A stretch of DNA of 64,000 nucleotides, taken from assembly GCA_028284195.1 (NCBI GenBank), contig JANQSE010000008.1:124001-188000 (forward strand). Reading direction: 5' to 3'. This document shows positions 1-64,000 of this stretch, piece by piece. Within the stretch, counting starts at the first letter, position 1; every line of letters begins with the position of its first letter. The stretch comes from Balneola sp. (GTDB taxonomy: Bacteria; Bacteroidota; Rhodothermia; Balneolales; Balneolaceae). The position numbers and the translations under genes were made by a program. The notes under the pieces are model-generated. The model had not been told where the DNA came from and ran no database searches. It saw nothing but the letters and a program-made list of their open reading frames with translations.

Positions 1-1248
1 CTTTACTGTGAACATAAGAACTAATCCGATGAGCAACATGACAAGAATTGCAGACATACCCAGCCTTTGGCTCCCAAACTGAAGTGTTAAAAAACCTACA
101 AGAAATGGCCCGATAAACGATGTTACCTTTCCCGAAAGAGCAAGCAACCCAAACATTTGGTTGGTTAGCTCAGGGGGTGAAAGCCGAGCCATAAACGATC
201 TGGACGCAGCCTGAATAGGCCCCACAAAAATACCCAGAATTAATCCCCAAATAATGAACCAGGTTGTACTTTTCACAATAATTAAAGCAATGAGCGGAAT
301 AACCAAACCAACGATGGAGGCATTAATAGTAAACTTGCTTCCCGATTTATCATCCAACCAGGCAAAACCAAAAGCTCCAAGCCCGGCAGTTACATTTAAC
401 CCAATCCCGAACATCAAAATCTGCTCTTCATTCATATCAAAAGTACCCGCAGCATAAACACCACCTAATGCAAAAATGGTTACTATACCATCATTGTAAA
501 ACATTCTGGCGATTAAAAAGCGGACTATATTCTTAAACTTCTTTACTTCTTTTAGAGACTCTTTAATCTGAACAAAACCATGATGAATTGCTTCCTTTAT
601 TTTCTTTTGTTTAGATGGATTATCCGGCGTTTTAAAGAACAAGGGCAGGCTAAATAGTGCGTACCAAATTGCGGTTAGTATAAATGTTGCCCTTACTGGT
701 TCTGAAGTTTCTTTATCCAATCCCAGCCAAAGTCCATCCGTCTGAATGAAAGCAAACAGAGCTACCAACAAACAGGCCAAACCTCCTGCATAACCTAATC
801 CCCATCCCCAGCCGCTCCAACGGCCAAGTTTTTCCGGTGGAACTAAATCAGGAAGCATCGCACTATAAAAAATAAAGGCAAACTCGGCCCCGATCGTTGC
901 CAAAAATCCCATTGTTAAAGCCAGCCAAAGTGAATCTGTACCCGGCTCGGCAAACCATAGCAATGCACATGCAATAATGCATAAAATAGTAAATGCAGCG
1001 ATCCAGGGTTTTCTCCTCCCCGCTTGATCGGCAATGGCTCCGAATATGGGTGCGCCTATTGCAATTATAATTCCTGCCACACTGATCATGTTTCCCCATT
1101 GAGCTGTTCCAACCTCTACATTTTCAGCGATGGTTTTTGTGAAGTAGGCAGCAAAAATAAAAGTTTGGATTATTACGAAATATGAACTGTTAGCCCAATC
1201 ATATAATGCCCATGCAAAAAGCCCCTTAGTACCCGGTTTTTCTATCAT
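1..1248 (-). CDS. MFS transporter, UMF1/Atg22-like (3' end outside window)
   Basis: Minus-strand translation from ATG at 1248 reads MIEKPGTKGLFAWALYDWANSSYFVIIQTFIFAAYF..., a typical UMF1-type MFS N-terminus. The frame stays open to the window edge and is absent from the supplied ORF track because it runs off. Confidence 0.8.
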   Translation of the reverse strand, partial: MIEKPGTKGLFAWALYDWANSSYFVIIQTFIFAAYFTKTIAENVEVGTAQWGNMISVAGIIIAIGAPIFGAIADQAGRRKPWIAAFTILCIIACALLWFAEPGTDSLWLALTMGFLATIGAEFAFIFYSAMLPDLVPPEKLGRWSGWGWGLGYAGGLACLLVALFAFIQTDGLWLGLDKETSEPVRATFILTAIWYALFSLPLFFKTPDNPSKQKKIKEAIHHGFVQIKESLKEVKKFKNIVRFLIARMFYNDGIVTIFALGGVYAAGTFDMNEEQILMFGIGLNVTAGLGAFGFAWLDDKSGSKFTINASIVGLVIPLIALIIVKSTTWFIIWGLILGIFVGPIQAASRSFMARLSPPELTNQMFGLLALSGKVTSFIGPFLVGFLTLQFGSQRLGMSAILVMLLIGLVLMFTVK

Positions 1249-1369
1249 CGAAAAGATTTAATTCGTCCGAATATCTCTTAACTATTTGGAAAAGTAAAAT
1301 GAGAATTTAATTAAACACATACACTAAAACCGGTTAAATCGACGCTGGTTGCCCTCGATAACACTTTTT

Positions 1370-2140
1370 CTATTTAATCCCATCTAAACTAAATAATTTA
1401 CTCGCAGTTAAACTTGTTTTATTAACTAATTCGTTGACTTCCATTTTAAAAATATCAGCAAGCTTCTCTGCAATATACTTTATGAAAGAAGGTTCGTTTC
1501 TCTTTCCGCGCATTGGGCTTGGCGCAAGATAAGGTGCATCTGTTTCTAAAACCATTTTATCCAGGGGTAGCTGAGCTACCGTTTTATCCACTCCTCCATT
1601 CTTGAAAGTAACCACTCCACCAATTCCTAGATGTAAACCCATATCTATAGCTCGTTTCCCTTCTTCAACTGTTCCATTAAAACAATGCCATATTCCTTTT
1701 AATCTTCCATCCTGCTCTGTTTCAATCAAATCCAGAAGCTCATCTGTACTTTCCCTGTTGTGAAGCACAATCGGCTTTCCGGTTTGCTTAGCAATGCAAC
1801 AATGTATCTTCAGGCTTATTTTTTGATCGTTTACGAAATCTGTGCTCCAATAATAATCCAATCCTGTTTCTCCAACCCCAATAACTTCTTCCTTCTCACA
1901 AAGCTCTAACAATAACTCTTCAAAGTTCTCTGCAACTTCTTTTACATCACAAGGGTGGATTCCAGCCATTTTATAAAAAGTGATTGAATCATGAGTCAGC
2001 TGATCCATCTGTTTCAGAGATCCAATATCTATTGCTGGCATCAAAATAGACTTTACTCCTGCAGCAACAGCACGCTGCATTATTTCTTCTCTGTCTTTAT
2101 CAAAATCGGACAGATAAATATGAGAATGGGTATCAATCAT
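1370..2140 (-). CDS. TatD family metal-dependent hydrolase
   Basis: MIDTHSHIYLSDFDKDRE..., GVGETGLDYYW, VLHNRES, LETDAPYLAPSPMRGKRNEP motifs. Confidence 0.93.
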   Translation of the reverse strand: MIDTHSHIYLSDFDKDREEIMQRAVAAGVKSILMPAIDIGSLKQMDQLTHDSITFYKMAGIHPCDVKEVAENFEELLLELCEKEEVIGVGETGLDYYWSTDFVNDQKISLKIHCCIAKQTGKPIVLHNRESTDELLDLIETEQDGRLKGIWHCFNGTVEEGKRAIDMGLHLGIGGVVTFKNGGVDKTVAQLPLDKMVLETDAPYLAPSPMRGKRNEPSFIKYIAEKLADIFKMEVNELVNKTSLTASKLFSLDGIK

Positions 2141-2246
2141 AATTGCTAAGAAACTACAGCTATTCTGAGTTTGGTTCCAAAAGCTATTTCGTTTATTCTT
2201 GAAGATCTTTATTCACAAAAATGAAACACCGGTATCAATTAGAACT

Positions 2247-3521
2247 ATGAGCTTTAACTCCGCTGCTGAAAAAAATCCCTGGTCGTGGATACCTACTTTG
2301 TATTTCACACAAGGCCTCCCCTACGTAATGGTTGTAACCGTTTCCGTAATCATGTATAAGGATCTTGGAATTAACAATACTGAAATTGCTCTTTACACCA
2401 GCTTGTTATCTCTGCCATGGGCATTAAAGCCGCTATGGAGCCCTTTTATCGACATTTTTAAAACCAAACGTTGGTGGACATATATTATGCAGGGGGTAAT
2501 TGGTGTATCGTTTGCCGGAGCAGCCATTACCTTAGCTACTCCTTTTTTCTTTCAGACGTCACTTTTTTTTCTTTTTGTGATCGCTTTTTGTTCTTCTACA
2601 CACGATATAGCTGCAGATGGTTTTTATATGCTGGCATTGAATGAGGAAAAGCAATCTTTCTTTGTTGGAATCCGCTCTACTTTTTTCCGGGCAGCTATGA
2701 TCAGCGGGGAAGGATTATTTGTTGTACTTGCGGGAATTATCGCTACATCATCAGGTAGCGTATCCTTTTCATGGATTTCTGTACTGGGGATTGTAGCTCT
2801 GTTAATGTTTGCGATGTCGGCTTTTCATGGGCTTATGCTTCCAAAGCCGGATGGCGACTTCCCAATTAGAAATGAAAGTGAACACCCTCTTAAAGCAGTA
2901 TGGGAAACTATTGTTGAATTTTTTAGAAAAGACCAGATTATTATTGCTGTGCTTTTCATTTTACTATACCGATTTGGAGAAGGCCAGCTGGTAAAACTAG
3001 CCGCTCCATTTTTACTTGATGGCAAGGAAATTGGCGGCCTGGGACTTTCAGTAACAGATGTGGGAGTTATAAACGGAACTTTTGGATTAATTGCTTTAAC
3101 CCTCGGTGGAATTTTAGGCGGAATTGTCATCTCCCGACATGGGCTAAAAAAATGGCTTTGGCCAATGATTGTTAGTATGAACCTACCTAATGCCGCTTAT
3201 TGGATATTAGCACATTACCAGCCGGATTCTTACACATTAATAAGCTCGTTGGTAGCTCTCGAAAAGTTCGGTTACGGATTCGGATTTGCTGGTTTTCTGA
3301 TGTATCTGATTTATATTGCACGAGGAAACCACAAAACAGCGCATTATGCGTTTGGTACTGCTTTAATGGCTTTTGGATTGACCATTCCGGGCTCAATTAG
3401 TGGTTTTATACAAGAAGCTGTTGGGTATGAACAGTTTTTCATCTGGGTGCTGCTGTCAACCATTCCAATTCTATTGGTAACTCCTTTTGTAAAGATTGAA
3501 GATAACTTTGGGAAAAAGTGA
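2247..3521 (+). CDS. AmpG-like muropeptide/PAT family MFS permease
   Basis: WIPTLYFTQGLPYVMV...WALKPLWSPFID...THDIAADGFY is AmpG-like. The supplied ORF starts at 2199; an internal Met at 2247 is a likely start. Confidence 0.75.
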   Translation: MSFNSAAEKNPWSWIPTLYFTQGLPYVMVVTVSVIMYKDLGINNTEIALYTSLLSLPWALKPLWSPFIDIFKTKRWWTYIMQGVIGVSFAGAAITLATPFFFQTSLFFLFVIAFCSSTHDIAADGFYMLALNEEKQSFFVGIRSTFFRAAMISGEGLFVVLAGIIATSSGSVSFSWISVLGIVALLMFAMSAFHGLMLPKPDGDFPIRNESEHPLKAVWETIVEFFRKDQIIIAVLFILLYRFGEGQLVKLAAPFLLDGKEIGGLGLSVTDVGVINGTFGLIALTLGGILGGIVISRHGLKKWLWPMIVSMNLPNAAYWILAHYQPDSYTLISSLVALEKFGYGFGFAGFLMYLIYIARGNHKTAHYAFGTALMAFGLTIPGSISGFIQEAVGYEQFFIWVLLSTIPILLVTPFVKIEDNFGKK

Positions 3522-3551
3522 ATTGCTTCTAACACTGTCCCATCCGTCTTG

Positions 3552-5336
3552 CTAATCGTTTTCTAGCACCGTGCTTTCCAAGTAGAATTCCTCTAACCCT
3601 TCAACAATTTGAATGGCCATTTTTTCCTGAAATTCAGGATTAGTGAGAAGAATTTCTTCTTCCGGGTTAGATAAAAAGGCGGTTTCAATCAATACATTTG
3701 GAAATTCAGTAGGAGCATTTAATGTAAAATTAAAATTTCCCGTTAAGCCATAATCTTTCAAACCAAGGTTAGTCATTCGCTTATACATGATCTCTGCCAA
3801 AGGCTTAAACGCTATATGTTTATAAAAAGCCCCTGTTCCACCAGCTCTTAACGGATCAGTTCCATAGCCAATTGAATTTGCATGAATACTTACTAATAAA
3901 TCAGCTTGATTCTCCAGAATAATATCTTTTCGTTCAGTCATAAACACATAGCTATCGTCTGAACGTGTCATAATTACTTTGGCACCGGCTTCTTCAAGCT
4001 TTGTTTTCAGAATTTCAGAAATTTCCAGTGTTACTTCTTTTTCCTGATTTCCTGCTGCTCCTAACGATCCATTGTTATCTCCTCCATGCCCTGCATCAAC
4101 GGCAATAACTCTATCTTTTAAAGGCTGTAATGAATCTTTAATTACCGGCGTATGTTTTACTTCCACATTAAGGGTAGATCCCCATCCATAACCGACTGAA
4201 TACCCCCAGTTCTGATCGCCTTCGAGCTCAATAATCAGCCGAAAGCGTTCATTTTCTTCTTGTCGCCAATCCACACTTTTTATTCCATGAGAAGTGAGGT
4301 GTTTTATCTTCCAGTTTGTATTTGAAGTGGCACCAAAAACATCCACGACAATTTTATTGGGATTAAGCTCTTGATAGGTAATGTATGGCAGTTTTTCTGA
4401 CAAGGTGAGCCGAATGAGACTTGTTTTTGAGCTACCTGATATTCTAATGTTACCAGTTAAGGATGAAACCGGTTTAATATTTTTATCCATTAACTCAACA
4501 AAACCAGTCGGTATCCAGGCATCAAGGGTTTCTGACAATCTTACTTTATAGAAATCGTTTTGCTTCCCAACAATATTCAGCTTTACTCCCTTTTGGATGT
4601 TTCCATACCTTGCGCCGCCAAGCCGGTCGGTACCTAGCCCAACATTGAGATAAGCATTTTCAGCTATTACCTCTCCCACTATCGGTTTCTTCAAAAAACT
4701 TACTTTGGCTGTGGTTTCTCTTTTATGATATCCAAACATGCCTTTCCTGACCTTAAAGGTGATTTTACGATCCCTTACTTCATCTCCATTTTTTACTACG
4801 TATATACCACGATAAATTCCTTCTTTATCATCAACAAGTTCTGCAGGGACCTCCTCCATTGGGATGTTTCCCGTAAAACCATTGATATTGAAATAAGCGT
4901 TCTCGCCGGGTTTCCCTTGGAATTGAACCATCAGTATTTCTCCATTTCCCAGCCAAACATCGCCTTCCGGAAGTACCATTAAGTCGCTGATTACATTTTT
5001 ATCAAGGTTAGGCATATTGGGCTTAGGGCGGATCAAATACATGGTATGAGAAAGCTCTTTGTTACCCAAAGCCACTTTAAAGCTAATAGCAGTAGTATCT
5101 TCTTCGTGATTAATTAACGCTACAAATGCCCCGCTTGAATAAACCTTTACTTCTTCGCCATTTATAAATGCTTTTGCCTGCGGATGTGTGTTTGCTGCAA
5201 CCCGGTATTTTGAAAAGGAATAAACGACGGTGTCCTGCTCAGGAATTATAATATTCAAATAGAGTGAGTCTGATTGTTGAGCACTTACTTTTATTGCTGA
5301 ACATAAGCAGACAATAAATAACAGCCTGATTTTCAT
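3552..5336 (-). CDS. N-acetylmuramoyl-L-alanine amidase with SH3-like and AMIN-like regions
   Basis: C-terminal VIAVDAGHGGDNNGSLG...SIHANS...NVLIETAFLSNPEEE (Amidase_3); signal peptide; AMIN-like segment. Confidence 0.88.
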   Translation of the reverse strand: MKIRLLFIVCLCSAIKVSAQQSDSLYLNIIIPEQDTVVYSFSKYRVAANTHPQAKAFINGEEVKVYSSGAFVALINHEEDTTAISFKVALGNKELSHTMYLIRPKPNMPNLDKNVISDLMVLPEGDVWLGNGEILMVQFQGKPGENAYFNINGFTGNIPMEEVPAELVDDKEGIYRGIYVVKNGDEVRDRKITFKVRKGMFGYHKRETTAKVSFLKKPIVGEVIAENAYLNVGLGTDRLGGARYGNIQKGVKLNIVGKQNDFYKVRLSETLDAWIPTGFVELMDKNIKPVSSLTGNIRISGSSKTSLIRLTLSEKLPYITYQELNPNKIVVDVFGATSNTNWKIKHLTSHGIKSVDWRQEENERFRLIIELEGDQNWGYSVGYGWGSTLNVEVKHTPVIKDSLQPLKDRVIAVDAGHGGDNNGSLGAAGNQEKEVTLEISEILKTKLEEAGAKVIMTRSDDSYVFMTERKDIILENQADLLVSIHANSIGYGTDPLRAGGTGAFYKHIAFKPLAEIMYKRMTNLGLKDYGLTGNFNFTLNAPTEFPNVLIETAFLSNPEEEILLTNPEFQEKMAIQIVEGLEEFYLESTVLEND

Positions 5337-5337
5337 T

Positions 5338-6594
5338 TTATTTATACAGATGATATTTCTGTGATTTTACCCTGAAAGAATCTACATCTTTATTGAAATA
5401 ATCCAAGACATCCGAAACTTTATAAGATTTTTTGAAACGTATTCTTATTTGGTTAGAACCTAATACTTTATCGAACATTGTCCAACGATTTTTCCCTTCT
5501 TCAAGAATATCCCTTTCCGGATACATGTTCTTAAGCACCTCCATCGCATAAAACTGTAAGCTCATAAGATGCACCTGGCTGTAATCTGTAAAGTGAATTT
5601 GAACACCCCGCAGCGTTTTGCCTTTATCTTTTCCATAATAAGGTTTGTACACAGTTGGACGAAACCCGACACCGGAGATGTTTAATGTATTCATTTCTTC
5701 TGCAAATGCTTTTTCTTCTATCCATTCGGCACCATACAGCTGAAAAGGCAGTGTATAGCCAACACCTTCAGATATAACCCCCAACTCTCCCATTATTCCC
5801 GTGGCAACATAATAATAAGGTGAATCTGAATGAGGAATGTGAGGAGATGTTGGCACCCATGGTAAACCGGTTTGTGCAAAAGTCATTGACCGGCTCCAGT
5901 TTTCCATTTCAATAACAGTCAGCTCTGCTTTCTTGTCATCTTCAAGCCATCCTTCTTCGTTAATCATAGACGCAATCTCGCCAGGGGTAAGCCCATATAC
6001 ATATGGAACAGGATATTGACTTACAAAAGAAAAATATCCCTCTTCCACTATATTTCCTTCAATTCTGTTACCCCCTAAAGGATTAGGCCGATCTAATACT
6101 ACAAACTCGATATCATTTTCTGCAGCTGCTTCCATTGCCAGGCCCATTGTGCTTATATACGTATAAGACCTGACTCCTATGTCCTGAATATCATACATCA
6201 AAACATCAATTCCTTCCAGCATTTTTGATGTCGGCTTTCTTGTGCTTCCATACAATGAAAATACAGGCAATCCGGTTACTTCATCCGTATAGTCAGCAAT
6301 CTTATCTCCGGCAGAAACCTCCCCCCGCACGCCATGTTCAGGGCCATATAAAGCAACTAATTCAATGTTTTTCGCTTCATACAAAATATCGATGGTTGAT
6401 TTCAGTTTTGAATTAATGCCAGTAGCATTGGTAATTAACCCGATCCTTTTTCCTTCAAGCTCTTTAAAGTTATTTTGAGCCAACACCTCAATTCCGGTTT
6501 TAACTTTTGCTCTTTTTGTCTGATTTTGAGCACAAGCAGAATTAATGCAAAGCACCGTCAATACTAAAAAGAAAGGAGTTTTATATGTTTTCAT
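5338..6594 (-). CDS. DUF1343/NamZ-type exo-beta-N-acetylmuramidase
   Basis: KRIGLITNATGIN, YGPEHGVRGE, DIQDIGVRSYTYIS, FVVLDRPNPLGG motifs of the DUF1343/NamZ family. Confidence 0.85.
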   Translation of the reverse strand: MKTYKTPFFLVLTVLCINSACAQNQTKRAKVKTGIEVLAQNNFKELEGKRIGLITNATGINSKLKSTIDILYEAKNIELVALYGPEHGVRGEVSAGDKIADYTDEVTGLPVFSLYGSTRKPTSKMLEGIDVLMYDIQDIGVRSYTYISTMGLAMEAAAENDIEFVVLDRPNPLGGNRIEGNIVEEGYFSFVSQYPVPYVYGLTPGEIASMINEEGWLEDDKKAELTVIEMENWSRSMTFAQTGLPWVPTSPHIPHSDSPYYYVATGIMGELGVISEGVGYTLPFQLYGAEWIEEKAFAEEMNTLNISGVGFRPTVYKPYYGKDKGKTLRGVQIHFTDYSQVHLMSLQFYAMEVLKNMYPERDILEEGKNRWTMFDKVLGSNQIRIRFKKSYKVSDVLDYFNKDVDSFRVKSQKYHLYK

Positions 6595-6688
6595 ATGTAG
6601 TTTTAAAGAAATCCGTAAATCTTCCGAAAATTATTACTTCCATACTTACACTTTTGTAACGAATCATTAAAAGAATTTCGAACAACTA

Positions 6689-7753
6689 ATGCCAACTTCT
6701 ACTCCTAAAATCAGCGAGCTTACACTAAGAGAAAAAATAGCTCAGTTATTTGTCATGGGCTTTCGGGGCGGCAAATGCAAAGCGGGTTCCGAAATACACA
6801 ACATGATTACCGAAGACAAACCTGGAGGAGTGATTTTATTCGACAAAGATATGGTAAGTAATAAGCCAGTTAAGAATATAGAATCTCCCAAACAAGTTCG
6901 CGAGTTGACCAATCAACTTCAACAGGCTTCCAAAATTCCACTTTTTATTGGTATAGACCAGGAAGGTGGGGTCATCAATCGTTTAAAGCCGGAATATGGT
7001 TTTCCAAAAACCAGATCTCACCTACACTTGAGCCAAATTGACAATGTACCGGCTACCCAAGAAGAAGGAGAACTTATTTCCAGAACGCTGGCTGAATCGG
7101 GTATAAATCTAAACTTTGCACCTTGTTTGGATCTTTCTTTGAACCCGGAAAGCTCCATTATCTCGAAAAAAGAACGAAGTTTTGGCTATACGCCAGAAAA
7201 AGTCATCAAACACGCAAAAGCTTATATAGAAGGACATCAAGTAAATGAGATTCTTACCTGTTGCAAGCATTTTCCCGGGCATGGAAGTGCAGCAGGTGAT
7301 ACTCACTCCGGTTTTGTGGATGTCTCAAAATCATGGATTGATGAAGAAATAGAACCCTATAAGTACCTCATAAAAAATAACCTTTGCCCTATAATTATGA
7401 CGTCCCACATTTTTAATAAGAATTTTGATAAACAATACCCTGCCACACTTTCAAAAAAGGTCATAACTAATTTACTTCGCGATGATCTAGGCTTCAATGG
7501 CCTCGTTGTTACAGATGATATGCAAATGAGGGCAATTTCGGATTATTATGGATTGAAACAATCACTAATGCTCGGTATTAACGCGGGGATAGATCTGTTT
7601 TGTTTTGGAAACAACCTGCTGGAAGAAACAGTGGAACTTAGCAAAGCTATAACTGCGGTTGAAGAACTTATTGAAAATGGTGATGTAAGTAATGAACGCA
7701 TTGATGAATCTGTTCAACGAATTCTAGCCACCAAAAAAACCTGGCTGGCTTAG
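6689..7753 (+). CDS. Glycoside hydrolase family 3 beta-N-acetylhexosaminidase (NagZ-like)
   Basis: IDQEGGVINRL, NFAPCLDL, CCKHFPGHGSAAGDTHSGF, VVTDDMQMRAI motifs. Confidence 0.9.
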   Translation: MPTSTPKISELTLREKIAQLFVMGFRGGKCKAGSEIHNMITEDKPGGVILFDKDMVSNKPVKNIESPKQVRELTNQLQQASKIPLFIGIDQEGGVINRLKPEYGFPKTRSHLHLSQIDNVPATQEEGELISRTLAESGINLNFAPCLDLSLNPESSIISKKERSFGYTPEKVIKHAKAYIEGHQVNEILTCCKHFPGHGSAAGDTHSGFVDVSKSWIDEEIEPYKYLIKNNLCPIIMTSHIFNKNFDKQYPATLSKKVITNLLRDDLGFNGLVVTDDMQMRAISDYYGLKQSLMLGINAGIDLFCFGNNLLEETVELSKAITAVEELIENGDVSNERIDESVQRILATKKTWLA

Positions 7754-7754
7754 C

Positions 7755-8597
7755 TTACACTCTTGAATAAAATTCAGCCAGTTCTTCGATTGGTTGTTGA
7801 ATTATTTTATGCAAATTTATTGATCTCTCATCCAAAACTTCTCTTAATATGCTTTGGTAATTAAATGCAATTGAGCCTGCAAAGCCAACAGGTAATGTTT
7901 TACTTTCTTTAAAGTATGCAAGCTGTTTATCAACAAAAACTTCGAATCCTTTTTTGAACAACTTTTCTACGTAAGGATGATCTTTATATACCTGTAATCC
8001 TTTTAAAAGAGAACTTATAAATTGATTTGGTTTCGATTCTTTATACACCCTGTCTAGTATATTCTGCAATGTTAAATCGTACTCTTCCCTCAAAACTTTC
8101 TGGATTTCTTTGGGCATTTTCTGGTAGTAGTAATCATTCAGAAGCTGCTTCCCGAAATAACTACCACTTCCTTCATCACCTAATACAAAACCCAACGAGG
8201 GGCTCGTTTTTATAATTTCTACCCCATCAAACAGGCCAGCATTAGATCCGGTTCCTAAAATGCATACAATACCTTTTTCTTTGCCAAAACATGCAATCGC
8301 CGCACCTTTCAAATCAGTGTCGATGATTATTTTATCAAATTTAAAACTCTTAGAAAGTACCGACTTTAAAACCAATTTCTGAGAATCATTCCTAACACCT
8401 GCACCATAAAAATATAATGCATCAATCCGGATATTTTTGAGATGTTCGCTTAACTCATTAATCTCATGAACCAATGCTACTTCATCCTGGAAGTACGGAT
8501 TTAATCCATTTGTTGAAAAGTACGTTTTGTTTCCATTTCCATGAAACAATATCCAATCTGTTTTTGATGAACCACTATCTGCTACAAGTATATTCAT
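7755..8597 (-). CDS. BadF/BadG-type ATPase, N-acetylglucosamine/MurNAc kinase-like
   Basis: MNILVADSGSSKTDWIL..., CILGTGSNAGLFDG, LGDEGSGSYFGKQLL. Confidence 0.83.
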   Translation of the reverse strand: MNILVADSGSSKTDWILFHGNGNKTYFSTNGLNPYFQDEVALVHEINELSEHLKNIRIDALYFYGAGVRNDSQKLVLKSVLSKSFKFDKIIIDTDLKGAAIACFGKEKGIVCILGTGSNAGLFDGVEIIKTSPSLGFVLGDEGSGSYFGKQLLNDYYYQKMPKEIQKVLREEYDLTLQNILDRVYKESKPNQFISSLLKGLQVYKDHPYVEKLFKKGFEVFVDKQLAYFKESKTLPVGFAGSIAFNYQSILREVLDERSINLHKIIQQPIEELAEFYSRV

Positions 8598-8602
8598 TGA
8601 AA

Positions 8603-9517
8603 TTAGTTTAGCACACCTGCCACTTTATAGCCATTTAAAAAATCTACAGCACTCATTCGTTTTTTCCCGGATAGTTGAAGCTCCAGGATTTCGACAGTCC
8701 CTTCCCGGCAGCCTATTAAGAGCTTGCCATCTTTTTCAAAAAAATCACCTGGATCAGCATTTACAAAAGGCCCCAGCACTGACTTATAAAACTTGATCTT
8801 TTCATCATTCAACATAGCCCACGCTGCCGGAAAAGGGCTTAAACCGCGAATTTGATTGTGTACTTCTTTGGCTTCTTTGTGAAAGTTCAGTTTGGTATTT
8901 TCGTTAAATAATTTTGGAGCAGATGTAGCCTTTAAATCATCCTGAGCTTTCAATTCGTAGCTTTGCTGTTCAATCTGATTTATTGCTTCCAGCAAAGCTT
9001 CGCTGCCTTCAATCATTAATCGATTATAGACATCGCCTGTGGTTTCATTGTCTGAAATAGGCATCTTTTTTTGAAGGATTATATTGCCTGTATCTACTTT
9101 CTCATTTAGGAAAAATACAGTACAACCTGTTTCTTCTTCCCCATTAATTACCGCCCAATGAATAGGAGCTGCTCCACGGTATTTTGGAAGTAGTGAAGCA
9201 TGAAGATTAACAGAACCGATTTTTGGAATTTCAAGAATGGATTTGGGCAATACACGAAATGCTACTACTACGAATAGGTCCACGTCTTCTGCTTTGAGTT
9301 TTTCTTCAAACTCCGGTGAGCCAAGATTTTCAACTTCGATTACTTCAAGACCTAACTCCAGAGCTTTTGCCTTAACAGGGGTTGGAGTAGTTTCTTTACC
9401 CCTTCCCCTTCTTTTGTCCACGCTACTTACAACCGCTTTAATGGAATGATGTGAATTTTGAATAGCTTGCAAACTGGGGATAGCAAAATCGGGCGAACCC
9501 ATAAACACAATGTTCAT
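8603..9517 (-). CDS. fmt: Methionyl-tRNA formyltransferase
   Basis: MNIVFMGSPDFAIPSLQAI..., NLHASLLPKYRGAAPIHWAVINGE. Confidence 0.96.
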   Translation of the reverse strand: MNIVFMGSPDFAIPSLQAIQNSHHSIKAVVSSVDKRRGRGKETTPTPVKAKALELGLEVIEVENLGSPEFEEKLKAEDVDLFVVVAFRVLPKSILEIPKIGSVNLHASLLPKYRGAAPIHWAVINGEEETGCTVFFLNEKVDTGNIILQKKMPISDNETTGDVYNRLMIEGSEALLEAINQIEQQSYELKAQDDLKATSAPKLFNENTKLNFHKEAKEVHNQIRGLSPFPAAWAMLNDEKIKFYKSVLGPFVNADPGDFFEKDGKLLIGCREGTVEILELQLSGKKRMSAVDFLNGYKVAGVLN

Positions 9518-9521
9518 AGCA

Positions 9522-10076
9522 TTAATCTCTTGGCACTAATGGATAGTCGACCTCTTTTTTGCCTGAGTCTATCTCGGCAAGATCTCCCTTTATCATACGC
9601 TTGCGGAACGGGCTTAAATAATCGATAAAAAGCCGGCCGTGAAGATGATCGTATTCATGCTGAATTATTCGGGCCAGCCAACCGGAATATTCTTTCTCCT
9701 CGTCTAAGAAGCCTTTATTTTTGTATTTAATTACAATTGTTTCGGGGCGATCTACTTTTTCCCGAATCCCGGGAATGCTCAAACACCCCTCATCCATAAA
9801 AATATCGTCGCCTTTCGTTTCCACAATCTCCGGGTTGATAAAAACCATTAATCCGGGCTTTTCATCTTCTTCATTCAAAACCGGATCACCATCCATTACA
9901 AATAATCGTAAAGATTTTCCTATTTGCGGGGCTGCGAGCCCAACTCCATCAGAGTTATACATCGTTTCTACCATATCTTGGATCAATTGATGGGTAGAAT
10001 CATCAAACTGTATAATTTCTTTTGTCTCTTTTCGCAGAACCGGATCGTTATAGGTTACGATTGGTAAAATTGGCAT
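9522..10076 (-). CDS. def: Peptide deformylase
   Basis: GVGLAAPQIG, EGCLSIPG, QHEYDHLHG. Confidence 0.97.
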   Translation of the reverse strand: MPILPIVTYNDPVLRKETKEIIQFDDSTHQLIQDMVETMYNSDGVGLAAPQIGKSLRLFVMDGDPVLNEEDEKPGLMVFINPEIVETKGDDIFMDEGCLSIPGIREKVDRPETIVIKYKNKGFLDEEKEYSGWLARIIQHEYDHLHGRLFIDYLSPFRKRMIKGDLAEIDSGKKEVDYPLVPRD

Positions 10077-10084
10077 AAGTATGT

Positions 10085-10507
10085 TTATTGTATCGAGTCT
10101 AAATAACTCTGTAAGATAAGGGCTGCCGCAATTCTATCCACCCGTTCTTTTTCTCTTCGCTTTTTTTTAGGAACACCAATTTCGAGCATCAAATTTTTTG
10201 CTTTATTTGATGTATATCTCTCATCGACCTTGTATATAGGAACGCCTTTAAATTTCTTCTCTAGTTGATTTATAAACTGTTGTACCATTGCAACAGCATC
10301 GCCTTCTTCTCCTGCAAGAGTTAGCGGCCATCCTACTATAAAACCTTCTATAGGAGACTCTTTCATAATCAGAGATATTTGTTCAAATATCTCATCTGGT
10401 GAAAAAGTCCCCACTGGCGAGGCAATAGTTTGTAGAAGATCGGTACGAGCAAGGCCAATACGTTTTTTGCCTACATCTATACCGATTAAGCGTGCATATT
10501 CCTGCAC
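10085..10507 (-). CDS. ruvX: YqgF/RuvX family putative pre-16S rRNA nuclease
   Basis: RLIGIDVGKKRIGLARTD, VGWPLTLAGEEG, VDERYTSNKA. Confidence 0.93.
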   Translation of the reverse strand: MQEYARLIGIDVGKKRIGLARTDLLQTIASPVGTFSPDEIFEQISLIMKESPIEGFIVGWPLTLAGEEGDAVAMVQQFINQLEKKFKGVPIYKVDERYTSNKAKNLMLEIGVPKKKRREKERVDRIAAALILQSYLDSIQ

Positions 10508-10510
10508 AGT

Positions 10511-10831
10511 TTATTTTTTCTTTACGTCTTCTAAGGGTTGACGTAAGAATTTTTTAAGCAATTTGCTTGGCTTAAAGTGTGTCTTACGGTGTGCCGGTAC
10601 GTAAATCACCTCGTTTGTTTTTGGATTTCTGGCCTTTGGTTTAGCTTTTGTCTCTTTAACTTCTAGCACTCCAAAATCGCGAATTTCGATTCTACATTCT
10701 GTATCTGCTGATAGCATTATTTCTCTTAGTGCAACAATAACTGCATCAACCCATGGCTCAGCATGTATCATTGCCTCGCCTTGCGCTTCGGCTACACGGC
10801 GTACTACATCTCGTTTAGTATATGTCATCAT
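10511..10831 (-). CDS. HU/IHF family DNA-binding protein
   Basis: TKRDVVRRVAE..., IEIRDFGVLEVKETKAKPKARNPKTNEVIYVPAHRKTHFKPSKLLK. Confidence 0.93.
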   Translation of the reverse strand: MMTYTKRDVVRRVAEAQGEAMIHAEPWVDAVIVALREIMLSADTECRIEIRDFGVLEVKETKAKPKARNPKTNEVIYVPAHRKTHFKPSKLLKKFLRQPLEDVKKK

Positions 10832-10969
10832 AATTATAGTAATTTAATTAAGTGAGTTTTACTCACGTCCTTCCTGTTATTTATACTTAAAATAGAAACC
10901 TAACTATTTTTATCTATTGCAGGGAATATACTTACTCGTTTGCTTTCTCAAAAATTAATAATGTTAAAG

Positions 10970-13213
10970 TTATTCATACCTTATAACATTCTTTACTCCA
11001 TCAACCCGTTCTAATCGTTTCATAATCTTATTTAAATGAGGTAATCCATCCACATAGACCGATATAATGCCCTCAAACATCCCGCTATCGCTGCCTACAT
11101 TTATGCTTTTCATATTTGTGGAAAGAGATTTAGACAACACATCTGTTATATCATTAATCATTCCCACTCTGTCTTCACCAATTACTTTAACAGCTCCCAG
11201 AAACTTTGTTTCTATATTTTTAGCCCAATCAACATCGACAATACGCTCACCTTCTGTTTTAATAAGATGTAATGCATTATTACACATTGAGCGATGAATT
11301 TTTATATCGCCTATTCGGCTTATGAATCCAATCACATCATCTCCTGGAATAGGGCTGCAGCAATTAGCATAAGAATATTTAACGTTACTTAATTCTCCAT
11401 TTATAATAAGAGATTTACCATCTCCAAAAGCCCGTGCCTGACTTATGTATTTTTCCTGGATCTCTTCTTCAGTTGCTTTTTCTGATTCTTGAATTTCTTT
11501 TTCAATCCTTCCGGTACTCTTATATTTCTTTACTTCACTAAAAAGCTTGTTTACATCAAACGACCCAATACCAATTGCATAAAACAAATCCTGAGTAGTA
11601 TTAAAGTCATATTTTTTTGCAAAACGGGTCAATTCCTGATCTGAAATTTCGATTTTTCCTCTTTCTGCCCTTTTTAACCATGTTTCTCTCCCACCTTCAG
11701 CAACACTTCGTTGTTTCTGCTTTATGAACTGCCGAATTCTTGATTTAGCCTTGTGTGTAACCACATCATCTATCCAGGAGACATTGAGATTTATTTTATT
11801 TCCGGTAATAATTTCAACCTGATCCCCATTCGACAATTTCTGCCGAAGCGGAGCCATCTTTCCATTTACTTTTGCCGCCATAGCCCGCTCTCCCACTTCA
11901 CTGTGGATATCAAAAGCAAAATCTATTGCGGTGGCTCCATTTGGTAGTGTAATTAGCTCTCCTCTTGGAGTAAATACATATAACTCTTCCTGGTAAAGGT
12001 TAAGTTGAAAGTCCTTAACAAAATCTGTTGCCGCTTCGGGGCGGGGATTATCAAGCACATCACGTACCCAATTCACAAATTTATCGAGGCTTTCAGACCC
12101 TTCCTGAGCTCCTTCTTTATATTTCCAATGAGCGGCAAGTCCTTTTTCTGCGATATCATCCATTTTACGGGTACGAATTTGAACCTCAACTTTTTTGCCT
12201 TTGTTTGTGATTACAGTAGTATGCAAAGACTGGTACCCATTTGCTTTGGGAACAGAAATAAAATCTCTGAATCGTTCAGGAATTGGTGTATACCAGTCAG
12301 TAAAAATTGAATATACCCGCCAACAATCCTCTTTTTTATGGGGTTCTCCCAGAATCACCCGAATTGCAAATAAATCATAGATCTCTTCAAAAGGCTTTTG
12401 CTGCCGCTGCATTTTTTTATAGATCGAATAAATATGTTTTGGCCTGCCTTTAATCTCAAAATCGAATTTTAAGTTTTTCAGCTCTTTCCTGACCGGATTC
12501 ATAAATTGCTTTACAAATCTTTCCCGGGATTCTTTTTTCTCTTTCAGTTTTCTGGCTACAAATTTGAATGAAGTGGGATCCAATGTTTTGAAACAAAGAT
12601 CTTCGAGCTCGTTTTTAATGCGGAACAGTCCAAAACGATGCGCAAGCGGCGCATATAACTCCATTGTTTCGTTGGCTATCTTTAATTGTTTTTCTCTTCT
12701 TAAATGATGGATAGTCCGCATATTATGAAGGCGGTCAGCAAACTTTATCAAAACAACCCGAATATCTTCTGCCATCGATAGCAGTAATTTCATGAAAGCT
12801 TCGGCCTGTTTACTATCCCGGCTTTTGAAAACACCTTTAATTTTGGTTACGCCATCAATGATTTGCGCTACTTCTTCTCCAAACCAATACTTAATATCAT
12901 CCAAAGTTACCGGGGTATCTTCAACAGTATCGTGCAAAAGTGCAGCTATCACAGATACATCATCAATATTGATCTCTTTTGCAACAATCTTAGCTACTTC
13001 AACCGGATGGTAGTAATAAGGCTCGCCTGAAGCTCGAACCATACCATTGTGGGATATATAGCACAACTTGAAAGCTTTGGTAATCTGTACTTCATCAATT
13101 TCGCCAATATATTCACGACAGATCGAGAGCAGTTGTTTTAAGTCCTGCCGTTGAGCACGCTTCAGTTTAAACTCATCAAGCTCTGCACGTTCTATTACTT
13201 TTGTATTTCCCAT
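10970..13213 (-). CDS. RelA/SpoT-type (p)ppGpp synthetase/hydrolase
   Basis: HD domain AALLHDTVEDTPVT, RelA/SpoT synthetase KPKHIYSIYKKM-type region, TGS region, C-terminal ACT; 747 aa. Confidence 0.96.
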   Translation of the reverse strand: MGNTKVIERAELDEFKLKRAQRQDLKQLLSICREYIGEIDEVQITKAFKLCYISHNGMVRASGEPYYYHPVEVAKIVAKEINIDDVSVIAALLHDTVEDTPVTLDDIKYWFGEEVAQIIDGVTKIKGVFKSRDSKQAEAFMKLLLSMAEDIRVVLIKFADRLHNMRTIHHLRREKQLKIANETMELYAPLAHRFGLFRIKNELEDLCFKTLDPTSFKFVARKLKEKKESRERFVKQFMNPVRKELKNLKFDFEIKGRPKHIYSIYKKMQRQQKPFEEIYDLFAIRVILGEPHKKEDCWRVYSIFTDWYTPIPERFRDFISVPKANGYQSLHTTVITNKGKKVEVQIRTRKMDDIAEKGLAAHWKYKEGAQEGSESLDKFVNWVRDVLDNPRPEAATDFVKDFQLNLYQEELYVFTPRGELITLPNGATAIDFAFDIHSEVGERAMAAKVNGKMAPLRQKLSNGDQVEIITGNKINLNVSWIDDVVTHKAKSRIRQFIKQKQRSVAEGGRETWLKRAERGKIEISDQELTRFAKKYDFNTTQDLFYAIGIGSFDVNKLFSEVKKYKSTGRIEKEIQESEKATEEEIQEKYISQARAFGDGKSLIINGELSNVKYSYANCCSPIPGDDVIGFISRIGDIKIHRSMCNNALHLIKTEGERIVDVDWAKNIETKFLGAVKVIGEDRVGMINDITDVLSKSLSTNMKSINVGSDSGMFEGIISVYVDGLPHLNKIMKRLERVDGVKNVIRYE

Positions 13214-13263
13214 TTGCCTGAACGAATGTCCTTTTCTTTGACCTGAAATGAATTGTTAACGTA

Positions 13264-13297
13264 TAAAAAAAGCGGTTATGCTGTAAACACAACCGCT
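13264..13297 (-). terminator. Rho-independent terminator candidate downstream of the 13316-13879 OMP gene
   Basis: AGCGGTT(13271-13277)/AACCGCT(13291-13297) stem followed on the minus strand by a 7-T run. Confidence 0.7.
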
Positions 13298-13315
13298 ATA
13301 CGTAGTTAACTAAAT

Positions 13316-13879
13316 TTAGAAACTAAGCACAACCCCAAAAATGATTCTGCCGGTTTTATCTTCAATATCCGGAACCTGCAAATCTCTTGCTGAAAAACGA
13401 TATTCTACAAATGGTTTTACCAGAGGGATAACTGTTACTTTTGCTCCGGCAAATGTATTCCAGTAAATGTTCGATTCATTCTCATTATCCGGGTTTTGCC
13501 CAGGTGGCGGTGTATTCGAAAAATCCTCAGCAGTTAACTCAAGCGTTTCAGAGCCTAAGCCTGCGCCAACATAAGGTTCCAATAACCCTAGTTTTACACC
13601 TGCTACAACAGCCAGACCAAAATCATAATTCTGGATATTCTTGTCATAACTAAATGTTGTTTCATCCACCATATTGGTTTCACTGAAATAGCTGAAATGG
13701 GCTCGCAACCCTAAGCTTACCAACGGTATCTGGTTTAAAAATCCGGATTGTATCCGAACCCCAAACCCATTTTTCGGTTCTTCATCCCTAAGTTCATATG
13801 AAGCTCCAATTTCAAGTTGTGCGAACGTTGAGCCAGAAATCATCAATAATGCGATTGTAAAAGTGATTTTTCTAAACAT
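13316..13879 (-). CDS. Outer-membrane beta-barrel protein, uncharacterised
   Basis: Signal peptide (MFRKITFTIALLMISGSTFAQ), alternating beta-strand pattern, aromatic C-terminus (IIFGVVLSF). Confidence 0.75.
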   Translation of the reverse strand: MFRKITFTIALLMISGSTFAQLEIGASYELRDEEPKNGFGVRIQSGFLNQIPLVSLGLRAHFSYFSETNMVDETTFSYDKNIQNYDFGLAVVAGVKLGLLEPYVGAGLGSETLELTAEDFSNTPPPGQNPDNENESNIYWNTFAGAKVTVIPLVKPFVEYRFSARDLQVPDIEDKTGRIIFGVVLSF

Positions 13880-14001
13880 AGTACTGGGTTAATTTTGTTT
13901 ATTTAAAGTTACAAAACCAGTTACAGTAAGCAAGCTGAAATTTATTTAAATCAGCATTGAAGTAGTATCGTAATAAGTTGTATATTTTGCGCCCTCCACA
14001 T

Positions 14002-14089
14002 GCCCGAGTGGTGGAATTGGTAGACACGTTGGACTTAAAATCCAATGGGAATTTAATCTCCCGTGCCGGTTCGAGTCCGGCCTCGGGTA
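14002..14089 (+). tRNA. tRNA-Leu (anticodon UAA)
   Basis: Acceptor GCCCGAG/CTCGGGT, anticodon stem-loop TTGGACTTAAAATCCAA, long variable arm, T-arm CCGGTTCGAGTCCGG; CCA not encoded. Confidence 0.96.
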
Positions 14090-14090
14090 C

Positions 14091-14123
14091 AACGCTCTGT
14101 AATTTTTTATTGCAGAGCGTTTT
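14091..14123 (+). terminator. Rho-independent terminator after tRNA-Leu
   Basis: AACGCTCTG / CAGAGCGTT perfect 9-bp stem followed by TTTT. Confidence 0.85.
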
Positions 14124-14146
14124 GTATTTAGAGAAAGTATGAAGCT

Positions 14147-14380
14147 TCAATTACTTTTTATAAACATTCCGCTTTTCTCGTAGTTTTGCCCGCTCGACCA
14201 AACAGGCCTCCACCATAATTCCGAAGGTTTGGTATTTTCCGGCCGGTCATGATCCATTACCCCAATATTTATGCGAACTTGTTTCCAGTTTCTTCCCTGG
14301 TTTTTAGCAATTCGGGAAATCGGGTACGCAAATTCCAAGATCTGGCCAGACTCATCCTCGGATATGGCGGCGGCAATCAA
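14147..14380 (-). pseudogene. Orphan C-terminal fragment resembling a CBM9-type domain
   Basis: GQILEFAYPISRIAKNQGRNWKQVRINIGVMDHDRPENTKPSELWWRPVWSSG looks like the end of a CBM9-like domain. Only a TTG start is available and no upstream coding part is present. Confidence 0.4.
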
Positions 14381-14567
14381 CTATACTAAAAAAGAGTAAT
14401 AATTCAGATTAGTTTAATACGCGCTGTATAAATAAAAACGTTTTTTTGTTTCAGTCGACGATTCCATCTCAGGCTTCAGCTTTTTAGCCTATGATGATTA
14501 ATATCTTTTTCTTTCTTGATTAATCATGTTATTATTAGTGATATGGGTATCAAAAAAGTAGCCTTAT

Positions 14568-14945
14568 ATGAATATGAAACGGCAAAAGACAGTAATGATC
14601 GTAGAAGACGATCTGATCTTAAATCTGCTTTACGAGAGTTACCTCGAAAAATTGGGCTATGGAGCCGAGGGTGAACTTGTATATGGAAAAACAGCCATAG
14701 AAGTAGCTAAGCGTATAAAACCTGATTTAATCTTAATGGACATTTCGCTTGAGGGAGATATGGATGGCATTGATGCCATGATCGAAATCAGAAAATTTTC
14801 AGATGTCCCTGTTATCTACATTACCGGTAACTCGGACCCCTATCACGTTGAAAGAGCAAAGGCAACGAACTACATTGATTATCTTATGAAACCTATCGAG
14901 TTTGATGTACTCAAGCGATCGATTGAGGTTAATTTTGAAAACTGA
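14568..14945 (+). CDS. Single-domain response regulator (REC)
   Basis: VMIVEDDLILNLLYESYL...LILMDISLEGDMDGIDAM...PVIYITGNSD...YLMKPIEFDVL. Confidence 0.93.
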   Translation: MNMKRQKTVMIVEDDLILNLLYESYLEKLGYGAEGELVYGKTAIEVAKRIKPDLILMDISLEGDMDGIDAMIEIRKFSDVPVIYITGNSDPYHVERAKATNYIDYLMKPIEFDVLKRSIEVNFEN

Positions 14946-15024
14946 AATAATACCTCTCTCTCGTTATTCACTAATTTTTACTACTACATGGTGGATGGTA
15001 CCCTAGATTCCGTTATTTTGAGTT

Positions 15025-16743
15025 ATGACCATCAGAAAAGCAAAAAAAATAGGACGGAATCGCCTTCTCAGATGGATTCTCTTGATGCTGGGGCTGATTG
15101 CGGTTATTGCCCTAACAGGGATGAATGTATTCAGCCTGTATGATATCCGTGAAAGAGTTACAGAGAGTGAAGAAGAGAGGCAGCTTAAAAAAGCAGAAGA
15201 GGTTGCTTTTCTTGTCCAATCTGAAATTTACCAGCCATTTAATAAATTGCTTAGTATTAGTAAAGAAGATGAAAAATCGTTGGAAGACCCCGAGACAATT
15301 TCATCGAATCTTGAAAATATTTTCTTTACCCTGTATCAAAACCCATTTACAAACGCTATTTACTATACCCCTGAGGGAATTGATCCTTGTGAGGGCGGCG
15401 CAGAAATTTTCACTTTCGATAATCAATTCAAAAAACTGGTAACCACTAACAGCTACCCTACGCTGGTATGTGATGGTGTTGGCTTAGTACGTTCATCAAC
15501 ACGTATTCAGGTTAACAATTTTGATTTCAGATGGAGATCTATGATCGAGTTTGATGCACACAGAAGTATGAACATCGGCCTGATAAACCTAACCGAGAAT
15601 CGGGTGATTGGCTATTTTACCTTTATTCTGAATGAGAAAAACATCGTTAATGAGCTTATTACACCACTTATCAACGATTACTTTGGTGGGGCAGATAACA
15701 ATGGAACTATAGTTTGGCTGCATGATCACAGACGAGATTTGGTGCTTGCTTCTAATAACCCAACAAAAAATTTTAATATCGACCTTGTAAATAAGCGTGT
15801 ACGTTTTCCAAGAGTATTTGGCGACTGGATACTCAAAGTATCTTTTGTAAATCCACAAGTAACGTCCGCTTATCAAGAAACTTTTAGAAAAAACATTCTT
15901 GTTTTAGGCTTTGCAGTGCTTTTTTTGTTGGGTTCTTTATTCTTTATGTTTTATACCGCCCAAAAAGAAAGAGAACTTTCCATGAGGCAGGCAGGGTTTC
16001 TGGCAAACGTAACTCATGAATTAAAAACTCCATTAGCCGTAATGCAGGCAGCCGGCGAAAATATTTCTGACGGAAGGGTTACCGAACCTGAACGTTTAAA
16101 AAAATACGGAGTACATATTTATGATGAATCCGTTCGGCTAAGAAAAATGATCGAAAAGTTACTTGATGTTGCAAAATACGATGCCGGTGAAGCACTTATT
16201 AATCCTTCTGTTTTCGATTTAGAAAAACTCACTAATGAATTTATTTCTGAGAACACATCTTATATAAACGAACAAAAATTTGAGCTTGAGTATCAACCTG
16301 CAAACACAACTCTTCCGGTATATATTGATCGCGATAGTTTTGAAACCATACTTTCTAATCTGATAGAAAATGCTATTAAGTATAGTGCTGATAAAAAGAG
16401 AATTGTTGTATCAATTGGTGAAAACAATGGTCATGCGATTTTGTCTATAAGAGATTATGGAGTTGGTATTAAGAACAAAGAAATAAAAAATATTTTCAAA
16501 AAGTTTTACAGAGTTGAGGAATCTCTTACCGCCAAAACTAAAGGACACGGGCTTGGCTTAAGTATTGTAAAAAACCTGATTGTGCTTAATAAAGGCAGAA
16601 TTGAAGTAGAAAGTGAATACGGGAGTGGAACTACTTTTACTATAGTTTTTCCAAAGTTAAATGCACAAGAAATCAAAAACTACTCCCAAAAAAATAGTAT
16701 AATTCTCACCAATCAACCTCATAAAGAAGTAGCAAATGGCTGA
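15025..16743 (+). CDS. Membrane sensor histidine kinase
   Basis: TM near N-terminus, FLANVTHELKTPLAVMQAAGENI H-box, NLIENAIKYS, GVGIKNKEIKNIFKKFYR, GHGLGLSIVKN. Confidence 0.93.
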   Translation: MTIRKAKKIGRNRLLRWILLMLGLIAVIALTGMNVFSLYDIRERVTESEEERQLKKAEEVAFLVQSEIYQPFNKLLSISKEDEKSLEDPETISSNLENIFFTLYQNPFTNAIYYTPEGIDPCEGGAEIFTFDNQFKKLVTTNSYPTLVCDGVGLVRSSTRIQVNNFDFRWRSMIEFDAHRSMNIGLINLTENRVIGYFTFILNEKNIVNELITPLINDYFGGADNNGTIVWLHDHRRDLVLASNNPTKNFNIDLVNKRVRFPRVFGDWILKVSFVNPQVTSAYQETFRKNILVLGFAVLFLLGSLFFMFYTAQKERELSMRQAGFLANVTHELKTPLAVMQAAGENISDGRVTEPERLKKYGVHIYDESVRLRKMIEKLLDVAKYDAGEALINPSVFDLEKLTNEFISENTSYINEQKFELEYQPANTTLPVYIDRDSFETILSNLIENAIKYSADKKRIVVSIGENNGHAILSIRDYGVGIKNKEIKNIFKKFYRVEESLTAKTKGHGLGLSIVKNLIVLNKGRIEVESEYGSGTTFTIVFPKLNAQEIKNYSQKNSIILTNQPHKEVANG

Positions 16744-17440
16744 AAAAAAACAAACAATTCTGGTTGTAGAAGACGAACCCAGTTTAATCTTTACCCTGCA
16801 AGACACACTTGAGAGTGAAGGGTTCACCGTTTTTGTTAGTAAAGATGGTGAATCAGCTCTGGAAATGGTTGAAAAGCATAAACCAGATTTAATGATCCTG
16901 GATATAATGCTGCCAGGCAAAAGCGGATATCAAATTTGTAACGAAGTTCGGGAACTCAAATATACCTTCCCTATCATAATGCTAACTGCAAAAAACCAGG
17001 AAGTGGATAAAGTAAAAGGGCTGGAACTTGGTGCTGATGACTACCTTACCAAGCCATTTGGAGTAAAAGAGTTGCTTGCCAGAATACATGCAAGATTACG
17101 CCGTGCAGGAACCTATTCAAATGATGGGGAAGTAGATATCCTGCAGCTCGGAGAAGTAAAGCTAGACCTTGCAGAAAATGAAGCCATCCATCCCGGAAAC
17201 AAAATTATAGAACTTACAGCGCGGGAGGTGGAATTGATCAGATATTTAACCTCACATGCAAACAATCCGGTTTCAAGAGACGAGCTTCTCGAAAAAGTAT
17301 GGCGTTACGAATACAGTACCAATACACGAACTGTAGATGTACATATCTCGAAATTACGTGCTAAAATTGAACTTCACCCTGATGACCCACGCTACTTGAT
17401 TACTTTACATGGTGTAGGATACATGCTTAAAACCAGCTAG
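16736..17440 (+). CDS. OmpR/PhoB-type response regulator
   Basis: LVVEDEPSLIFTLQ, LMILDIMLPGKSG, LGADDYLTKPFG, winged-helix VWRYEYSTNTRTVDVHISKLRAKIE. Confidence 0.95.
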   Translation: MAEKKQTILVVEDEPSLIFTLQDTLESEGFTVFVSKDGESALEMVEKHKPDLMILDIMLPGKSGYQICNEVRELKYTFPIIMLTAKNQEVDKVKGLELGADDYLTKPFGVKELLARIHARLRRAGTYSNDGEVDILQLGEVKLDLAENEAIHPGNKIIELTAREVELIRYLTSHANNPVSRDELLEKVWRYEYSTNTRTVDVHISKLRAKIELHPDDPRYLITLHGVGYMLKTS

Positions 17441-17976
17441 GTGTTGTTGCTTACAAAGGCTATGAATTTTTTTACCTGGGATTCGAGCAAAGCTTGTTTA
17501 AAATCATCCTTTAAACCTGTTTTTCTGTCAAACTCAATATTAACACGCGGAATAAATACCCGTTCAGAAAATTGAAGCGCATTTCTGTAATTGGTAATCA
17601 TTTGAAATTGCTCAACCGCTCTTAGCCCGCCAAATGCACCTGCAGATTCGCCAATAAAAGTCACTGGCATTTGTTCAAAAGCTTTTGGGAATGGAAGGTA
17701 ATCCACAAACAATTTAAGGATGCCGGGAAAGCCACCATTATACTCCGGAATAACAAAAACCAATCCATCTGCTTCAACTATTGGTTTATTAAATGCTTGA
17801 ACTGACTCGACTTCTTCTCCATATCTACCACCAATTACATCAGCAATAGGAAAATCCTCCAACGAAATAACTTCTGCTTCTATCCCTTCTTGATGGTACA
17901 ATAATGAAACATAGTTTGATACAGCCAGTGCATTAGAATTAGCTCTGTCTGTACTACTAATTATTTTGATATTCAT
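17437..17976 (-). CDS. NADPH-dependent FMN reductase-like flavoprotein
   Basis: GLVFVIPEYNGGFPGILKLFVDYLP, VTFIGESAGAFGGLRAV. Confidence 0.9.
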   Translation of the reverse strand: MNIKIISSTDRANSNALAVSNYVSLLYHQEGIEAEVISLEDFPIADVIGGRYGEEVESVQAFNKPIVEADGLVFVIPEYNGGFPGILKLFVDYLPFPKAFEQMPVTFIGESAGAFGGLRAVEQFQMITNYRNALQFSERVFIPRVNIEFDRKTGLKDDFKQALLESQVKKFIAFVSNNT

Positions 17977-18107
17977 AAACCTTGCATTCCGCTTGATAAA
18001 AATATGAAGCTAAGCCATTCGCTGATAAAACCAAACCTCATCTCATGCAAATTCTTTCTAAACCTGATACATGCTTTGCCTTGCTCTCAAAGCAAAAAAA
18101 CTGTTTC

Positions 18108-19472
18108 TTAGTTTTCTTTTTTTCTGATTTCATTCAGTCTTTTGATCAGCAAGCCTTCTCTGCCTTCTGCTCCGGGCTCGTAAAATTTCTTACCTTTTAA
18201 TTCATTGGGTAAATACTGTTGATCCACCCAGTGGCGATCGTAGCTGTGCGGGTACTTATAATTTTTGGAAGCATTCTCTATATCCAAAAAACGAGCTGAC
18301 AGTTTATTCGCTGTTTTGTCTTTTAAATACGCGGGAACAGCTCCAACACCTTTTTCTTTTACTTCTTTACTAGCAGAAAATATACCCAGAGAGCTATTAC
18401 TCTTGGGGCAGATACTTAAATAAATACAGGCATGAGATAGGAAAAACATTCCTTCAGGCATCCCTGTTTTTATAAAAGCTTCCTGGCAGGAATTAACAAT
18501 AGTAATTGCATTCGGTTCTGCCATTCCCACATCTTCGCTGGCAAAAATAAGCATCCGCCTGAAAATAAAATTAGGATCGTCCCCACCTTCCAGCATAGCA
18601 TTCATCCAGTATAATGCTGCATCCGCATCAGATCCCCGGAGTGATTTTATAAAAGCGGATGCATAATGATAATGTTCGTCACCGGTTCGGTCGTACCGCA
18701 CATTTCTTCTTTGAATACTTTCTTGTGCAATTTCTTTGGTGATATGTATTTGATCGTTCTCATCTGGTTTGCTGGAAAGAACAGCTACTTCCAAAGCATT
18801 AAGCGCATTACGCACATCTCCCCCGGCATAATCTGCCAAATGATTAAGTGCTTCTTTATCTACCCTGATCGATTTATCGCCTAATCCCTTTTCTTCGTTA
18901 TTAAGTGCACGGACCAGCATATTCCGAACATCATCAACAGTAAGTGGAAATAGTTCGAAAAGCTGGCAGCGAGACAATAATGGATTTACCAGCGAATAAA
19001 ATGGATTTTCAGTGGTGGCTCCCACCAGTGTGATAATGCCTGACTCTAAATGAGGAAGTAGTGCATCCTGCTGAGCTTTATTCCAGCGGTGAATCTCATC
19101 CACAAATAAAATGGTTTTACGTCCATTCAACTTTCGCAGCTTTTCAGCCTTTTCAACTACAGAACGAAGTTCTTTTATCCCGTCAAGAACTGCATTTATA
19201 ATCTGAAAACTTGCTTTAATTTCTTTTGAAATTACATGGGCAAGAGTGGTTTTTCCTGAACTTGGTGGGCCGTAAAAAATCAGGGAACCAATTACTCCGC
19301 TCTCTATCATACGCTGTAGCATTTTGCCTTCGCCAACCAAATGCTCTTGTCCTGCAAATTCCTCCAGCGATTGAGGACGCATACGTGTAGCTAAGGGTTG
19401 TTCATCAGCATACCGAACTGTGGAATCGTTTACCTGAAGGGAACCGGCATTTTTATCCTGGAAAAGGTCCAT
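18108..19472 (-). CDS. rarA: Replication-associated recombination protein A (MgsA/RarA AAA+ ATPase)
   Basis: PLATRMRPQSLEEFAGQEHLVGEGKML, IFYGPPSSGKTTLA, LFVDEIHRWNKAQQDALLPHLE. Confidence 0.94.
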   Translation of the reverse strand: MDLFQDKNAGSLQVNDSTVRYADEQPLATRMRPQSLEEFAGQEHLVGEGKMLQRMIESGVIGSLIFYGPPSSGKTTLAHVISKEIKASFQIINAVLDGIKELRSVVEKAEKLRKLNGRKTILFVDEIHRWNKAQQDALLPHLESGIITLVGATTENPFYSLVNPLLSRCQLFELFPLTVDDVRNMLVRALNNEEKGLGDKSIRVDKEALNHLADYAGGDVRNALNALEVAVLSSKPDENDQIHITKEIAQESIQRRNVRYDRTGDEHYHYASAFIKSLRGSDADAALYWMNAMLEGGDDPNFIFRRMLIFASEDVGMAEPNAITIVNSCQEAFIKTGMPEGMFFLSHACIYLSICPKSNSSLGIFSASKEVKEKGVGAVPAYLKDKTANKLSARFLDIENASKNYKYPHSYDRHWVDQQYLPNELKGKKFYEPGAEGREGLLIKRLNEIRKKEN

Positions 19473-19527
19473 AGAAATCTACATTGTGAAACATGTGCAA
19501 TATATGTTTACAATTACCTTATAGCAA

Positions 19528-21006
19528 TTATAAAAGTGATTTTTGATTTCCGTACTTCGATAAATACTGATCAAGCTTTACTTTTCTTTTGGTACTTTCA
19601 CTGCTCATATATCGCAGCTTGCCAAAAATGGGCCGTTCCTGCCAGGCACGATCGAACCTGCCAAAACACCAACATATACCTGAATAGCTGTTCGGGTCTC
19701 TCCCGTCAATAGCGTACTTGTTATTTAACTCAATTAAATATGCTAATGCTGTTCGATGGTCTGGTGTCCACTCGATGACTTTTTTCCCCCAAAGCATTCT
19801 CAAATAGTTATGAATGATTCCTTCTTCTCTGAGCTGTGTTTGGGTAGCATTCCATATTTCATCATGCGTTTGTGATTGCTCCAGCTCTTTAAGGCTGTAT
19901 ATCCATTCCCGCTCATCGTGTGTATGTTCGCCCATCGTTTTAATTGCCCAGCCTGGAAGCGAGTCAAATTCATCGTAGTTATCAACATGATGTGCAAAAT
20001 GGAAACCTACTTCCCGCCAGGTAATTACTTCATCCAAAAAACTCTCTATACTTTCATTCCCATTAAAAAAACCAAGGCTCTTTCCGCCATTTGGTGTCAG
20101 CTTATCCAGGCTCCACCCTTCGGGTTGATGCCCGAGAACAGCTTTTATGATTTCATATTCACTGATTTTCCCATAGTGAAGCCACGGGCTTAGCCCGCTT
20201 GTTTTCTTTTCATCCGGGTGATTTCTTTTGTCATTGTACGTGAGCAGGCTATAGGCAATAAACTGCTTCATTTTTTCAAGTGCCGCCTGACGTGTGCCGT
20301 CCATTTTCAGAATACCTACTTCATGGTCTATATCCATCTTATGGATACTACCTGGAATATCTTCCAGTATTTTATCTGCCCTTGGGTATTGCTGCAAAAA
20401 CTTGTGCGGTAATTTTATCTTTTGCCGGTTTTTGAGTTCCTCGGCAGGTTCTTTCTTTGGTGGATTAGTAAATCCTTCCTTAAAATACTTCTGCATTACT
20501 TTTCTAAACAAATATGCTGAATAGGGAGCTTTATCTGTAATTCCTAACGGAATAATTCCATTAGAGTCGATTGTGATATAGGGAACGTCAATTTTTCCGG
20601 CAACGCGCTCGTTGTGTTTTTTTGTGATGAACACAGGGTATTCATCAGAAATTACTGTACATGCGTTTTCAACCAGTTGATAGAAAAGACCTTTTCCTGC
20701 TCCAATTTCCGGCTCAACAAAGCTATAATAGTTCAACGTATTGGCTTTCGCAAACTCCAGATTCTCTTCCATCCCCTGCATGATAAAGGCGTGGAACCGA
20801 TCGCATGCCCAGGGATATTCGATAGAAAGGCCTTCGTAAATCAAAAGAGGTTTATTTAACTTATTTGCCCATGCAACTGCATATTCTAAGGCATAGTTGT
20901 ATTGAAAACGGCGATTCACCTGCATCCAATACAGTACATAATCCCCTTCTTTGTTTGGCTGCTTATTATTGAGCGAAAATTTCCGGTACGCATTGATGTT
21001 TTGCAT
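19528..21006 (-). CDS. Deoxyribodipyrimidine photolyase, class II-like
   Basis: Photolyase fold; ...RMLWGKKVIEWT...YAIDGRDPNSYSGICWCFGRFDRAW resembles class II CPD photolyases. The ORF track starts at 21063; Met at 21006 is likely. Confidence 0.82.
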   Translation of the reverse strand: MQNINAYRKFSLNNKQPNKEGDYVLYWMQVNRRFQYNYALEYAVAWANKLNKPLLIYEGLSIEYPWACDRFHAFIMQGMEENLEFAKANTLNYYSFVEPEIGAGKGLFYQLVENACTVISDEYPVFITKKHNERVAGKIDVPYITIDSNGIIPLGITDKAPYSAYLFRKVMQKYFKEGFTNPPKKEPAEELKNRQKIKLPHKFLQQYPRADKILEDIPGSIHKMDIDHEVGILKMDGTRQAALEKMKQFIAYSLLTYNDKRNHPDEKKTSGLSPWLHYGKISEYEIIKAVLGHQPEGWSLDKLTPNGGKSLGFFNGNESIESFLDEVITWREVGFHFAHHVDNYDEFDSLPGWAIKTMGEHTHDEREWIYSLKELEQSQTHDEIWNATQTQLREEGIIHNYLRMLWGKKVIEWTPDHRTALAYLIELNNKYAIDGRDPNSYSGICWCFGRFDRAWQERPIFGKLRYMSSESTKRKVKLDQYLSKYGNQKSLL

Positions 21007-21042
21007 GCTCAAATAACTAATTATACCAAAACTGCATTCCAC

Positions 21043-21075
21043 AAAAAAAGCCCTTGGTATCAAACAAGGACTTTT
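21043..21075 (-). terminator. Rho-independent terminator candidate downstream of the 21097-21783 gene
   Basis: AAAAAAAGCCCTTG...CAAGGACTTTT hairpin with a T-run on the minus strand. Confidence 0.6.
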
Positions 21076-21096
21076 AGTTTCAGGAAGTTTTTAATA

Positions 21097-21783
21097 TCAG
21101 AAGTTTAAAGACACCCCGATATTAAAAGTGGTTAAATCGGTTCTGGATTGCCTTACATTAAAATTCAGGTTTCTCCCGTCTCTGCTCAAATCTCCTTCGC
21201 GTAAATACCTTGCATCTCCACCAAGCATATACTTGGCTTTTAGCATCAAAGACACTCCAAAGAAATCTCCGTCTTCATCAAAACCTTCGTAAAGTTTGAT
21301 CTTCATTCCACCACCTATACCGGTATTTGTAGTAAAATGATCATAATTGACCTGGCTGGCTATATCTTCACCATCCCAATCGTCAACCAATGAACTTTCA
21401 GTATATAAGTAATTTAGCCCGATAGACCCTTCAATAAACGGACGTGCAAAACCGTAGGGAGCTTCTACACGGACAAGAGCATGTGGCGTAAGAATGTTAT
21501 TTGTAGTACGCACTTTCAAATCAACCTCAGGAACGTCATTCAGATTAGTGTAACGCTCTCTCCATCCATAATTTTGATATCCAACCCCCGCACCGATATG
21601 GATGGCAGTAAATGGTATTTGGTAGGTAAAGGCTAAATCAGCCCCAAATGAGTTACGATCCAGTTCATCTTTAAAATCACCTTGAGGTAATCCCATTCCC
21701 AGGTTTATATCAAATTGAAAAGGTTGTGCTGCCAGCGATGAACCCAGTCCTACGAAAAAAATAATCAACCAATACTTTTTCAT
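21097..21783 (-). CDS. Outer-membrane beta-barrel protein, uncharacterised
   Basis: Signal peptide MKKYWLIIFFVGLGSSLAAQ, beta-barrel pattern ending FNIGVSLNF. Confidence 0.75.
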   Translation of the reverse strand: MKKYWLIIFFVGLGSSLAAQPFQFDINLGMGLPQGDFKDELDRNSFGADLAFTYQIPFTAIHIGAGVGYQNYGWRERYTNLNDVPEVDLKVRTTNNILTPHALVRVEAPYGFARPFIEGSIGLNYLYTESSLVDDWDGEDIASQVNYDHFTTNTGIGGGMKIKLYEGFDEDGDFFGVSLMLKAKYMLGGDARYLREGDLSRDGRNLNFNVRQSRTDLTTFNIGVSLNF

Positions 21784-21920
21784 TTCCCAATCCATTAATT
21801 ACAGGTTGATTTGAATCTAATACCATCCAACCTTTACGAACATTACATTTTGATGCGATTAGATTTTTTAAACCTTCTTGGTTTTAGTAATTTCTTACAA
21901 CTCAAAACTACGGATCGGGC

Positions 21921-23021
21921 ATGGCAGAAAAGGTTACGTTTAATAACAAAATTGATCGAGAATTCAGCAGGGAAGTAAAAAAGAGGGTAAACGCATATTT
22001 CGAAGAAAATAACCTCTCAAAAAATGCGAACGCTTCCATGGTTCTTAAAACCATTATTATTCTGGCTACTTATTTTGGTTCTTATGCGTTAATCATGTTC
22101 GGTGGTTTTTCTGTAAGTACTATGTGGTTACTTACTGTAGTTATGGGCATTGGGATGGCTGGGATTGGCTTTTCTATCTCTCATGATGCACTTCATGGTG
22201 CTTATTCTTCCAACAACACGATTAATTACCTGATCGGGCTTTCTTTTGATTTTGTGGGTGCCAACGGCTACATCTGGAAGATCACTCACAATATCATTCA
22301 TCACACTTATACTAATATTCATGGCCATGATGAAGATCTTGAAGTTGCTGAGTTTATTCGTTTGTCTCCGCATTCAGAATACAAACCTGTTCACCGGTTG
22401 CAGCATGTACTGGCATTCCCAGCCTATAGTTTTGCCACCATTTTTTGGGTTTTTGTGAAGGATTACTGGTATTTCTTTAAACCAGAGCTTGGGCCATATG
22501 AGAATAAAAAGCATCCTGTAAAAGAATGGGTAACTCTTATTGTTACCAAGCTCATCTATTATGGATATGCAATAGTACTTCCTTTTTTATTATTAGATAT
22601 AACCTGGTGGCAGTTACTGATTGGCTTCCTAACTCTTCATTTAACCGCAGGTTTAATACTGGGCATCATCTTTCAACTTGCACACGTAGTTGAAGAAACA
22701 ACTCATCCTATACCTAACGAAGAAAACATGATCGAGAATCACTGGGTTATTCACGAGATGTTTACAACCAATAACTTTGCCCGGCGAAATAAACTCCTTT
22801 CCTGGTACATAGGGGGACTTAATTACCAGATTGAACATCATTTATTTCCTAAGGTTTGCAGTATTCACTACCCCCAAATAAGCCCTATAGTTGAAGAAGT
22901 AGCAAACAGTTTTGGTATCCCCTACAACTGCCACGATACATTTAGTGAAGCTGTGGCTTCTCATTACAGAACACTCAAAAAATTTGGTGACCCCGAATTC
23001 ACCTGGTCGCCTGCTGTATAA
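21921..23021 (+). CDS. Membrane fatty acid desaturase (linoleoyl-CoA desaturase-like)
   Basis: Histidine boxes SHDALHG, HNIIHHTYTN, QIEHHLFP. Confidence 0.92.
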   Translation: MAEKVTFNNKIDREFSREVKKRVNAYFEENNLSKNANASMVLKTIIILATYFGSYALIMFGGFSVSTMWLLTVVMGIGMAGIGFSISHDALHGAYSSNNTINYLIGLSFDFVGANGYIWKITHNIIHHTYTNIHGHDEDLEVAEFIRLSPHSEYKPVHRLQHVLAFPAYSFATIFWVFVKDYWYFFKPELGPYENKKHPVKEWVTLIVTKLIYYGYAIVLPFLLLDITWWQLLIGFLTLHLTAGLILGIIFQLAHVVEETTHPIPNEENMIENHWVIHEMFTTNNFARRNKLLSWYIGGLNYQIEHHLFPKVCSIHYPQISPIVEEVANSFGIPYNCHDTFSEAVASHYRTLKKFGDPEFTWSPAV

Positions 23022-23118
23022 AATTTTGCGAACTTGAATTTATAGGTTAGAATTAATTTCAAAAAAGTTGAAACTTCTTTTTATTACATGCGTAGCCGTC
23101 CACAGATTATAATCAAAA

Positions 23119-23307
23119 ATGTACGTTATGCCTGCAAAATTAAGAAAATCAAAAAAGGACAAAATGCTTGCCGGTGTCTGCGCCGGATTAGCTGAGTACC
23201 TTGGCTGGGATCCAACTATTATTCGAATTATATTTGTTGTACTGGCTTTCAGCTATGGCTTTGCAATTTTGGCTTACTTTATCCTGGCTATTGTAATGCC
23301 GGATTAA
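23119..23307 (+). CDS. PspC domain protein
   Basis: KLRKSKKDKMLAGVCAGLAEYLGWDPTIIRIIFVVLAFSYGFAILAYFILAIVMP. Confidence 0.93.
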   Translation: MYVMPAKLRKSKKDKMLAGVCAGLAEYLGWDPTIIRIIFVVLAFSYGFAILAYFILAIVMPD

Positions 23308-23321
23308 TTATCCTCTTTCTA

Positions 23322-23356
23322 AAAAGCCTCGTGTTAACTACACGAGGCTTCTCTTG
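23322..23356 (+). terminator. Rho-independent terminator candidate
   Basis: AAGCCTCGTG (23324-23333)/CACGAGGCTT (23341-23350), perfect 10-bp stem, followed by CTCTTGTTT. Confidence 0.7.
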
Positions 23357-23405
23357 TTTAATATCTTCTGCATTAGCATCTTAACACCAACTAAAATTAA
23401 CAGAT

Positions 23406-24260
23406 ATGAAAGTTGGTATTGTTGGTGACGCCGCAAGAACTACCGCTTGGGAAAAACATTTACGGCCTCACGCAATTGTAAGCGAAGTCAATCTGGTTCC
23501 CACTATTAAGGATCTTGGCGATATTGATGCTTGTTTTATTTTAGATGACTCTCCCGAAAAACTTGATCATCTGCTCGAAGCTATCAGACTTGGAAATAAT
23601 TGCTTTATGATTTCCAAACAACCCACAAACTCAAAAAAACTAGAAGCAATCCACCGGGCTGCACAAGAATCAGGAGTAAAAGTTCAATTCTCTCATTGGC
23701 CTGTGCTTGCACCTGCTACACAGTGGATGATAAATACTATTAACAAGCCGGGTTTTATTCATATTGCCCGCAGAGTTAATAGATCTTTACTTGTTGATGC
23801 TGAGAACGAATTCAGAAACCTATGGATCGATGAGCTTGGACTTTGCATTAAATGGATAAACAGTGGCATACATCATGTAGAGGCAAACCAGCTCTCGCTT
23901 GGAAAAAGCAATCCCATTTCCACTCATCTTTTCATTCGTTTCGATAACGGTTCTTCGGCTTCAATTTTTATTTATGCAGGAGCGCAGGAGAATACCCATC
24001 AAAGATTGGTATGCAGTAAACAAGAAGTGCTGGATTGTGATGTACCATCTCAAACAATTCGTGTTGGCAGGCTTAATGATGGAGATCACTTATTCTTCGG
24101 GAAACAGAGCTTCGACCCTGCTACTGCAGCAGAAAAAGCTGCATTGCTATTTCTGAAATCTATACAAATCAACTCTGATACTGCTTACACCAGCTATGAT
24201 GCACTTCAATTAGCTAATCAGATTAAAAAAGTAGAACATAGATTGGCTTTGTTTTCCTAA
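23406..24260 (+). CDS. Gfo/Idh/MocA-like oxidoreductase, divergent
   Basis: KVGIVGDAARTTAWEKHLRPHAIV...ACFILDDSPEKLDHLLEAIRLGNNCFMISKQPTNSKKLEAIHRAAQESGVKVQFSHW. Confidence 0.65.
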   Translation: MKVGIVGDAARTTAWEKHLRPHAIVSEVNLVPTIKDLGDIDACFILDDSPEKLDHLLEAIRLGNNCFMISKQPTNSKKLEAIHRAAQESGVKVQFSHWPVLAPATQWMINTINKPGFIHIARRVNRSLLVDAENEFRNLWIDELGLCIKWINSGIHHVEANQLSLGKSNPISTHLFIRFDNGSSASIFIYAGAQENTHQRLVCSKQEVLDCDVPSQTIRVGRLNDGDHLFFGKQSFDPATAAEKAALLFLKSIQINSDTAYTSYDALQLANQIKKVEHRLALFS

Positions 24261-24363
24261 GGCTTACAGTTTTTGCTAACTTTTAATTAACCCTACGGTA
24301 AAGTTAATTTTACTTTATGTTAACAATTTGGTAACATAAGAAGCATTTAAGCATGAAGTCATT

Positions 24364-24759
24364 ATGAAAAAGATAACAGCCTTTCTTACTCTGTTTTTAG
24401 CACTCACCATTACATTAAGTGCTCAAAATGAAGTAAAAACACCTGAACAGGAAAAAACGATAACCAAAGTTTCAGAAAATATTTACGCTGTTGAAATAAA
24501 AGACACCGATGGTTTTATAATTCAAAAAGGAGCTTACTATAAAAAAGACAATGAATTGCTGCCACACGGTACATGGACATTATTCTCTCACAAGTCAACA
24601 GATGTTCTCACCAAAATCAGATATAACAAAGGTGAAAAGCAATGGCTGGAAACTAAGATAAATGGCAAAGTTGTTCGAATGAACCAGAATGACATTACCA
24701 TTCATAATCTTAAACGAAGAATTGCTTCTTTAGAAAAACGAATTGATTCAGAAAGCTGA
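24364..24759 (+). CDS. Secreted protein of unknown function
   Basis: Signal peptide MKKITAFLTLFLALTITLSAQ followed by 110 aa with no motif I can name. Confidence 0.6.
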   Translation: MKKITAFLTLFLALTITLSAQNEVKTPEQEKTITKVSENIYAVEIKDTDGFIIQKGAYYKKDNELLPHGTWTLFSHKSTDVLTKIRYNKGEKQWLETKINGKVVRMNQNDITIHNLKRRIASLEKRIDSES

Positions 24760-24807
24760 TTTAATTTATCAGAACAGAAAAGCTATCATGAAGCCCGGGT
24801 ATTGAAA

Positions 24808-25662
24808 TTATCTGGGCTTCATTGCTTTAAAAGCAGCTTTAAGCTTTTTACGAGACATCAAATCATTTATAAAATTGAATTGCCCGGCTTGTAGTCTTTC
24901 TCCTCCATCTATGACTACGCTTTCTCCAGTAATATATGGAGCCATATCAGACATTAGAAATGTTGCCAGATTTGCAAGTTCTTCATACTCTCCATACCTC
25001 TTCATTGGAATTTTGTTTATAAATTTCTTCTCTATGAGTTTGTCTGGAACCAACCTGGACCATGCCCCTTTTGTTGGAAAAGGCCCCGGTGCAATTGCAT
25101 TTACCCTAATCCCATATTCTGCCCATTCAAAAGCTAATGATCGTGTCATTGCTAAAACACCGGCTTTACTGCACGCTGAGGGAAGAACAAAAGCACACCC
25201 TGTAGATTCGGCATAGGTAGTTACGATGTTTAGAATATTCCCTTCCTTCTTGTTGTCGATTAAATAATTACCAAATGCATGAGTACAATTAAAACTGCCA
25301 TGCAATACTATATCAATTATGGCTTTAAATCCTCTCGGGCTTAAATCTTCTGAAGCGGAAAGAAAATTCCCCGCAGCATTGTTTACTAATCCTTCCATGG
25401 AACCAAAATCGTTCACAATTTCTGAAATCATATTCTTAACTGCCTGATGATCCCGAACATCACAGATATAGTAACTCGCAGTCAAATTTTCCCCTACCTG
25501 CTGTATTTCTTTTACAGCTTTTTGGAGCTTTTCTTCAGTTCTGCCACAAATAGCGATATTGGCTCCGTATTCAGCAAACCCTTTAGCCATTGCCAAGCCA
25601 AGCCCGCTTCCTCCTCCGGTAATCAATATGGTTTTTCCAGCTAAAGTATCTTTTGTAAACAT
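24808..25662 (-). CDS. SDR oxidoreductase, 2,4-dienoyl-CoA reductase-like
   Basis: KTILITGGGSGLGLAMAKGFAEYGANIAICGRTEEKL, NNAAGNF, SACSKAGVLAMTRSLA; in a beta-oxidation operon. Likely Met start at 25662. Confidence 0.85.
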   Translation of the reverse strand: MFTKDTLAGKTILITGGGSGLGLAMAKGFAEYGANIAICGRTEEKLQKAVKEIQQVGENLTASYYICDVRDHQAVKNMISEIVNDFGSMEGLVNNAAGNFLSASEDLSPRGFKAIIDIVLHGSFNCTHAFGNYLIDNKKEGNILNIVTTYAESTGCAFVLPSACSKAGVLAMTRSLAFEWAEYGIRVNAIAPGPFPTKGAWSRLVPDKLIEKKFINKIPMKRYGEYEELANLATFLMSDMAPYITGESVVIDGGERLQAGQFNFINDLMSRKKLKAAFKAMKPR

Positions 25663-25670
25663 ATTCTTCC

Positions 25671-26852
25671 TTAATTTAAATTCTCGAATATTCCGGCGGC
25701 TCCCATTCCCCCGCCAATACACATGGTTACCATTCCATATTTTGATGAACGGGTTTTCATTTCGTGCAGAATCTGAACGGTAAGCTTAGCCCCTGTACAA
25801 CCAAGCGGGTGCCCCATGGCAATAGCACCGCCATTAACGTTGGTAATTTCCTGATCTATTCCTAACTCCCGAATTACGGCCAATGACTGTGCCGCAAACG
25901 CTTCATTTAATTCTATCAGATCTATGTCATTTAACGACAATCCCGTTTGACTCAATACTTTTGGTATCGCTTCAACCGGGCCTATACCCATCAATTCCGG
26001 TGCAACGCCTGCTGCTGCGAACCCTGCATATCTGGCTAACGGAGTAATTCCAAGCTCTTTCACTTTTTCTCCGCTCATCACAATCACGCCGGCAGCGGCG
26101 TCATTCATCTGGGAAGAATTACCTGCTGTTACCGAACCACCTGCTTTAAAAACCGGCCTGAGCTTTCCAAGCACTTCTACTGAAGTATCTGCTCTCGGGC
26201 CTTCATCTTGTTTGAATGTGAATTTTTCGGTAATGATCTCACCTTCGGCACTCACTTTCTTTTCAACCACTTCTATAGGAGTGATTTGTGCATTGAACTT
26301 TCCGCCTTCCCATGCGGCAATTGCCCGTTGATGGCTTTGATAAGCAAACGCATCCTGATCTTCCCGGCTTACACTATACTTCTCAGTTACATTCTCAGCC
26401 GTCAAACCCATGCTGATATAAATCTCTGGTTTGTTTTCTGTCAATTCCGGGTTTGGTTGTACAGACATCCCTCCCATTGGCACCAGCGACATAGATTCAA
26501 CGCCTCCGGCTATAATCACATCTGCTCCGCCAACCATTATCCTCTCTGCTGCCATAGCAATGGTTTGTAATCCTGAAGAACAAAATCGGTTTATTGTCAT
26601 TCCCGGAACTGAATCAGGAAGACCGCCAAGTGCTGCAATCTGCTTTGCAACATTGAGCCCTTGTGAAGCTTCAGGAAATGCACAACCCATGATTACATCC
26701 CCGATCATCTCTGGTTTAAGTTGTGGAGTTCTTTGCAACAGATCACGAACTACTGCCCCACCCAATGAATCCGGCCTTATAAACCGCAAAGATCCTTTAT
26801 TTGCTTTTCCACATGCTGTTCGTGCTGCCGCTACTATATATGCTTCTTTCAT
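25671..26852 (-). CDS. Acetyl-CoA acyltransferase (thiolase)
   Basis: NRFCSSGLQTIAMAAERI, IAGGVESMS, NVNGGAIAMGHPLGCTGAK, CIGGGMGAAGIFE. Confidence 0.94.
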   Translation of the reverse strand: MKEAYIVAAARTACGKANKGSLRFIRPDSLGGAVVRDLLQRTPQLKPEMIGDVIMGCAFPEASQGLNVAKQIAALGGLPDSVPGMTINRFCSSGLQTIAMAAERIMVGGADVIIAGGVESMSLVPMGGMSVQPNPELTENKPEIYISMGLTAENVTEKYSVSREDQDAFAYQSHQRAIAAWEGGKFNAQITPIEVVEKKVSAEGEIITEKFTFKQDEGPRADTSVEVLGKLRPVFKAGGSVTAGNSSQMNDAAAGVIVMSGEKVKELGITPLARYAGFAAAGVAPELMGIGPVEAIPKVLSQTGLSLNDIDLIELNEAFAAQSLAVIRELGIDQEITNVNGGAIAMGHPLGCTGAKLTVQILHEMKTRSSKYGMVTMCIGGGMGAAGIFENLN

Positions 26853-26921
26853 CGATTTTAAATTTTTGATTGATGAATTATGAATTTTTCCTCATTCGTA
26901 ATTCAAAATTTAGCATTCCTT
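26851..26921. repeat. Heptamer inverted-repeat element between thiolase and FadN-like genes
   Basis: Left ATCGATT|TTAAATT|TTTGATT|GATGAAT|TATGAAT (26851-26885); right ATTCGTA|ATTCAAA|ATTTAGC|ATTCCTT (26894-26921); GAATTATGAAT pairs with ATTCGTAATTC. Confidence 0.7.
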
Positions 26922-29274
26922 AATTTCTTAATGGTTTTCCGGTTTTTAACATGTGCTCCATTCGCGCTAAGGTCCGTTTGTCTTTCAGGCATTCAAGAAT
27001 GGCTTCTCTTTCCAGTTTTAGCAGATAGTCTTCAGAAACTTCCTGAGGCTCACTTAAATCACCACCTGATAGTACAAATGCGAGCCTTTCAACTACAACT
27101 TTATCATAATCAGTAATGAATCTGGATTCATGCATCACATAAAGCATCAGTTTCATTGCAGCCAAAGCCGTTTGCCCTAACACTTTTACACTGGTTTTTG
27201 CAGGAGGCTGATAACCTGATCTTATCAACGCCATGGCTTCTTGCTTTGCTGTTTTCAAAAGAAGATCTCTGTTCATTACTATCACATCAGAATCTTTTAG
27301 AAACCCAAGTTCTTGCGCTTTATGTGCACTATCCGAAACGACTGCCATTCCCATTGTTTTAAATGCTTCCCGAATAAATGGAAGCGGATCGGCTCCACCC
27401 TCCAGCTTAGCCATTGCTCGTTTTAATAGCTCGGTTGTTCCTCCCCCGGCAGGTATTAGGCCCACACCAACTTCAACTAAGCCCATGTACAATTCGTGGT
27501 GAGCTACCACTTTATCGGAATACAGGCAGAATTCGGTTCCACCGCCCAGTGTTCTGCCAAATGGAGCAGCCACCACGGGGAACGGGACATATCTCAACTT
27601 TACTGCTGTTCTCTGAAATCCCGTAACGGCATCTACCACCTTTTGCCAATCTCCCGATTCATGGGCTTGTAGTGCCTCCATCAAATTTGCACCGTAAGCA
27701 AAATTATCTCCATCATGCCCGATAACTAACCCCTGAAATTCTGAGGAAACTATATCCAATGATTTTTCTAACGATTGAACCAGTTCGAAACCAAGCGTGG
27801 CATTCTTAGTTTTAAATTCGAATAATGCTACCTCATCTCCCATGTCATAAAGTGCTGCCGAAGCATTTTCGAATACGGGAGCCTTTTCTTTTCTTATTCC
27901 GACTGCTTTTAATTCTCCTACAGCAGATGGGCTGGCTTTTTTGTAAGATTTTGAAGCCGGATCGTACACCATTCCATCTTTATAAAAAGTATCAAATCCA
28001 CTTGCTTTCATTTCTTTAATAAGTGCCGGTACTTCTAAGCCTTCTGCTTCCATTCTTTTAATCACGGCATCCATTCCGAGTGCATCCCAACGTTCAAAAG
28101 GACCTAATTCCCAGTTAAAGCCCCACTTCATTGCCCGATCTACATCTTGCGGGCTGTCCGAGATTTCAGGAATCCGATGAGCAGCATATAACAACAATTC
28201 GCGCTGTGTTTCCCAAATAAACCGGCCAATTTTAGTTTCACTGAATGCCAGAAACTTTAACCGTTCTCCGGTATTCCTGATCTTCCCGGCCTCTGCCAGT
28301 GTGGGATCTTCGAGCACTTGCTGCGATTCGTACTCCAGTGTTTGCGGATTTATAACCAAAAATTCTCTCTTCCTCCCTTTCTGTACTTTTTTGTAAAACC
28401 CTTCCCCTGATTTATTGCCTGTTTTACCTGAAGCAACCATCTTTTTAAACTGACTGTGCAGATCAAATACCTCCTTTTTCTCGTCTTTGGGTATGGAGGG
28501 AATAATATTATTGGCAACGTGTAACGTTACATCCAGGCCTGCCATATCGGCTGTTCTAAACGTAGCCGCTTTTGAATAACCAGTGAGCGTTCCTGTAAGT
28601 AAATCAATCTCTTCGGCACGAAAACCTCCATCAAAAAAATGTGGAAGCATACTCCCAATCGAAAAAATACCAATCCGATTTGCAATAAAATTGGGAGTAT
28701 CCTTACATAAAACCACTCCTTTTCCAAGAACTCTTTCGCAAAATTCATGCATAAAACCCGAAATTTCAGGAGCAGTGTGTTTGGTTGGAATCACTTCCAG
28801 CAACTTCATATACCGGGGTGGATTAAAGAAATGTGTTCCTATAAAGTTTTTTTTAAAATCTTCGCTGCAACCTTCCCCAATTTCAGTGATTGGTAACCCC
28901 GAAGTATTGGAACTTACGATCGCACTTTTTGACCTTACTGCTTCAATTTTTGACATCATTTCTTTTTTGATGTCCATTCTTTCAATAATTACCTCACAGA
29001 TCCAGTCAGCGTCTTTCAGCAGGTCAAAATCATCTTCAAAGTTCCCAGTTGTTATTCTTGAAGCAAATTCAGGCAGCCCGAACGGGACCGGCTTCGTCTT
29101 CAGGATTTTCCGGATGCTTTCTTCAGCGATTTTATCAGGACGATTCGGATCATCGCTTTTCAAATCAAGCAGCACAACCTGTAACCCTGCATTAACACAA
29201 TGAGCGGCTATCTGGCTACCCATTACTCCGGAACCCAATACAGCTACTTTTCTTATTCTCTTATTAATTCCCAT
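26920..29274 (-). CDS. Bifunctional 3-hydroxyacyl-CoA dehydrogenase/enoyl-CoA hydratase, FadN/FadJ-like
   Basis: KVAVLGSGVMGSQIAAHCVNAGLQVVLLD, IGTHFFNPPRYMKLLEVIP, C-terminal crotonase segment. Confidence 0.9.
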   Translation of the reverse strand: MGINKRIRKVAVLGSGVMGSQIAAHCVNAGLQVVLLDLKSDDPNRPDKIAEESIRKILKTKPVPFGLPEFASRITTGNFEDDFDLLKDADWICEVIIERMDIKKEMMSKIEAVRSKSAIVSSNTSGLPITEIGEGCSEDFKKNFIGTHFFNPPRYMKLLEVIPTKHTAPEISGFMHEFCERVLGKGVVLCKDTPNFIANRIGIFSIGSMLPHFFDGGFRAEEIDLLTGTLTGYSKAATFRTADMAGLDVTLHVANNIIPSIPKDEKKEVFDLHSQFKKMVASGKTGNKSGEGFYKKVQKGRKREFLVINPQTLEYESQQVLEDPTLAEAGKIRNTGERLKFLAFSETKIGRFIWETQRELLLYAAHRIPEISDSPQDVDRAMKWGFNWELGPFERWDALGMDAVIKRMEAEGLEVPALIKEMKASGFDTFYKDGMVYDPASKSYKKASPSAVGELKAVGIRKEKAPVFENASAALYDMGDEVALFEFKTKNATLGFELVQSLEKSLDIVSSEFQGLVIGHDGDNFAYGANLMEALQAHESGDWQKVVDAVTGFQRTAVKLRYVPFPVVAAPFGRTLGGGTEFCLYSDKVVAHHELYMGLVEVGVGLIPAGGGTTELLKRAMAKLEGGADPLPFIREAFKTMGMAVVSDSAHKAQELGFLKDSDVIVMNRDLLLKTAKQEAMALIRSGYQPPAKTSVKVLGQTALAAMKLMLYVMHESRFITDYDKVVVERLAFVLSGGDLSEPQEVSEDYLLKLEREAILECLKDKRTLARMEHMLKTGKPLRN

Positions 29275-31069
29275 CCTTCTCCTCATAAATGCTTTCAATC
29301 AATTCTTTGTGATTTTTCATTACTCCGGCTCTTTTAATACTCATTTTAGCTGTTAATTCCCCTTTATCTATTGTAAAAAGCTCTTCGAGCAAAACAAACT
29401 TTTTTACCTGTTCCCAATGTGGAAGGTTTTTGTTCACTTTGTCCACTTCTTTTTGAATTCGGGAAATTACATGCTCACTTTTAATGCGGTTTGTACCGGG
29501 CAGGATATATCCAAAACGTTCGAATCTCTTTTCCATGTTTTTCCAGTCCGGAATAATAATAGCAGCACAAAATTTTTGCTCAGAGCCAACCACCATCGCC
29601 TGATCTATAAACCCGCTGTTGATCAACGCATTTTCAATAGGCTGCGGAGCTACATACTTTCCGGTTGAAAGTTTAAACATAGATTTCTTGCGATCTGTAA
29701 TAAACAGCCAGCCATCTTCATCCAGGTAACCTATATCGCCACTGCAAAACCAACCATCTTCGGTAAATACTTCGGCGGTTTTTTCCGGCATCTTATAATA
29801 CCCCTGCATGATATTCGGTCCTTTGATAAGAATCTCACCATCCTCTGCTATTTTAATTTCTACGTCAGTAATTGGAAGGCCTGCTGAGCCGATGCGGATC
29901 CAATCGGGCATGCTTCCTGTTGCTACCGGCGATGTTTCTGTCAGCCCATACCCCTGGCCGCACTTAAAACCAATTCCGTTAAAGAAACGCATTACAGGTG
30001 GCGAAAGAGCCGCCCCTCCAACCATCATCCCTATTAAATTACCTCCCAAACCTTCTCTGATTTTTGAAAAGACAAGTTTATCTGCAAGCTTAAACTTCAG
30101 TTTATCAATTCCGGCCGGCGGATTTTCGGTATCAAAATTCTCAGCAAGGTTTATCGACCAGTAATACAATCGTTTTTTTGCTCCGGATAGCTCCTGTCCT
30201 TTTACTTTGATTCCTGCCATAATTTTTTCAAGCAACCGGGGAACCGTAGAAAAGTAAATGGGCTTAACAGCTGCTAGGTCAAAACGAATTTCGTTTACAT
30301 CTTCAATGTAATAAATGGGCACACCTGTATGGATGTAGATATAGGATGCAATCCGCTCCAGCATATGAGCCAAAGGTAAATAAGAGAGTATTTTAGGATC
30401 TTTGTGATCGTCAGGATCGTAAGGCATTCTTTCGTATGAAGCCTGAACATTCGATGCTAAATTATTATGAGAAAGCATTACACCTTTTGGAACGCCGGTA
30501 GTCCCCGAAGTATAATTGATATTCGCAAGGTCATCGGGCTTAATCTCTGATCTCAATTTTTCCAACAGATCAGGCTGTTCTTCGATTAACGAAACTCCCA
30601 TCTGCATTACTTCTTCAAAAGAACGTAGCTTCTTGTGCTTCGACGGCTGCATAGAAATAACCGCTTCAACCGTTTCTATGCCTTTCATCAACACTTTGGT
30701 TTCCGAGAATAAATCGTCATTGGATACGATATGAATCTTAGCTTCTGAATTCTCGAGGATATACTTGATCTGATCGGCAGGCTGGGTGGTGTATATGGCT
30801 ACGTTCACCGCACCAATTGATAATACCGCCTGATCACATATCAACCATTCTGTGCTATTCTCGGAATGAATAGAAACCCTGTCTCCTTTTCTTACTCCCA
30901 GTTTGTACAACCCTGCAGCAAGATTTTTTACTTTCGTTTTAAACTCATCAACGGAGGTCTCTATCCATTCTCCCCTTCTTTTTACAGCAGAGAATATTCC
31001 TGTTTTATTTTTATTGACACCTTCGTCAATAATATTGGGTACTATGTCAGGGCTGTATTTCATAACCAT
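29264..31069 (-). CDS. Long-chain acyl-CoA synthetase (FadD15-like)
   Basis: ANINYTSGTTGVPKGVMLSHNNL, GYGLTETSPVA, WFCSGDIGYLDEDGWLFITDRKKSMFKLSTGKYVAPQPIEN. Confidence 0.92.
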   Translation of the reverse strand: MVMKYSPDIVPNIIDEGVNKNKTGIFSAVKRRGEWIETSVDEFKTKVKNLAAGLYKLGVRKGDRVSIHSENSTEWLICDQAVLSIGAVNVAIYTTQPADQIKYILENSEAKIHIVSNDDLFSETKVLMKGIETVEAVISMQPSKHKKLRSFEEVMQMGVSLIEEQPDLLEKLRSEIKPDDLANINYTSGTTGVPKGVMLSHNNLASNVQASYERMPYDPDDHKDPKILSYLPLAHMLERIASYIYIHTGVPIYYIEDVNEIRFDLAAVKPIYFSTVPRLLEKIMAGIKVKGQELSGAKKRLYYWSINLAENFDTENPPAGIDKLKFKLADKLVFSKIREGLGGNLIGMMVGGAALSPPVMRFFNGIGFKCGQGYGLTETSPVATGSMPDWIRIGSAGLPITDVEIKIAEDGEILIKGPNIMQGYYKMPEKTAEVFTEDGWFCSGDIGYLDEDGWLFITDRKKSMFKLSTGKYVAPQPIENALINSGFIDQAMVVGSEQKFCAAIIIPDWKNMEKRFERFGYILPGTNRIKSEHVISRIQKEVDKVNKNLPHWEQVKKFVLLEELFTIDKGELTAKMSIKRAGVMKNHKELIESIYEEKDGN

Positions 31070-31176
31070 GTACAAATTTTTGCGCTTTTTGGTAAGTAAC
31101 ACTTTCAGCGTACATTTAAAAGAATTTTTATTTACCACATTATACAAACTTAACAGCGTTAACCAAATTTAAAACT

Positions 31177-31608
31177 ATGTTTGTTGAAGATTCACTGAAA
31201 GAAAAAGCTGAATACTATTTACATGGCACTCAAAAGCATATGGGGCATATCGTTGGCATTGAGTTTGAGCACATCGGCAGGGAAAAATTGATAGCAACTA
31301 TGCCTGTTAACGAAAGTACTGTTCAGCCCTTCAGGATTTTGCACGGAGGTGCTTCTGTGGTACTTGCCGAAACACTGGCTTCGGTGGGTGCCTGGTTCAA
31401 CCTTGATGATATACATAGCACAGCAGTTGGCGTGGAAATTAATGCCAATCACATTAGATCGGTTAAAGAAGGAGGGTTTGTGAGAGGTACTGCAACCCCA
31501 ATTAAAAAAGGGCGAAAAGTACATGTTTGGGAAACACGAATTGAAGATGAAAACAGAAAGCTGGTGTGTGTAAGCCGTTGTACGTTGGCGATTGTAAGCA
31601 GGAAATGA
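31177..31608 (+). CDS. Hotdog-fold thioesterase (PaaI/MenI-like)
   Basis: VQPFRILHGGASVVLAETLASVGAWFNL, VGVEINANHIRSVKEGGFVRGTATP. Confidence 0.88.
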   Translation: MFVEDSLKEKAEYYLHGTQKHMGHIVGIEFEHIGREKLIATMPVNESTVQPFRILHGGASVVLAETLASVGAWFNLDDIHSTAVGVEINANHIRSVKEGGFVRGTATPIKKGRKVHVWETRIEDENRKLVCVSRCTLAIVSRK

Positions 31609-31615
31609 TAACTGT

Positions 31616-31950
31616 TCCCGATGTGTCGGGATACGGCATAGGCAGGCCCGCCTTCCAAAGTTTTATACGGCGAACAAGCCTGCCCGATCAAGAAACAGGC
31701 TGGATCAGAATGGTGTGGATCCATCGGTCGCTCCAGCTCCTTTTGGATGACTTTTTTCTGACCCCACCCCGACAGCTATCGGGAGAGAAGAACCCGCCCG
31801 ACACTTTAAAACTTCTTCTACACTGGGTAGATTCTTCAGTGCGATAGCTCATTAACCATTCGCTATTCTTCTTCAGAATGACTGGTTATCAGGCCTGCAG
31901 GAAACCCTTGCCTACCTGCGCGAAGCTTAGGCAAAGACAGGCTTGGTTAT
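31616..31950. repeat. Mosaic of degenerate dispersed inverted-repeat motifs, non-coding
   Basis: CCCGATGTGTCGGG, CCCGACAGCTATCGGG, GGCAGGC/GCCTGCC and CTTAGGCAAAGACAGGC-type motifs packed between two genes. Confidence 0.5.
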
Positions 31951-31982
31951 ATAAGAGATAGCACAAAGGGTAAACGAACAAG

Positions 31983-33632
31983 CTATTTTTTCCTGAACTG
32001 AACCTCTTTCCACTCGCTAAAAAGATGAGCTACCTTTCTTCTTTGGTATTTCCCTGTTGAGGTAACAGGGATATCATTTCCAAAAACAACTACCTTAGGA
32101 GTTTTTGCATGTGGAAGACTTTCTTTACAATAATCCAAAATAGCTTGTTTGTTTTCTACCTGGCCTTCTTTTAACTGAACGTAAGCACCTACTTCCTCTC
32201 CGTACCAATCGTTTTCGAAACCAACTGCAATACCTGCTTTAACACCGGGAGCTTTGTTTATAATCTCATCAATTTCGAGAGGAGCGAAGTTAATTCCTCC
32301 GCGAATAATCAATTCTTTAATTCTTCCGGTTATAAAAAAATAAGCCCTGCCCATTTCATCTTTTATGTAGAAACCTTCATCTCCACTTCTAAACCAGCCA
32401 AAAGTAAAGGCATTTTCATTCGCTTCTTTATTGTTGAAGTAACCCTTCATCACATTTACTCCACGAATCACAATTTCTCCCCGTTCACCTTCCGAAACAG
32501 GATTTCCGCTTTGATCATGAATCGCCATTTCATTAGCCGGGATTGCCACTCCGATACTGGGATATCCAAAATCTCTCATCCATTTTTTATGCTCGTCCTC
32601 TTTAACATCTAACGGAAGAAAACATGAGTAACAGGTAGTTTCGGAGAGCCCATATCCATGTACTATTCTTTTTCTGAATCTGTCTTCGAAATTTTTTGCT
32701 ACGTTTACTGTAAGTGGTCCTGCTCCACAAATGATATGACTAAACTCAGGGAGTACCGGAACCTCTTTATCATCATAAAATCCGGTTAAATACTGAAGCA
32801 GCGTGGGAACCACGCTCACAATGTTAACCTGTTCTTCTTCAATGACTGGGAAAAACTGATCCACCTGAAATTTCTGGTTCAATACTACCGATCCGCCAAC
32901 AAAGAAAGGTGTCATTAACGTAACTACGGTTCCATTTACATGGTGAATGGGTAAAACACACATCATTCTGGTTTCAGAATCAATATCGTGCCACTCGCTA
33001 ATCGAACGGGCATCTTCCAACAAGTTCTGCTGGCTAAGTACTACTCCTTTTGGATTTCCTGTGGTACCTGAAGTAAATACAATCAAGGCATCAGCTTCAG
33101 AATCAACATCAGATTCTCTTAACTCGCCTTCTTCTGATGAAAAAGAATCCGGGGCCTCACCACATTCTACAAGCTGAAGTGAGCTTAATTCAGGATTTTC
33201 CAAGACAATGTTCTTCAGCCTTGAAACATATTCATCTCTAACTAAGGCCAGTTTTACGCCCGCATTTTTCAGGATGTATTCAATCCGCTGATCGTCCTCG
33301 CTTAGATTAACAGGTACAACCACCAATCCACAAAACCAGGCAGCAAAGTACTGAATAACCGTATGCCAATGATTATGGGAAATGGTTGCGATCTTATCTC
33401 CTGCTTTCAATCCTTTTAATTGAAAAAACCGGGAGGTATTCAGAACCGCTTCATAAAACTCTCGATAAGTAAGCTGAGCACGATTGCCGTTGGAATCCCG
33501 ATAAATTAAAAATACAGCATCATTTCCAATTCCTCTTTTTAGCAACTGGACAATATTTGCACCTAACTCCGGAATTGGGATCGAAAGGCTTCGGGCATGA
33601 ACAATTTTGTCTTCTAAGTTTTTAAACTTCAT
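31983..33632 (-). CDS. AMP-dependent acyl-CoA synthetase/ligase
   Basis: VFTSGTTGNPKGVVLSQQNL, HGYGLSETTCYS, GWFRSGDEGFYIKDEMGRAYFFITGRIKELIIRGGINFAPLEIDE. Confidence 0.92.
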   Translation of the reverse strand: MKFKNLEDKIVHARSLSIPIPELGANIVQLLKRGIGNDAVFLIYRDSNGNRAQLTYREFYEAVLNTSRFFQLKGLKAGDKIATISHNHWHTVIQYFAAWFCGLVVVPVNLSEDDQRIEYILKNAGVKLALVRDEYVSRLKNIVLENPELSSLQLVECGEAPDSFSSEEGELRESDVDSEADALIVFTSGTTGNPKGVVLSQQNLLEDARSISEWHDIDSETRMMCVLPIHHVNGTVVTLMTPFFVGGSVVLNQKFQVDQFFPVIEEEQVNIVSVVPTLLQYLTGFYDDKEVPVLPEFSHIICGAGPLTVNVAKNFEDRFRKRIVHGYGLSETTCYSCFLPLDVKEDEHKKWMRDFGYPSIGVAIPANEMAIHDQSGNPVSEGERGEIVIRGVNVMKGYFNNKEANENAFTFGWFRSGDEGFYIKDEMGRAYFFITGRIKELIIRGGINFAPLEIDEIINKAPGVKAGIAVGFENDWYGEEVGAYVQLKEGQVENKQAILDYCKESLPHAKTPKVVVFGNDIPVTSTGKYQRRKVAHLFSEWKEVQFRKK

Positions 33633-33638
33633 CCATTA

Positions 33639-34993
33639 TCATTGTTTTGCAGGAATTCTTGGGATCGTCATAATCTCTTTTTGGCGGCCATCGATGTACC
33701 ACACTCCGGTTTCATCAAAAAAAGCATCTTCCTCCAGCATAATTCGGATTTCTTTTCCCCATTCTTCAATAAATGTAGCTGCATTAAGTTCAATTGAGTA
33801 TAGGCTGTGTTTAAGTGAAGAGGATAATCTCCACTTCCAGGAACACCTCCCTGTGCATCCCACATGCCTAAGGTTGTGCCCGCAGCATGGCCGTGATATC
33901 CAATCGGGTGAGTATAGATTGATGGCTTGATTCCTTCATCAATAGCCTGCTGCCTGGACATTTTTAACACTTCATTACCGGTTCTGCCTTCCTTGAAATT
34001 ACCTGTAAAGATATCCTGCAAGCGATTGCCGTTATCAAAGGCTTTTTTTAAATATTCGGGAACTTCCGTTTCTCCGGGACGGAGCACATACGCATGTTGT
34101 TGAGTATCGGTATTTAGTCGCAGGTACTTAACACCGAAATCCACATGAAGCAAATCTCCCGGCATGATAACGTTATTACCTGGCCGGCTGGAGAATGACC
34201 GCAGGTGGTCAAATGATTCAGGATCTGCCCGCTGGATAGATACACTTGTATGAAACCAGGTTATTAATTTTAGCTCGCGGATTTTCTCCCTGAACCACCA
34301 TACTACATCTTCGGTAGTGGTTACACCCGGTTGAATTACTTCATCAGAGAAACCCTTGTGAATAATTTTATGAGCAATCCGCACAATTTGAGGATAGATA
34401 GTCATTTCTTTTTCTGAACGGGTTTCCAGCCATCCCACTGCCAATTCTTCTGCGGAAACAATTCGATCTGAATATTTCTTTCCAATAGCTGCTTTCATTT
34501 CTTCCAGGTCGGTAGCAGCCATTCCATCAGCAAGTCCCCAGTGTTTACTTTGGTTAATTCCGATCTTTTTAGGATCCCGTTCTTCAATGATCTCTTTCAA
34601 CCGCTTCCATTGATCCGATTCTTTTTCCTTATCCCATGCTTTTTTGAAAGTTTTACCCACATCGTAACGGGCAACAGCCAAAGTTTCCACGCCTTTGTCC
34701 CCACCCTGATCGTACATCACCAAAATAGTTCTGCGCCGGGCAGCCAGCCATGTAGCAGGAAGCAGAGTTTCGATTACCGGATCCTCATTGTATTCGCGGG
34801 AAACTACCACCCACATATCAATTCCTGCATCTCTCATCAAATCTGGTAGCACTGTTTTGATCTTATCTTCCAGCAGTTTATCTATTACACCAGCCCGTTC
34901 TTTCATGGAAAGAATTTCGGGATAACCATCCTGAGCCTTGGAATCAGGAATTAGGAATAGAAGAACTAGGAATGAAAATATTAGCTTTTTCAT
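33639..34993 (-). pseudogene. M24 (Xaa-Pro aminopeptidase-like) peptidase interrupted by a frameshift near 33798-33804
   Basis: ORF 33668-34993 carries the M24 domain (DLLHVDFGVKYLRLNTDTQQ, GYHGHAAGTTLGMWDAQ), then loses homology. The expected continuation SIELNAATFIEEWGKEIRIMLEEDAFFDETGVWYIDGRQKEIMTIPRIPAKQ lies in the overlapping frame of ORF 33639-33863. Confidence 0.85.
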
Positions 34994-35270
34994 AAAATGA
35001 TGTAGTTAGTTATTCAGGAATATGAAAATGTTTTAAATGGAGTTCAACTAACAAGAAGGTTCTAAATAACGCTCTCAAATAAACCCAAAAAACATCAGTA
35101 GGAAAAAATAGAAATTTACTAATCTTCATAGTCAAGAAGTTACTTGAAGCTCATTGGTATGAAGATCTTAATGTTTTTTGGCGGCTTTTGGTACTTTTGT
35201 CCGTACAAAAATACAGAAGAAGCAACTCTGATTATAGTATTTGATTGATAAACTTATTTAAACGCCACAA

Positions 35271-35298
35271 AGATCCTGAAACAAGTTCAGGATGACTT
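35271..35298. repeat. Short dispersed-type inverted repeat abutting the M61 stop codon
   Basis: agATCCTGAAacaagTTCAGGATgactt, perfect 8-bp arms. Confidence 0.55.
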
Positions 35299-37102
35299 AG
35301 TCAACCCCCAGCCACGCATTTCTTCTTTGAACCTCTTTGCGGCCTGCGTTTTCATCCAACGTTGTTTGAAGGCGTTTGGAGGCTTCCAAAATTACATCAA
35401 AGGTTTTGGTTTCCCCCCATCGGGTAACCACCACTTTAATTCTATTACCGGGTTTATGATTGACCAGAATCTCATCCACACTTTGAACTGAGCTTAATTG
35501 AACTCCTCCAATTGAAATAAACACATCTTCTGCTTCGATCCCTGCTTTGTATAATGGACTGCCGATTGTGGCATTAGACGTAAGCCTCCATTCATTATTT
35601 CTTTTGCGGATGTTTCCACCAAGGCTGGCTTTGGCTGGCTCAGCCAATTCAAACTTCACACCAAATTTCGCAAACAAAGATTCATAATCCGGTACCTGGC
35701 TGTCAAAGATATATTTCCAGAAATAATCATCAGCAAAATCTGCGCCTGCATATTCGGCCAATGCTGCCTGTAAATCGCGAACAGAATACGGAATTTCTGT
35801 TTTCCCATATTTCTTCCAAACCAGTTTGAAGAAATCATCCAGGTTTAATTCCTTGTCCATACCCCGGAGGGAAAGATCCAATGCCAGCCCAAGTACACTT
35901 CCATAAGTGTAATAAGAAATAAATGTATTTGAACGATTGGTAGGATCTACTGAGCGCGCTGCATCTACAAATGGTGCCTGATAGCTCATTTCAATGGGAT
36001 TGAAAAACTGCCGCCCCGGAGAATTAATCACATAATTCAATCCACCATCCAGGCCTTCTACATACTGCTGCGGAGTTCTGATGCCTGCGCGGGCTAAAAT
36101 CAACCCTGTGTAATAACTGGTGAAACCTTCCGCAAACCAAAGCTCTCCGCTCATATTGGCTTCTTCAAAATCGAAAGGTTCCAGGCTGGCAGGACGAATT
36201 CGCTCCACATTCCATGCGTGGAAAAATTCATGAGAAATGGTTCCGATACTTGTTTCTCCCAATGGACGGCCGAGGGGCTTTGAGCTTACCACATAGGTTG
36301 AATTTCTGTGCTCCATGCCATCACCACTTGCATTTGGCATATAGCAAGAAAGAAAGGTGTATTCTCCATAATCAAAAGCCGGAAGCTCCCTAAACACTTC
36401 TTTTTGGCTTTTCACAATGGCCATTACTTTTGCAAAGTATTGGTCCACCTCTTCATCGCTGGCTGGTGTGTGTAATGCTAACCGGATGGTTTGCCCGTCC
36501 ACTTCTTCTTCCCTGAAATGCATATCAGCAATTTCGGTGGGGCTGTCCATGAAATATTGAAAATTCGAAGCGTAATAGGTGTTTCCTTCGAGGTGCTTTA
36601 GCTGTGTAGCAATTTCCCAATTCAGGTCATCGCGTTTGTTAAATGTGATTTTAATTGGACGGTGCTCGTAGCCTCTTGCCCAGGCAAAGGTAGCCGGAAT
36701 GTTCATGTGCGCATGTGTTTCATCAATCCCGGTATAGGTTCCGCCGCCTCTGTTAGCATATAATGTGTAGGAAAATGTTACTGCACCATCATGGCCGCTA
36801 ACATTCCATTGATGAGGATTTGGCCGGGTTACCGGAAGTTCATTTCCTTTGCTATCCACTGCTTTTACATTGTACACGTTTTTTGCAAATTCATGCAAGG
36901 CATAACGCCCCGGAGATGTCCTGCTCATTCGAACTTCCAGTACTTTGTTTTCCAGATTGGGAAATGTGATGGAAATTTCTGCTTCATGATGTACGGCATT
37001 TTCGAATGAAATCTCGTACTCATTGTGGGTTTGTGCGATGGTTACTTCACTAAGTTGAACAAATAGAAAAAAGGCAAAAAGGAATATAAAACTGCTTCTC
37101 AT
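35297..37102 (-). CDS. M61 family metallopeptidase with PDZ domain
   Basis: SHEFFHAWNVERIRP zinc motif, ELWFAEGFTSYYTGL, C-terminal PDZ-like GSPLYKAGIEAEDVFISIGG. Confidence 0.92.
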   Translation of the reverse strand: MRSSFIFLFAFFLFVQLSEVTIAQTHNEYEISFENAVHHEAEISITFPNLENKVLEVRMSRTSPGRYALHEFAKNVYNVKAVDSKGNELPVTRPNPHQWNVSGHDGAVTFSYTLYANRGGGTYTGIDETHAHMNIPATFAWARGYEHRPIKITFNKRDDLNWEIATQLKHLEGNTYYASNFQYFMDSPTEIADMHFREEEVDGQTIRLALHTPASDEEVDQYFAKVMAIVKSQKEVFRELPAFDYGEYTFLSCYMPNASGDGMEHRNSTYVVSSKPLGRPLGETSIGTISHEFFHAWNVERIRPASLEPFDFEEANMSGELWFAEGFTSYYTGLILARAGIRTPQQYVEGLDGGLNYVINSPGRQFFNPIEMSYQAPFVDAARSVDPTNRSNTFISYYTYGSVLGLALDLSLRGMDKELNLDDFFKLVWKKYGKTEIPYSVRDLQAALAEYAGADFADDYFWKYIFDSQVPDYESLFAKFGVKFELAEPAKASLGGNIRKRNNEWRLTSNATIGSPLYKAGIEAEDVFISIGGVQLSSVQSVDEILVNHKPGNRIKVVVTRWGETKTFDVILEASKRLQTTLDENAGRKEVQRRNAWLGVD

Positions 37103-37250
37103 GGATATGGTTTTGAATTGAACGCCAGAAGATGAGGAGCTTTAAGCACTGGTGCAACTGGTGTTACATCTCTTTGCTTTATTGTCACTTACTTTTGCCT
37201 TGATGCAAAAGTACATTTGATAAAGCCACTCATTTTCTTCATACTCAGCT

Positions 37251-37592
37251 ATGTTAAACAGGACTCAAAAAATAATACTCAGCGTAGGGATACTGCTTCT
37301 CATCTGCTCTGGTTTATTCCTTCCGTATAAGAGTGAATATTTAACAGAAGGTGATAACCCTTCAGAATTTCTTGGTTATTTTTTTATTACTGATAAACCA
37401 ACAACAAAAGATTCTTTTGAATCCATTTTTGGAATTACAGGACACTCAACTGATTTATTACCAAATAAATCCAAATTTCGGACGCATATTGATACCTCTT
37501 TAGTCAAAGTCCAAATAATGGTAATCAGCTTAATAACTATTGGCTTGATATTTTTGTTTTCTGAGCAAAGGCAAAGTATCAACAATCAATAG
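37251..37592 (+). CDS. Small membrane protein of unknown function
   Basis: Two hydrophobic segments (IILSVGILLLICSGLFL; VQIMVISLITIGLIFLF). Confidence 0.6.
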   Translation: MLNRTQKIILSVGILLLICSGLFLPYKSEYLTEGDNPSEFLGYFFITDKPTTKDSFESIFGITGHSTDLLPNKSKFRTHIDTSLVKVQIMVISLITIGLIFLFSEQRQSINNQ

Positions 37593-37659
37593 TTCCTAAT
37601 GGATTTTTTCAAAATGGAAGCATTGTATTATGGATGTGTAAAACCTTAAGATTTTATCA

Positions 37660-38820
37660 CTACTCTTTTCCATCCATCCACGAATACGGATAGCTCGGGT
37701 CATCTAAACGCATCGCTTCTTCGGTGACGTACATTGGCTTAAAGGTATCAATCATTACTGCGTATTCGTCTGTTTCTTCAGCGCCGATACTGGCTTCTGC
37801 TTTACCCGGATGCGGGCCATGTGGAATACCTCCCGGATGCAGCGTAATACTTGCGTAATCCATTCCCTTACGACTCATGAAATCTCCTTCCACATAATAG
37901 AGCATTTCATCAGAATCCACATTAGAATGGTTATAAGGCGCCGGAATTGCTTCCGGATGGTAATCGAACTTGCGTGGACAAAAACTACATACCACATAGT
38001 TGTGTCCCCGAAAAGTCTGATGTACGGGTGGCGGCTGATGAACCCGTCCTGTGATTGGTTCGAAATCCTTAATATTGAAAATCCACGGATATAAATATCC
38101 GTCCCATCCAACCACATCTAACGGATGGTAATCAAAGGTGTAATGATGCATTCGTCCACCCTTCTTAATGCGCACTTCAAATTCACCTTCCTCATCAAAG
38201 AACAACTGCTCCTGCGGTAAACGGAAATCCCGTTCACAGAAAGGTGAATTCTCCATGAATTGTCCCATTTCGGATAAATACCGCTTAGGAAAGTCAATAG
38301 GCCCGGTAGAATCCACCGTAAGTACCCTGTTTTTATCGGTATCAAAATTCATCTGGTAAGTGGTACCTCGCGGGATGTAGATATAATCTCCGTACCCGAA
38401 ATCCAGCCGCCCAAAGTTGGTTTGCAAGTGCCCGGTTCCTTCATGGATAAAGAGCAATTCATCATGCTCTCCATTGCGATAGAAATAGTTCATGGCATCG
38501 GTTGGGCGCATCACTCCGATCTGGAGATCGTTATTGAACATCAACACTTTTCGGCCTGTAATCGCGTCCCCTCCTGCCGGGATATCTTTGGTCTTTAAAT
38601 GGCGGTGCCGCAATGTTTGGTCTTCTGCAGCTTTTACTTCAACCTTTTCACCCTGCTCGATCTTTGTAACTCTGGTCGGCATGTGATAGTGATAAAGCAA
38701 CGAACTGTTTCCGTGAAAACCTTCGGCTCCGAATAGCTCCTCAGTAAATAACTCGCCATCCGGTCTTCGGAAAATGGTATGGCGTTTATGCGGGATAGTT
38801 CCTAATGCGTGGTAATACAT
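37660..38820 (-). CDS. hmgA: Homogentisate 1,2-dioxygenase
   Basis: MYYHALGTIPHKRHTIFRRPDGELFTEELFGAEGFHGNSSLLYHYHMPT; YVVCSFCPRKFDYHPEAIPAPYNHSNVDSDEMLYYVEG; GIPHGPHPGK. Confidence 0.95.
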   Translation of the reverse strand: MYYHALGTIPHKRHTIFRRPDGELFTEELFGAEGFHGNSSLLYHYHMPTRVTKIEQGEKVEVKAAEDQTLRHRHLKTKDIPAGGDAITGRKVLMFNNDLQIGVMRPTDAMNYFYRNGEHDELLFIHEGTGHLQTNFGRLDFGYGDYIYIPRGTTYQMNFDTDKNRVLTVDSTGPIDFPKRYLSEMGQFMENSPFCERDFRLPQEQLFFDEEGEFEVRIKKGGRMHHYTFDYHPLDVVGWDGYLYPWIFNIKDFEPITGRVHQPPPVHQTFRGHNYVVCSFCPRKFDYHPEAIPAPYNHSNVDSDEMLYYVEGDFMSRKGMDYASITLHPGGIPHGPHPGKAEASIGAEETDEYAVMIDTFKPMYVTEEAMRLDDPSYPYSWMDGKE

Positions 38821-38842
38821 GGTTCAAATTTTGAATTTCGTT

Positions 38843-39979
38843 TTAAAGGTTTCCTCTTAGTTCCTGTTCGCGTTCGATGGCTTCAAATAGCGCTTTGAAG
38901 TTTCCTTTCCCAAAGCCTCTGGCTCCTTTCCTTTGAATGATCTCATAAAATAAAGTCGGGCGATCCACTACAGGTTTTGTAAAGATCTGGAGCAGGTATC
39001 CTTCATCGTCCCGATCTACCAAAATTCCAAGATCGGCAAGAACATCAATAGGCTCATCAATCTTGCCCACTCTTTCCTCAAGTTCTTCGTAATAGGTTGT
39101 TGGAACCGTCAAAAAGTCTATTCCTCGTTCCCGAAGCTTTGTTACGGTATCTATAATATCCGGCGTTAGCAAAGCGACATGTTGTACGCCCGGACCTTCA
39201 AAGAAATCCAGATACTCTTCAATCTGAGACTTTTTCTTTCCATCTGCCGGCTCGTTGATTGGAAATTTGATCATTCCACGTCCACCGGCCATTACTTTAC
39301 TCATCAACGCCGTGTAATCCGTCGAAATGTCTTTATCATCAAAACTGATGTATTGGGTAAAACCAAGCACATCACGGTAAAAAGCAACCCAGGTATCCAT
39401 TTCACCAAGTTCTACATTGCCAACACAATGATCCACAAACTGAACACCTACAGGGTCAACCTTAATCAGACTTTCTTTGGCTTCATAACCGGGAAAAAAG
39501 ATTCCATCGTACTCTGTTCTGTTGATGAAGGAATGAATAACATCCCCATAAGTTCTGATGGATGCTTTCCGAATTTTTCCGTTGTCATCAGAAACGGTAT
39601 GAGGTTGCTCAACAGCCACCGCTCCCCGCTTCACGCTTTCGTTGAATGCCCGGTCTACATCTTCCACGTGCATCGCAATGTCTTTAATTCCATCACCATG
39701 CTTGTGCACAAATTTTGAAATCGGGGAATTACTGTTTAACGGAGCAGTAATTACAAAACGAATATTCCCCTGCTCCAGATAATAGGAAGATCTGTCGCGA
39801 ACTCCGGTTTCAAGTCCTGCATAAGCTTTAAGTTCAAAGCCAAATGTGGTGATGTAATAATGCGCAGTTTGCTTAGCGTTGCTAACATAATGTTCCACAT
39901 AGTCCACATCCTGCAAGCCTAAGTGGTCATCAAATTCTTCTTCTACTGTTCGTTCTAATAAGGTTTCTTGATCTTTCAT
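38843..39979 (-). CDS. hppD: 4-hydroxyphenylpyruvate dioxygenase
   Basis: VDHCVGNVELGEMDTWVAFYRDVLGF, GPGVQHVALLTPDI, GYLLQIFTKPVVDRPTLFYEIIQRKGARGFGKGNFKALFEAIEREQ. Confidence 0.96.
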   Translation of the reverse strand: MKDQETLLERTVEEEFDDHLGLQDVDYVEHYVSNAKQTAHYYITTFGFELKAYAGLETGVRDRSSYYLEQGNIRFVITAPLNSNSPISKFVHKHGDGIKDIAMHVEDVDRAFNESVKRGAVAVEQPHTVSDDNGKIRKASIRTYGDVIHSFINRTEYDGIFFPGYEAKESLIKVDPVGVQFVDHCVGNVELGEMDTWVAFYRDVLGFTQYISFDDKDISTDYTALMSKVMAGGRGMIKFPINEPADGKKKSQIEEYLDFFEGPGVQHVALLTPDIIDTVTKLRERGIDFLTVPTTYYEELEERVGKIDEPIDVLADLGILVDRDDEGYLLQIFTKPVVDRPTLFYEIIQRKGARGFGKGNFKALFEAIEREQELRGNL

Positions 39980-40313
39980 TCTAATAAAATACTGTTCAGG
40001 TTGGCGTTCAACAGTACAATCAGCCGGGTTACATACTATTGAACAGTTGCTTGCTCATCTACCCAAATACTGCTTTACTCTGCATTAGAAAATAAAAATG
40101 ACTCTTTTCTTAATAGCGTCCGCACCTTTCAGGTAGAACTATTAATAAAAGCACGTCATTTTTGGTCCATATGATCTCCGAAATAATTGATGCAGAATAA
40201 CTTTTAAAAAGAAGGAAATGAATTAACAAAAATCAATAGCTATCATTTATTATATTCTTATGGAATGTGATGACTTTCCGGAATGTTGATTACATGAATT
40301 AAAAAGTACCTTT

Positions 40314-41258
40314 ATGGAAACTCAGCAGCAATTAGATGACTTTCAGGCTCGTATTGATGCGGGCGAAAAAATTGAACCCAAAGACTGGATGCCCGAACGC
40401 TATCGACAGCAATTAACCCGTATGGGAAGCCAGCATGCTCATTCCGAAATTGTGGGGATGCTACCTGAAGGTAACTGGATTGGAAGGGCTCCTTCTTTAA
40501 AGAGAAAACTGGTATTGCTTGCTAAAGTGCAAGATGAAGCAGGGCATGGCCTTTATTTATACAGTGCTATCGAAACTTTGGGTGAAAGCCGCGCCAACAT
40601 GATTGATCAGTATTTGTACGGCAGTGCTAAATATTCCAGCATCTTTAACTACCCAACATTAAGCTATGCGGATGTTTGTGTCATCGGCTGGTTGGTTGAT
40701 GGAGCTGCTATCGTAAATCAAACCAAGCTGGCACATTGTTCTTACGGCCCTTATGCAAGAGCTAATCTGCGTATCTGTAAAGAAGAAAGTTTCCATAAAA
40801 AACAAGGGTATGAAATGGTGGCAAAAATGGCAGAAGGTATTCCTGCTCAACGTAAGATGGTACAGGATGCAGTAAATCGTTTCTGGTGGCCAACATTAAT
40901 GATGTTCGGGCCGCATGATTCCGATTCTCCCAATAGTGAAGAGCTTATTAAGTGGCAGATAAAACTGAATACAAATGATGAGCTTCGCCAGCATTTTGTG
41001 GATCGGGTGGTTATGGAGGCGGGCGCTATTGGTTTAACCTTACCTGATCATGATTTGAAGTTCAATGAAGAAACAGGACACTGGGAAATGGGTGAAATGC
41101 CGTGGGATGAGTTCTGGAATGTGGTTAAAGGCAATGGAGTGATGAACAGAGAACGAATGAAAGCCCGCAGAAACGCACATGAAAACGGTGCCTGGGTTCG
41201 TGAAGCTGCTCAGGCCTATGCCCGGAAGAAGAAATTAAGCCGGGAAAAGGCTTCTTGA
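40314..41258 (+). CDS. paaA: Phenylacetyl-CoA 1,2-epoxidase subunit PaaA
   Basis: [52 protein letters not shown]. Confidence 0.96.
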
Positions 41259-41265
41259 TTTTATC

Positions 41266-41351
41266 GTCACCCTGAGGCTGCTGCCGAAGGATCTTAATGA
41301 ATAATGGAAGCGATTTATCCTATAAGATTCTTCGCTTTCGCTCAGAATGAC
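41266..41351. repeat. Imperfect dispersed-type inverted repeat between paaA and paaB
   Basis: GTCACCCTGAGGCTGCTGCCGAAGGATCTTA ... TAAGATTCTTCGCTTTCGCTCAGAATGAC. Confidence 0.65.
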
Positions 41352-41364
41352 ACTCTAAAAAATT

Positions 41365-41664
41365 ATGTCTGAAAACAACGAAAAAGAATGGCCTCTGTGG
41401 GAGGTTTTTTACCAACCCAAAAATGGTAAACCTTATGAACATGCAGGAAGCTTACACGCAGCAGACGCTGAGAATGCTTTACAAAATGCCCGCGATGTGT
41501 ATGCACGCAGAAATGAAGGTATTGGAATCTGGGTAGTTCCTTCTAATCAAATTACGGCTTCCACTCCTGAAGACGTGGGCCCGTTTTTTGACCCAGCTTC
41601 CGACAAGCCATATCGACACCCGCAGTTTTATTCTGTTCCAAGAGCTGTAAAAAAACGATCATGA
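41365..41664 (+). CDS. paaB: Phenylacetyl-CoA epoxidase subunit PaaB
   Basis: WPLWEVFYQPKNGKPYEHAGSLHAADAENALQNARDVYARRNEGIGIWVVPSNQITAS. Confidence 0.95.
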   Translation: MSENNEKEWPLWEVFYQPKNGKPYEHAGSLHAADAENALQNARDVYARRNEGIGIWVVPSNQITASTPEDVGPFFDPASDKPYRHPQFYSVPRAVKKRS

Positions 41665-42440
41665 GTTCAGATACTATTACAAGAGAACAAGCTTATATAA
41701 CCTATTTGCTTCGCCTTGCGGATGACCGGTTAATTCTTGGGCAAAGAGTATCGGAATGGTGTGGTCATGGCCCTGTTCTGGAAGAAGATCTTGCCCTGGC
41801 GAATATGGCCCTCGATTTGATTGGCCATGCCTCTGCTTTATATGGCCATGCTGCTGATATTGAAGGAGAAGGACATGATGAAGATTATTTTGCATATTTC
41901 AGAGATGATTATGAATTCACAAACCTTCAGCTATGTGAATTACCTAAAGGTGATTTTGCATTTACCATTGCCCGGCAGTTTTTGTTCAGTTCATTCAGTT
42001 ATTTCCAGTATGAGCGGTTAAAAAAAGCAAAAGACGAACAGTTTGCGGGCATTATCAAAAAACATCTGAAAGAAATTAAGTATCACCTTCGGCATTCGCG
42101 CGATTGGGTTCTTCGGCTTGGTGACGGAACAGAAGAAAGCCATAAACGCATACAAAATGCTTTTGATGAAATCTGGATGTATGTGGATGAGCTGTTCTAT
42201 ACTGATCAAATCGATGAATTGATACTGGCCGATGGAAACGGAGCCGATCTGATTTCCTTTAAAGAAGAATGGAAAAAACTGGTTGAAGAAACCTTAACTG
42301 AAGCTACGTTGACGGTTCCCGATTGGGATCAGTTTATGATGAGCGGAAGCCGGACAGGAATGCACACCGAACATTTGGGCCATATACTTGCGCAGATGCA
42401 ATTCCTTAGACGATCTCATCCTGATGCCGATTGGAAATAA
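41661..42440 (+). CDS. paaC: Phenylacetyl-CoA epoxidase subunit PaaC
   Basis: YLLRLADDRLILGQRVSEWCGHGPVLEEDLALANMALDLIGHA, IKYHLRHSRDWVLRLGDGTEES. Confidence 0.95.
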   Translation: MSSDTITREQAYITYLLRLADDRLILGQRVSEWCGHGPVLEEDLALANMALDLIGHASALYGHAADIEGEGHDEDYFAYFRDDYEFTNLQLCELPKGDFAFTIARQFLFSSFSYFQYERLKKAKDEQFAGIIKKHLKEIKYHLRHSRDWVLRLGDGTEESHKRIQNAFDEIWMYVDELFYTDQIDELILADGNGADLISFKEEWKKLVEETLTEATLTVPDWDQFMMSGSRTGMHTEHLGHILAQMQFLRRSHPDADWK

Positions 42441-42443
42441 CAA

Positions 42444-42520
42444 TAGTACTTAGTATCTAGATGTTAGATGTACCACAGCTTAAACAATTCCTGATACTAA
42501 GTACTAACATCTAAATACCG
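42444..42520. repeat. Heptamer inverted-repeat element without ORF, paaC-paaD intergenic
   Basis: Left TAGTACT|TAGTATC|TAGATGT|TAGATGT (42444-42471); right GATACTA|AGTACTA|ACATCTA|AATACCG (42493-42520). AGTACTTAGTATC (42445-42457) is a perfect 13-nt inverted match to GATACTAAGTACT (42493-42505). Confidence 0.85.
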
Positions 42521-42523
42521 TTA

Positions 42524-43030
42524 ATGTCTACAAAAACGCTATATACCGAGCAGCAAGTTTGGGGTTACCTTAAAGAGATTACTGACCCTGAAATACCTGT
42601 TCTCAACATTATTGAGATGGGTATCGCTCGCAGCGTGTCAATAGAAAATGAGAAAATTGTTGTCAGGATCACGCCTACATATTCAGGCTGTCCTGCAATG
42701 AATGCCATTGAAAAAGCAGTGGGCGAAAAACTTGAAGAAAAAGGTATACAGGATTACCAGGTACTTTTAGACTACTCAGAGCCCTGGACGACCGATTGGA
42801 TGACTGAAGAAGCTAAGAGTAAGTTAAAAGATTATGGCATAGCTCCACCTGAGAAAACAACAAAAGATGAAGACTTTCTGAAAAGCTTGTCTGGTACAAA
42901 AATTGTTCCCTGCCCTTTCTGCGATTCATTCGAAACTGAATTACAAAGTGAGTTTGGTTCTACAGCTTGCAAGTCTCAGTATTTTTGTAATAGTTGTCAT
43001 CAACCCTTTGAGCATTTTAAGTGTATTTAA
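42524..43030 (+). CDS. paaD: Phenylacetate degradation protein PaaD (MIP18/SufT-type)
   Basis: EITDPEIPVLNIIEMGIARSV, TPTYSGCPAM, C-terminal CPFCDSFETELQSEFGSTACKSQYFCNSCHQPFEHFK. Confidence 0.95.
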   Translation: MSTKTLYTEQQVWGYLKEITDPEIPVLNIIEMGIARSVSIENEKIVVRITPTYSGCPAMNAIEKAVGEKLEEKGIQDYQVLLDYSEPWTTDWMTEEAKSKLKDYGIAPPEKTTKDEDFLKSLSGTKIVPCPFCDSFETELQSEFGSTACKSQYFCNSCHQPFEHFKCI

Positions 43031-44082
43031 TCGGACGTCAATAAGTCTTTTGGCAATTCGTATTTGATAACTCTTGGCACCTTTTCAATCGTGTTCAACA
43101 GATACGCATAGCCTTCACCCACTTGCATTTTTTTAGCGGCAATGGGCAATTTGACTTCCCTGATAAACTCTCCTGTGTGCTTATCAAAAATCCATAATCG
43201 TTCTGCGTGTTCAATTACCTCAAGAAGCTCATCAATCTTCGAGGCGTAACTTTTCAACTGTTGTTGTGACACTTTCTTACCACTAAAAACTACATAAACG
43301 TATTTATCGTCTACCGAAATGTCTCTAGCTCCTGCAAAATCTTCCGCAACATCCGGAAGAACATTAATTCCATTTTCGTACGGACTTGGAATGGGTATTT
43401 GATCTGGTCCATCAGAGATATACTTAACACCCTCTTCATCAATAGCAACTAAGAGAGAGGAAAATTCAAATGCAAAGTACAGCACACCATCCAAATTGCT
43501 ATAGTAGACTGTTTGTTGCATTACAAAGCTTTCTAGAGAAAAGAGTTCGGGAACATCCTCGGCCGACTTTTGCCACAATAAATCCTCTTTGCCAATTCTA
43601 TTACCGTTAAACCTCCATGCTTTCAGAAAGTGATCAGAAAACGTTAATGTCACTAAGGTGCTATCGTTGACCAGCAACGCCTGGTACATTTTCTCTGGAA
43701 TTTCTACTCGAACATCAGCGATGAGCTCCAATTCATCACTATATCTAGTAATTCGATTCAAACCTGCATCCCACAGCAATAAATTTCCATTACCAAATTT
43801 GGTAAATCCTTTGTAAAAAATAGGGCTTACTTCTCCCGGGCCTCTTCCGCTTCGCAAAGAATTAATAACATTATCCTCTGCAAAACTAATTCTCCGGATT
43901 GGAGATTCTCTAATGGCTCTGTCATTTACAATAATTTCGTCTGAATTTAATATCCAAAATTTATCAGCATCAAAAATAACATTCTTCACTTCGCCTTGTA
44001 CTTGCCAGCCTTGAAAATGAATTAACCCTATAATAGCTGTAGATAATAAAGCTAACCGGACAATTGTTTTACTATAAATCAT
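43027..44082 (-). CDS. Exported 6-bladed beta-propeller-like protein, unknown function
   Basis: Hydrophobic N-terminus; repeated propeller-like segments (LRSGRGPGEVSPIFYKGFTKFGNGNLLLWDAGLNRITRYS). Antisense within the paa cluster; stop overlaps the paaD end tail-to-tail by 4 nt. Confidence 0.7.
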   Translation of the reverse strand: MIYSKTIVRLALLSTAIIGLIHFQGWQVQGEVKNVIFDADKFWILNSDEIIVNDRAIRESPIRRISFAEDNVINSLRSGRGPGEVSPIFYKGFTKFGNGNLLLWDAGLNRITRYSDELELIADVRVEIPEKMYQALLVNDSTLVTLTFSDHFLKAWRFNGNRIGKEDLLWQKSAEDVPELFSLESFVMQQTVYYSNLDGVLYFAFEFSSLLVAIDEEGVKYISDGPDQIPIPSPYENGINVLPDVAEDFAGARDISVDDKYVYVVFSGKKVSQQQLKSYASKIDELLEVIEHAERLWIFDKHTGEFIREVKLPIAAKKMQVGEGYAYLLNTIEKVPRVIKYELPKDLLTSD

Positions 44083-44240
44083 ACTATTCTTTTATATTTA
44101 ATTGAGCAGGAATGTTCTGCTCAATTATGAATTGACTAATAGTCTCCTTCGCCTAGATTATCTCTGCAAAGATTTCGCATCTTGTTCTTTATATGCTCAA
44201 ATATAGTAAATTTTACTTTTAATGATATCGCACCAAAACA

Positions 44241-45032
44241 ATGAGTGAAAAATTCATAGAAAAAACCATTCAAAATGGAGTTCTTAAAATTGTCCTAAAC
44301 CGACCTGACGTACTCAACAGCTTTAACTATGCGATGGCTGAAGAAATTCAAGCTGCTTTCATTGAGGCTGAAACCAACACAGAGATTCGTTGTGTGTTAC
44401 TCACTGGAAATGGAAGAGCTTTTTGTGCCGGACAGGATTTACAGGAAGTTACAGAGATCGCTAAAGACCCTAACCGTGAGCTAAGCGAAGTTGTACATCA
44501 TACCTATAATCCCATCATTAAGGCCATTCGTAACCTTGAAAAACCGGTGATTTGTGCAGTAAATGGGACTGCTGCGGGAGCCGGTGCAAACATCGCTTTA
44601 GCTTGTGATATGGTTATTGCTTCAGAAGAAGCCAAATTCATCCAATCGTTCTCCAATATTGGCCTGATTCCTGATAGTGGTGGAACCTATTTTCTTCCAA
44701 GGCTGGTGGGGTTAGCAAGAGCTACCGAACTTACGTTTACAGGTCGCCCGGTTAAAGCTCCGGAAGCAGTAGAAATCGGGATGATCTACAAATCTGTTCC
44801 TGCCAATGAGCTAATGAATGAAACTGTTAATCTTTGCGAGAAATTTGCTCAAATGCCCACCAGAGGGTATGGACTTACCAAAAAAGGATTTAACGCTGGA
44901 TTTAGTAACGATTTGGAAGCCCAATTGAATCTCGAAGCCGACTTACAGGCAGAAGCCGGTAGTACTGACGATTATCATGAAGGCGTTGCAGCTTTTCTGG
45001 AGAAGAGAGCACCAAATTTTAAAGGAAAATAA
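44241..45032 (+). CDS. paaG: PaaG-like ring-epoxide isomerase (crotonase family)
   Basis: LTGNGRAFCAGQDLQEV, LIPDSGGTYFLPRLVGLARATEL; position in paa cluster. Confidence 0.88.
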   Translation: MSEKFIEKTIQNGVLKIVLNRPDVLNSFNYAMAEEIQAAFIEAETNTEIRCVLLTGNGRAFCAGQDLQEVTEIAKDPNRELSEVVHHTYNPIIKAIRNLEKPVICAVNGTAAGAGANIALACDMVIASEEAKFIQSFSNIGLIPDSGGTYFLPRLVGLARATELTFTGRPVKAPEAVEIGMIYKSVPANELMNETVNLCEKFAQMPTRGYGLTKKGFNAGFSNDLEAQLNLEADLQAEAGSTDDYHEGVAAFLEKRAPNFKGK

Positions 45033-45038
45033 TTTTTA

Positions 45039-46208
45039 ATGAGTTTAGGTAAAGATGCAGTAGTAGGAATTATTGGTGCCGGTACCATGGGCACCGGAAT
45101 TGCTCAAATTGCAGCCACAAATGGATATACCGTTTATTTATATGATGCATACTCAGAACAACTCCCAAAAGCCAAAGCAGGGTTAGAAAAGATTCTTAAT
45201 CGCCAGGTTGAAAAAGGAAGAATGAGTCAGGATGAAGTTGATGGAATCCTTGGTCGTATTCATTTTGTAGATAACATCACAGATTTTGGTAAATGTGGGT
45301 TTGTGATTGAAGCAATCATCGAAAACATTGACATTAAAAAAGATGCCTTTCAACGATTAGAAGCCATTGTTTCTAAAGATTGCATCCTGGCTTCCAATAC
45401 CTCTTCCCTTTCTATCGCTTCTATTTCCTCGGCATTAAAAAAACCGGAACGGTTTCTGGGAGTACATTTTTTCAATCCGGCTCCGCTCATGAAGCTGGTT
45501 GAGATTATTCCCGGAGTTGCTACCAATGCTGAACTGGCTAACGAGACAAAAGAGTTTATTTCAGGTTGGGGGAAAATAACCGTGTTAGCCAGAGATACTC
45601 CGGGTTTCATAGTAAACAGAGTTGCACGACCTTTTTATTCTGAAGCACTTCGTATTCTTGAAGAAGGTGTAGCAGATGTCCCAACAATCGATTGGGCAAT
45701 GAAAGAACTTGGTGGATTCAGAATGGGACCTTTCGAACTCATGGATCTAATTGGCCATGATGTAAATTATGAAGTAACCAGTTCTGTATTCCGCGAGTTT
45801 TACTACGATCCTCGTTTCAAACCATCATTTACTCAAAAAAGATTAGTGGAAGCCAGATGGTTAGGCAGAAAATCCGGTAAAGGATTCTACAGCTATGGAG
45901 AAGACGCCAAGAACTCTGAACCAACAAAAGATGAAAAACTCGGCCAGGAAATCCTCCATCGCATTTTAGTAATGTTAATTAATGAAGCATTTGATGCTGT
46001 ATTTATGAACATCGGTTCTGCTGAAGACGTAGATCTTGCCATACAAAATGGCGTTAATTATCCCAAAGGACTACTGGCCTGGGCTGAGGAAATTGGATTA
46101 GAGATTGTACTGGAAAGAGTAAATACTTTGTATGACGAATATCAGGAAGACAGGTATCGGCCTAATCCATTATTGAAGAGAATGGTGAGAGAAGGGGCTT
46201 CTTTTTGA
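45039..46208 (+). CDS. paaH: 3-hydroxyacyl-CoA dehydrogenase PaaH-like
   Basis: VVGIIGAGTMGTGIAQIAATNGYTVYLYD, GVHFFNPAPLMKLVEIIPG; position in paa cluster. Confidence 0.9.
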   Translation: MSLGKDAVVGIIGAGTMGTGIAQIAATNGYTVYLYDAYSEQLPKAKAGLEKILNRQVEKGRMSQDEVDGILGRIHFVDNITDFGKCGFVIEAIIENIDIKKDAFQRLEAIVSKDCILASNTSSLSIASISSALKKPERFLGVHFFNPAPLMKLVEIIPGVATNAELANETKEFISGWGKITVLARDTPGFIVNRVARPFYSEALRILEEGVADVPTIDWAMKELGGFRMGPFELMDLIGHDVNYEVTSSVFREFYYDPRFKPSFTQKRLVEARWLGRKSGKGFYSYGEDAKNSEPTKDEKLGQEILHRILVMLINEAFDAVFMNIGSAEDVDLAIQNGVNYPKGLLAWAEEIGLEIVLERVNTLYDEYQEDRYRPNPLLKRMVREGASF

Positions 46209-46621
46209 TGAGCAAAACAGGTCAGGATATCATCTCCAAAATGATGGAAGAGGATAAATTCTCACAATGGATGGGCATTGATATTCTGGAATCTGAACCA
46301 GGTTACGTGAAGCTTTCTATGACCATCAGAGATGAAATGGTAAATGGTTTTGGGATATGTCATGGCGGAATCACTTTTTCTTTAGCAGACAGCGCACTGG
46401 CCTTTGCTTCAAATTCAAGAGGCTCTGTTTCCGTAGCTTTGGAAAACAATATCAATTATACCAAAAAGGTAGAAGTCGGTGATACTTTAATTGCTGAAAC
46501 GGAAGAAATTCAAAACGGAAGAACAATTGGGGTCTATAAAATCAGGATTACCAATCAGAATGAGGATCTAATAGCAGATTTTAGAGGAACGGTTTATCGT
46601 ACTGATAGACATAAGACCTGA
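46205..46621 (+). CDS. paaI: Hydroxyphenylacetyl-CoA thioesterase PaaI
   Basis: GFGICHGGITFSLADSALAFASNSRGSVSVALENNINYTKKVEVGDTL; 3' codons overlap heptamer repeats. Confidence 0.92.
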   Translation: MMSKTGQDIISKMMEEDKFSQWMGIDILESEPGYVKLSMTIRDEMVNGFGICHGGITFSLADSALAFASNSRGSVSVALENNINYTKKVEVGDTLIAETEEIQNGRTIGVYKIRITNQNEDLIADFRGTVYRTDRHKT

Positions 46622-47013
46622 GATATAAGATTTAAGACATGCACAATTACAAAAAATTAGATGTATGGAATAAAGCAGTTGATTTTGCAACTAATGTGTA
46701 TCAAATCACTAAGAATTTTCCAAAGGATGAACTTTACGGCCTTATTTCCCAATTAAGACGAGCTTCTGTTTCAATCAGCTCAAATATTGCTGAAGGAGCG
46801 GGTCGCAATTCTGACAAAGAATTCCGGCAATTCCTGAATATATCTTTTGGTTCGTGTTCTGAAATTGAAACACAACTAATCATTAGTCACAGATTGGGTT
46901 ATATTTCTGATGAAGATTTTTCGTCCCTTTCGGATGACGTTATCGAAATCCAAAAATCATTTATAAACTAATTCAGAAATTCTCTTAAGTCTTAAATCTT
47001 ACATCTCATGTCT
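46607..47013. mobile_element. Putative heptamer-inverted-repeat element carrying a four-helix-bundle ORF
   Basis: Left arm AGACATA|AGACCTG|AGATATA|AGATTTA|AGACATG (46607-46641); right arm reverse complement AGACATG|AGATGTA|AGATTTA|AGACTTA|AGAGAAT (47013-46979). Core arms 46620-46638 and 46989-47007 match 18/19 in inverted orientation. Mobility is inference. Confidence 0.7.
46639..46971 (+). CDS. Four-helix-bundle protein (23S rRNA-intervening-sequence protein/S23 family)
   Basis: YKKLDVWNKAVDFATNVYQITKNFPKDELYGLISQLRRASVSISSNIAEGAGRNSDKEFRQFLNISFGSCSEIETQLIISHRLGYI, the hallmark of the TIGR02436-type family. Confidence 0.95.
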   Translation: MHNYKKLDVWNKAVDFATNVYQITKNFPKDELYGLISQLRRASVSISSNIAEGAGRNSDKEFRQFLNISFGSCSEIETQLIISHRLGYISDEDFSSLSDDVIEIQKSFIN

Positions 47014-48222
47014 AAAAATGAAGCATATATCATAGATGGAATCAGAACTCCAATTGGAAAACTGAAAGGCTCTCTTTCATCAGTAAGAGTAGATGATTTG
47101 GCTGCTATTCCCATTAAAGAGTTGATAAAAAGAAATCCTGAGATTGATCCGACTGTTATTGAGGATGTAATCCTTGGTTGTGCTAATCAAGCTGGTGAGG
47201 ATAATAGAAATGTAGCCCGTATGGCTGCTTTACTGGCCGGGCTTCCTGTTTCTGTTCCCGGAGAAACTGTAAACCGGTTATGTGCTTCGGGGATGAGTGC
47301 TACTATCAAAGCATACCATGCAATTAAAGCCGGAGAAGGCGATCTGTTTATAACTGGTGGTGTAGAGCATATGACAAGAGGTCCAATTGTATTAGGGAAG
47401 GGAAACTCTCCTTGGTCTGGTACCAATGAAATGTACGACTCTACCTTTGGATGGAGATTCATAAATCCCAAGATGCATGAGATGTATGGAACAGATGGCA
47501 TGGGCATGACTGCCGAAAATGTGGTTGAAATGCATAACATCTCCCGTGAAGATCAGGATAAGTTTGCGGCATGGAGTCAGCAAAAGGCTGGAGCAGCGAG
47601 AGATTCCGGAAGGTTGGCAAAAGAAATTGTAAAAGTTGAAATTCCACAAAGAAAGGGTAACCTGATAATTTTCGAACATGATGAATTCATGCGCCCTGAT
47701 TCTACTCCTGAAATTCTTGGAAAACTTCGCCCCGCTTTTCGAAAAGATGGCTCGGTTACGGCCGGAAATGCATCAGGATTGAACGATGGCGCCGGAGCAT
47801 TATTAGTCGCTTCGGATGCAGCAGTCAAAAAATATAGACTGAAACCCAAATCAAGAATTGTGGCCTCAGCTGTTTCAGGGATTGAACCAAGAATTATGGG
47901 GCTTGGACCCGTTGAGGCTACACAAAAAGTAATGACTCGTGCCGGACTCACTTTAGACGATATGGATATCATCGAGTTGAACGAAGCTTTTGCAGGTCAA
48001 TCTCTGGGTGTTACCAGAATGCTTGGTTTAGAGGATAATGATTCACGATTAAACCCCAATGGAGGAGCTATTGCCATTGGCCACCCACTTGGAATGACCG
48101 GACAGCGATTGCTCCAAACCGCAACTATTGAACTTCACGAAAAAGAAAATGCTAAATATGCACTTTGTACTTTATGTGTGGGCGTAGGACAGGGTTTTGC
48201 GGTAATTCTGGAGAAAATTTAA
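47008..48222 (+). CDS. paaJ: Thiolase, 3-oxoadipyl-CoA/3-oxo-5,6-dehydrosuberyl-CoA thiolase PaaJ-like
   Basis: AYIIDGIRTPIGKLKGSLSSVRVDDLAAIPIKELI, NRLCASGMSATIKAYHAIKAGEGDLFITGGVEHMTRGP, LNPNGGAIAIGHPLGMTGQRLL. Confidence 0.92.
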   Translation: MSKNEAYIIDGIRTPIGKLKGSLSSVRVDDLAAIPIKELIKRNPEIDPTVIEDVILGCANQAGEDNRNVARMAALLAGLPVSVPGETVNRLCASGMSATIKAYHAIKAGEGDLFITGGVEHMTRGPIVLGKGNSPWSGTNEMYDSTFGWRFINPKMHEMYGTDGMGMTAENVVEMHNISREDQDKFAAWSQQKAGAARDSGRLAKEIVKVEIPQRKGNLIIFEHDEFMRPDSTPEILGKLRPAFRKDGSVTAGNASGLNDGAGALLVASDAAVKKYRLKPKSRIVASAVSGIEPRIMGLGPVEATQKVMTRAGLTLDDMDIIELNEAFAGQSLGVTRMLGLEDNDSRLNPNGGAIAIGHPLGMTGQRLLQTATIELHEKENAKYALCTLCVGVGQGFAVILEKI

Positions 48223-48225
48223 CCA

Positions 48226-48828
48226 ATGGCAGTCTACGAATACAAAGGATACAAACCCGTTATTGATGAAAGCGCTTATGTTCATCCGCTGGCAGCAGTA
48301 ACCGGAAATGTAATTATTGGAAAGGACGTATACATAGGTCCGGGGGCTGCGATTCGTGGAGATTGGGGAAAGATTATTATCAAAGATGGTTGCAATGTTC
48401 AGGAGAATTGCACCATTCATATGTTTCCGGGAGTAACTGTGACTCTTGAAGAAGGAGCACATGTTGGTCATGGAGCAGTAATTCATGGAGCACATCTGAA
48501 AGAAAACTGCCTTATTGGAATGAATGCGGTAGTAATGGATAATGTAATAGTTGGAGCCGGATCGATTGTTGGAGCATTGGCTTTTGTAAAAGAAGGAGCA
48601 AAAATTCCAGATAGAAAAGTAGTAGTTGGGAATCCTGCTGAAATAGTAAAAGATGTTTCAGATGAGATGCTAAAATGGAAAACAGAAGGTACTGGGTGGT
48701 ATCAACGATTGCCCAAAGAACTGCACGAAACTTTGAAAGAATGTGAGCCATTAAGGATAATTCCTGAGAATAGAAAAGATCAGGAATCAGGCTATACTAC
48801 CTGGGGTACAAAAAAGGAAATCTCATAA
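48226..48828 (+). CDS. paaY: PaaY-like hexapeptide (gamma-carbonic-anhydrase-fold) protein
   Basis: AVYEYKGYKPVIDESAYVHPLAAVTGNVIIGKDVYIGPGAAIRGDWG...NCTIHMFPGVTVTLEEGAHVGHGAVIHGAHL. Confidence 0.92.
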   Translation: MAVYEYKGYKPVIDESAYVHPLAAVTGNVIIGKDVYIGPGAAIRGDWGKIIIKDGCNVQENCTIHMFPGVTVTLEEGAHVGHGAVIHGAHLKENCLIGMNAVVMDNVIVGAGSIVGALAFVKEGAKIPDRKVVVGNPAEIVKDVSDEMLKWKTEGTGWYQRLPKELHETLKECEPLRIIPENRKDQESGYTTWGTKKEIS

Positions 48829-49209
48829 ATGGGCAAAAATTTACCTCCACATAAACTCCATCCCGATGTTCTTCACTGGAGAGAAGGCGATGAGATCGTT
48901 GCAAGAAATGTAAAGCTAAAAGGCTGGTTCTCGAAACTCATGGCGTTCGAAAATGGAATTCTTAACATGACCTATCTTTTCAAAGCCATTACTAATGACG
49001 GTTATATTATTATTGCAGAAAAAGAATCCGGAAACCTTCATAAAACTGAATTCCGAAAATTTATCAAAAAAGCGAAGAACAATAGTTTCATCAATCGGGC
49101 TATCGAACAGGATCTGGACAAATCTAAAGAGTACATGGAATTAATTGATACTTTTCAACAAGCTTATACAGAACTGCAAGAGTCAGATAAACCTAAACTT
49201 TTGGAGTAA
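48829..49209 (+). CDS. Uncharacterised protein, paralogue of the next ORF, in paa operon
   Basis: Start abuts the paaY stop. Shares PPH..P-[DE]-[VI]-L-x-WREGD-[EQ]-I and Q-x-A-[YF]-x-ELQE-[SA]-D with 49210-49662. Confidence 0.85.
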   Translation: MGKNLPPHKLHPDVLHWREGDEIVARNVKLKGWFSKLMAFENGILNMTYLFKAITNDGYIIIAEKESGNLHKTEFRKFIKKAKNNSFINRAIEQDLDKSKEYMELIDTFQQAYTELQESDKPKLLE

Positions 49210-49662
49210 ATGGGATTTTTCAAAAACGACAAAAAGGGCAAACCTCCACATACCTGGTATCCGGAAATTTTACGCTGGCGTGAAGGAGATCAAATATTCT
49301 GTTGGAATATTTCAAAAGCCATTGGTTATATGAAAGCCAAAAGCAAGGATATTGCAAAATACATGGCAGATTCTGGTTCTCATGCCATATATGCAACTGC
49401 TGCATTCAAGTTTAAGTCTGTAAGTGAAGATGGAATGATTTACCTTGAATTTGAAGATGGTCAAATGGAGGAGTTCGAGTTCTGGAGATTGATAAAGTGT
49501 GCTGAAAATGAAAGCCTGAAAACACGAAAGATTGAAGAAAAGGAAACAGATTCTCAGAAATACATGGAGTTGATTCAAAACTTCCAGCATGCTTTCAATG
49601 AATTACAAGAAGCGGATAATCACCCAAAAAGATTGGGAAAAATGCAAAAGGAGACAGAATGA
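49210..49662 (+). CDS. Uncharacterised protein, paralogue of the preceding ORF, in paa operon
   Basis: Abuts the upstream stop and overlaps the paaZ start by 4 nt; shared N-terminal WREGD and C-terminal ELQEAD motifs. Confidence 0.85.
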   Translation: MGFFKNDKKGKPPHTWYPEILRWREGDQIFCWNISKAIGYMKAKSKDIAKYMADSGSHAIYATAAFKFKSVSEDGMIYLEFEDGQMEEFEFWRLIKCAENESLKTRKIEEKETDSQKYMELIQNFQHAFNELQEADNHPKRLGKMQKETE

Positions 49663-51698
49663 AAGTTCTTAGCTTCATAAAAGGCAAATGGCTAACCAAA
49701 GGAACTGAAACAGATCTGATCAGTGCAATTGATGGAAGCACTGTTGCCACTTTAGTTGATTCAGATATTGACTATAAATCAGCACTCGATTACGGAAGAA
49801 AAGTAGCCGGACCTGAATTGAGAAAATTGTCAATCCATCAAAGAGCCTTTAAGATCAAATTCTTGGCTGCTTACCTGATGGAACGTAAAGAAAAGTACTA
49901 TGCGCTTTCATCCCATACAGGTGCTACCAGAGGAGATTCCTGGATTGATATTGAAGGTGGCTTTGGTTCTATGTTTGTGCTTTCAAGTAAAGCAAGAAGA
50001 GAACTCTCTGATCTACCTTTCCATGTAGAAGGCGGAACCGAACGGTTATCCCGAGGCGGCTCTTTTGTTGGGCAGCATATTTGTGTTCCAAAACATGGCA
50101 TTGCTGTTCACATCAACGCATTCAATTTTCCGGTTTGGGGAATGGTAGAAAAATTAGCCCCTGCTATTATGGCTGGGCTTCCTTGTATAGTTAAACCCTC
50201 TCCTGTTGGTTCTTATCTGGCTTATGAAGTATTCAAAGATATTATTGAGTCTGAAATTCTTCCCGAAGGAAGCGTACAGTTCATCGCTGCTGATAAGCCC
50301 GGGAATCTGCTTGATCATCTGAACAGTCAGGATTCCGTTTCTTTCACCGGATCGGCTGCAACCGGAAAGAAATTGAAATCACATCCTAATATCGTTGCTA
50401 ACTCCGTCCAGTTTAATATGGAAGCAGATTCGTTGAACGCCTCTATCCTCGGACCTGATGTTACTCCTGATATGGAAGAATTCGAGTTATTCATCAAAGA
50501 AGTTGTTCAGGAAATGACTGTCAAAACCGGACAAAAATGTACTGCTATCCGGCGGACCATAATTCCAAGAGATTTGATAGATGACGTGGTAAATGCTCTT
50601 GGCAATGAACTCGATGCGATTACTATTGGAGATCCTACAAATAGGGAAAACAAAATGGGGCCGCTTGCCAGCAATTTACAAAGAGAACGTTTTGATGAAC
50701 AATATGAAAAACTGGAAGCAGGACTTCATGTTGTCTACTCAGGCGATATTGATACAAACGGAGCTTATACCTCTCCAAAAGTACTACTTGCACATCAGTC
50801 AGATGCAGGTGACGACCTTCATGTAATCGAAGCTTTTGGGCCATTAACTACACTAATACCTTATGATACGGTTGATGAAGCTATTCAGAATGCAAACAAA
50901 GCAGACGGATCATTAGTTTGTTCGTTATTCACTGCTGATGATGATATAGCCGCTGAAATCACTTTGGGATGTGCCCCATATCATGGGCGCTTTATGGTTA
51001 TCAATAAAAATTCAGCAGGTGAATCTACTGGTCATGGCTCCCCAATGCCACATATGGTGCATGGCGGTCCCGGGCGTGCAGGCGGCGGAGAAGAATTAGG
51101 AGGAGCGAGAGCTGTGTTACATAACATGCAACGAATCGCATTACAAGGCTCCCCTACTACACTCATGAATATTGTTCAGCAACATATAAAAGGTGCTGAG
51201 ACCAAAGAAGCACCAAAACATCCTTTTCAGATGTATTTTGAAGAATTGGAAGTGGGACAGTCTCTCCTGTCAGAAATCAGAAAAATTACTGATCAGGATG
51301 TGGAAGATTTCGCCAATTTATCAGGAGATCATTTTTATGCCCATACCGATCCTGACGCTGCATCACGATCTTTATTTGGCAAAATTGTAGCACATGGCTA
51401 CTTCGTATTATCGGCAGCAGCAGGCCAATTTGTTCATCCCGATGAAGGCCCGGTTCTGCTGAATTATGGACTTGAAAACCTTTCATTTTTGGCACCTGTT
51501 GCGCCCGGAGATACAATCCAAACTAAACTCATTGTTAAGAGAAAAACGGTACGCCAACAACGAGAAGGGGATCTCTTTCCATTCGGAGTTGTGTATTGGG
51601 ATGTGGAAGTAAAAAATCAGGAAGAGGTTTTGGTCGCGGAATATACTATTCTGACATTAGTAAAGCGTAGGAATAAGCTAGACATTGATATAATTTAA
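49659..51698 (+). CDS. paaZ: Bifunctional aldehyde dehydrogenase/oxepin-CoA hydrolase PaaZ
   Basis: N-terminal ALDH domain (VHINAFNFPVWGMVEKLAPA, TGQKCTAIRR) plus C-terminal MaoC hotdog (DFANLSGDHFYAHTDPDAA...FGKIVAHGYFVLS). Confidence 0.95.
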   Translation: MKVLSFIKGKWLTKGTETDLISAIDGSTVATLVDSDIDYKSALDYGRKVAGPELRKLSIHQRAFKIKFLAAYLMERKEKYYALSSHTGATRGDSWIDIEGGFGSMFVLSSKARRELSDLPFHVEGGTERLSRGGSFVGQHICVPKHGIAVHINAFNFPVWGMVEKLAPAIMAGLPCIVKPSPVGSYLAYEVFKDIIESEILPEGSVQFIAADKPGNLLDHLNSQDSVSFTGSAATGKKLKSHPNIVANSVQFNMEADSLNASILGPDVTPDMEEFELFIKEVVQEMTVKTGQKCTAIRRTIIPRDLIDDVVNALGNELDAITIGDPTNRENKMGPLASNLQRERFDEQYEKLEAGLHVVYSGDIDTNGAYTSPKVLLAHQSDAGDDLHVIEAFGPLTTLIPYDTVDEAIQNANKADGSLVCSLFTADDDIAAEITLGCAPYHGRFMVINKNSAGESTGHGSPMPHMVHGGPGRAGGGEELGGARAVLHNMQRIALQGSPTTLMNIVQQHIKGAETKEAPKHPFQMYFEELEVGQSLLSEIRKITDQDVEDFANLSGDHFYAHTDPDAASRSLFGKIVAHGYFVLSAAAGQFVHPDEGPVLLNYGLENLSFLAPVAPGDTIQTKLIVKRKTVRQQREGDLFPFGVVYWDVEVKNQEEVLVAEYTILTLVKRRNKLDIDII

Positions 51699-51730
51699 AA
51701 TTTTGAATTTTTAATTCTTAATTTTGAATT
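51696..51730. repeat. Five-unit heptamer array between paaZ and the downstream hydratase
   Basis: TAAAATT|TTGAATT|TTTAATT|CTTAATT|TTGAATT; first unit overlaps the paaZ stop codon. Confidence 0.7.
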
Positions 51731-51762
51731 AGCCACATTGAACAGTTTTATTAGTATTAACT

Positions 51763-52527
51763 ATGTCTCCCAAAGGTAACGTCGAATTATCCATCACTAA
51801 CAACATCGGAACCATAGAATTCTCGCACCCAAAGGGGAATTCTCTTCCCGGAGCTATTCTCAGAAAACTGGCTGATACAATAGAAAAAACGGGTGAAAAT
51901 GATGACATAAGGGTTATCGTAATCAAAAGCTCAGGAGAAGGAGCTTTTTGTGCCGGTGCTTCTTTTGATGAACTTATTGCTATTGAAGATTTCGATACAG
52001 GCAAACAGTTTTTTATGGGATTTGCACTGGTTCTAAATGCAATGCGAACCTGTCCTAAATTTATTATTGTTCGGGTTCATGGAAAAACAGTTGGTGGTGG
52101 TGTTGGCATAGCTTCTGCAGGAGATTATACATTTGCAAAAAAAGGCGCCTCTGTAAAACTCAGCGAACTGGCATTAGGAATTGGGCCTTTCGTAGTTGGC
52201 CCGGCTGTAGAACGTGCTGTAGGTACTTCATCATTTTCTGCAATGGCAGTAGATGCTGCAAACTGGTATGATTCCACCTGGGCTACCCAAAAAGGATTAT
52301 TCAACCAGGAATTTGAAACAACCAAAGAACTGGATACTGCTGTAGAAACTCTGGCAAATCAACTGGCAAAAAGCAGCCCCGAAGCTATGCAAGAGTTAAA
52401 GCAGGTATTATGGAAAGGTACCGAACATTGGGATGATTTACTGGAGCAGCGAGCTGAAGTAAGCGGAAGGTTGGTGCTTTCTGATTACACCAAAAACTTT
52501 ATCAAACAATTCAAAACAAAGTCTTAA
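51763..52527 (+). CDS. Enoyl-CoA hydratase/isomerase family protein (PaaF-like by context)
   Basis: IVIKSSGEGAFCAGASFDELIAI, VHGKTVGGGVGIASAGDYTFA; last gene of the paa run. Confidence 0.85.
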   Translation: MSPKGNVELSITNNIGTIEFSHPKGNSLPGAILRKLADTIEKTGENDDIRVIVIKSSGEGAFCAGASFDELIAIEDFDTGKQFFMGFALVLNAMRTCPKFIIVRVHGKTVGGGVGIASAGDYTFAKKGASVKLSELALGIGPFVVGPAVERAVGTSSFSAMAVDAANWYDSTWATQKGLFNQEFETTKELDTAVETLANQLAKSSPEAMQELKQVLWKGTEHWDDLLEQRAEVSGRLVLSDYTKNFIKQFKTKS

Positions 52528-52654
52528 TTAGTTTTTTGGGATCACTATCCCAAGGCTTTCCCTTATTGCTTTACGTGTGTAAAAATGCTCAAAAACTACT
52601 TTATTTAAGCATTTCAAATGGTATTATCAGCTATCTAATAAACAACTTATACTT

Positions 52655-55600
52655 ATGAAATTCTTTTCTACATTTCTTTTGATCGGCATTGCGTCCATCT
52701 CGATCCAGGCACAAGACAAAAAGTGGGATGTAAATAATCCTGATCTCGGAGAATCCATTACTCATACATTTACTACGGATGAAGGCACCTGGATGAATCT
52801 GGATGTGAGCCCGGATGGAAAACAAATAGTTTTCGACTTGATGGGAGATATTTACATCATGCCAATTTCAGGAGGAAAAGCAAAACTTTTGAGAGGAGGA
52901 CATGCTTATGAAGTACAACCCCGATTCAGCCCCAATGGAAAACACATTTCTTTTACCAGCGATGCCGGAGGTGGAGATAATATCTGGGTAATGGATGTAA
53001 ATGGTGAAAATGCCACTCAAATAACCAAGGAAAATTTCAGATTGCTTAATAATTCTACGTGGATGCCGAATGGAGAATATATCATCGCCAAAAAACACTT
53101 CTCTTCTACCCGGTCTTTGGGAGCAGGAGAAATCTGGATGTTTCATAAATCTGGCGGTTCAGGAATACAGCTTGTAGAAAAGAAAAATGCCCAACAGGAT
53201 ATTGGTGAACCTTCCGTTTCTCCGGATGGAAGATATGTTTATTACAGTGAAGACAATTATCCCGGAGGATTCTTTCAGTACAATAAAGATCCAAACAGCC
53301 AGATTTATGTAATAAGAAGATACGATACTAAAGAAGGCGATATTGAAACAGTTACCGGAGGCAATGGCGGGGCCGCTCGTCCGCAAATCTCACCGGATGG
53401 TAAGCAGCTGGCATTTGTTCGCCGGGTAAGAACTAAAAGTGTGCTGTATCTTCGGGATATAGATACCGGGTTAGAATGGCCGGTTTATGAGAATTTGAGT
53501 AAAGATCAGCAGGAAGCCTGGGCTATTTTCGGCGTTTATACCAATTTTAACTGGACACCGGATGGAAAAAACATCATCATCTGGGCGAATGGTAAAATTA
53601 ACAAGATCAATGTAGAAAGTCGCGAGGTATCTGATATTCCTTTCGAAGTAGAATCGACTCATACCATTTTTGAGACAGCCAGATATAAACAAGAAGTTGC
53701 CCCTGATAAATTTACAGCAAAAGCGATACGAAATGCCGTTACTTCCCCCGATGGCAAAACATTAATGTTCAGTGCAGCCGGATATCTCTGGAAAAAATCG
53801 CTGCCTGACGGCAAACCTGAAAGGGTTACAAAAGCTTCGCATTTTGAATTTGAGCCTGCTTTTTCTCCCGATGGGAAACATATTGCCTATGTAAGCTGGA
53901 GCGATGAAACGATGGGGGCTTTACACATTCTTGAGTATGGTAAAAGAAATGCCAAGCCAAAAGCTCTTACTTCTGAAATGGGTATTTACAGAGAACCTTC
54001 TTTTTCTCCAGATGGAAAAACCATCGTTTATCGCCGGGAAAGCGGAAACGGACAGCAAGGTTTTGCTCATACGTTAAACCCGGGCATTTATATAATCCCG
54101 GCTTCGGGGGGCACACCAAAGAAGATTCATAATACCGGTTCTTTCCCAAGATTCAATACAACCGGAGATCGAATTTTCTATCAAAGTGGTGGATATTTGT
54201 TTGGTGCTATCAATAAATCTTACCGGAGTGTGGATTTAGATGGAAAAGAACAGACGACCCATTTTACTTCTAAGTATGGCCATGAATTTGTACCAAGCCC
54301 CGATAATAAATGGATCGCTTTTTCCAATTTGTATAAGGTTTATATCGCTCCGATGACCTCCCCCGGTAAAACTGTTGAATTGTCTCCTAATACCAAATCC
54401 ATCCCGGTAGCATTAGCAGCCTCAGAAGGTGGTTACCACATGCACTGGTCGAAAGACAGCCAAAAACTTATGTGGACGCTGGGTGAAGAATATTTCACCG
54501 TTGATTTAAAAGATCGCTTCAAATTCGTGGATGGTGCACCTGATAGCTTACCTGAGCCTCCAAAAACGGGAATCAACATTGGTCTGGAACTAGATACTTA
54601 CATTCCTGAAGGAAGTATGGCTTTTACTAATGCACGCATCATAACCATGAATGGTGACGAAGTAATAAATAATGGAACGATCGTTGTTGAAGGAAACAGA
54701 ATTACTGCAATTGGCGCAAATGTTTCTATCCCAAATAATGCAAAAGTAATTGATGCATCCGGAAAAACCATTATGCCCGGCATTGTAGATGTTCATGGTC
54801 ATTTAGGAAACTTCCGATTAGGTATAAGCCCTCAACAACAATGGGAATATTTTGCCAATCTTGCATATGGGGTTACAACTGCACATGATCCTTCATCTAA
54901 TTCCGAGATGATCTTTTCTCATTCAGAAGCCATCAAAGCAGGAAATATGATCGGGCCAAGAATCTATTCAACCGGAATAATCTTATATGGTGCTGATGGA
55001 GATTTCAAAGCTGTCATCAATAGTTATGAAGATGCCTTTTTTGCCCTGAAACGAACTAAGGCTTTTGGTGCATTTTCAGTTAAAAGTTACAATCAACCGA
55101 GAAGAGATCAACGCCAGCAGGTTATGAAAGCTGCCAAGGAACTTGAGATGATGGTAGTTCCGGAAGGCGGTTCTTTCTTCTTCCACAATATGAGTATGAT
55201 CCTTGACGGGCATACAGGTGTGGAACACAATATTCCTGTGGTTCCTTTGTATAAAGATGTGCGGGAAGTTTGGGGTAGTTCATCAACCGGATACACACCC
55301 ACGCATATTGTAAATTATGGGAGTATGAGTGGGGAGTACTATTTCTACCAAAAGTATAATGTGTGGGAAAATGAAAAACTTCTTTCCTTTACTCCACGAA
55401 GCGTAATAGATCCACGATCACGCCATCGAACAATGATCCCTGATGAAGAATATGACAATGGCCACATCAAAACTGCGGAATCTTCCAAATTACTTACTGA
55501 TGCGGGTGTAAAAGTAAATCTTGGAGCTCACGGGCAACTACAAGGGCTTGGAGCTCATTGGGAACTCTGGATGATGAGCCAGGGAGGGATGACCAACATG

Positions 55601-55924
55601 GAAGCTTTGAGAGTAGCAACCATAAACGGAGCACACTATCTCGGCTTAGATGATGATATCGGCTCTCTTGAAGTAGGTAAACTGGCAGATCTAATTGTTC
55701 TGGATGAAAACCCTCTTGAGGATATTCTCAATACCAACTCAGTAAAATTTACGATGGTTAATGGCCGCCTCTTTGATGCTGCTACGATGAATGAAGTTGG
55801 AAACCAACAAAAAGAACGTCTTCTATTTTGGTGGGAACGCCATAGCTATGGTGAAGAATTTGACTGGCATGCCATATCATTAGAAGCAGCCGGATTGCAG
55901 TGCTCCTGTTTTGGTGGCCAATAA
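52655..55924 (+). CDS. TolB-like propeller plus amidohydrolase fusion protein
   Basis: Repeated SPDGKxIxF(T/D) TolB-like blades; C-terminal IDASGKTIMPGIVDVHGHLG...LGLDDDIGSLEVGKLADLIVLDENPLEDI. Confidence 0.92.
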   Translation: MKFFSTFLLIGIASISIQAQDKKWDVNNPDLGESITHTFTTDEGTWMNLDVSPDGKQIVFDLMGDIYIMPISGGKAKLLRGGHAYEVQPRFSPNGKHISFTSDAGGGDNIWVMDVNGENATQITKENFRLLNNSTWMPNGEYIIAKKHFSSTRSLGAGEIWMFHKSGGSGIQLVEKKNAQQDIGEPSVSPDGRYVYYSEDNYPGGFFQYNKDPNSQIYVIRRYDTKEGDIETVTGGNGGAARPQISPDGKQLAFVRRVRTKSVLYLRDIDTGLEWPVYENLSKDQQEAWAIFGVYTNFNWTPDGKNIIIWANGKINKINVESREVSDIPFEVESTHTIFETARYKQEVAPDKFTAKAIRNAVTSPDGKTLMFSAAGYLWKKSLPDGKPERVTKASHFEFEPAFSPDGKHIAYVSWSDETMGALHILEYGKRNAKPKALTSEMGIYREPSFSPDGKTIVYRRESGNGQQGFAHTLNPGIYIIPASGGTPKKIHNTGSFPRFNTTGDRIFYQSGGYLFGAINKSYRSVDLDGKEQTTHFTSKYGHEFVPSPDNKWIAFSNLYKVYIAPMTSPGKTVELSPNTKSIPVALAASEGGYHMHWSKDSQKLMWTLGEEYFTVDLKDRFKFVDGAPDSLPEPPKTGINIGLELDTYIPEGSMAFTNARIITMNGDEVINNGTIVVEGNRITAIGANVSIPNNAKVIDASGKTIMPGIVDVHGHLGNFRLGISPQQQWEYFANLAYGVTTAHDPSSNSEMIFSHSEAIKAGNMIGPRIYSTGIILYGADGDFKAVINSYEDAFFALKRTKAFGAFSVKSYNQPRRDQRQQVMKAAKELEMMVVPEGGSFFFHNMSMILDGHTGVEHNIPVVPLYKDVREVWGSSSTGYTPTHIVNYGSMSGEYYFYQKYNVWENEKLLSFTPRSVIDPRSRHRTMIPDEEYDNGHIKTAESSKLLTDAGVKVNLGAHGQLQGLGAHWELWMMSQGGMTNMEALRVATINGAHYLGLDDDIGSLEVGKLADLIVLDENPLEDILNTNSVKFTMVNGRLFDAATMNEVGNQQKERLLFWWERHSYGEEFDWHAISLEAAGLQCSCFGGQ

Positions 55925-55948
55925 TATTCTGAATACATAAATCCGTTT

Positions 55949-55979
55949 AAAAGGCTTTCCGAAAAGAAGGCCTTTTTTA
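55949..55979 (+). terminator. Rho-independent terminator candidate
   Basis: AAAAGGC...GCCTTTT arms followed by TT after the 55924 stop. Confidence 0.6.
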
Positions 55980-55990
55980 TACCTTAGGTA

Positions 55991-56731
55991 ATGGAGCTTT
56001 GCAAAAACTGCGGAACACAATTTGAAGGAAATTTTTGTCCTAACTGTGGACAAAGACTAAATTCCGGACGCATTATATTTCGGGAATCTGCTAAAGACGT
56101 ATTAGAGCATTACTTTGATTTTGATGCTCCGCTTTTCAGAACTATCAAGGGAATGGTTACCAATCCCGGCAAATTGATAAAAGAATACATAGCCGGAAAA
56201 CGAAAATCATATTCACACCCCTTTCGTTATTTCGTTCTTGTATTGGCTATTTATCTTGTATTAAAAAATTTACTCGATTTTGATCCAATACAGACAGTTT
56301 CTGAGATTAGCGGTTCTCAAAGAGCCCCAAATCCAAATTCTGTTATTTCGAAAGCATCTAATTACTTTTCGAATCATATAAATACTTTCTTATTAGTTTT
56401 TGCTTTTACTATTGCTCTGTTTAGCAAACTCTTTAACCTAAAATCCAAAATCTACTTTGTTGAATATTTAACACTTGGGTTTTTTATTGTAGCCCAGTAT
56501 ATGTTCTTTTCTATCTTTATTCTTTTGGGAAGCTACATCTCTCCCTATGTTTTTATTCTAAACTATCTGGTAGTGTTTTTATATCCCGTATATGTACTGA
56601 TTAGTTTTCATAGCGGTAACCTGGCTTTACGAGTTCTAAAATCTGTATTAATATCTATTCTGGCTTGGGTTTCCTATGCTTTTTTGGGTTTTTCAATATC
56701 TGTTTTCATTGTACAGGTATTTGGGCTATGA
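55991..56731 (+). CDS. DUF3667-like membrane protein with N-terminal zinc ribbon
   Basis: CKNCGTQFEGNFCPNCGQRL followed by several TM helices. Confidence 0.8.
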   Translation: MELCKNCGTQFEGNFCPNCGQRLNSGRIIFRESAKDVLEHYFDFDAPLFRTIKGMVTNPGKLIKEYIAGKRKSYSHPFRYFVLVLAIYLVLKNLLDFDPIQTVSEISGSQRAPNPNSVISKASNYFSNHINTFLLVFAFTIALFSKLFNLKSKIYFVEYLTLGFFIVAQYMFFSIFILLGSYISPYVFILNYLVVFLYPVYVLISFHSGNLALRVLKSVLISILAWVSYAFLGFSISVFIVQVFGL

Positions 56732-57429
56732 CATTTCGAGAGGCTTTTGAAGAACTTGAGAAATATGCTGATCCTGAAAAGGCCGAACATTCAAAACGGT
56801 TTTTTAAAAGCAGACCGGGCGAGTACGGAGAAGGAGATATCTTTTTAGGAATTACCGTTCCAAATCAACGAAAGGTTGCAAAGAAGTTTAAACGCATGCC
56901 CTTGCACGAAGTAGAAAAGCTGCTTCAAAGCGATATGCACGAATGCAGGCTTACAGCGTCGATGCTGCTTGTATATAGAATTGAAAAAGCGGAGCAGGAA
57001 ATTATTGATGAGACTGCTGAATTCTATTTAAAGAATTTGAAATACATCAATAACTGGGATATTGTGGACAGCTCCTGCCGGTTTATCCTTGCAAAGTATT
57101 TAGAGAACAGAGATCGCGATTTACTCTATGAACTGGCTAGCTCTGACGATCTTTGGGAAAAAAGGATAGCAATGATTACCTGTTACTATTACATCAAGCA
57201 AAATGATTTTAAAGATGCTCTTGCTATTGCCGAAATATTAGTGAATGATAAGCACGACTTGATCCACAAAGCCGTTGGCTGGATGCTGCGAGAAATTGGG
57301 AATCAAAACCAGGATACAGAAATCTCTTTTTTGGAAAAGCACTGCAAAAATATGCCCCGAACTATGTTACGGTATGCCATAGAGAAATTTAATGAGCCTT
57401 TGAGGCAATATTATCTAAATCTTTACTAG
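56728..57429 (+). CDS. DNA alkylation repair protein (AlkD-like HEAT-repeat)
   Basis: ATGA overlap with the preceding gene; MTFREAFEELEKYADPEKAEHSKRFFKSRPGEYGEGDIFLGITVPNQRKVAKKF...NNWDIVDSS. The supplied ORF begins upstream at 56665. Confidence 0.9.
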   Translation: MTFREAFEELEKYADPEKAEHSKRFFKSRPGEYGEGDIFLGITVPNQRKVAKKFKRMPLHEVEKLLQSDMHECRLTASMLLVYRIEKAEQEIIDETAEFYLKNLKYINNWDIVDSSCRFILAKYLENRDRDLLYELASSDDLWEKRIAMITCYYYIKQNDFKDALAIAEILVNDKHDLIHKAVGWMLREIGNQNQDTEISFLEKHCKNMPRTMLRYAIEKFNEPLRQYYLNLY

Positions 57430-57508
57430 AATAAAAAATTGGTAATGATTTTTATTTGCATCAGATCAGAGTTTTATTTGACATAGAACTCAGATACAAA
57501 TCTAATCA

Positions 57509-57769
57509 TCATAGAAAGTAAGTGGCAGTAAATGTGATTGCTACAATTAATAATAAAGACACATACTGGTATATAATTTTAGTTTCTTCCTCTGATTCTG
57601 TTTTTACTTTTTTGTTGTATAAATAGATATTCAGAGGTAGTAATACTGCGATAAAGAATATTAAAACCCCAATCTTATAACTCGCTTGCTCGATAAACCA
57701 TACCAACGGCATTATTAAGAAACACTGCAACAATACAATAATTGATAAAGAATCAAAACCAAATTTCAT
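57509..57769 (-). CDS. Small membrane protein of unknown function
   Basis: Three hydrophobic segments; 86 aa. Confidence 0.55.
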   Translation of the reverse strand: MKFGFDSLSIIVLLQCFLIMPLVWFIEQASYKIGVLIFFIAVLLPLNIYLYNKKVKTESEEETKIIYQYVSLLLIVAITFTATYFL

Positions 57770-57794
57770 AGTTCTACCTCTTATCTTTTGAACA

Positions 57795-58451
57795 TTATTC
57801 TGATTCTGCTATACAAGATTCATATGAGTTTACACAGTCACCCAAAGCTCCATTATAGATAGCAGTATTTATTACTTGACATGCAAGTGCCGCAAATGGG
57901 CTCCCTAAAGCACTAAGAGCACATATAGCCGTGCCTGCATAGTACGTTCCTTCTGCTTGACTTGCACAATAACTGTAATCATATGTGCAATTTGCTGAAG
58001 CTTTAGACTTTTTAAATGAGTTTTCATCTCTTGCATATAGTTCTACCAAAACAGCCTGTAGCTCATCCTCTTCTAGCTTTTTCAATGCAGGAAATTCATT
58101 CATAAGATCAATTAAAGAATTATAATACAACAAGTATAAATCTTCATACTCTTTTTTATCCTCATAACCCAACTTTACTGCAAAAGCATCAAGCTCAGAA
58201 TTTGTTACTTTTGAATGGTAAATACTGGAGAATTTAGAGATATCATCCATTAGATATCGAACTTGATCTGAACCCAATTCAGAAATTTTATTGAGATATG
58301 GTTTATTAAAGTTGGTTGAATTAACTTTATAGTGTCGATATGCAGCCGAATTAGTAATTTCATCAACATTTATTTCGTAAGTATCTTGATAACTACAAGA
58401 TGTAATAAACAATAAAAGTAAACTAACAGAGTATAGGATAATTCTTTTCAT
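57795..58451 (-). CDS. Putative lipoprotein with Cys-rich C-terminus, unknown function
   Basis: Lipobox-like LLLLFITSCSYQ; six Cys in the C-terminal 70 aa (CTYDYSYC...IC...AC...DC...SC). Confidence 0.7.
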   Translation of the reverse strand: MKRIILYSVSLLLLFITSCSYQDTYEINVDEITNSAAYRHYKVNSTNFNKPYLNKISELGSDQVRYLMDDISKFSSIYHSKVTNSELDAFAVKLGYEDKKEYEDLYLLYYNSLIDLMNEFPALKKLEEDELQAVLVELYARDENSFKKSKASANCTYDYSYCASQAEGTYYAGTAICALSALGSPFAALACQVINTAIYNGALGDCVNSYESCIAESE

Positions 58452-58643
58452 AGCAATAATACATTTGTTATTAGTTAGTTACCTAGAGTTTATTAAAAAT
58501 AAAATATAAAAGACTACTTTAATTCTGGTTGTATAATCAGCAAGTATTGCTATTCTTTTGCACTTAAAGTTTATGCCGGTTCTATTTTCTTTTTCAAACG
58601 AATAACGTTTTTGAATAACCCGATGGAATTCAATAAATATAAC

Positions 58644-60419
58644 TTACACTTCTTTTTTAAACTCAAGAGTAAACATAGTTCCTCCTCCTTCATTTGTGGA
58701 GAACAAGTAATTTCCTTTCAACTGATCTGCCAGTGTTTCTATCAAGGTAATACCTAAAAAGTCTGCCGTTGAAATTTCATCAAAGTCAAAACCAACTCCA
58801 TTATCAGATATTATCAGCGTAATGTTATCATCAGTCTCTTCGGCTTTAATTTCTATAGTGCCACCGTCCTTGTCCGTAAACGCATGTTTAAAGGCATTGT
58901 TTATGATCTCATTTAGTATAAGTGAACAGGGTATGGCCTGATTTACGTTCAATGAAATATCATTCACCTTTAGATGTACATGTATTTTATCCCATATTCC
59001 AGGATAAGAATTCTTAATAGAGTTGCTCAATTCTTCGATATAATTACCGTAATCTATAAAGGCCAGTGAGTCGCTGGCATATAATTTTTCATGAACCAGA
59101 GCAATCGACTGAATCCTCATTTGGCTATCTAACAATGCGTTTTTAATCGCATCATCTTTATTTTGCAATATCTGTAACTCCAGCAACCCAGTAATAACAG
59201 CAAGGTTATTTTTTACCCGGTGATGAATTTCTGCCAACATTACATCTTTTTCGACTAAAGAGCTTCTCACTTTATTTTCTGCCTCTTTTAATTCCGATAT
59301 ATCAGACACTACTAAAACCCGGCCTCGTTTCTGATCATTTTCGAACAGATCTGATGATGACAATAAAACCGGAATCTTATTGTCTTTACTACTTACTAGT
59401 TGGTATTCCTGAGGCCGATCTTTTAAATTGTTGCTTTCTACTTCCACAATTTTAAAGAAACTTGAAAATGATTTGCCAATAATTTCTTTTTTCTCAAGTT
59501 CTAACATTTTTGCCGCTGACTCATTCATCCTCCTCAAAATACCGTCTTCATCAGAAACAAAAATACCTTCTCTGATAGATTCCAGCACATTATCAAGATA
59601 GGTGCTGGAAATAGTTTGCCGTTCCAGATTCTCTGCCATTTCATTAAAAGCCTTACCAACACGCCCAAATTCATCATCGGTTTTTATTTCTAAACGTTCG
59701 GTAAGGTCACCGCTTCCCAGCTTTTGAACGGATTGTGTCAACTCGGTTAAAGGGCTGGCAATAGATCTATAAAGATATAGAGCAACAATAACACCAATTA
59801 TAATAGTCAAAAAAGTAGCTACATAATTGATGATTTGCCCTTGGTGCAACTCTACATCCAGCGCATTAATCCTGGCTTCCTGGTCTTGTTTTGCAAGTAC
59901 CCTGATCTCTTCAAACTTTGGCATTATTTTGTTCATAAAATAAGGAGCTATAGATGAAACAAACATAAACTCAGAATCAGGGGCTTTTTCTTCTAGTAAA
60001 ACCAACCATTCTTCGGCCAAATTCTCATACAAAGCAACCCGCTCGTTCAAATCGGTTATCTGTTCAAGCAAAACCTCTTTTTCAGACAGAGCCTCTTTCA
60101 ACAATCGGCACGACTCGTAAAAATCTTTAATGGTTTTATCGTAATCCAGTTTTGGCCGGCTAGCCGGAGGGGTACTACCCGGGTTTGCATTGTTTATTTC
60201 AAGCTCATTTATTTCGTGAACCAAGTTCAAATGCAGCAAGCTCTGCAAAAGGCTCACTTCCATTGCGTTTGAATATTCAACTACCGCAGTGGCATTCTTA
60301 CTTTCTGAGAACTGTTGAGTACTTATTTTGGTGTAATATATCTCCCATACTATTCCAATCCCAATCAATAAAATGGCCAGGAAAATAAAACTGAGTATGA
60401 TTTTACGTCCTAAGTTCAA
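58644..60419 (-). CDS. Membrane sensor histidine kinase (HAMP, PAS, HisKA_2/HWE-type)
   Basis: HAMP YRSIASPLTELTQSVQKLGSGDLTERLEI; H-box EIHHRVKNNLAVITGLLELQ. Confidence 0.93.
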   Translation of the reverse strand: MNLGRKIILSFIFLAILLIGIGIVWEIYYTKISTQQFSESKNATAVVEYSNAMEVSLLQSLLHLNLVHEINELEINNANPGSTPPASRPKLDYDKTIKDFYESCRLLKEALSEKEVLLEQITDLNERVALYENLAEEWLVLLEEKAPDSEFMFVSSIAPYFMNKIMPKFEEIRVLAKQDQEARINALDVELHQGQIINYVATFLTIIIGVIVALYLYRSIASPLTELTQSVQKLGSGDLTERLEIKTDDEFGRVGKAFNEMAENLERQTISSTYLDNVLESIREGIFVSDEDGILRRMNESAAKMLELEKKEIIGKSFSSFFKIVEVESNNLKDRPQEYQLVSSKDNKIPVLLSSSDLFENDQKRGRVLVVSDISELKEAENKVRSSLVEKDVMLAEIHHRVKNNLAVITGLLELQILQNKDDAIKNALLDSQMRIQSIALVHEKLYASDSLAFIDYGNYIEELSNSIKNSYPGIWDKIHVHLKVNDISLNVNQAIPCSLILNEIINNAFKHAFTDKDGGTIEIKAEETDDNITLIISDNGVGFDFDEISTADFLGITLIETLADQLKGNYLFSTNEGGGTMFTLEFKKEV

Positions 60420-60515
60420 AAGTAAGTTCCCGAAAATTACTATTTCTTGAATGTATTTAAACTCAAGGCTAATGACTATATCCGAGGATTATAAAATCCT
60501 CATGTAACAAATGGT

Positions 60516-62603
60516 CTAATAGCTACTCAGGAAATCTATAGAGCTCTTTATCTTGTCAATGTTCGGCAGCACAGATTCCATCAACCCTGTGTTATAAGGT
60601 ACAGGTATGTCTGGCATAGCGAGCCTTTCTATAGGTGCATCAAGGTGCTGAAATGCTTCTCTTAAAATTGTTGCAGATATTTCTGCTCCAAAACCGGCTG
60701 TCCGGTTATCTTCGTGAACAATAAGGCATTTATTTGTTTTCTCAATTGATTTAAGGCAAGATTCTTTATCCCAGGGCATCAGTGTTCTTAAGTCTATTAC
60801 ATCAGCAGAAATGCCTGTTTCTTCCACTGCTTGCTCTGCTCTCTCACACATTGCTCCCCAGGTAATGATAGTAAGACCACTCCCTTCTTTTAAAAACTTA
60901 GCCTTCCCGAACGGTACAACAAATTCATCCCCCGGATAAGGCTTACGGGCATATTTTGCATCTAACAAGTTCCGGTGCTCAAAAAATATAGTGGGATTGT
61001 TTGACCGCATTGCTGTACGCAACAACCCTACCGCGTCTTCAGCGTTACTTGGCATAGCAACCTGCCAGCCAATGGCATGTGTAAAAAACACTTCGTTGCT
61101 CATACTATGCCAGGGATCGCCACATTTGGCAAAGCCACCGGGCATGCGTACTACAATTGGTGCAGCAAAACGATTTGCTGTTCTCCAACGGGTGGTTCCA
61201 CAATTGTTGAGTTGTTCTGTTGCCGGATCAGCATATTTTCTGAACTGAATTTCAGCCACAGGCATTAACCCTGCATAAGCCATACCTACTGATCGGCCGA
61301 TAATTCCCTCTTCCGATAAACTGGTATCAAAAACACGTTCTTCGCCAAACTTTGCCTGTAAATCCATAGTAGCAGCATGTACACCACCTTTCAATCCAAC
61401 ATCTTCACCAAAAACCAATAGCTTTTTGTTGGTCTCAAGTTCATAAACAAGTGTTCTTCGAATAGCTTCAACTATGTTGATTCGTTGTTTTTCGGGTGCC
61501 GGTTCTTCGCTTTCTTTTGGGAATGTATGCCCCTCTACGGCTAACCCGCCAATAGCTTGAAGCTCACCCTCTTCCGCAAATGCAAATTTCTCTGTAGTAG
61601 AGGCATCAGGCTCAGGGCGGTTTAGAGCCGCTTCAGCAGTTTTATTTATCGTCTCTTCTGCTTTCTTTTCAAGATTCTTCCAAATTTTTTCGGTGAGAGT
61701 GTCCGGAGTTAAATAATTTTTTAATGTATCCAGTGGATCTTTTTGTTTCTCTTCCTCAACCAATTCTTTGGGTTTATACGCCTGGTTGTCCTGATAAGAA
61801 TGTCCATTCAACCGGGGAACTTTCAATCGAATCATTGTTGGTCCTTTTCTTTCCCGAACATGAGACACTGCCTCTTCCATTAACTTTGCAACTTCTTCCG
61901 GGTCAGTTCCATCACCTTCTATGATTTCCAGGTTCTTAAAGGATTGAAGATTATCCGTAATAACGCCTCCCGGAGTTTGAAACTCACTGGTTACAGAAAT
62001 CCCATATCCGTTATCCTCGATATAAAAAAGAACGGGCAGGTTTTGAGTGGTTGCAATTGTGAGTGCTGACCAAAATCCGTTTGTAGCAACCGAGCCATCT
62101 CCACCCAGAATTACGGCAATGGCACCTTCATACTCTTTTTCTTTAAGTACTTTTCTCCGATACTCGATAGCCTGAGCCCAGCCGATTGCCGGAGTGTACT
62201 GTGAACCAACATCTCCTGCCATTGGCAACACTTTAACCCCATCCTTATCGGGGCGGTTGCAAACCACTCCTATATCACGCCCATCGCTGTAACTGCCCGA
62301 TTTACCCATCGGAGCAGCCATGGCATCTTCCAAATCTAAGCCCAGGGTTAACAAAAGTGGGCGGGAACGATAATAGGCACTCGCAGCATCATTTTTATTT
62401 GTAAGAAGTTTGCCTAATAAAATTTGACCCAGCTCATGCCCCCGTGCCGAAAATTGATACAATACTTTTTTATTCGGTACAAGCTCGTTCTCCTCTTTAG
62501 CGTCCATAGCTCTTGATGTGAGCATCAACCTTGCTACATCACGCCAATCGACTTTTGTTTTAGATGAAGATAAAGCTCTTTTTTTGCCAACTGCTTTCGC
62601 CAT
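60516..62603 (-). CDS. Thiamine-dependent 2-oxo acid dehydrogenase E1, alpha-beta fusion
   Basis: N-terminal E1 alpha (ILGGDGSVATNGFWSALTIATTQNLPVLFYIEDNGYGIS) fused to E1 beta (LLVFGEDVGLKGGVHAATMDLQAKFGEERVFDTSLSEEGIIGRSVGMA). Confidence 0.92.
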   Translation of the reverse strand: MAKAVGKKRALSSSKTKVDWRDVARLMLTSRAMDAKEENELVPNKKVLYQFSARGHELGQILLGKLLTNKNDAASAYYRSRPLLLTLGLDLEDAMAAPMGKSGSYSDGRDIGVVCNRPDKDGVKVLPMAGDVGSQYTPAIGWAQAIEYRRKVLKEKEYEGAIAVILGGDGSVATNGFWSALTIATTQNLPVLFYIEDNGYGISVTSEFQTPGGVITDNLQSFKNLEIIEGDGTDPEEVAKLMEEAVSHVRERKGPTMIRLKVPRLNGHSYQDNQAYKPKELVEEEKQKDPLDTLKNYLTPDTLTEKIWKNLEKKAEETINKTAEAALNRPEPDASTTEKFAFAEEGELQAIGGLAVEGHTFPKESEEPAPEKQRINIVEAIRRTLVYELETNKKLLVFGEDVGLKGGVHAATMDLQAKFGEERVFDTSLSEEGIIGRSVGMAYAGLMPVAEIQFRKYADPATEQLNNCGTTRWRTANRFAAPIVVRMPGGFAKCGDPWHSMSNEVFFTHAIGWQVAMPSNAEDAVGLLRTAMRSNNPTIFFEHRNLLDAKYARKPYPGDEFVVPFGKAKFLKEGSGLTIITWGAMCERAEQAVEETGISADVIDLRTLMPWDKESCLKSIEKTNKCLIVHEDNRTAGFGAEISATILREAFQHLDAPIERLAMPDIPVPYNTGLMESVLPNIDKIKSSIDFLSSY

Positions 62604-62615
62604 ACTCTTTTTGCC

Positions 62616-63731
62616 TTATTTAATAGCCATTACTTCTTTGAATGATTTTTCGAAATGGTCCATTTCTTTTTCAATACCGATTGTGATACGTACACAATTA
62701 GGAAGCCCAAATGCATTTATACGTCTAAGAATCACCCCTTTTTCTAACATTGCCTGTGTAAAATCTACCGCTTCCTGCTCTGTTTGCAAAATCATCATTA
62801 CCGAATTAGATATAGATTTTAAATATTGCACCCCGTGTTCTTCAAAAAATGAGTATAACCGTTCTTTTCCCGAATTAATCACTTCGATGCTTTTTTTCAG
62901 AAAATCTTCATCTTCATAAGCTGCCAGTGCTGCTGTCTGTGCAAGTGTTGTCGGTTCAAACGTGAGCTTTGTTTTAAGCAGGTTATTAATAATCTCTTCT
63001 CTGGCAATTCCATAACCAACCCTAAGACCGGCTAAGCCATAAGCTTTAGAGAAGGTTCTTAATACGATCACATTATCATGATCGTAATCCAACGCTTTTG
63101 GATAATCTTCTACATCTTTTGCAAACTCGTAATACGCTTCATCAGCAATAATCAACACATGGTCAGGAACCTGCTTTAAAAGCCACTCATATTCCTGTTT
63201 GTTGATGTAGGTACCAGTCGGATTATTCGGATTCGCGATATAGATCATCTTAGTATGCTCATCAATCGCGTTAACAATTGCTTTTACATCAAATCGGTAA
63301 TCAGAAGTAACAGGTATCTTCTTAAGATGGATGCCTCGTACTCCTGCCTGAACAAAAAAACCAACAAAAGTAACATTGGCTGTAATAGCATTTTGCTTGT
63401 TCAGAAAAAAGGTTCTGCACAGCATTGAAAGCAAACTCTCTGATCCGGCAGTAAGGATCACATTCTCATCTTTAACATTGTTTTTTTCAGCAATAGCTGC
63501 TCTCAGTTTTCTTGCCACAGGGTCCGGATAATCCTGGATGTTTTTGAAGGCTTCATTGATAGCGGCTTTTACCTTAGGGCTGCAACCTAACCTGTTTTCG
63601 TTGGAAGCTAGTTTCGCAATATATCTGGGATTATAAGTTTCAACTACCTCGGCTATAGTTTTCCCGGCTACATACCTGTTTAATTGCTCAATGTTTTTAG
63701 GCACCAACGACTGCAACGTATTCTCGATCAT
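62616..63731 (-). CDS. Histidinol-phosphate aminotransferase-like class I/II aminotransferase
   Basis: KLASNENRLGCSPKVKAAI, IYIANPNNPTGTYIN, VLRTFSKAYGLAGLRVGYGIA; likely Met start at 63731. Confidence 0.88.
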   Translation of the reverse strand: MIENTLQSLVPKNIEQLNRYVAGKTIAEVVETYNPRYIAKLASNENRLGCSPKVKAAINEAFKNIQDYPDPVARKLRAAIAEKNNVKDENVILTAGSESLLSMLCRTFFLNKQNAITANVTFVGFFVQAGVRGIHLKKIPVTSDYRFDVKAIVNAIDEHTKMIYIANPNNPTGTYINKQEYEWLLKQVPDHVLIIADEAYYEFAKDVEDYPKALDYDHDNVIVLRTFSKAYGLAGLRVGYGIAREEIINNLLKTKLTFEPTTLAQTAALAAYEDEDFLKKSIEVINSGKERLYSFFEEHGVQYLKSISNSVMMILQTEQEAVDFTQAMLEKGVILRRINAFGLPNCVRITIGIEKEMDHFEKSFKEVMAIK

Positions 63732-63866
63732 AAATTTTTGTATCAAAGGGATGATAAGATATCCAGAAAAAGATGGCTTTCCCAAATCCCGATTAAGAAC
63801 TACAAAGTTAATGTTTTGTTACCAAAGAGCATTCCTTAACTTCGTAATAATTCTAAAAATTTAACT

Positions 63867-64000
63867 ATGAAAACAATAGTTGTTACAGGAGCCAGTAAAG
63901 GTATTGGCTATGAAACCTCTCTCAAGCTTTTAAATAAAGGGCATAAGATTATTGCCATCGCCAGGACGTCAAAAAAGCTTACTGCTTTACAAAAAGAATC
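63867..64000 (+). CDS. SDR family oxidoreductase (partial, runs off window)
   Basis: MKTIVVTGASKGIGYETSLKLLNKGHKIIAIARTSKKLTALQKE. Confidence 0.85.
   Translation, partial: MKTIVVTGASKGIGYETSLKLLNKGHKIIAIARTSKKLTALQKE

Follow-up and report, generated by a model that had tools for sequence, protein, structure and literature searches.

An IVS-like, probably selfish element bounded by inverted heptamer arrays in the paa operon of Balneola sp.

The stretch of DNA analysed here, hereafter the window, comprises 64,000 nucleotides of a Balneola genome (G000:C13:124001-188000, G000 being the window genome). On its forward strand paaI, encoding a hydroxyphenylacetyl-CoA thioesterase (46205..46621, TIGR02286 above cut-off), is followed by a reading frame of 110 amino acids (46639..46971) and by paaJ/pcaF, encoding a 3-oxoadipyl-CoA thiolase (47008..48222, TIGR02430 above cut-off). 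The small frame matched PF05635 with 144.1 bits (cut-off 33.8, E 2.1e-42) and TIGR02436 with 130.1 bits (cut-off 24, E 3.6e-38), so that its assignment to the 23S-IVP (S23) family of four-helix-bundle (4HB) proteins in a preliminary description, made from the sequence alone, is borne out by both curated cut-offs. The setting reported there, between two paa genes and without any rRNA, likewise stands.

The ORF is framed by two arrays of short words that read exactly as they had been written down. The left terminal array (46607..46641, forward strand, lag-7 score 10.8) consists of five imperfect AGAYNTR-type heptamers in phase with one another, namely AGACATA, AGACCTG, AGATATA, AGATTTA and AGACATG. 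The right terminal array (46979..47013, reverse strand, lag-7 score 13.0) is inverted, and its five heptamers read AGACATG, AGATGTA, AGATTTA, AGACTTA and AGAGAAT in reverse complement. A repeat search found the arms 46614-46638 and 46989-47013 to be 92% complementary over 25 nt, and direct reading confirmed the 18 of 19 complementary positions claimed for their cores (46620-46638 and 46989-47007). The proposal that a transcript could fold with the ORF in the loop agrees with the predicted RNA fold of 46590-47025, where a long-range stem encloses the whole ORF (MFE -109.6 kcal/mol, z -4.25). Both arrays overlap the host neighbours: the left one encodes the last four PaaI residues and the stop codon (46619-46621, within heptamer 2) and ends in the 4HB start codon, so that the 4HB ATG falls inside it, and the paaJ ATG (47008-47010) falls inside the last heptamer of the right one. 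At this single junction the outermost right word, read inward, matches CATGTCT, the native start of paaJ; in genus g4, again at the single paaI-paaJ junction, the element ends exactly between the native CAT and ATG. Among the noncoding arrays of the window, only period 7 is represented several times at the threshold used (4 versus 0 in the shuffle).

The solved relatives 2gsc (XCC0516, an S23-family protein of Xanthomonas) and 2rld contain five chains each, which we take to be pentamers. The window protein is 81% identical to the copy at the same site in another genome, G053, with a dN/dS of 0.10, and fifteen comparisons at orthologous sites gave values of 0.00-0.13. The 4HB ORF is under purifying selection, although selection of this strength is equally compatible with a protein that is useful to the host. 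The C-terminus of the window protein is shorter than that of the G053 copy of the same lineage, whose frame enters the right array, and the window copy may therefore be slightly degraded. No function has been established for the S23/IVP protein (PMC4990558). As a separate observation, TTTGTAAGGA ... GGTCTTAC is conserved in the DNA that separates the array from the ORF in many 4HB copies (L030-L033, L129, L130, L133), where it could serve as an inner hairpin or a control site.

Eight paa junctions were compared across eight Balneola genomes, and the comparison of paaI-paaJ was extended to 31 genomes. 4HB copies occupy four of the junctions (paaI-paaJ, paaJ-paaY, that between paaZ and the gene before it, and that between paaZ and the next hydratase gene), and hairpins of about 60-110 nt without an ORF are found at paaB-paaC, paaC-paaD and paaH-paaI. 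Within the window the paaC/paaD hairpin is 83 nt long (42441..42523, forward strand); it is built of the words AGTACTT/AGTATCT/AGATGTT, has a predicted RNA fold of -21.8 kcal/mol (z -4.2) and is replaced in relatives by other words or absent. It had not figured in the preliminary finding. The empty sites that the preliminary description had called for were found. Nine of the 31 paaI-paaJ junctions are empty, with a spacing of 18-41 nt, eleven hold a 4HB copy of one of two lineages, six hold ORF-less hairpins and five remain unclassified. Elsewhere in the operon emptiness takes the form of an intact ATGA overlap, in three genomes at paaB-paaC (G049, the most distant relative, among them) and in two genomes at the paaZ junction, or of a gene overlap at paaH-paaI and a 3-nt gap at paaJ-paaY, in two genomes each. 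Presence and absence vary at orthologous sites. Because a deletion would hardly recreate an ATGA overlap to the letter, gain explains the pattern more simply than loss does, most clearly at paaB-paaC.

Copies at any one junction are mostly inherited vertically. At paaI-paaJ the 4HB lineage of the window genome differs from that of its sister G043, and G053 carries the lineage of the window within a clade bearing the other one. The interleaving of the two lineages on the host tree, which was built from two short genes and has some weak forks, indicates that the occupant was exchanged while the flanking genes stayed. A transposition event was not caught in this comparison, which included only one genome per species, and target-site duplications could not be read because the relatives are too diverged and the arrays extend into neighbouring codons.

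Two further observations concern paaZ. A single period-7 array (AATTTTGAATTTTTAATTC) straddles the end of the gene in the window (51689-51730), and the same junction in G028, G037 and G043 holds a 4HB copy whose arrays are built of CAGAATT or TTCAGGAG. At the junction before paaZ the right array is apparently translated as an N-terminal extension of PaaZ in three loci (L130, L131, L132), where element DNA appears to be read into host proteins.

The window genome has five 4HB genes, and genomes of its family have from 0 to 16. The flanks of 136 distinct 4HB loci were surveyed for periods of 4 to 15 by a simple lag score against mononucleotide shuffles; orthologous copies among these loci are not independent. 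Arrays above the 99th shuffle percentile were found at period 7 in 43% of the left and 35% of the right flanks and at period 8 in 16% and 15%, respectively. Period 14 was enriched as a harmonic, the other periods from 4 to 15 were near background in these flanks, and control DNA from ORF starts and from far upstream did not exceed 3% at period 7 or 8. Among the 130 Balneolaceae copies with complete flanks, 37 were strong on both sides, and the periods of the two arms agreed in every one of them (26 at 7/7, 11 at 8/8). The words themselves vary widely among copies (AGAYNTA, AGTATTG, CAGCTAT, CAGAATT, GAGTCTT, AATTAAG, and 8-mers such as AGTTACAG or GTGTTATG in some), and the arms of one Balneolaceae copy align better with each other (mean 16.8) than arms swapped between copies (10.9).

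The same layout is found outside the Balneolaceae. For 69 loci, mostly of Bacteroidota and with one record each from Fibrobacter, Melioribacter, Chlorobiota, Omnitrophota and Atribacteria, period 7 was detected in 61% of left and 68% of right flanks, and own arms aligned at 17.7 compared to 11.0 for swapped arms. In each of the twelve plasmid-borne 4HB copies (11 from Cyanobacteria, 1 from Azospirillum) one or both flanks carry a period-7 array, and inverted pairing is strong in eight; no 4HB match was found in phage records. A lack of heptamer flanks in other family members had been named as a refutation, and many or most 4HB ORFs do carry inverted period-7 or period-8 arrays, so that inverted-array flanks are the rule for this protein family and not a peculiarity of the paa operon. 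On plasmids of Pseudanabaena galeata and Anabaena sp. 90 a 4HB element lies between cas6 and cas4 (L350, L357).

Arrays are also found without the gene. Noncoding period-7 arrays number 17 in a 400-kb sample of G037 and 5 in one of the window genome, with 0-1 in shuffles. Many of them form hairpins without an ORF, and some of these hairpins have 30-36 nt in common with the termini of 4HB copies. Hairpins that lack the ORF make up much of the element class. A near-identical pair of hairpins in G037 was considered as proof of recent transposition and rejected, since the flanks are duplicated too, and counts of the AGTATTG pattern were too sparse for use. Two individual arrays may be mentioned in their own right. 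One, in the window (26855-26917), is noncoding and of period 7 and resembles a self-contained hairpin with TGAATTA words; the other (L006, G000:C4:483947) consists of inverted AGAYNTA-type arrays without an ORF at an apparent arginine decarboxylase/spermidine synthase junction, and its right arm ends in an ATGTCT start like that of paaJ.

The anatomy, generality, specificity and turnover of the element are matters of direct observation. The interpretation we prefer, at a probability of roughly two in three, is that the locus is an IVS-like selfish element that ends in inverted short-tandem arrays and has ORF-less derivatives. A mobile or selfish IVS-like element within a protein-coding operon is what the preliminary description had inferred, and the empty sites together with the flanked family members support it. 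Such an element would consist of one small 4HB gene and two inverted arrays of some 3-5 imperfect words each, with a unit of 7 nt, or of 8 nt in some protein lineages, and would settle at intergenic junctions, often within operons. Its transcript could fold into a long stem whose loop holds the ORF, and copies that lack the ORF would persist as array hairpins of 60-110 nt, behaving like non-autonomous relatives.

The position in operon junctions, the strong predicted stem with the ORF in its loop (z -4.25) and the strong purifying selection on the ORF would equally be expected if hairpins and 4HB protein formed a host RNA-processing module, kept for the stability or RNase III-like cleavage of mRNA between cistrons, and the Coxiella IVS is indeed cleaved by RNase III in vitro (PMC4990558). 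We nevertheless regard such a module as unlikely. In a stem maintained at the RNA level an excess of G-U over A-C mismatches in the sense strand would be anticipated, but the arms contain 56 and 64, respectively (p 0.52). Without this asymmetry it does not look as if RNA pairing maintains the arms, and RNA-level maintenance of the stem was rejected. Furthermore, of the 100 copies flanked by co-directional genes 30 run antisense to these neighbours, by which strict targeting of co-directional operons was also rejected, and another 27 copies have neighbours that diverge or converge. In many relatives the corresponding junction lacks an element altogether, and the number of 4HB copies ranges from 1 to 16 inside one genus. 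For the selfish element DNA-level copying between the arms, or of host flank into an arm, fits the mismatches better; the arms would be kept alike by foldback or template-switch repair and not by selection on RNA pairing.

Arm homogenisation that looks DNA-level, and arms that reach into host bases such as ATGTCT, could also be accommodated if the arrays arose by themselves through polymerase slippage and palindrome correction, with the 4HB gene as a mere passenger. Heptameric tandem repeats are described as over-represented in many bacteria without an accepted cause, and slippage has already been proposed (PMC4692102). A passenger gene is, however, difficult to reconcile with the distribution of the arrays, which lie on both sides of 4HB genes and not of Y1 genes: no period-7 or period-8 arrays were found in the flanks of 20 Y1 (REP-type) transposase genes of the same genomes. 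Nor would slippage account for a unit length that goes with the protein. A tree of 61 proteins, no two of which reach 75% identity, required 8 changes between 7 and 8, compared to a mean of 15 and a minimum of 11 in 300 shuffles, from which it follows that unit length tracks protein lineage. TCAGNNN heptamer arrays are moreover present in 43 of the 47 family genomes that possess a 4HB gene and in 2 of the 11 that lack one, an association that is only suggestive because the 11 genomes are mostly small and related. Slippage alone is accordingly given still less credence than the RNA-processing module. A retro-mobile element, whose RNA would be excised and then reverse-transcribed by an enzyme of the host or of DGR type partnered by the Avd-like 4HB protein, is very improbable, for although the family is related to Avd (weak NF033474 match) and the RNA topology is suitable, RVT_1 is absent from the window genome and from 21 others with at least five 4HB copies, and reverse transcriptase and 4HB counts are uncorrelated given genome size (partial correlation -0.10), on which grounds reverse transcriptase was rejected as the mover.

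Returning to the selfish element, the 4HB protein is its only product and no recombinase is encoded by it. Movement would not need a host reverse transcriptase, and the cutting and joining enzyme has not been identified. A Y1 transposase was considered for this role: Y1 and 4HB counts have a partial correlation of 0.60 given genome size, uncorrected for phylogeny, but four genomes with at least five 4HB copies have no Y1 transposase. This absence and the array-less Y1 genes suggest that a role in trans is not needed, yet it is not excluded. The REP-type Y1 genes of the Balneolaceae are themselves mostly flanked by strong inverted repeats (L328-L347).

The arms differ from copy to copy, unlike the ends of ordinary transposons. 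The best indication that the spacing is read by something, most simply the protein, is its persistence while the words are replaced. With pentameric relatives, one unit per subunit is an attractive idea for which there are no binding data; array reading by the 4HB protein, like the mode of movement, is inferred, and nothing shows that it binds the arrays. Our preferred reading includes the inference that the 4HB protein, taken as pentameric like its two solved relatives, grips the array with one unit per subunit, and that this binding maintains and spreads the element. Array length has a median of 4.4 units (quartiles 3.4-5.0), a distribution compatible with, but not diagnostic of, five-unit arrays matched to a pentamer. 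In its widest form, the idea is of a new category of mobile element, in which the only protein, a pentameric four-helix ring, reads one 7- or 8-nt unit per subunit at inverted-array ends conserved in spacing and not in sequence, the unexplained abundance of heptamer repeats and hairpins in bacteria is largely its footprint and the IVS of rRNA are copies that landed in 23S. We consider this conceivable but put it forward only tentatively, with odds below even.

A published link between the S23 family and the repeats was not found in the open-licence literature, and an earlier description elsewhere remains possible. As far as searched, this is a very widespread, mobile-looking element class that has gone unrecognised. 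It may explain why 7-letter repeats are common in bacterial genomes, and it offers a reason for unexplained operon hairpins between genes that overlap in relatives. Since unit length, inverted layout and protein lineage covary across phyla, the puzzle of the heptamers is linked to that of S23/IVP function, and both become directly testable.

Among known systems the closest is the 23S rRNA IVS with an S23/IVP ORF, as in Coxiella and Leptospira, which shares the protein family, the terminal inverted-repeat stem around the ORF and a total length of about 400-430 nt. In Coxiella the stem likewise contains tandem heptamers, which adjoin the ORF start, three GACAGAT units and one degenerate heptamer lying just before the S23 ORF; the RNase III site is at the first repeat, and heptamer copy number differs among strains (PMC4990558). 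The Balneola element differs in that it sits in a protein-coding intergenic junction and not in a 23S rRNA gene, that its words vary by copy and that ORF-less hairpins coexist with it; excision has not been shown. By location it fails as a strict rRNA IVS, and it works like an IVS-type selfish element.

REP/REPIN sequences with their RAYT offer a parallel in a single-gene autonomous element and dispersed, intergenic, ORF-less palindromes. The protein here is a four-helix bundle (PF05635) and not an HUH/Y1 transposase, and the ends are 7- or 8-nt arrays, which the inverted repeats of local Y1 genes lack. Avd of the diversity-generating retroelements belongs to a related four-helix-bundle family, but the window ORF matches NF033474 with only 21 bits against a cut-off of 80, and a diversity-generating retroelement would not fit a window genome devoid of RVT_1.

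The known heptameric repeats (TAACTGA in Beggiatoaceae, GGGAATC in Xanthomonas, GGGGA(T/C)T in Nostoc and the heptanucleotides of Calothrix) resemble the arrays described here in being intergenic 7-nt tandem arrays. Xanthomonas has 70-75 convergent inverted GGGAATC pairs (PMC4692102), and TAACTGA repeats occur in sets of 2-6 units in Beggiatoaceae, Cyanobacteria and Bacteroidetes (PMC4679880). In the passages searched S23 is not mentioned in the former paper, nor 23S or a four-helix protein in the latter, and the repeats are described, unlike ours, without a link to any protein gene. Our observations suggest, for Xanthomonas only by analogy, that the known heptameric arrays are ends or derivatives of 4HB elements.
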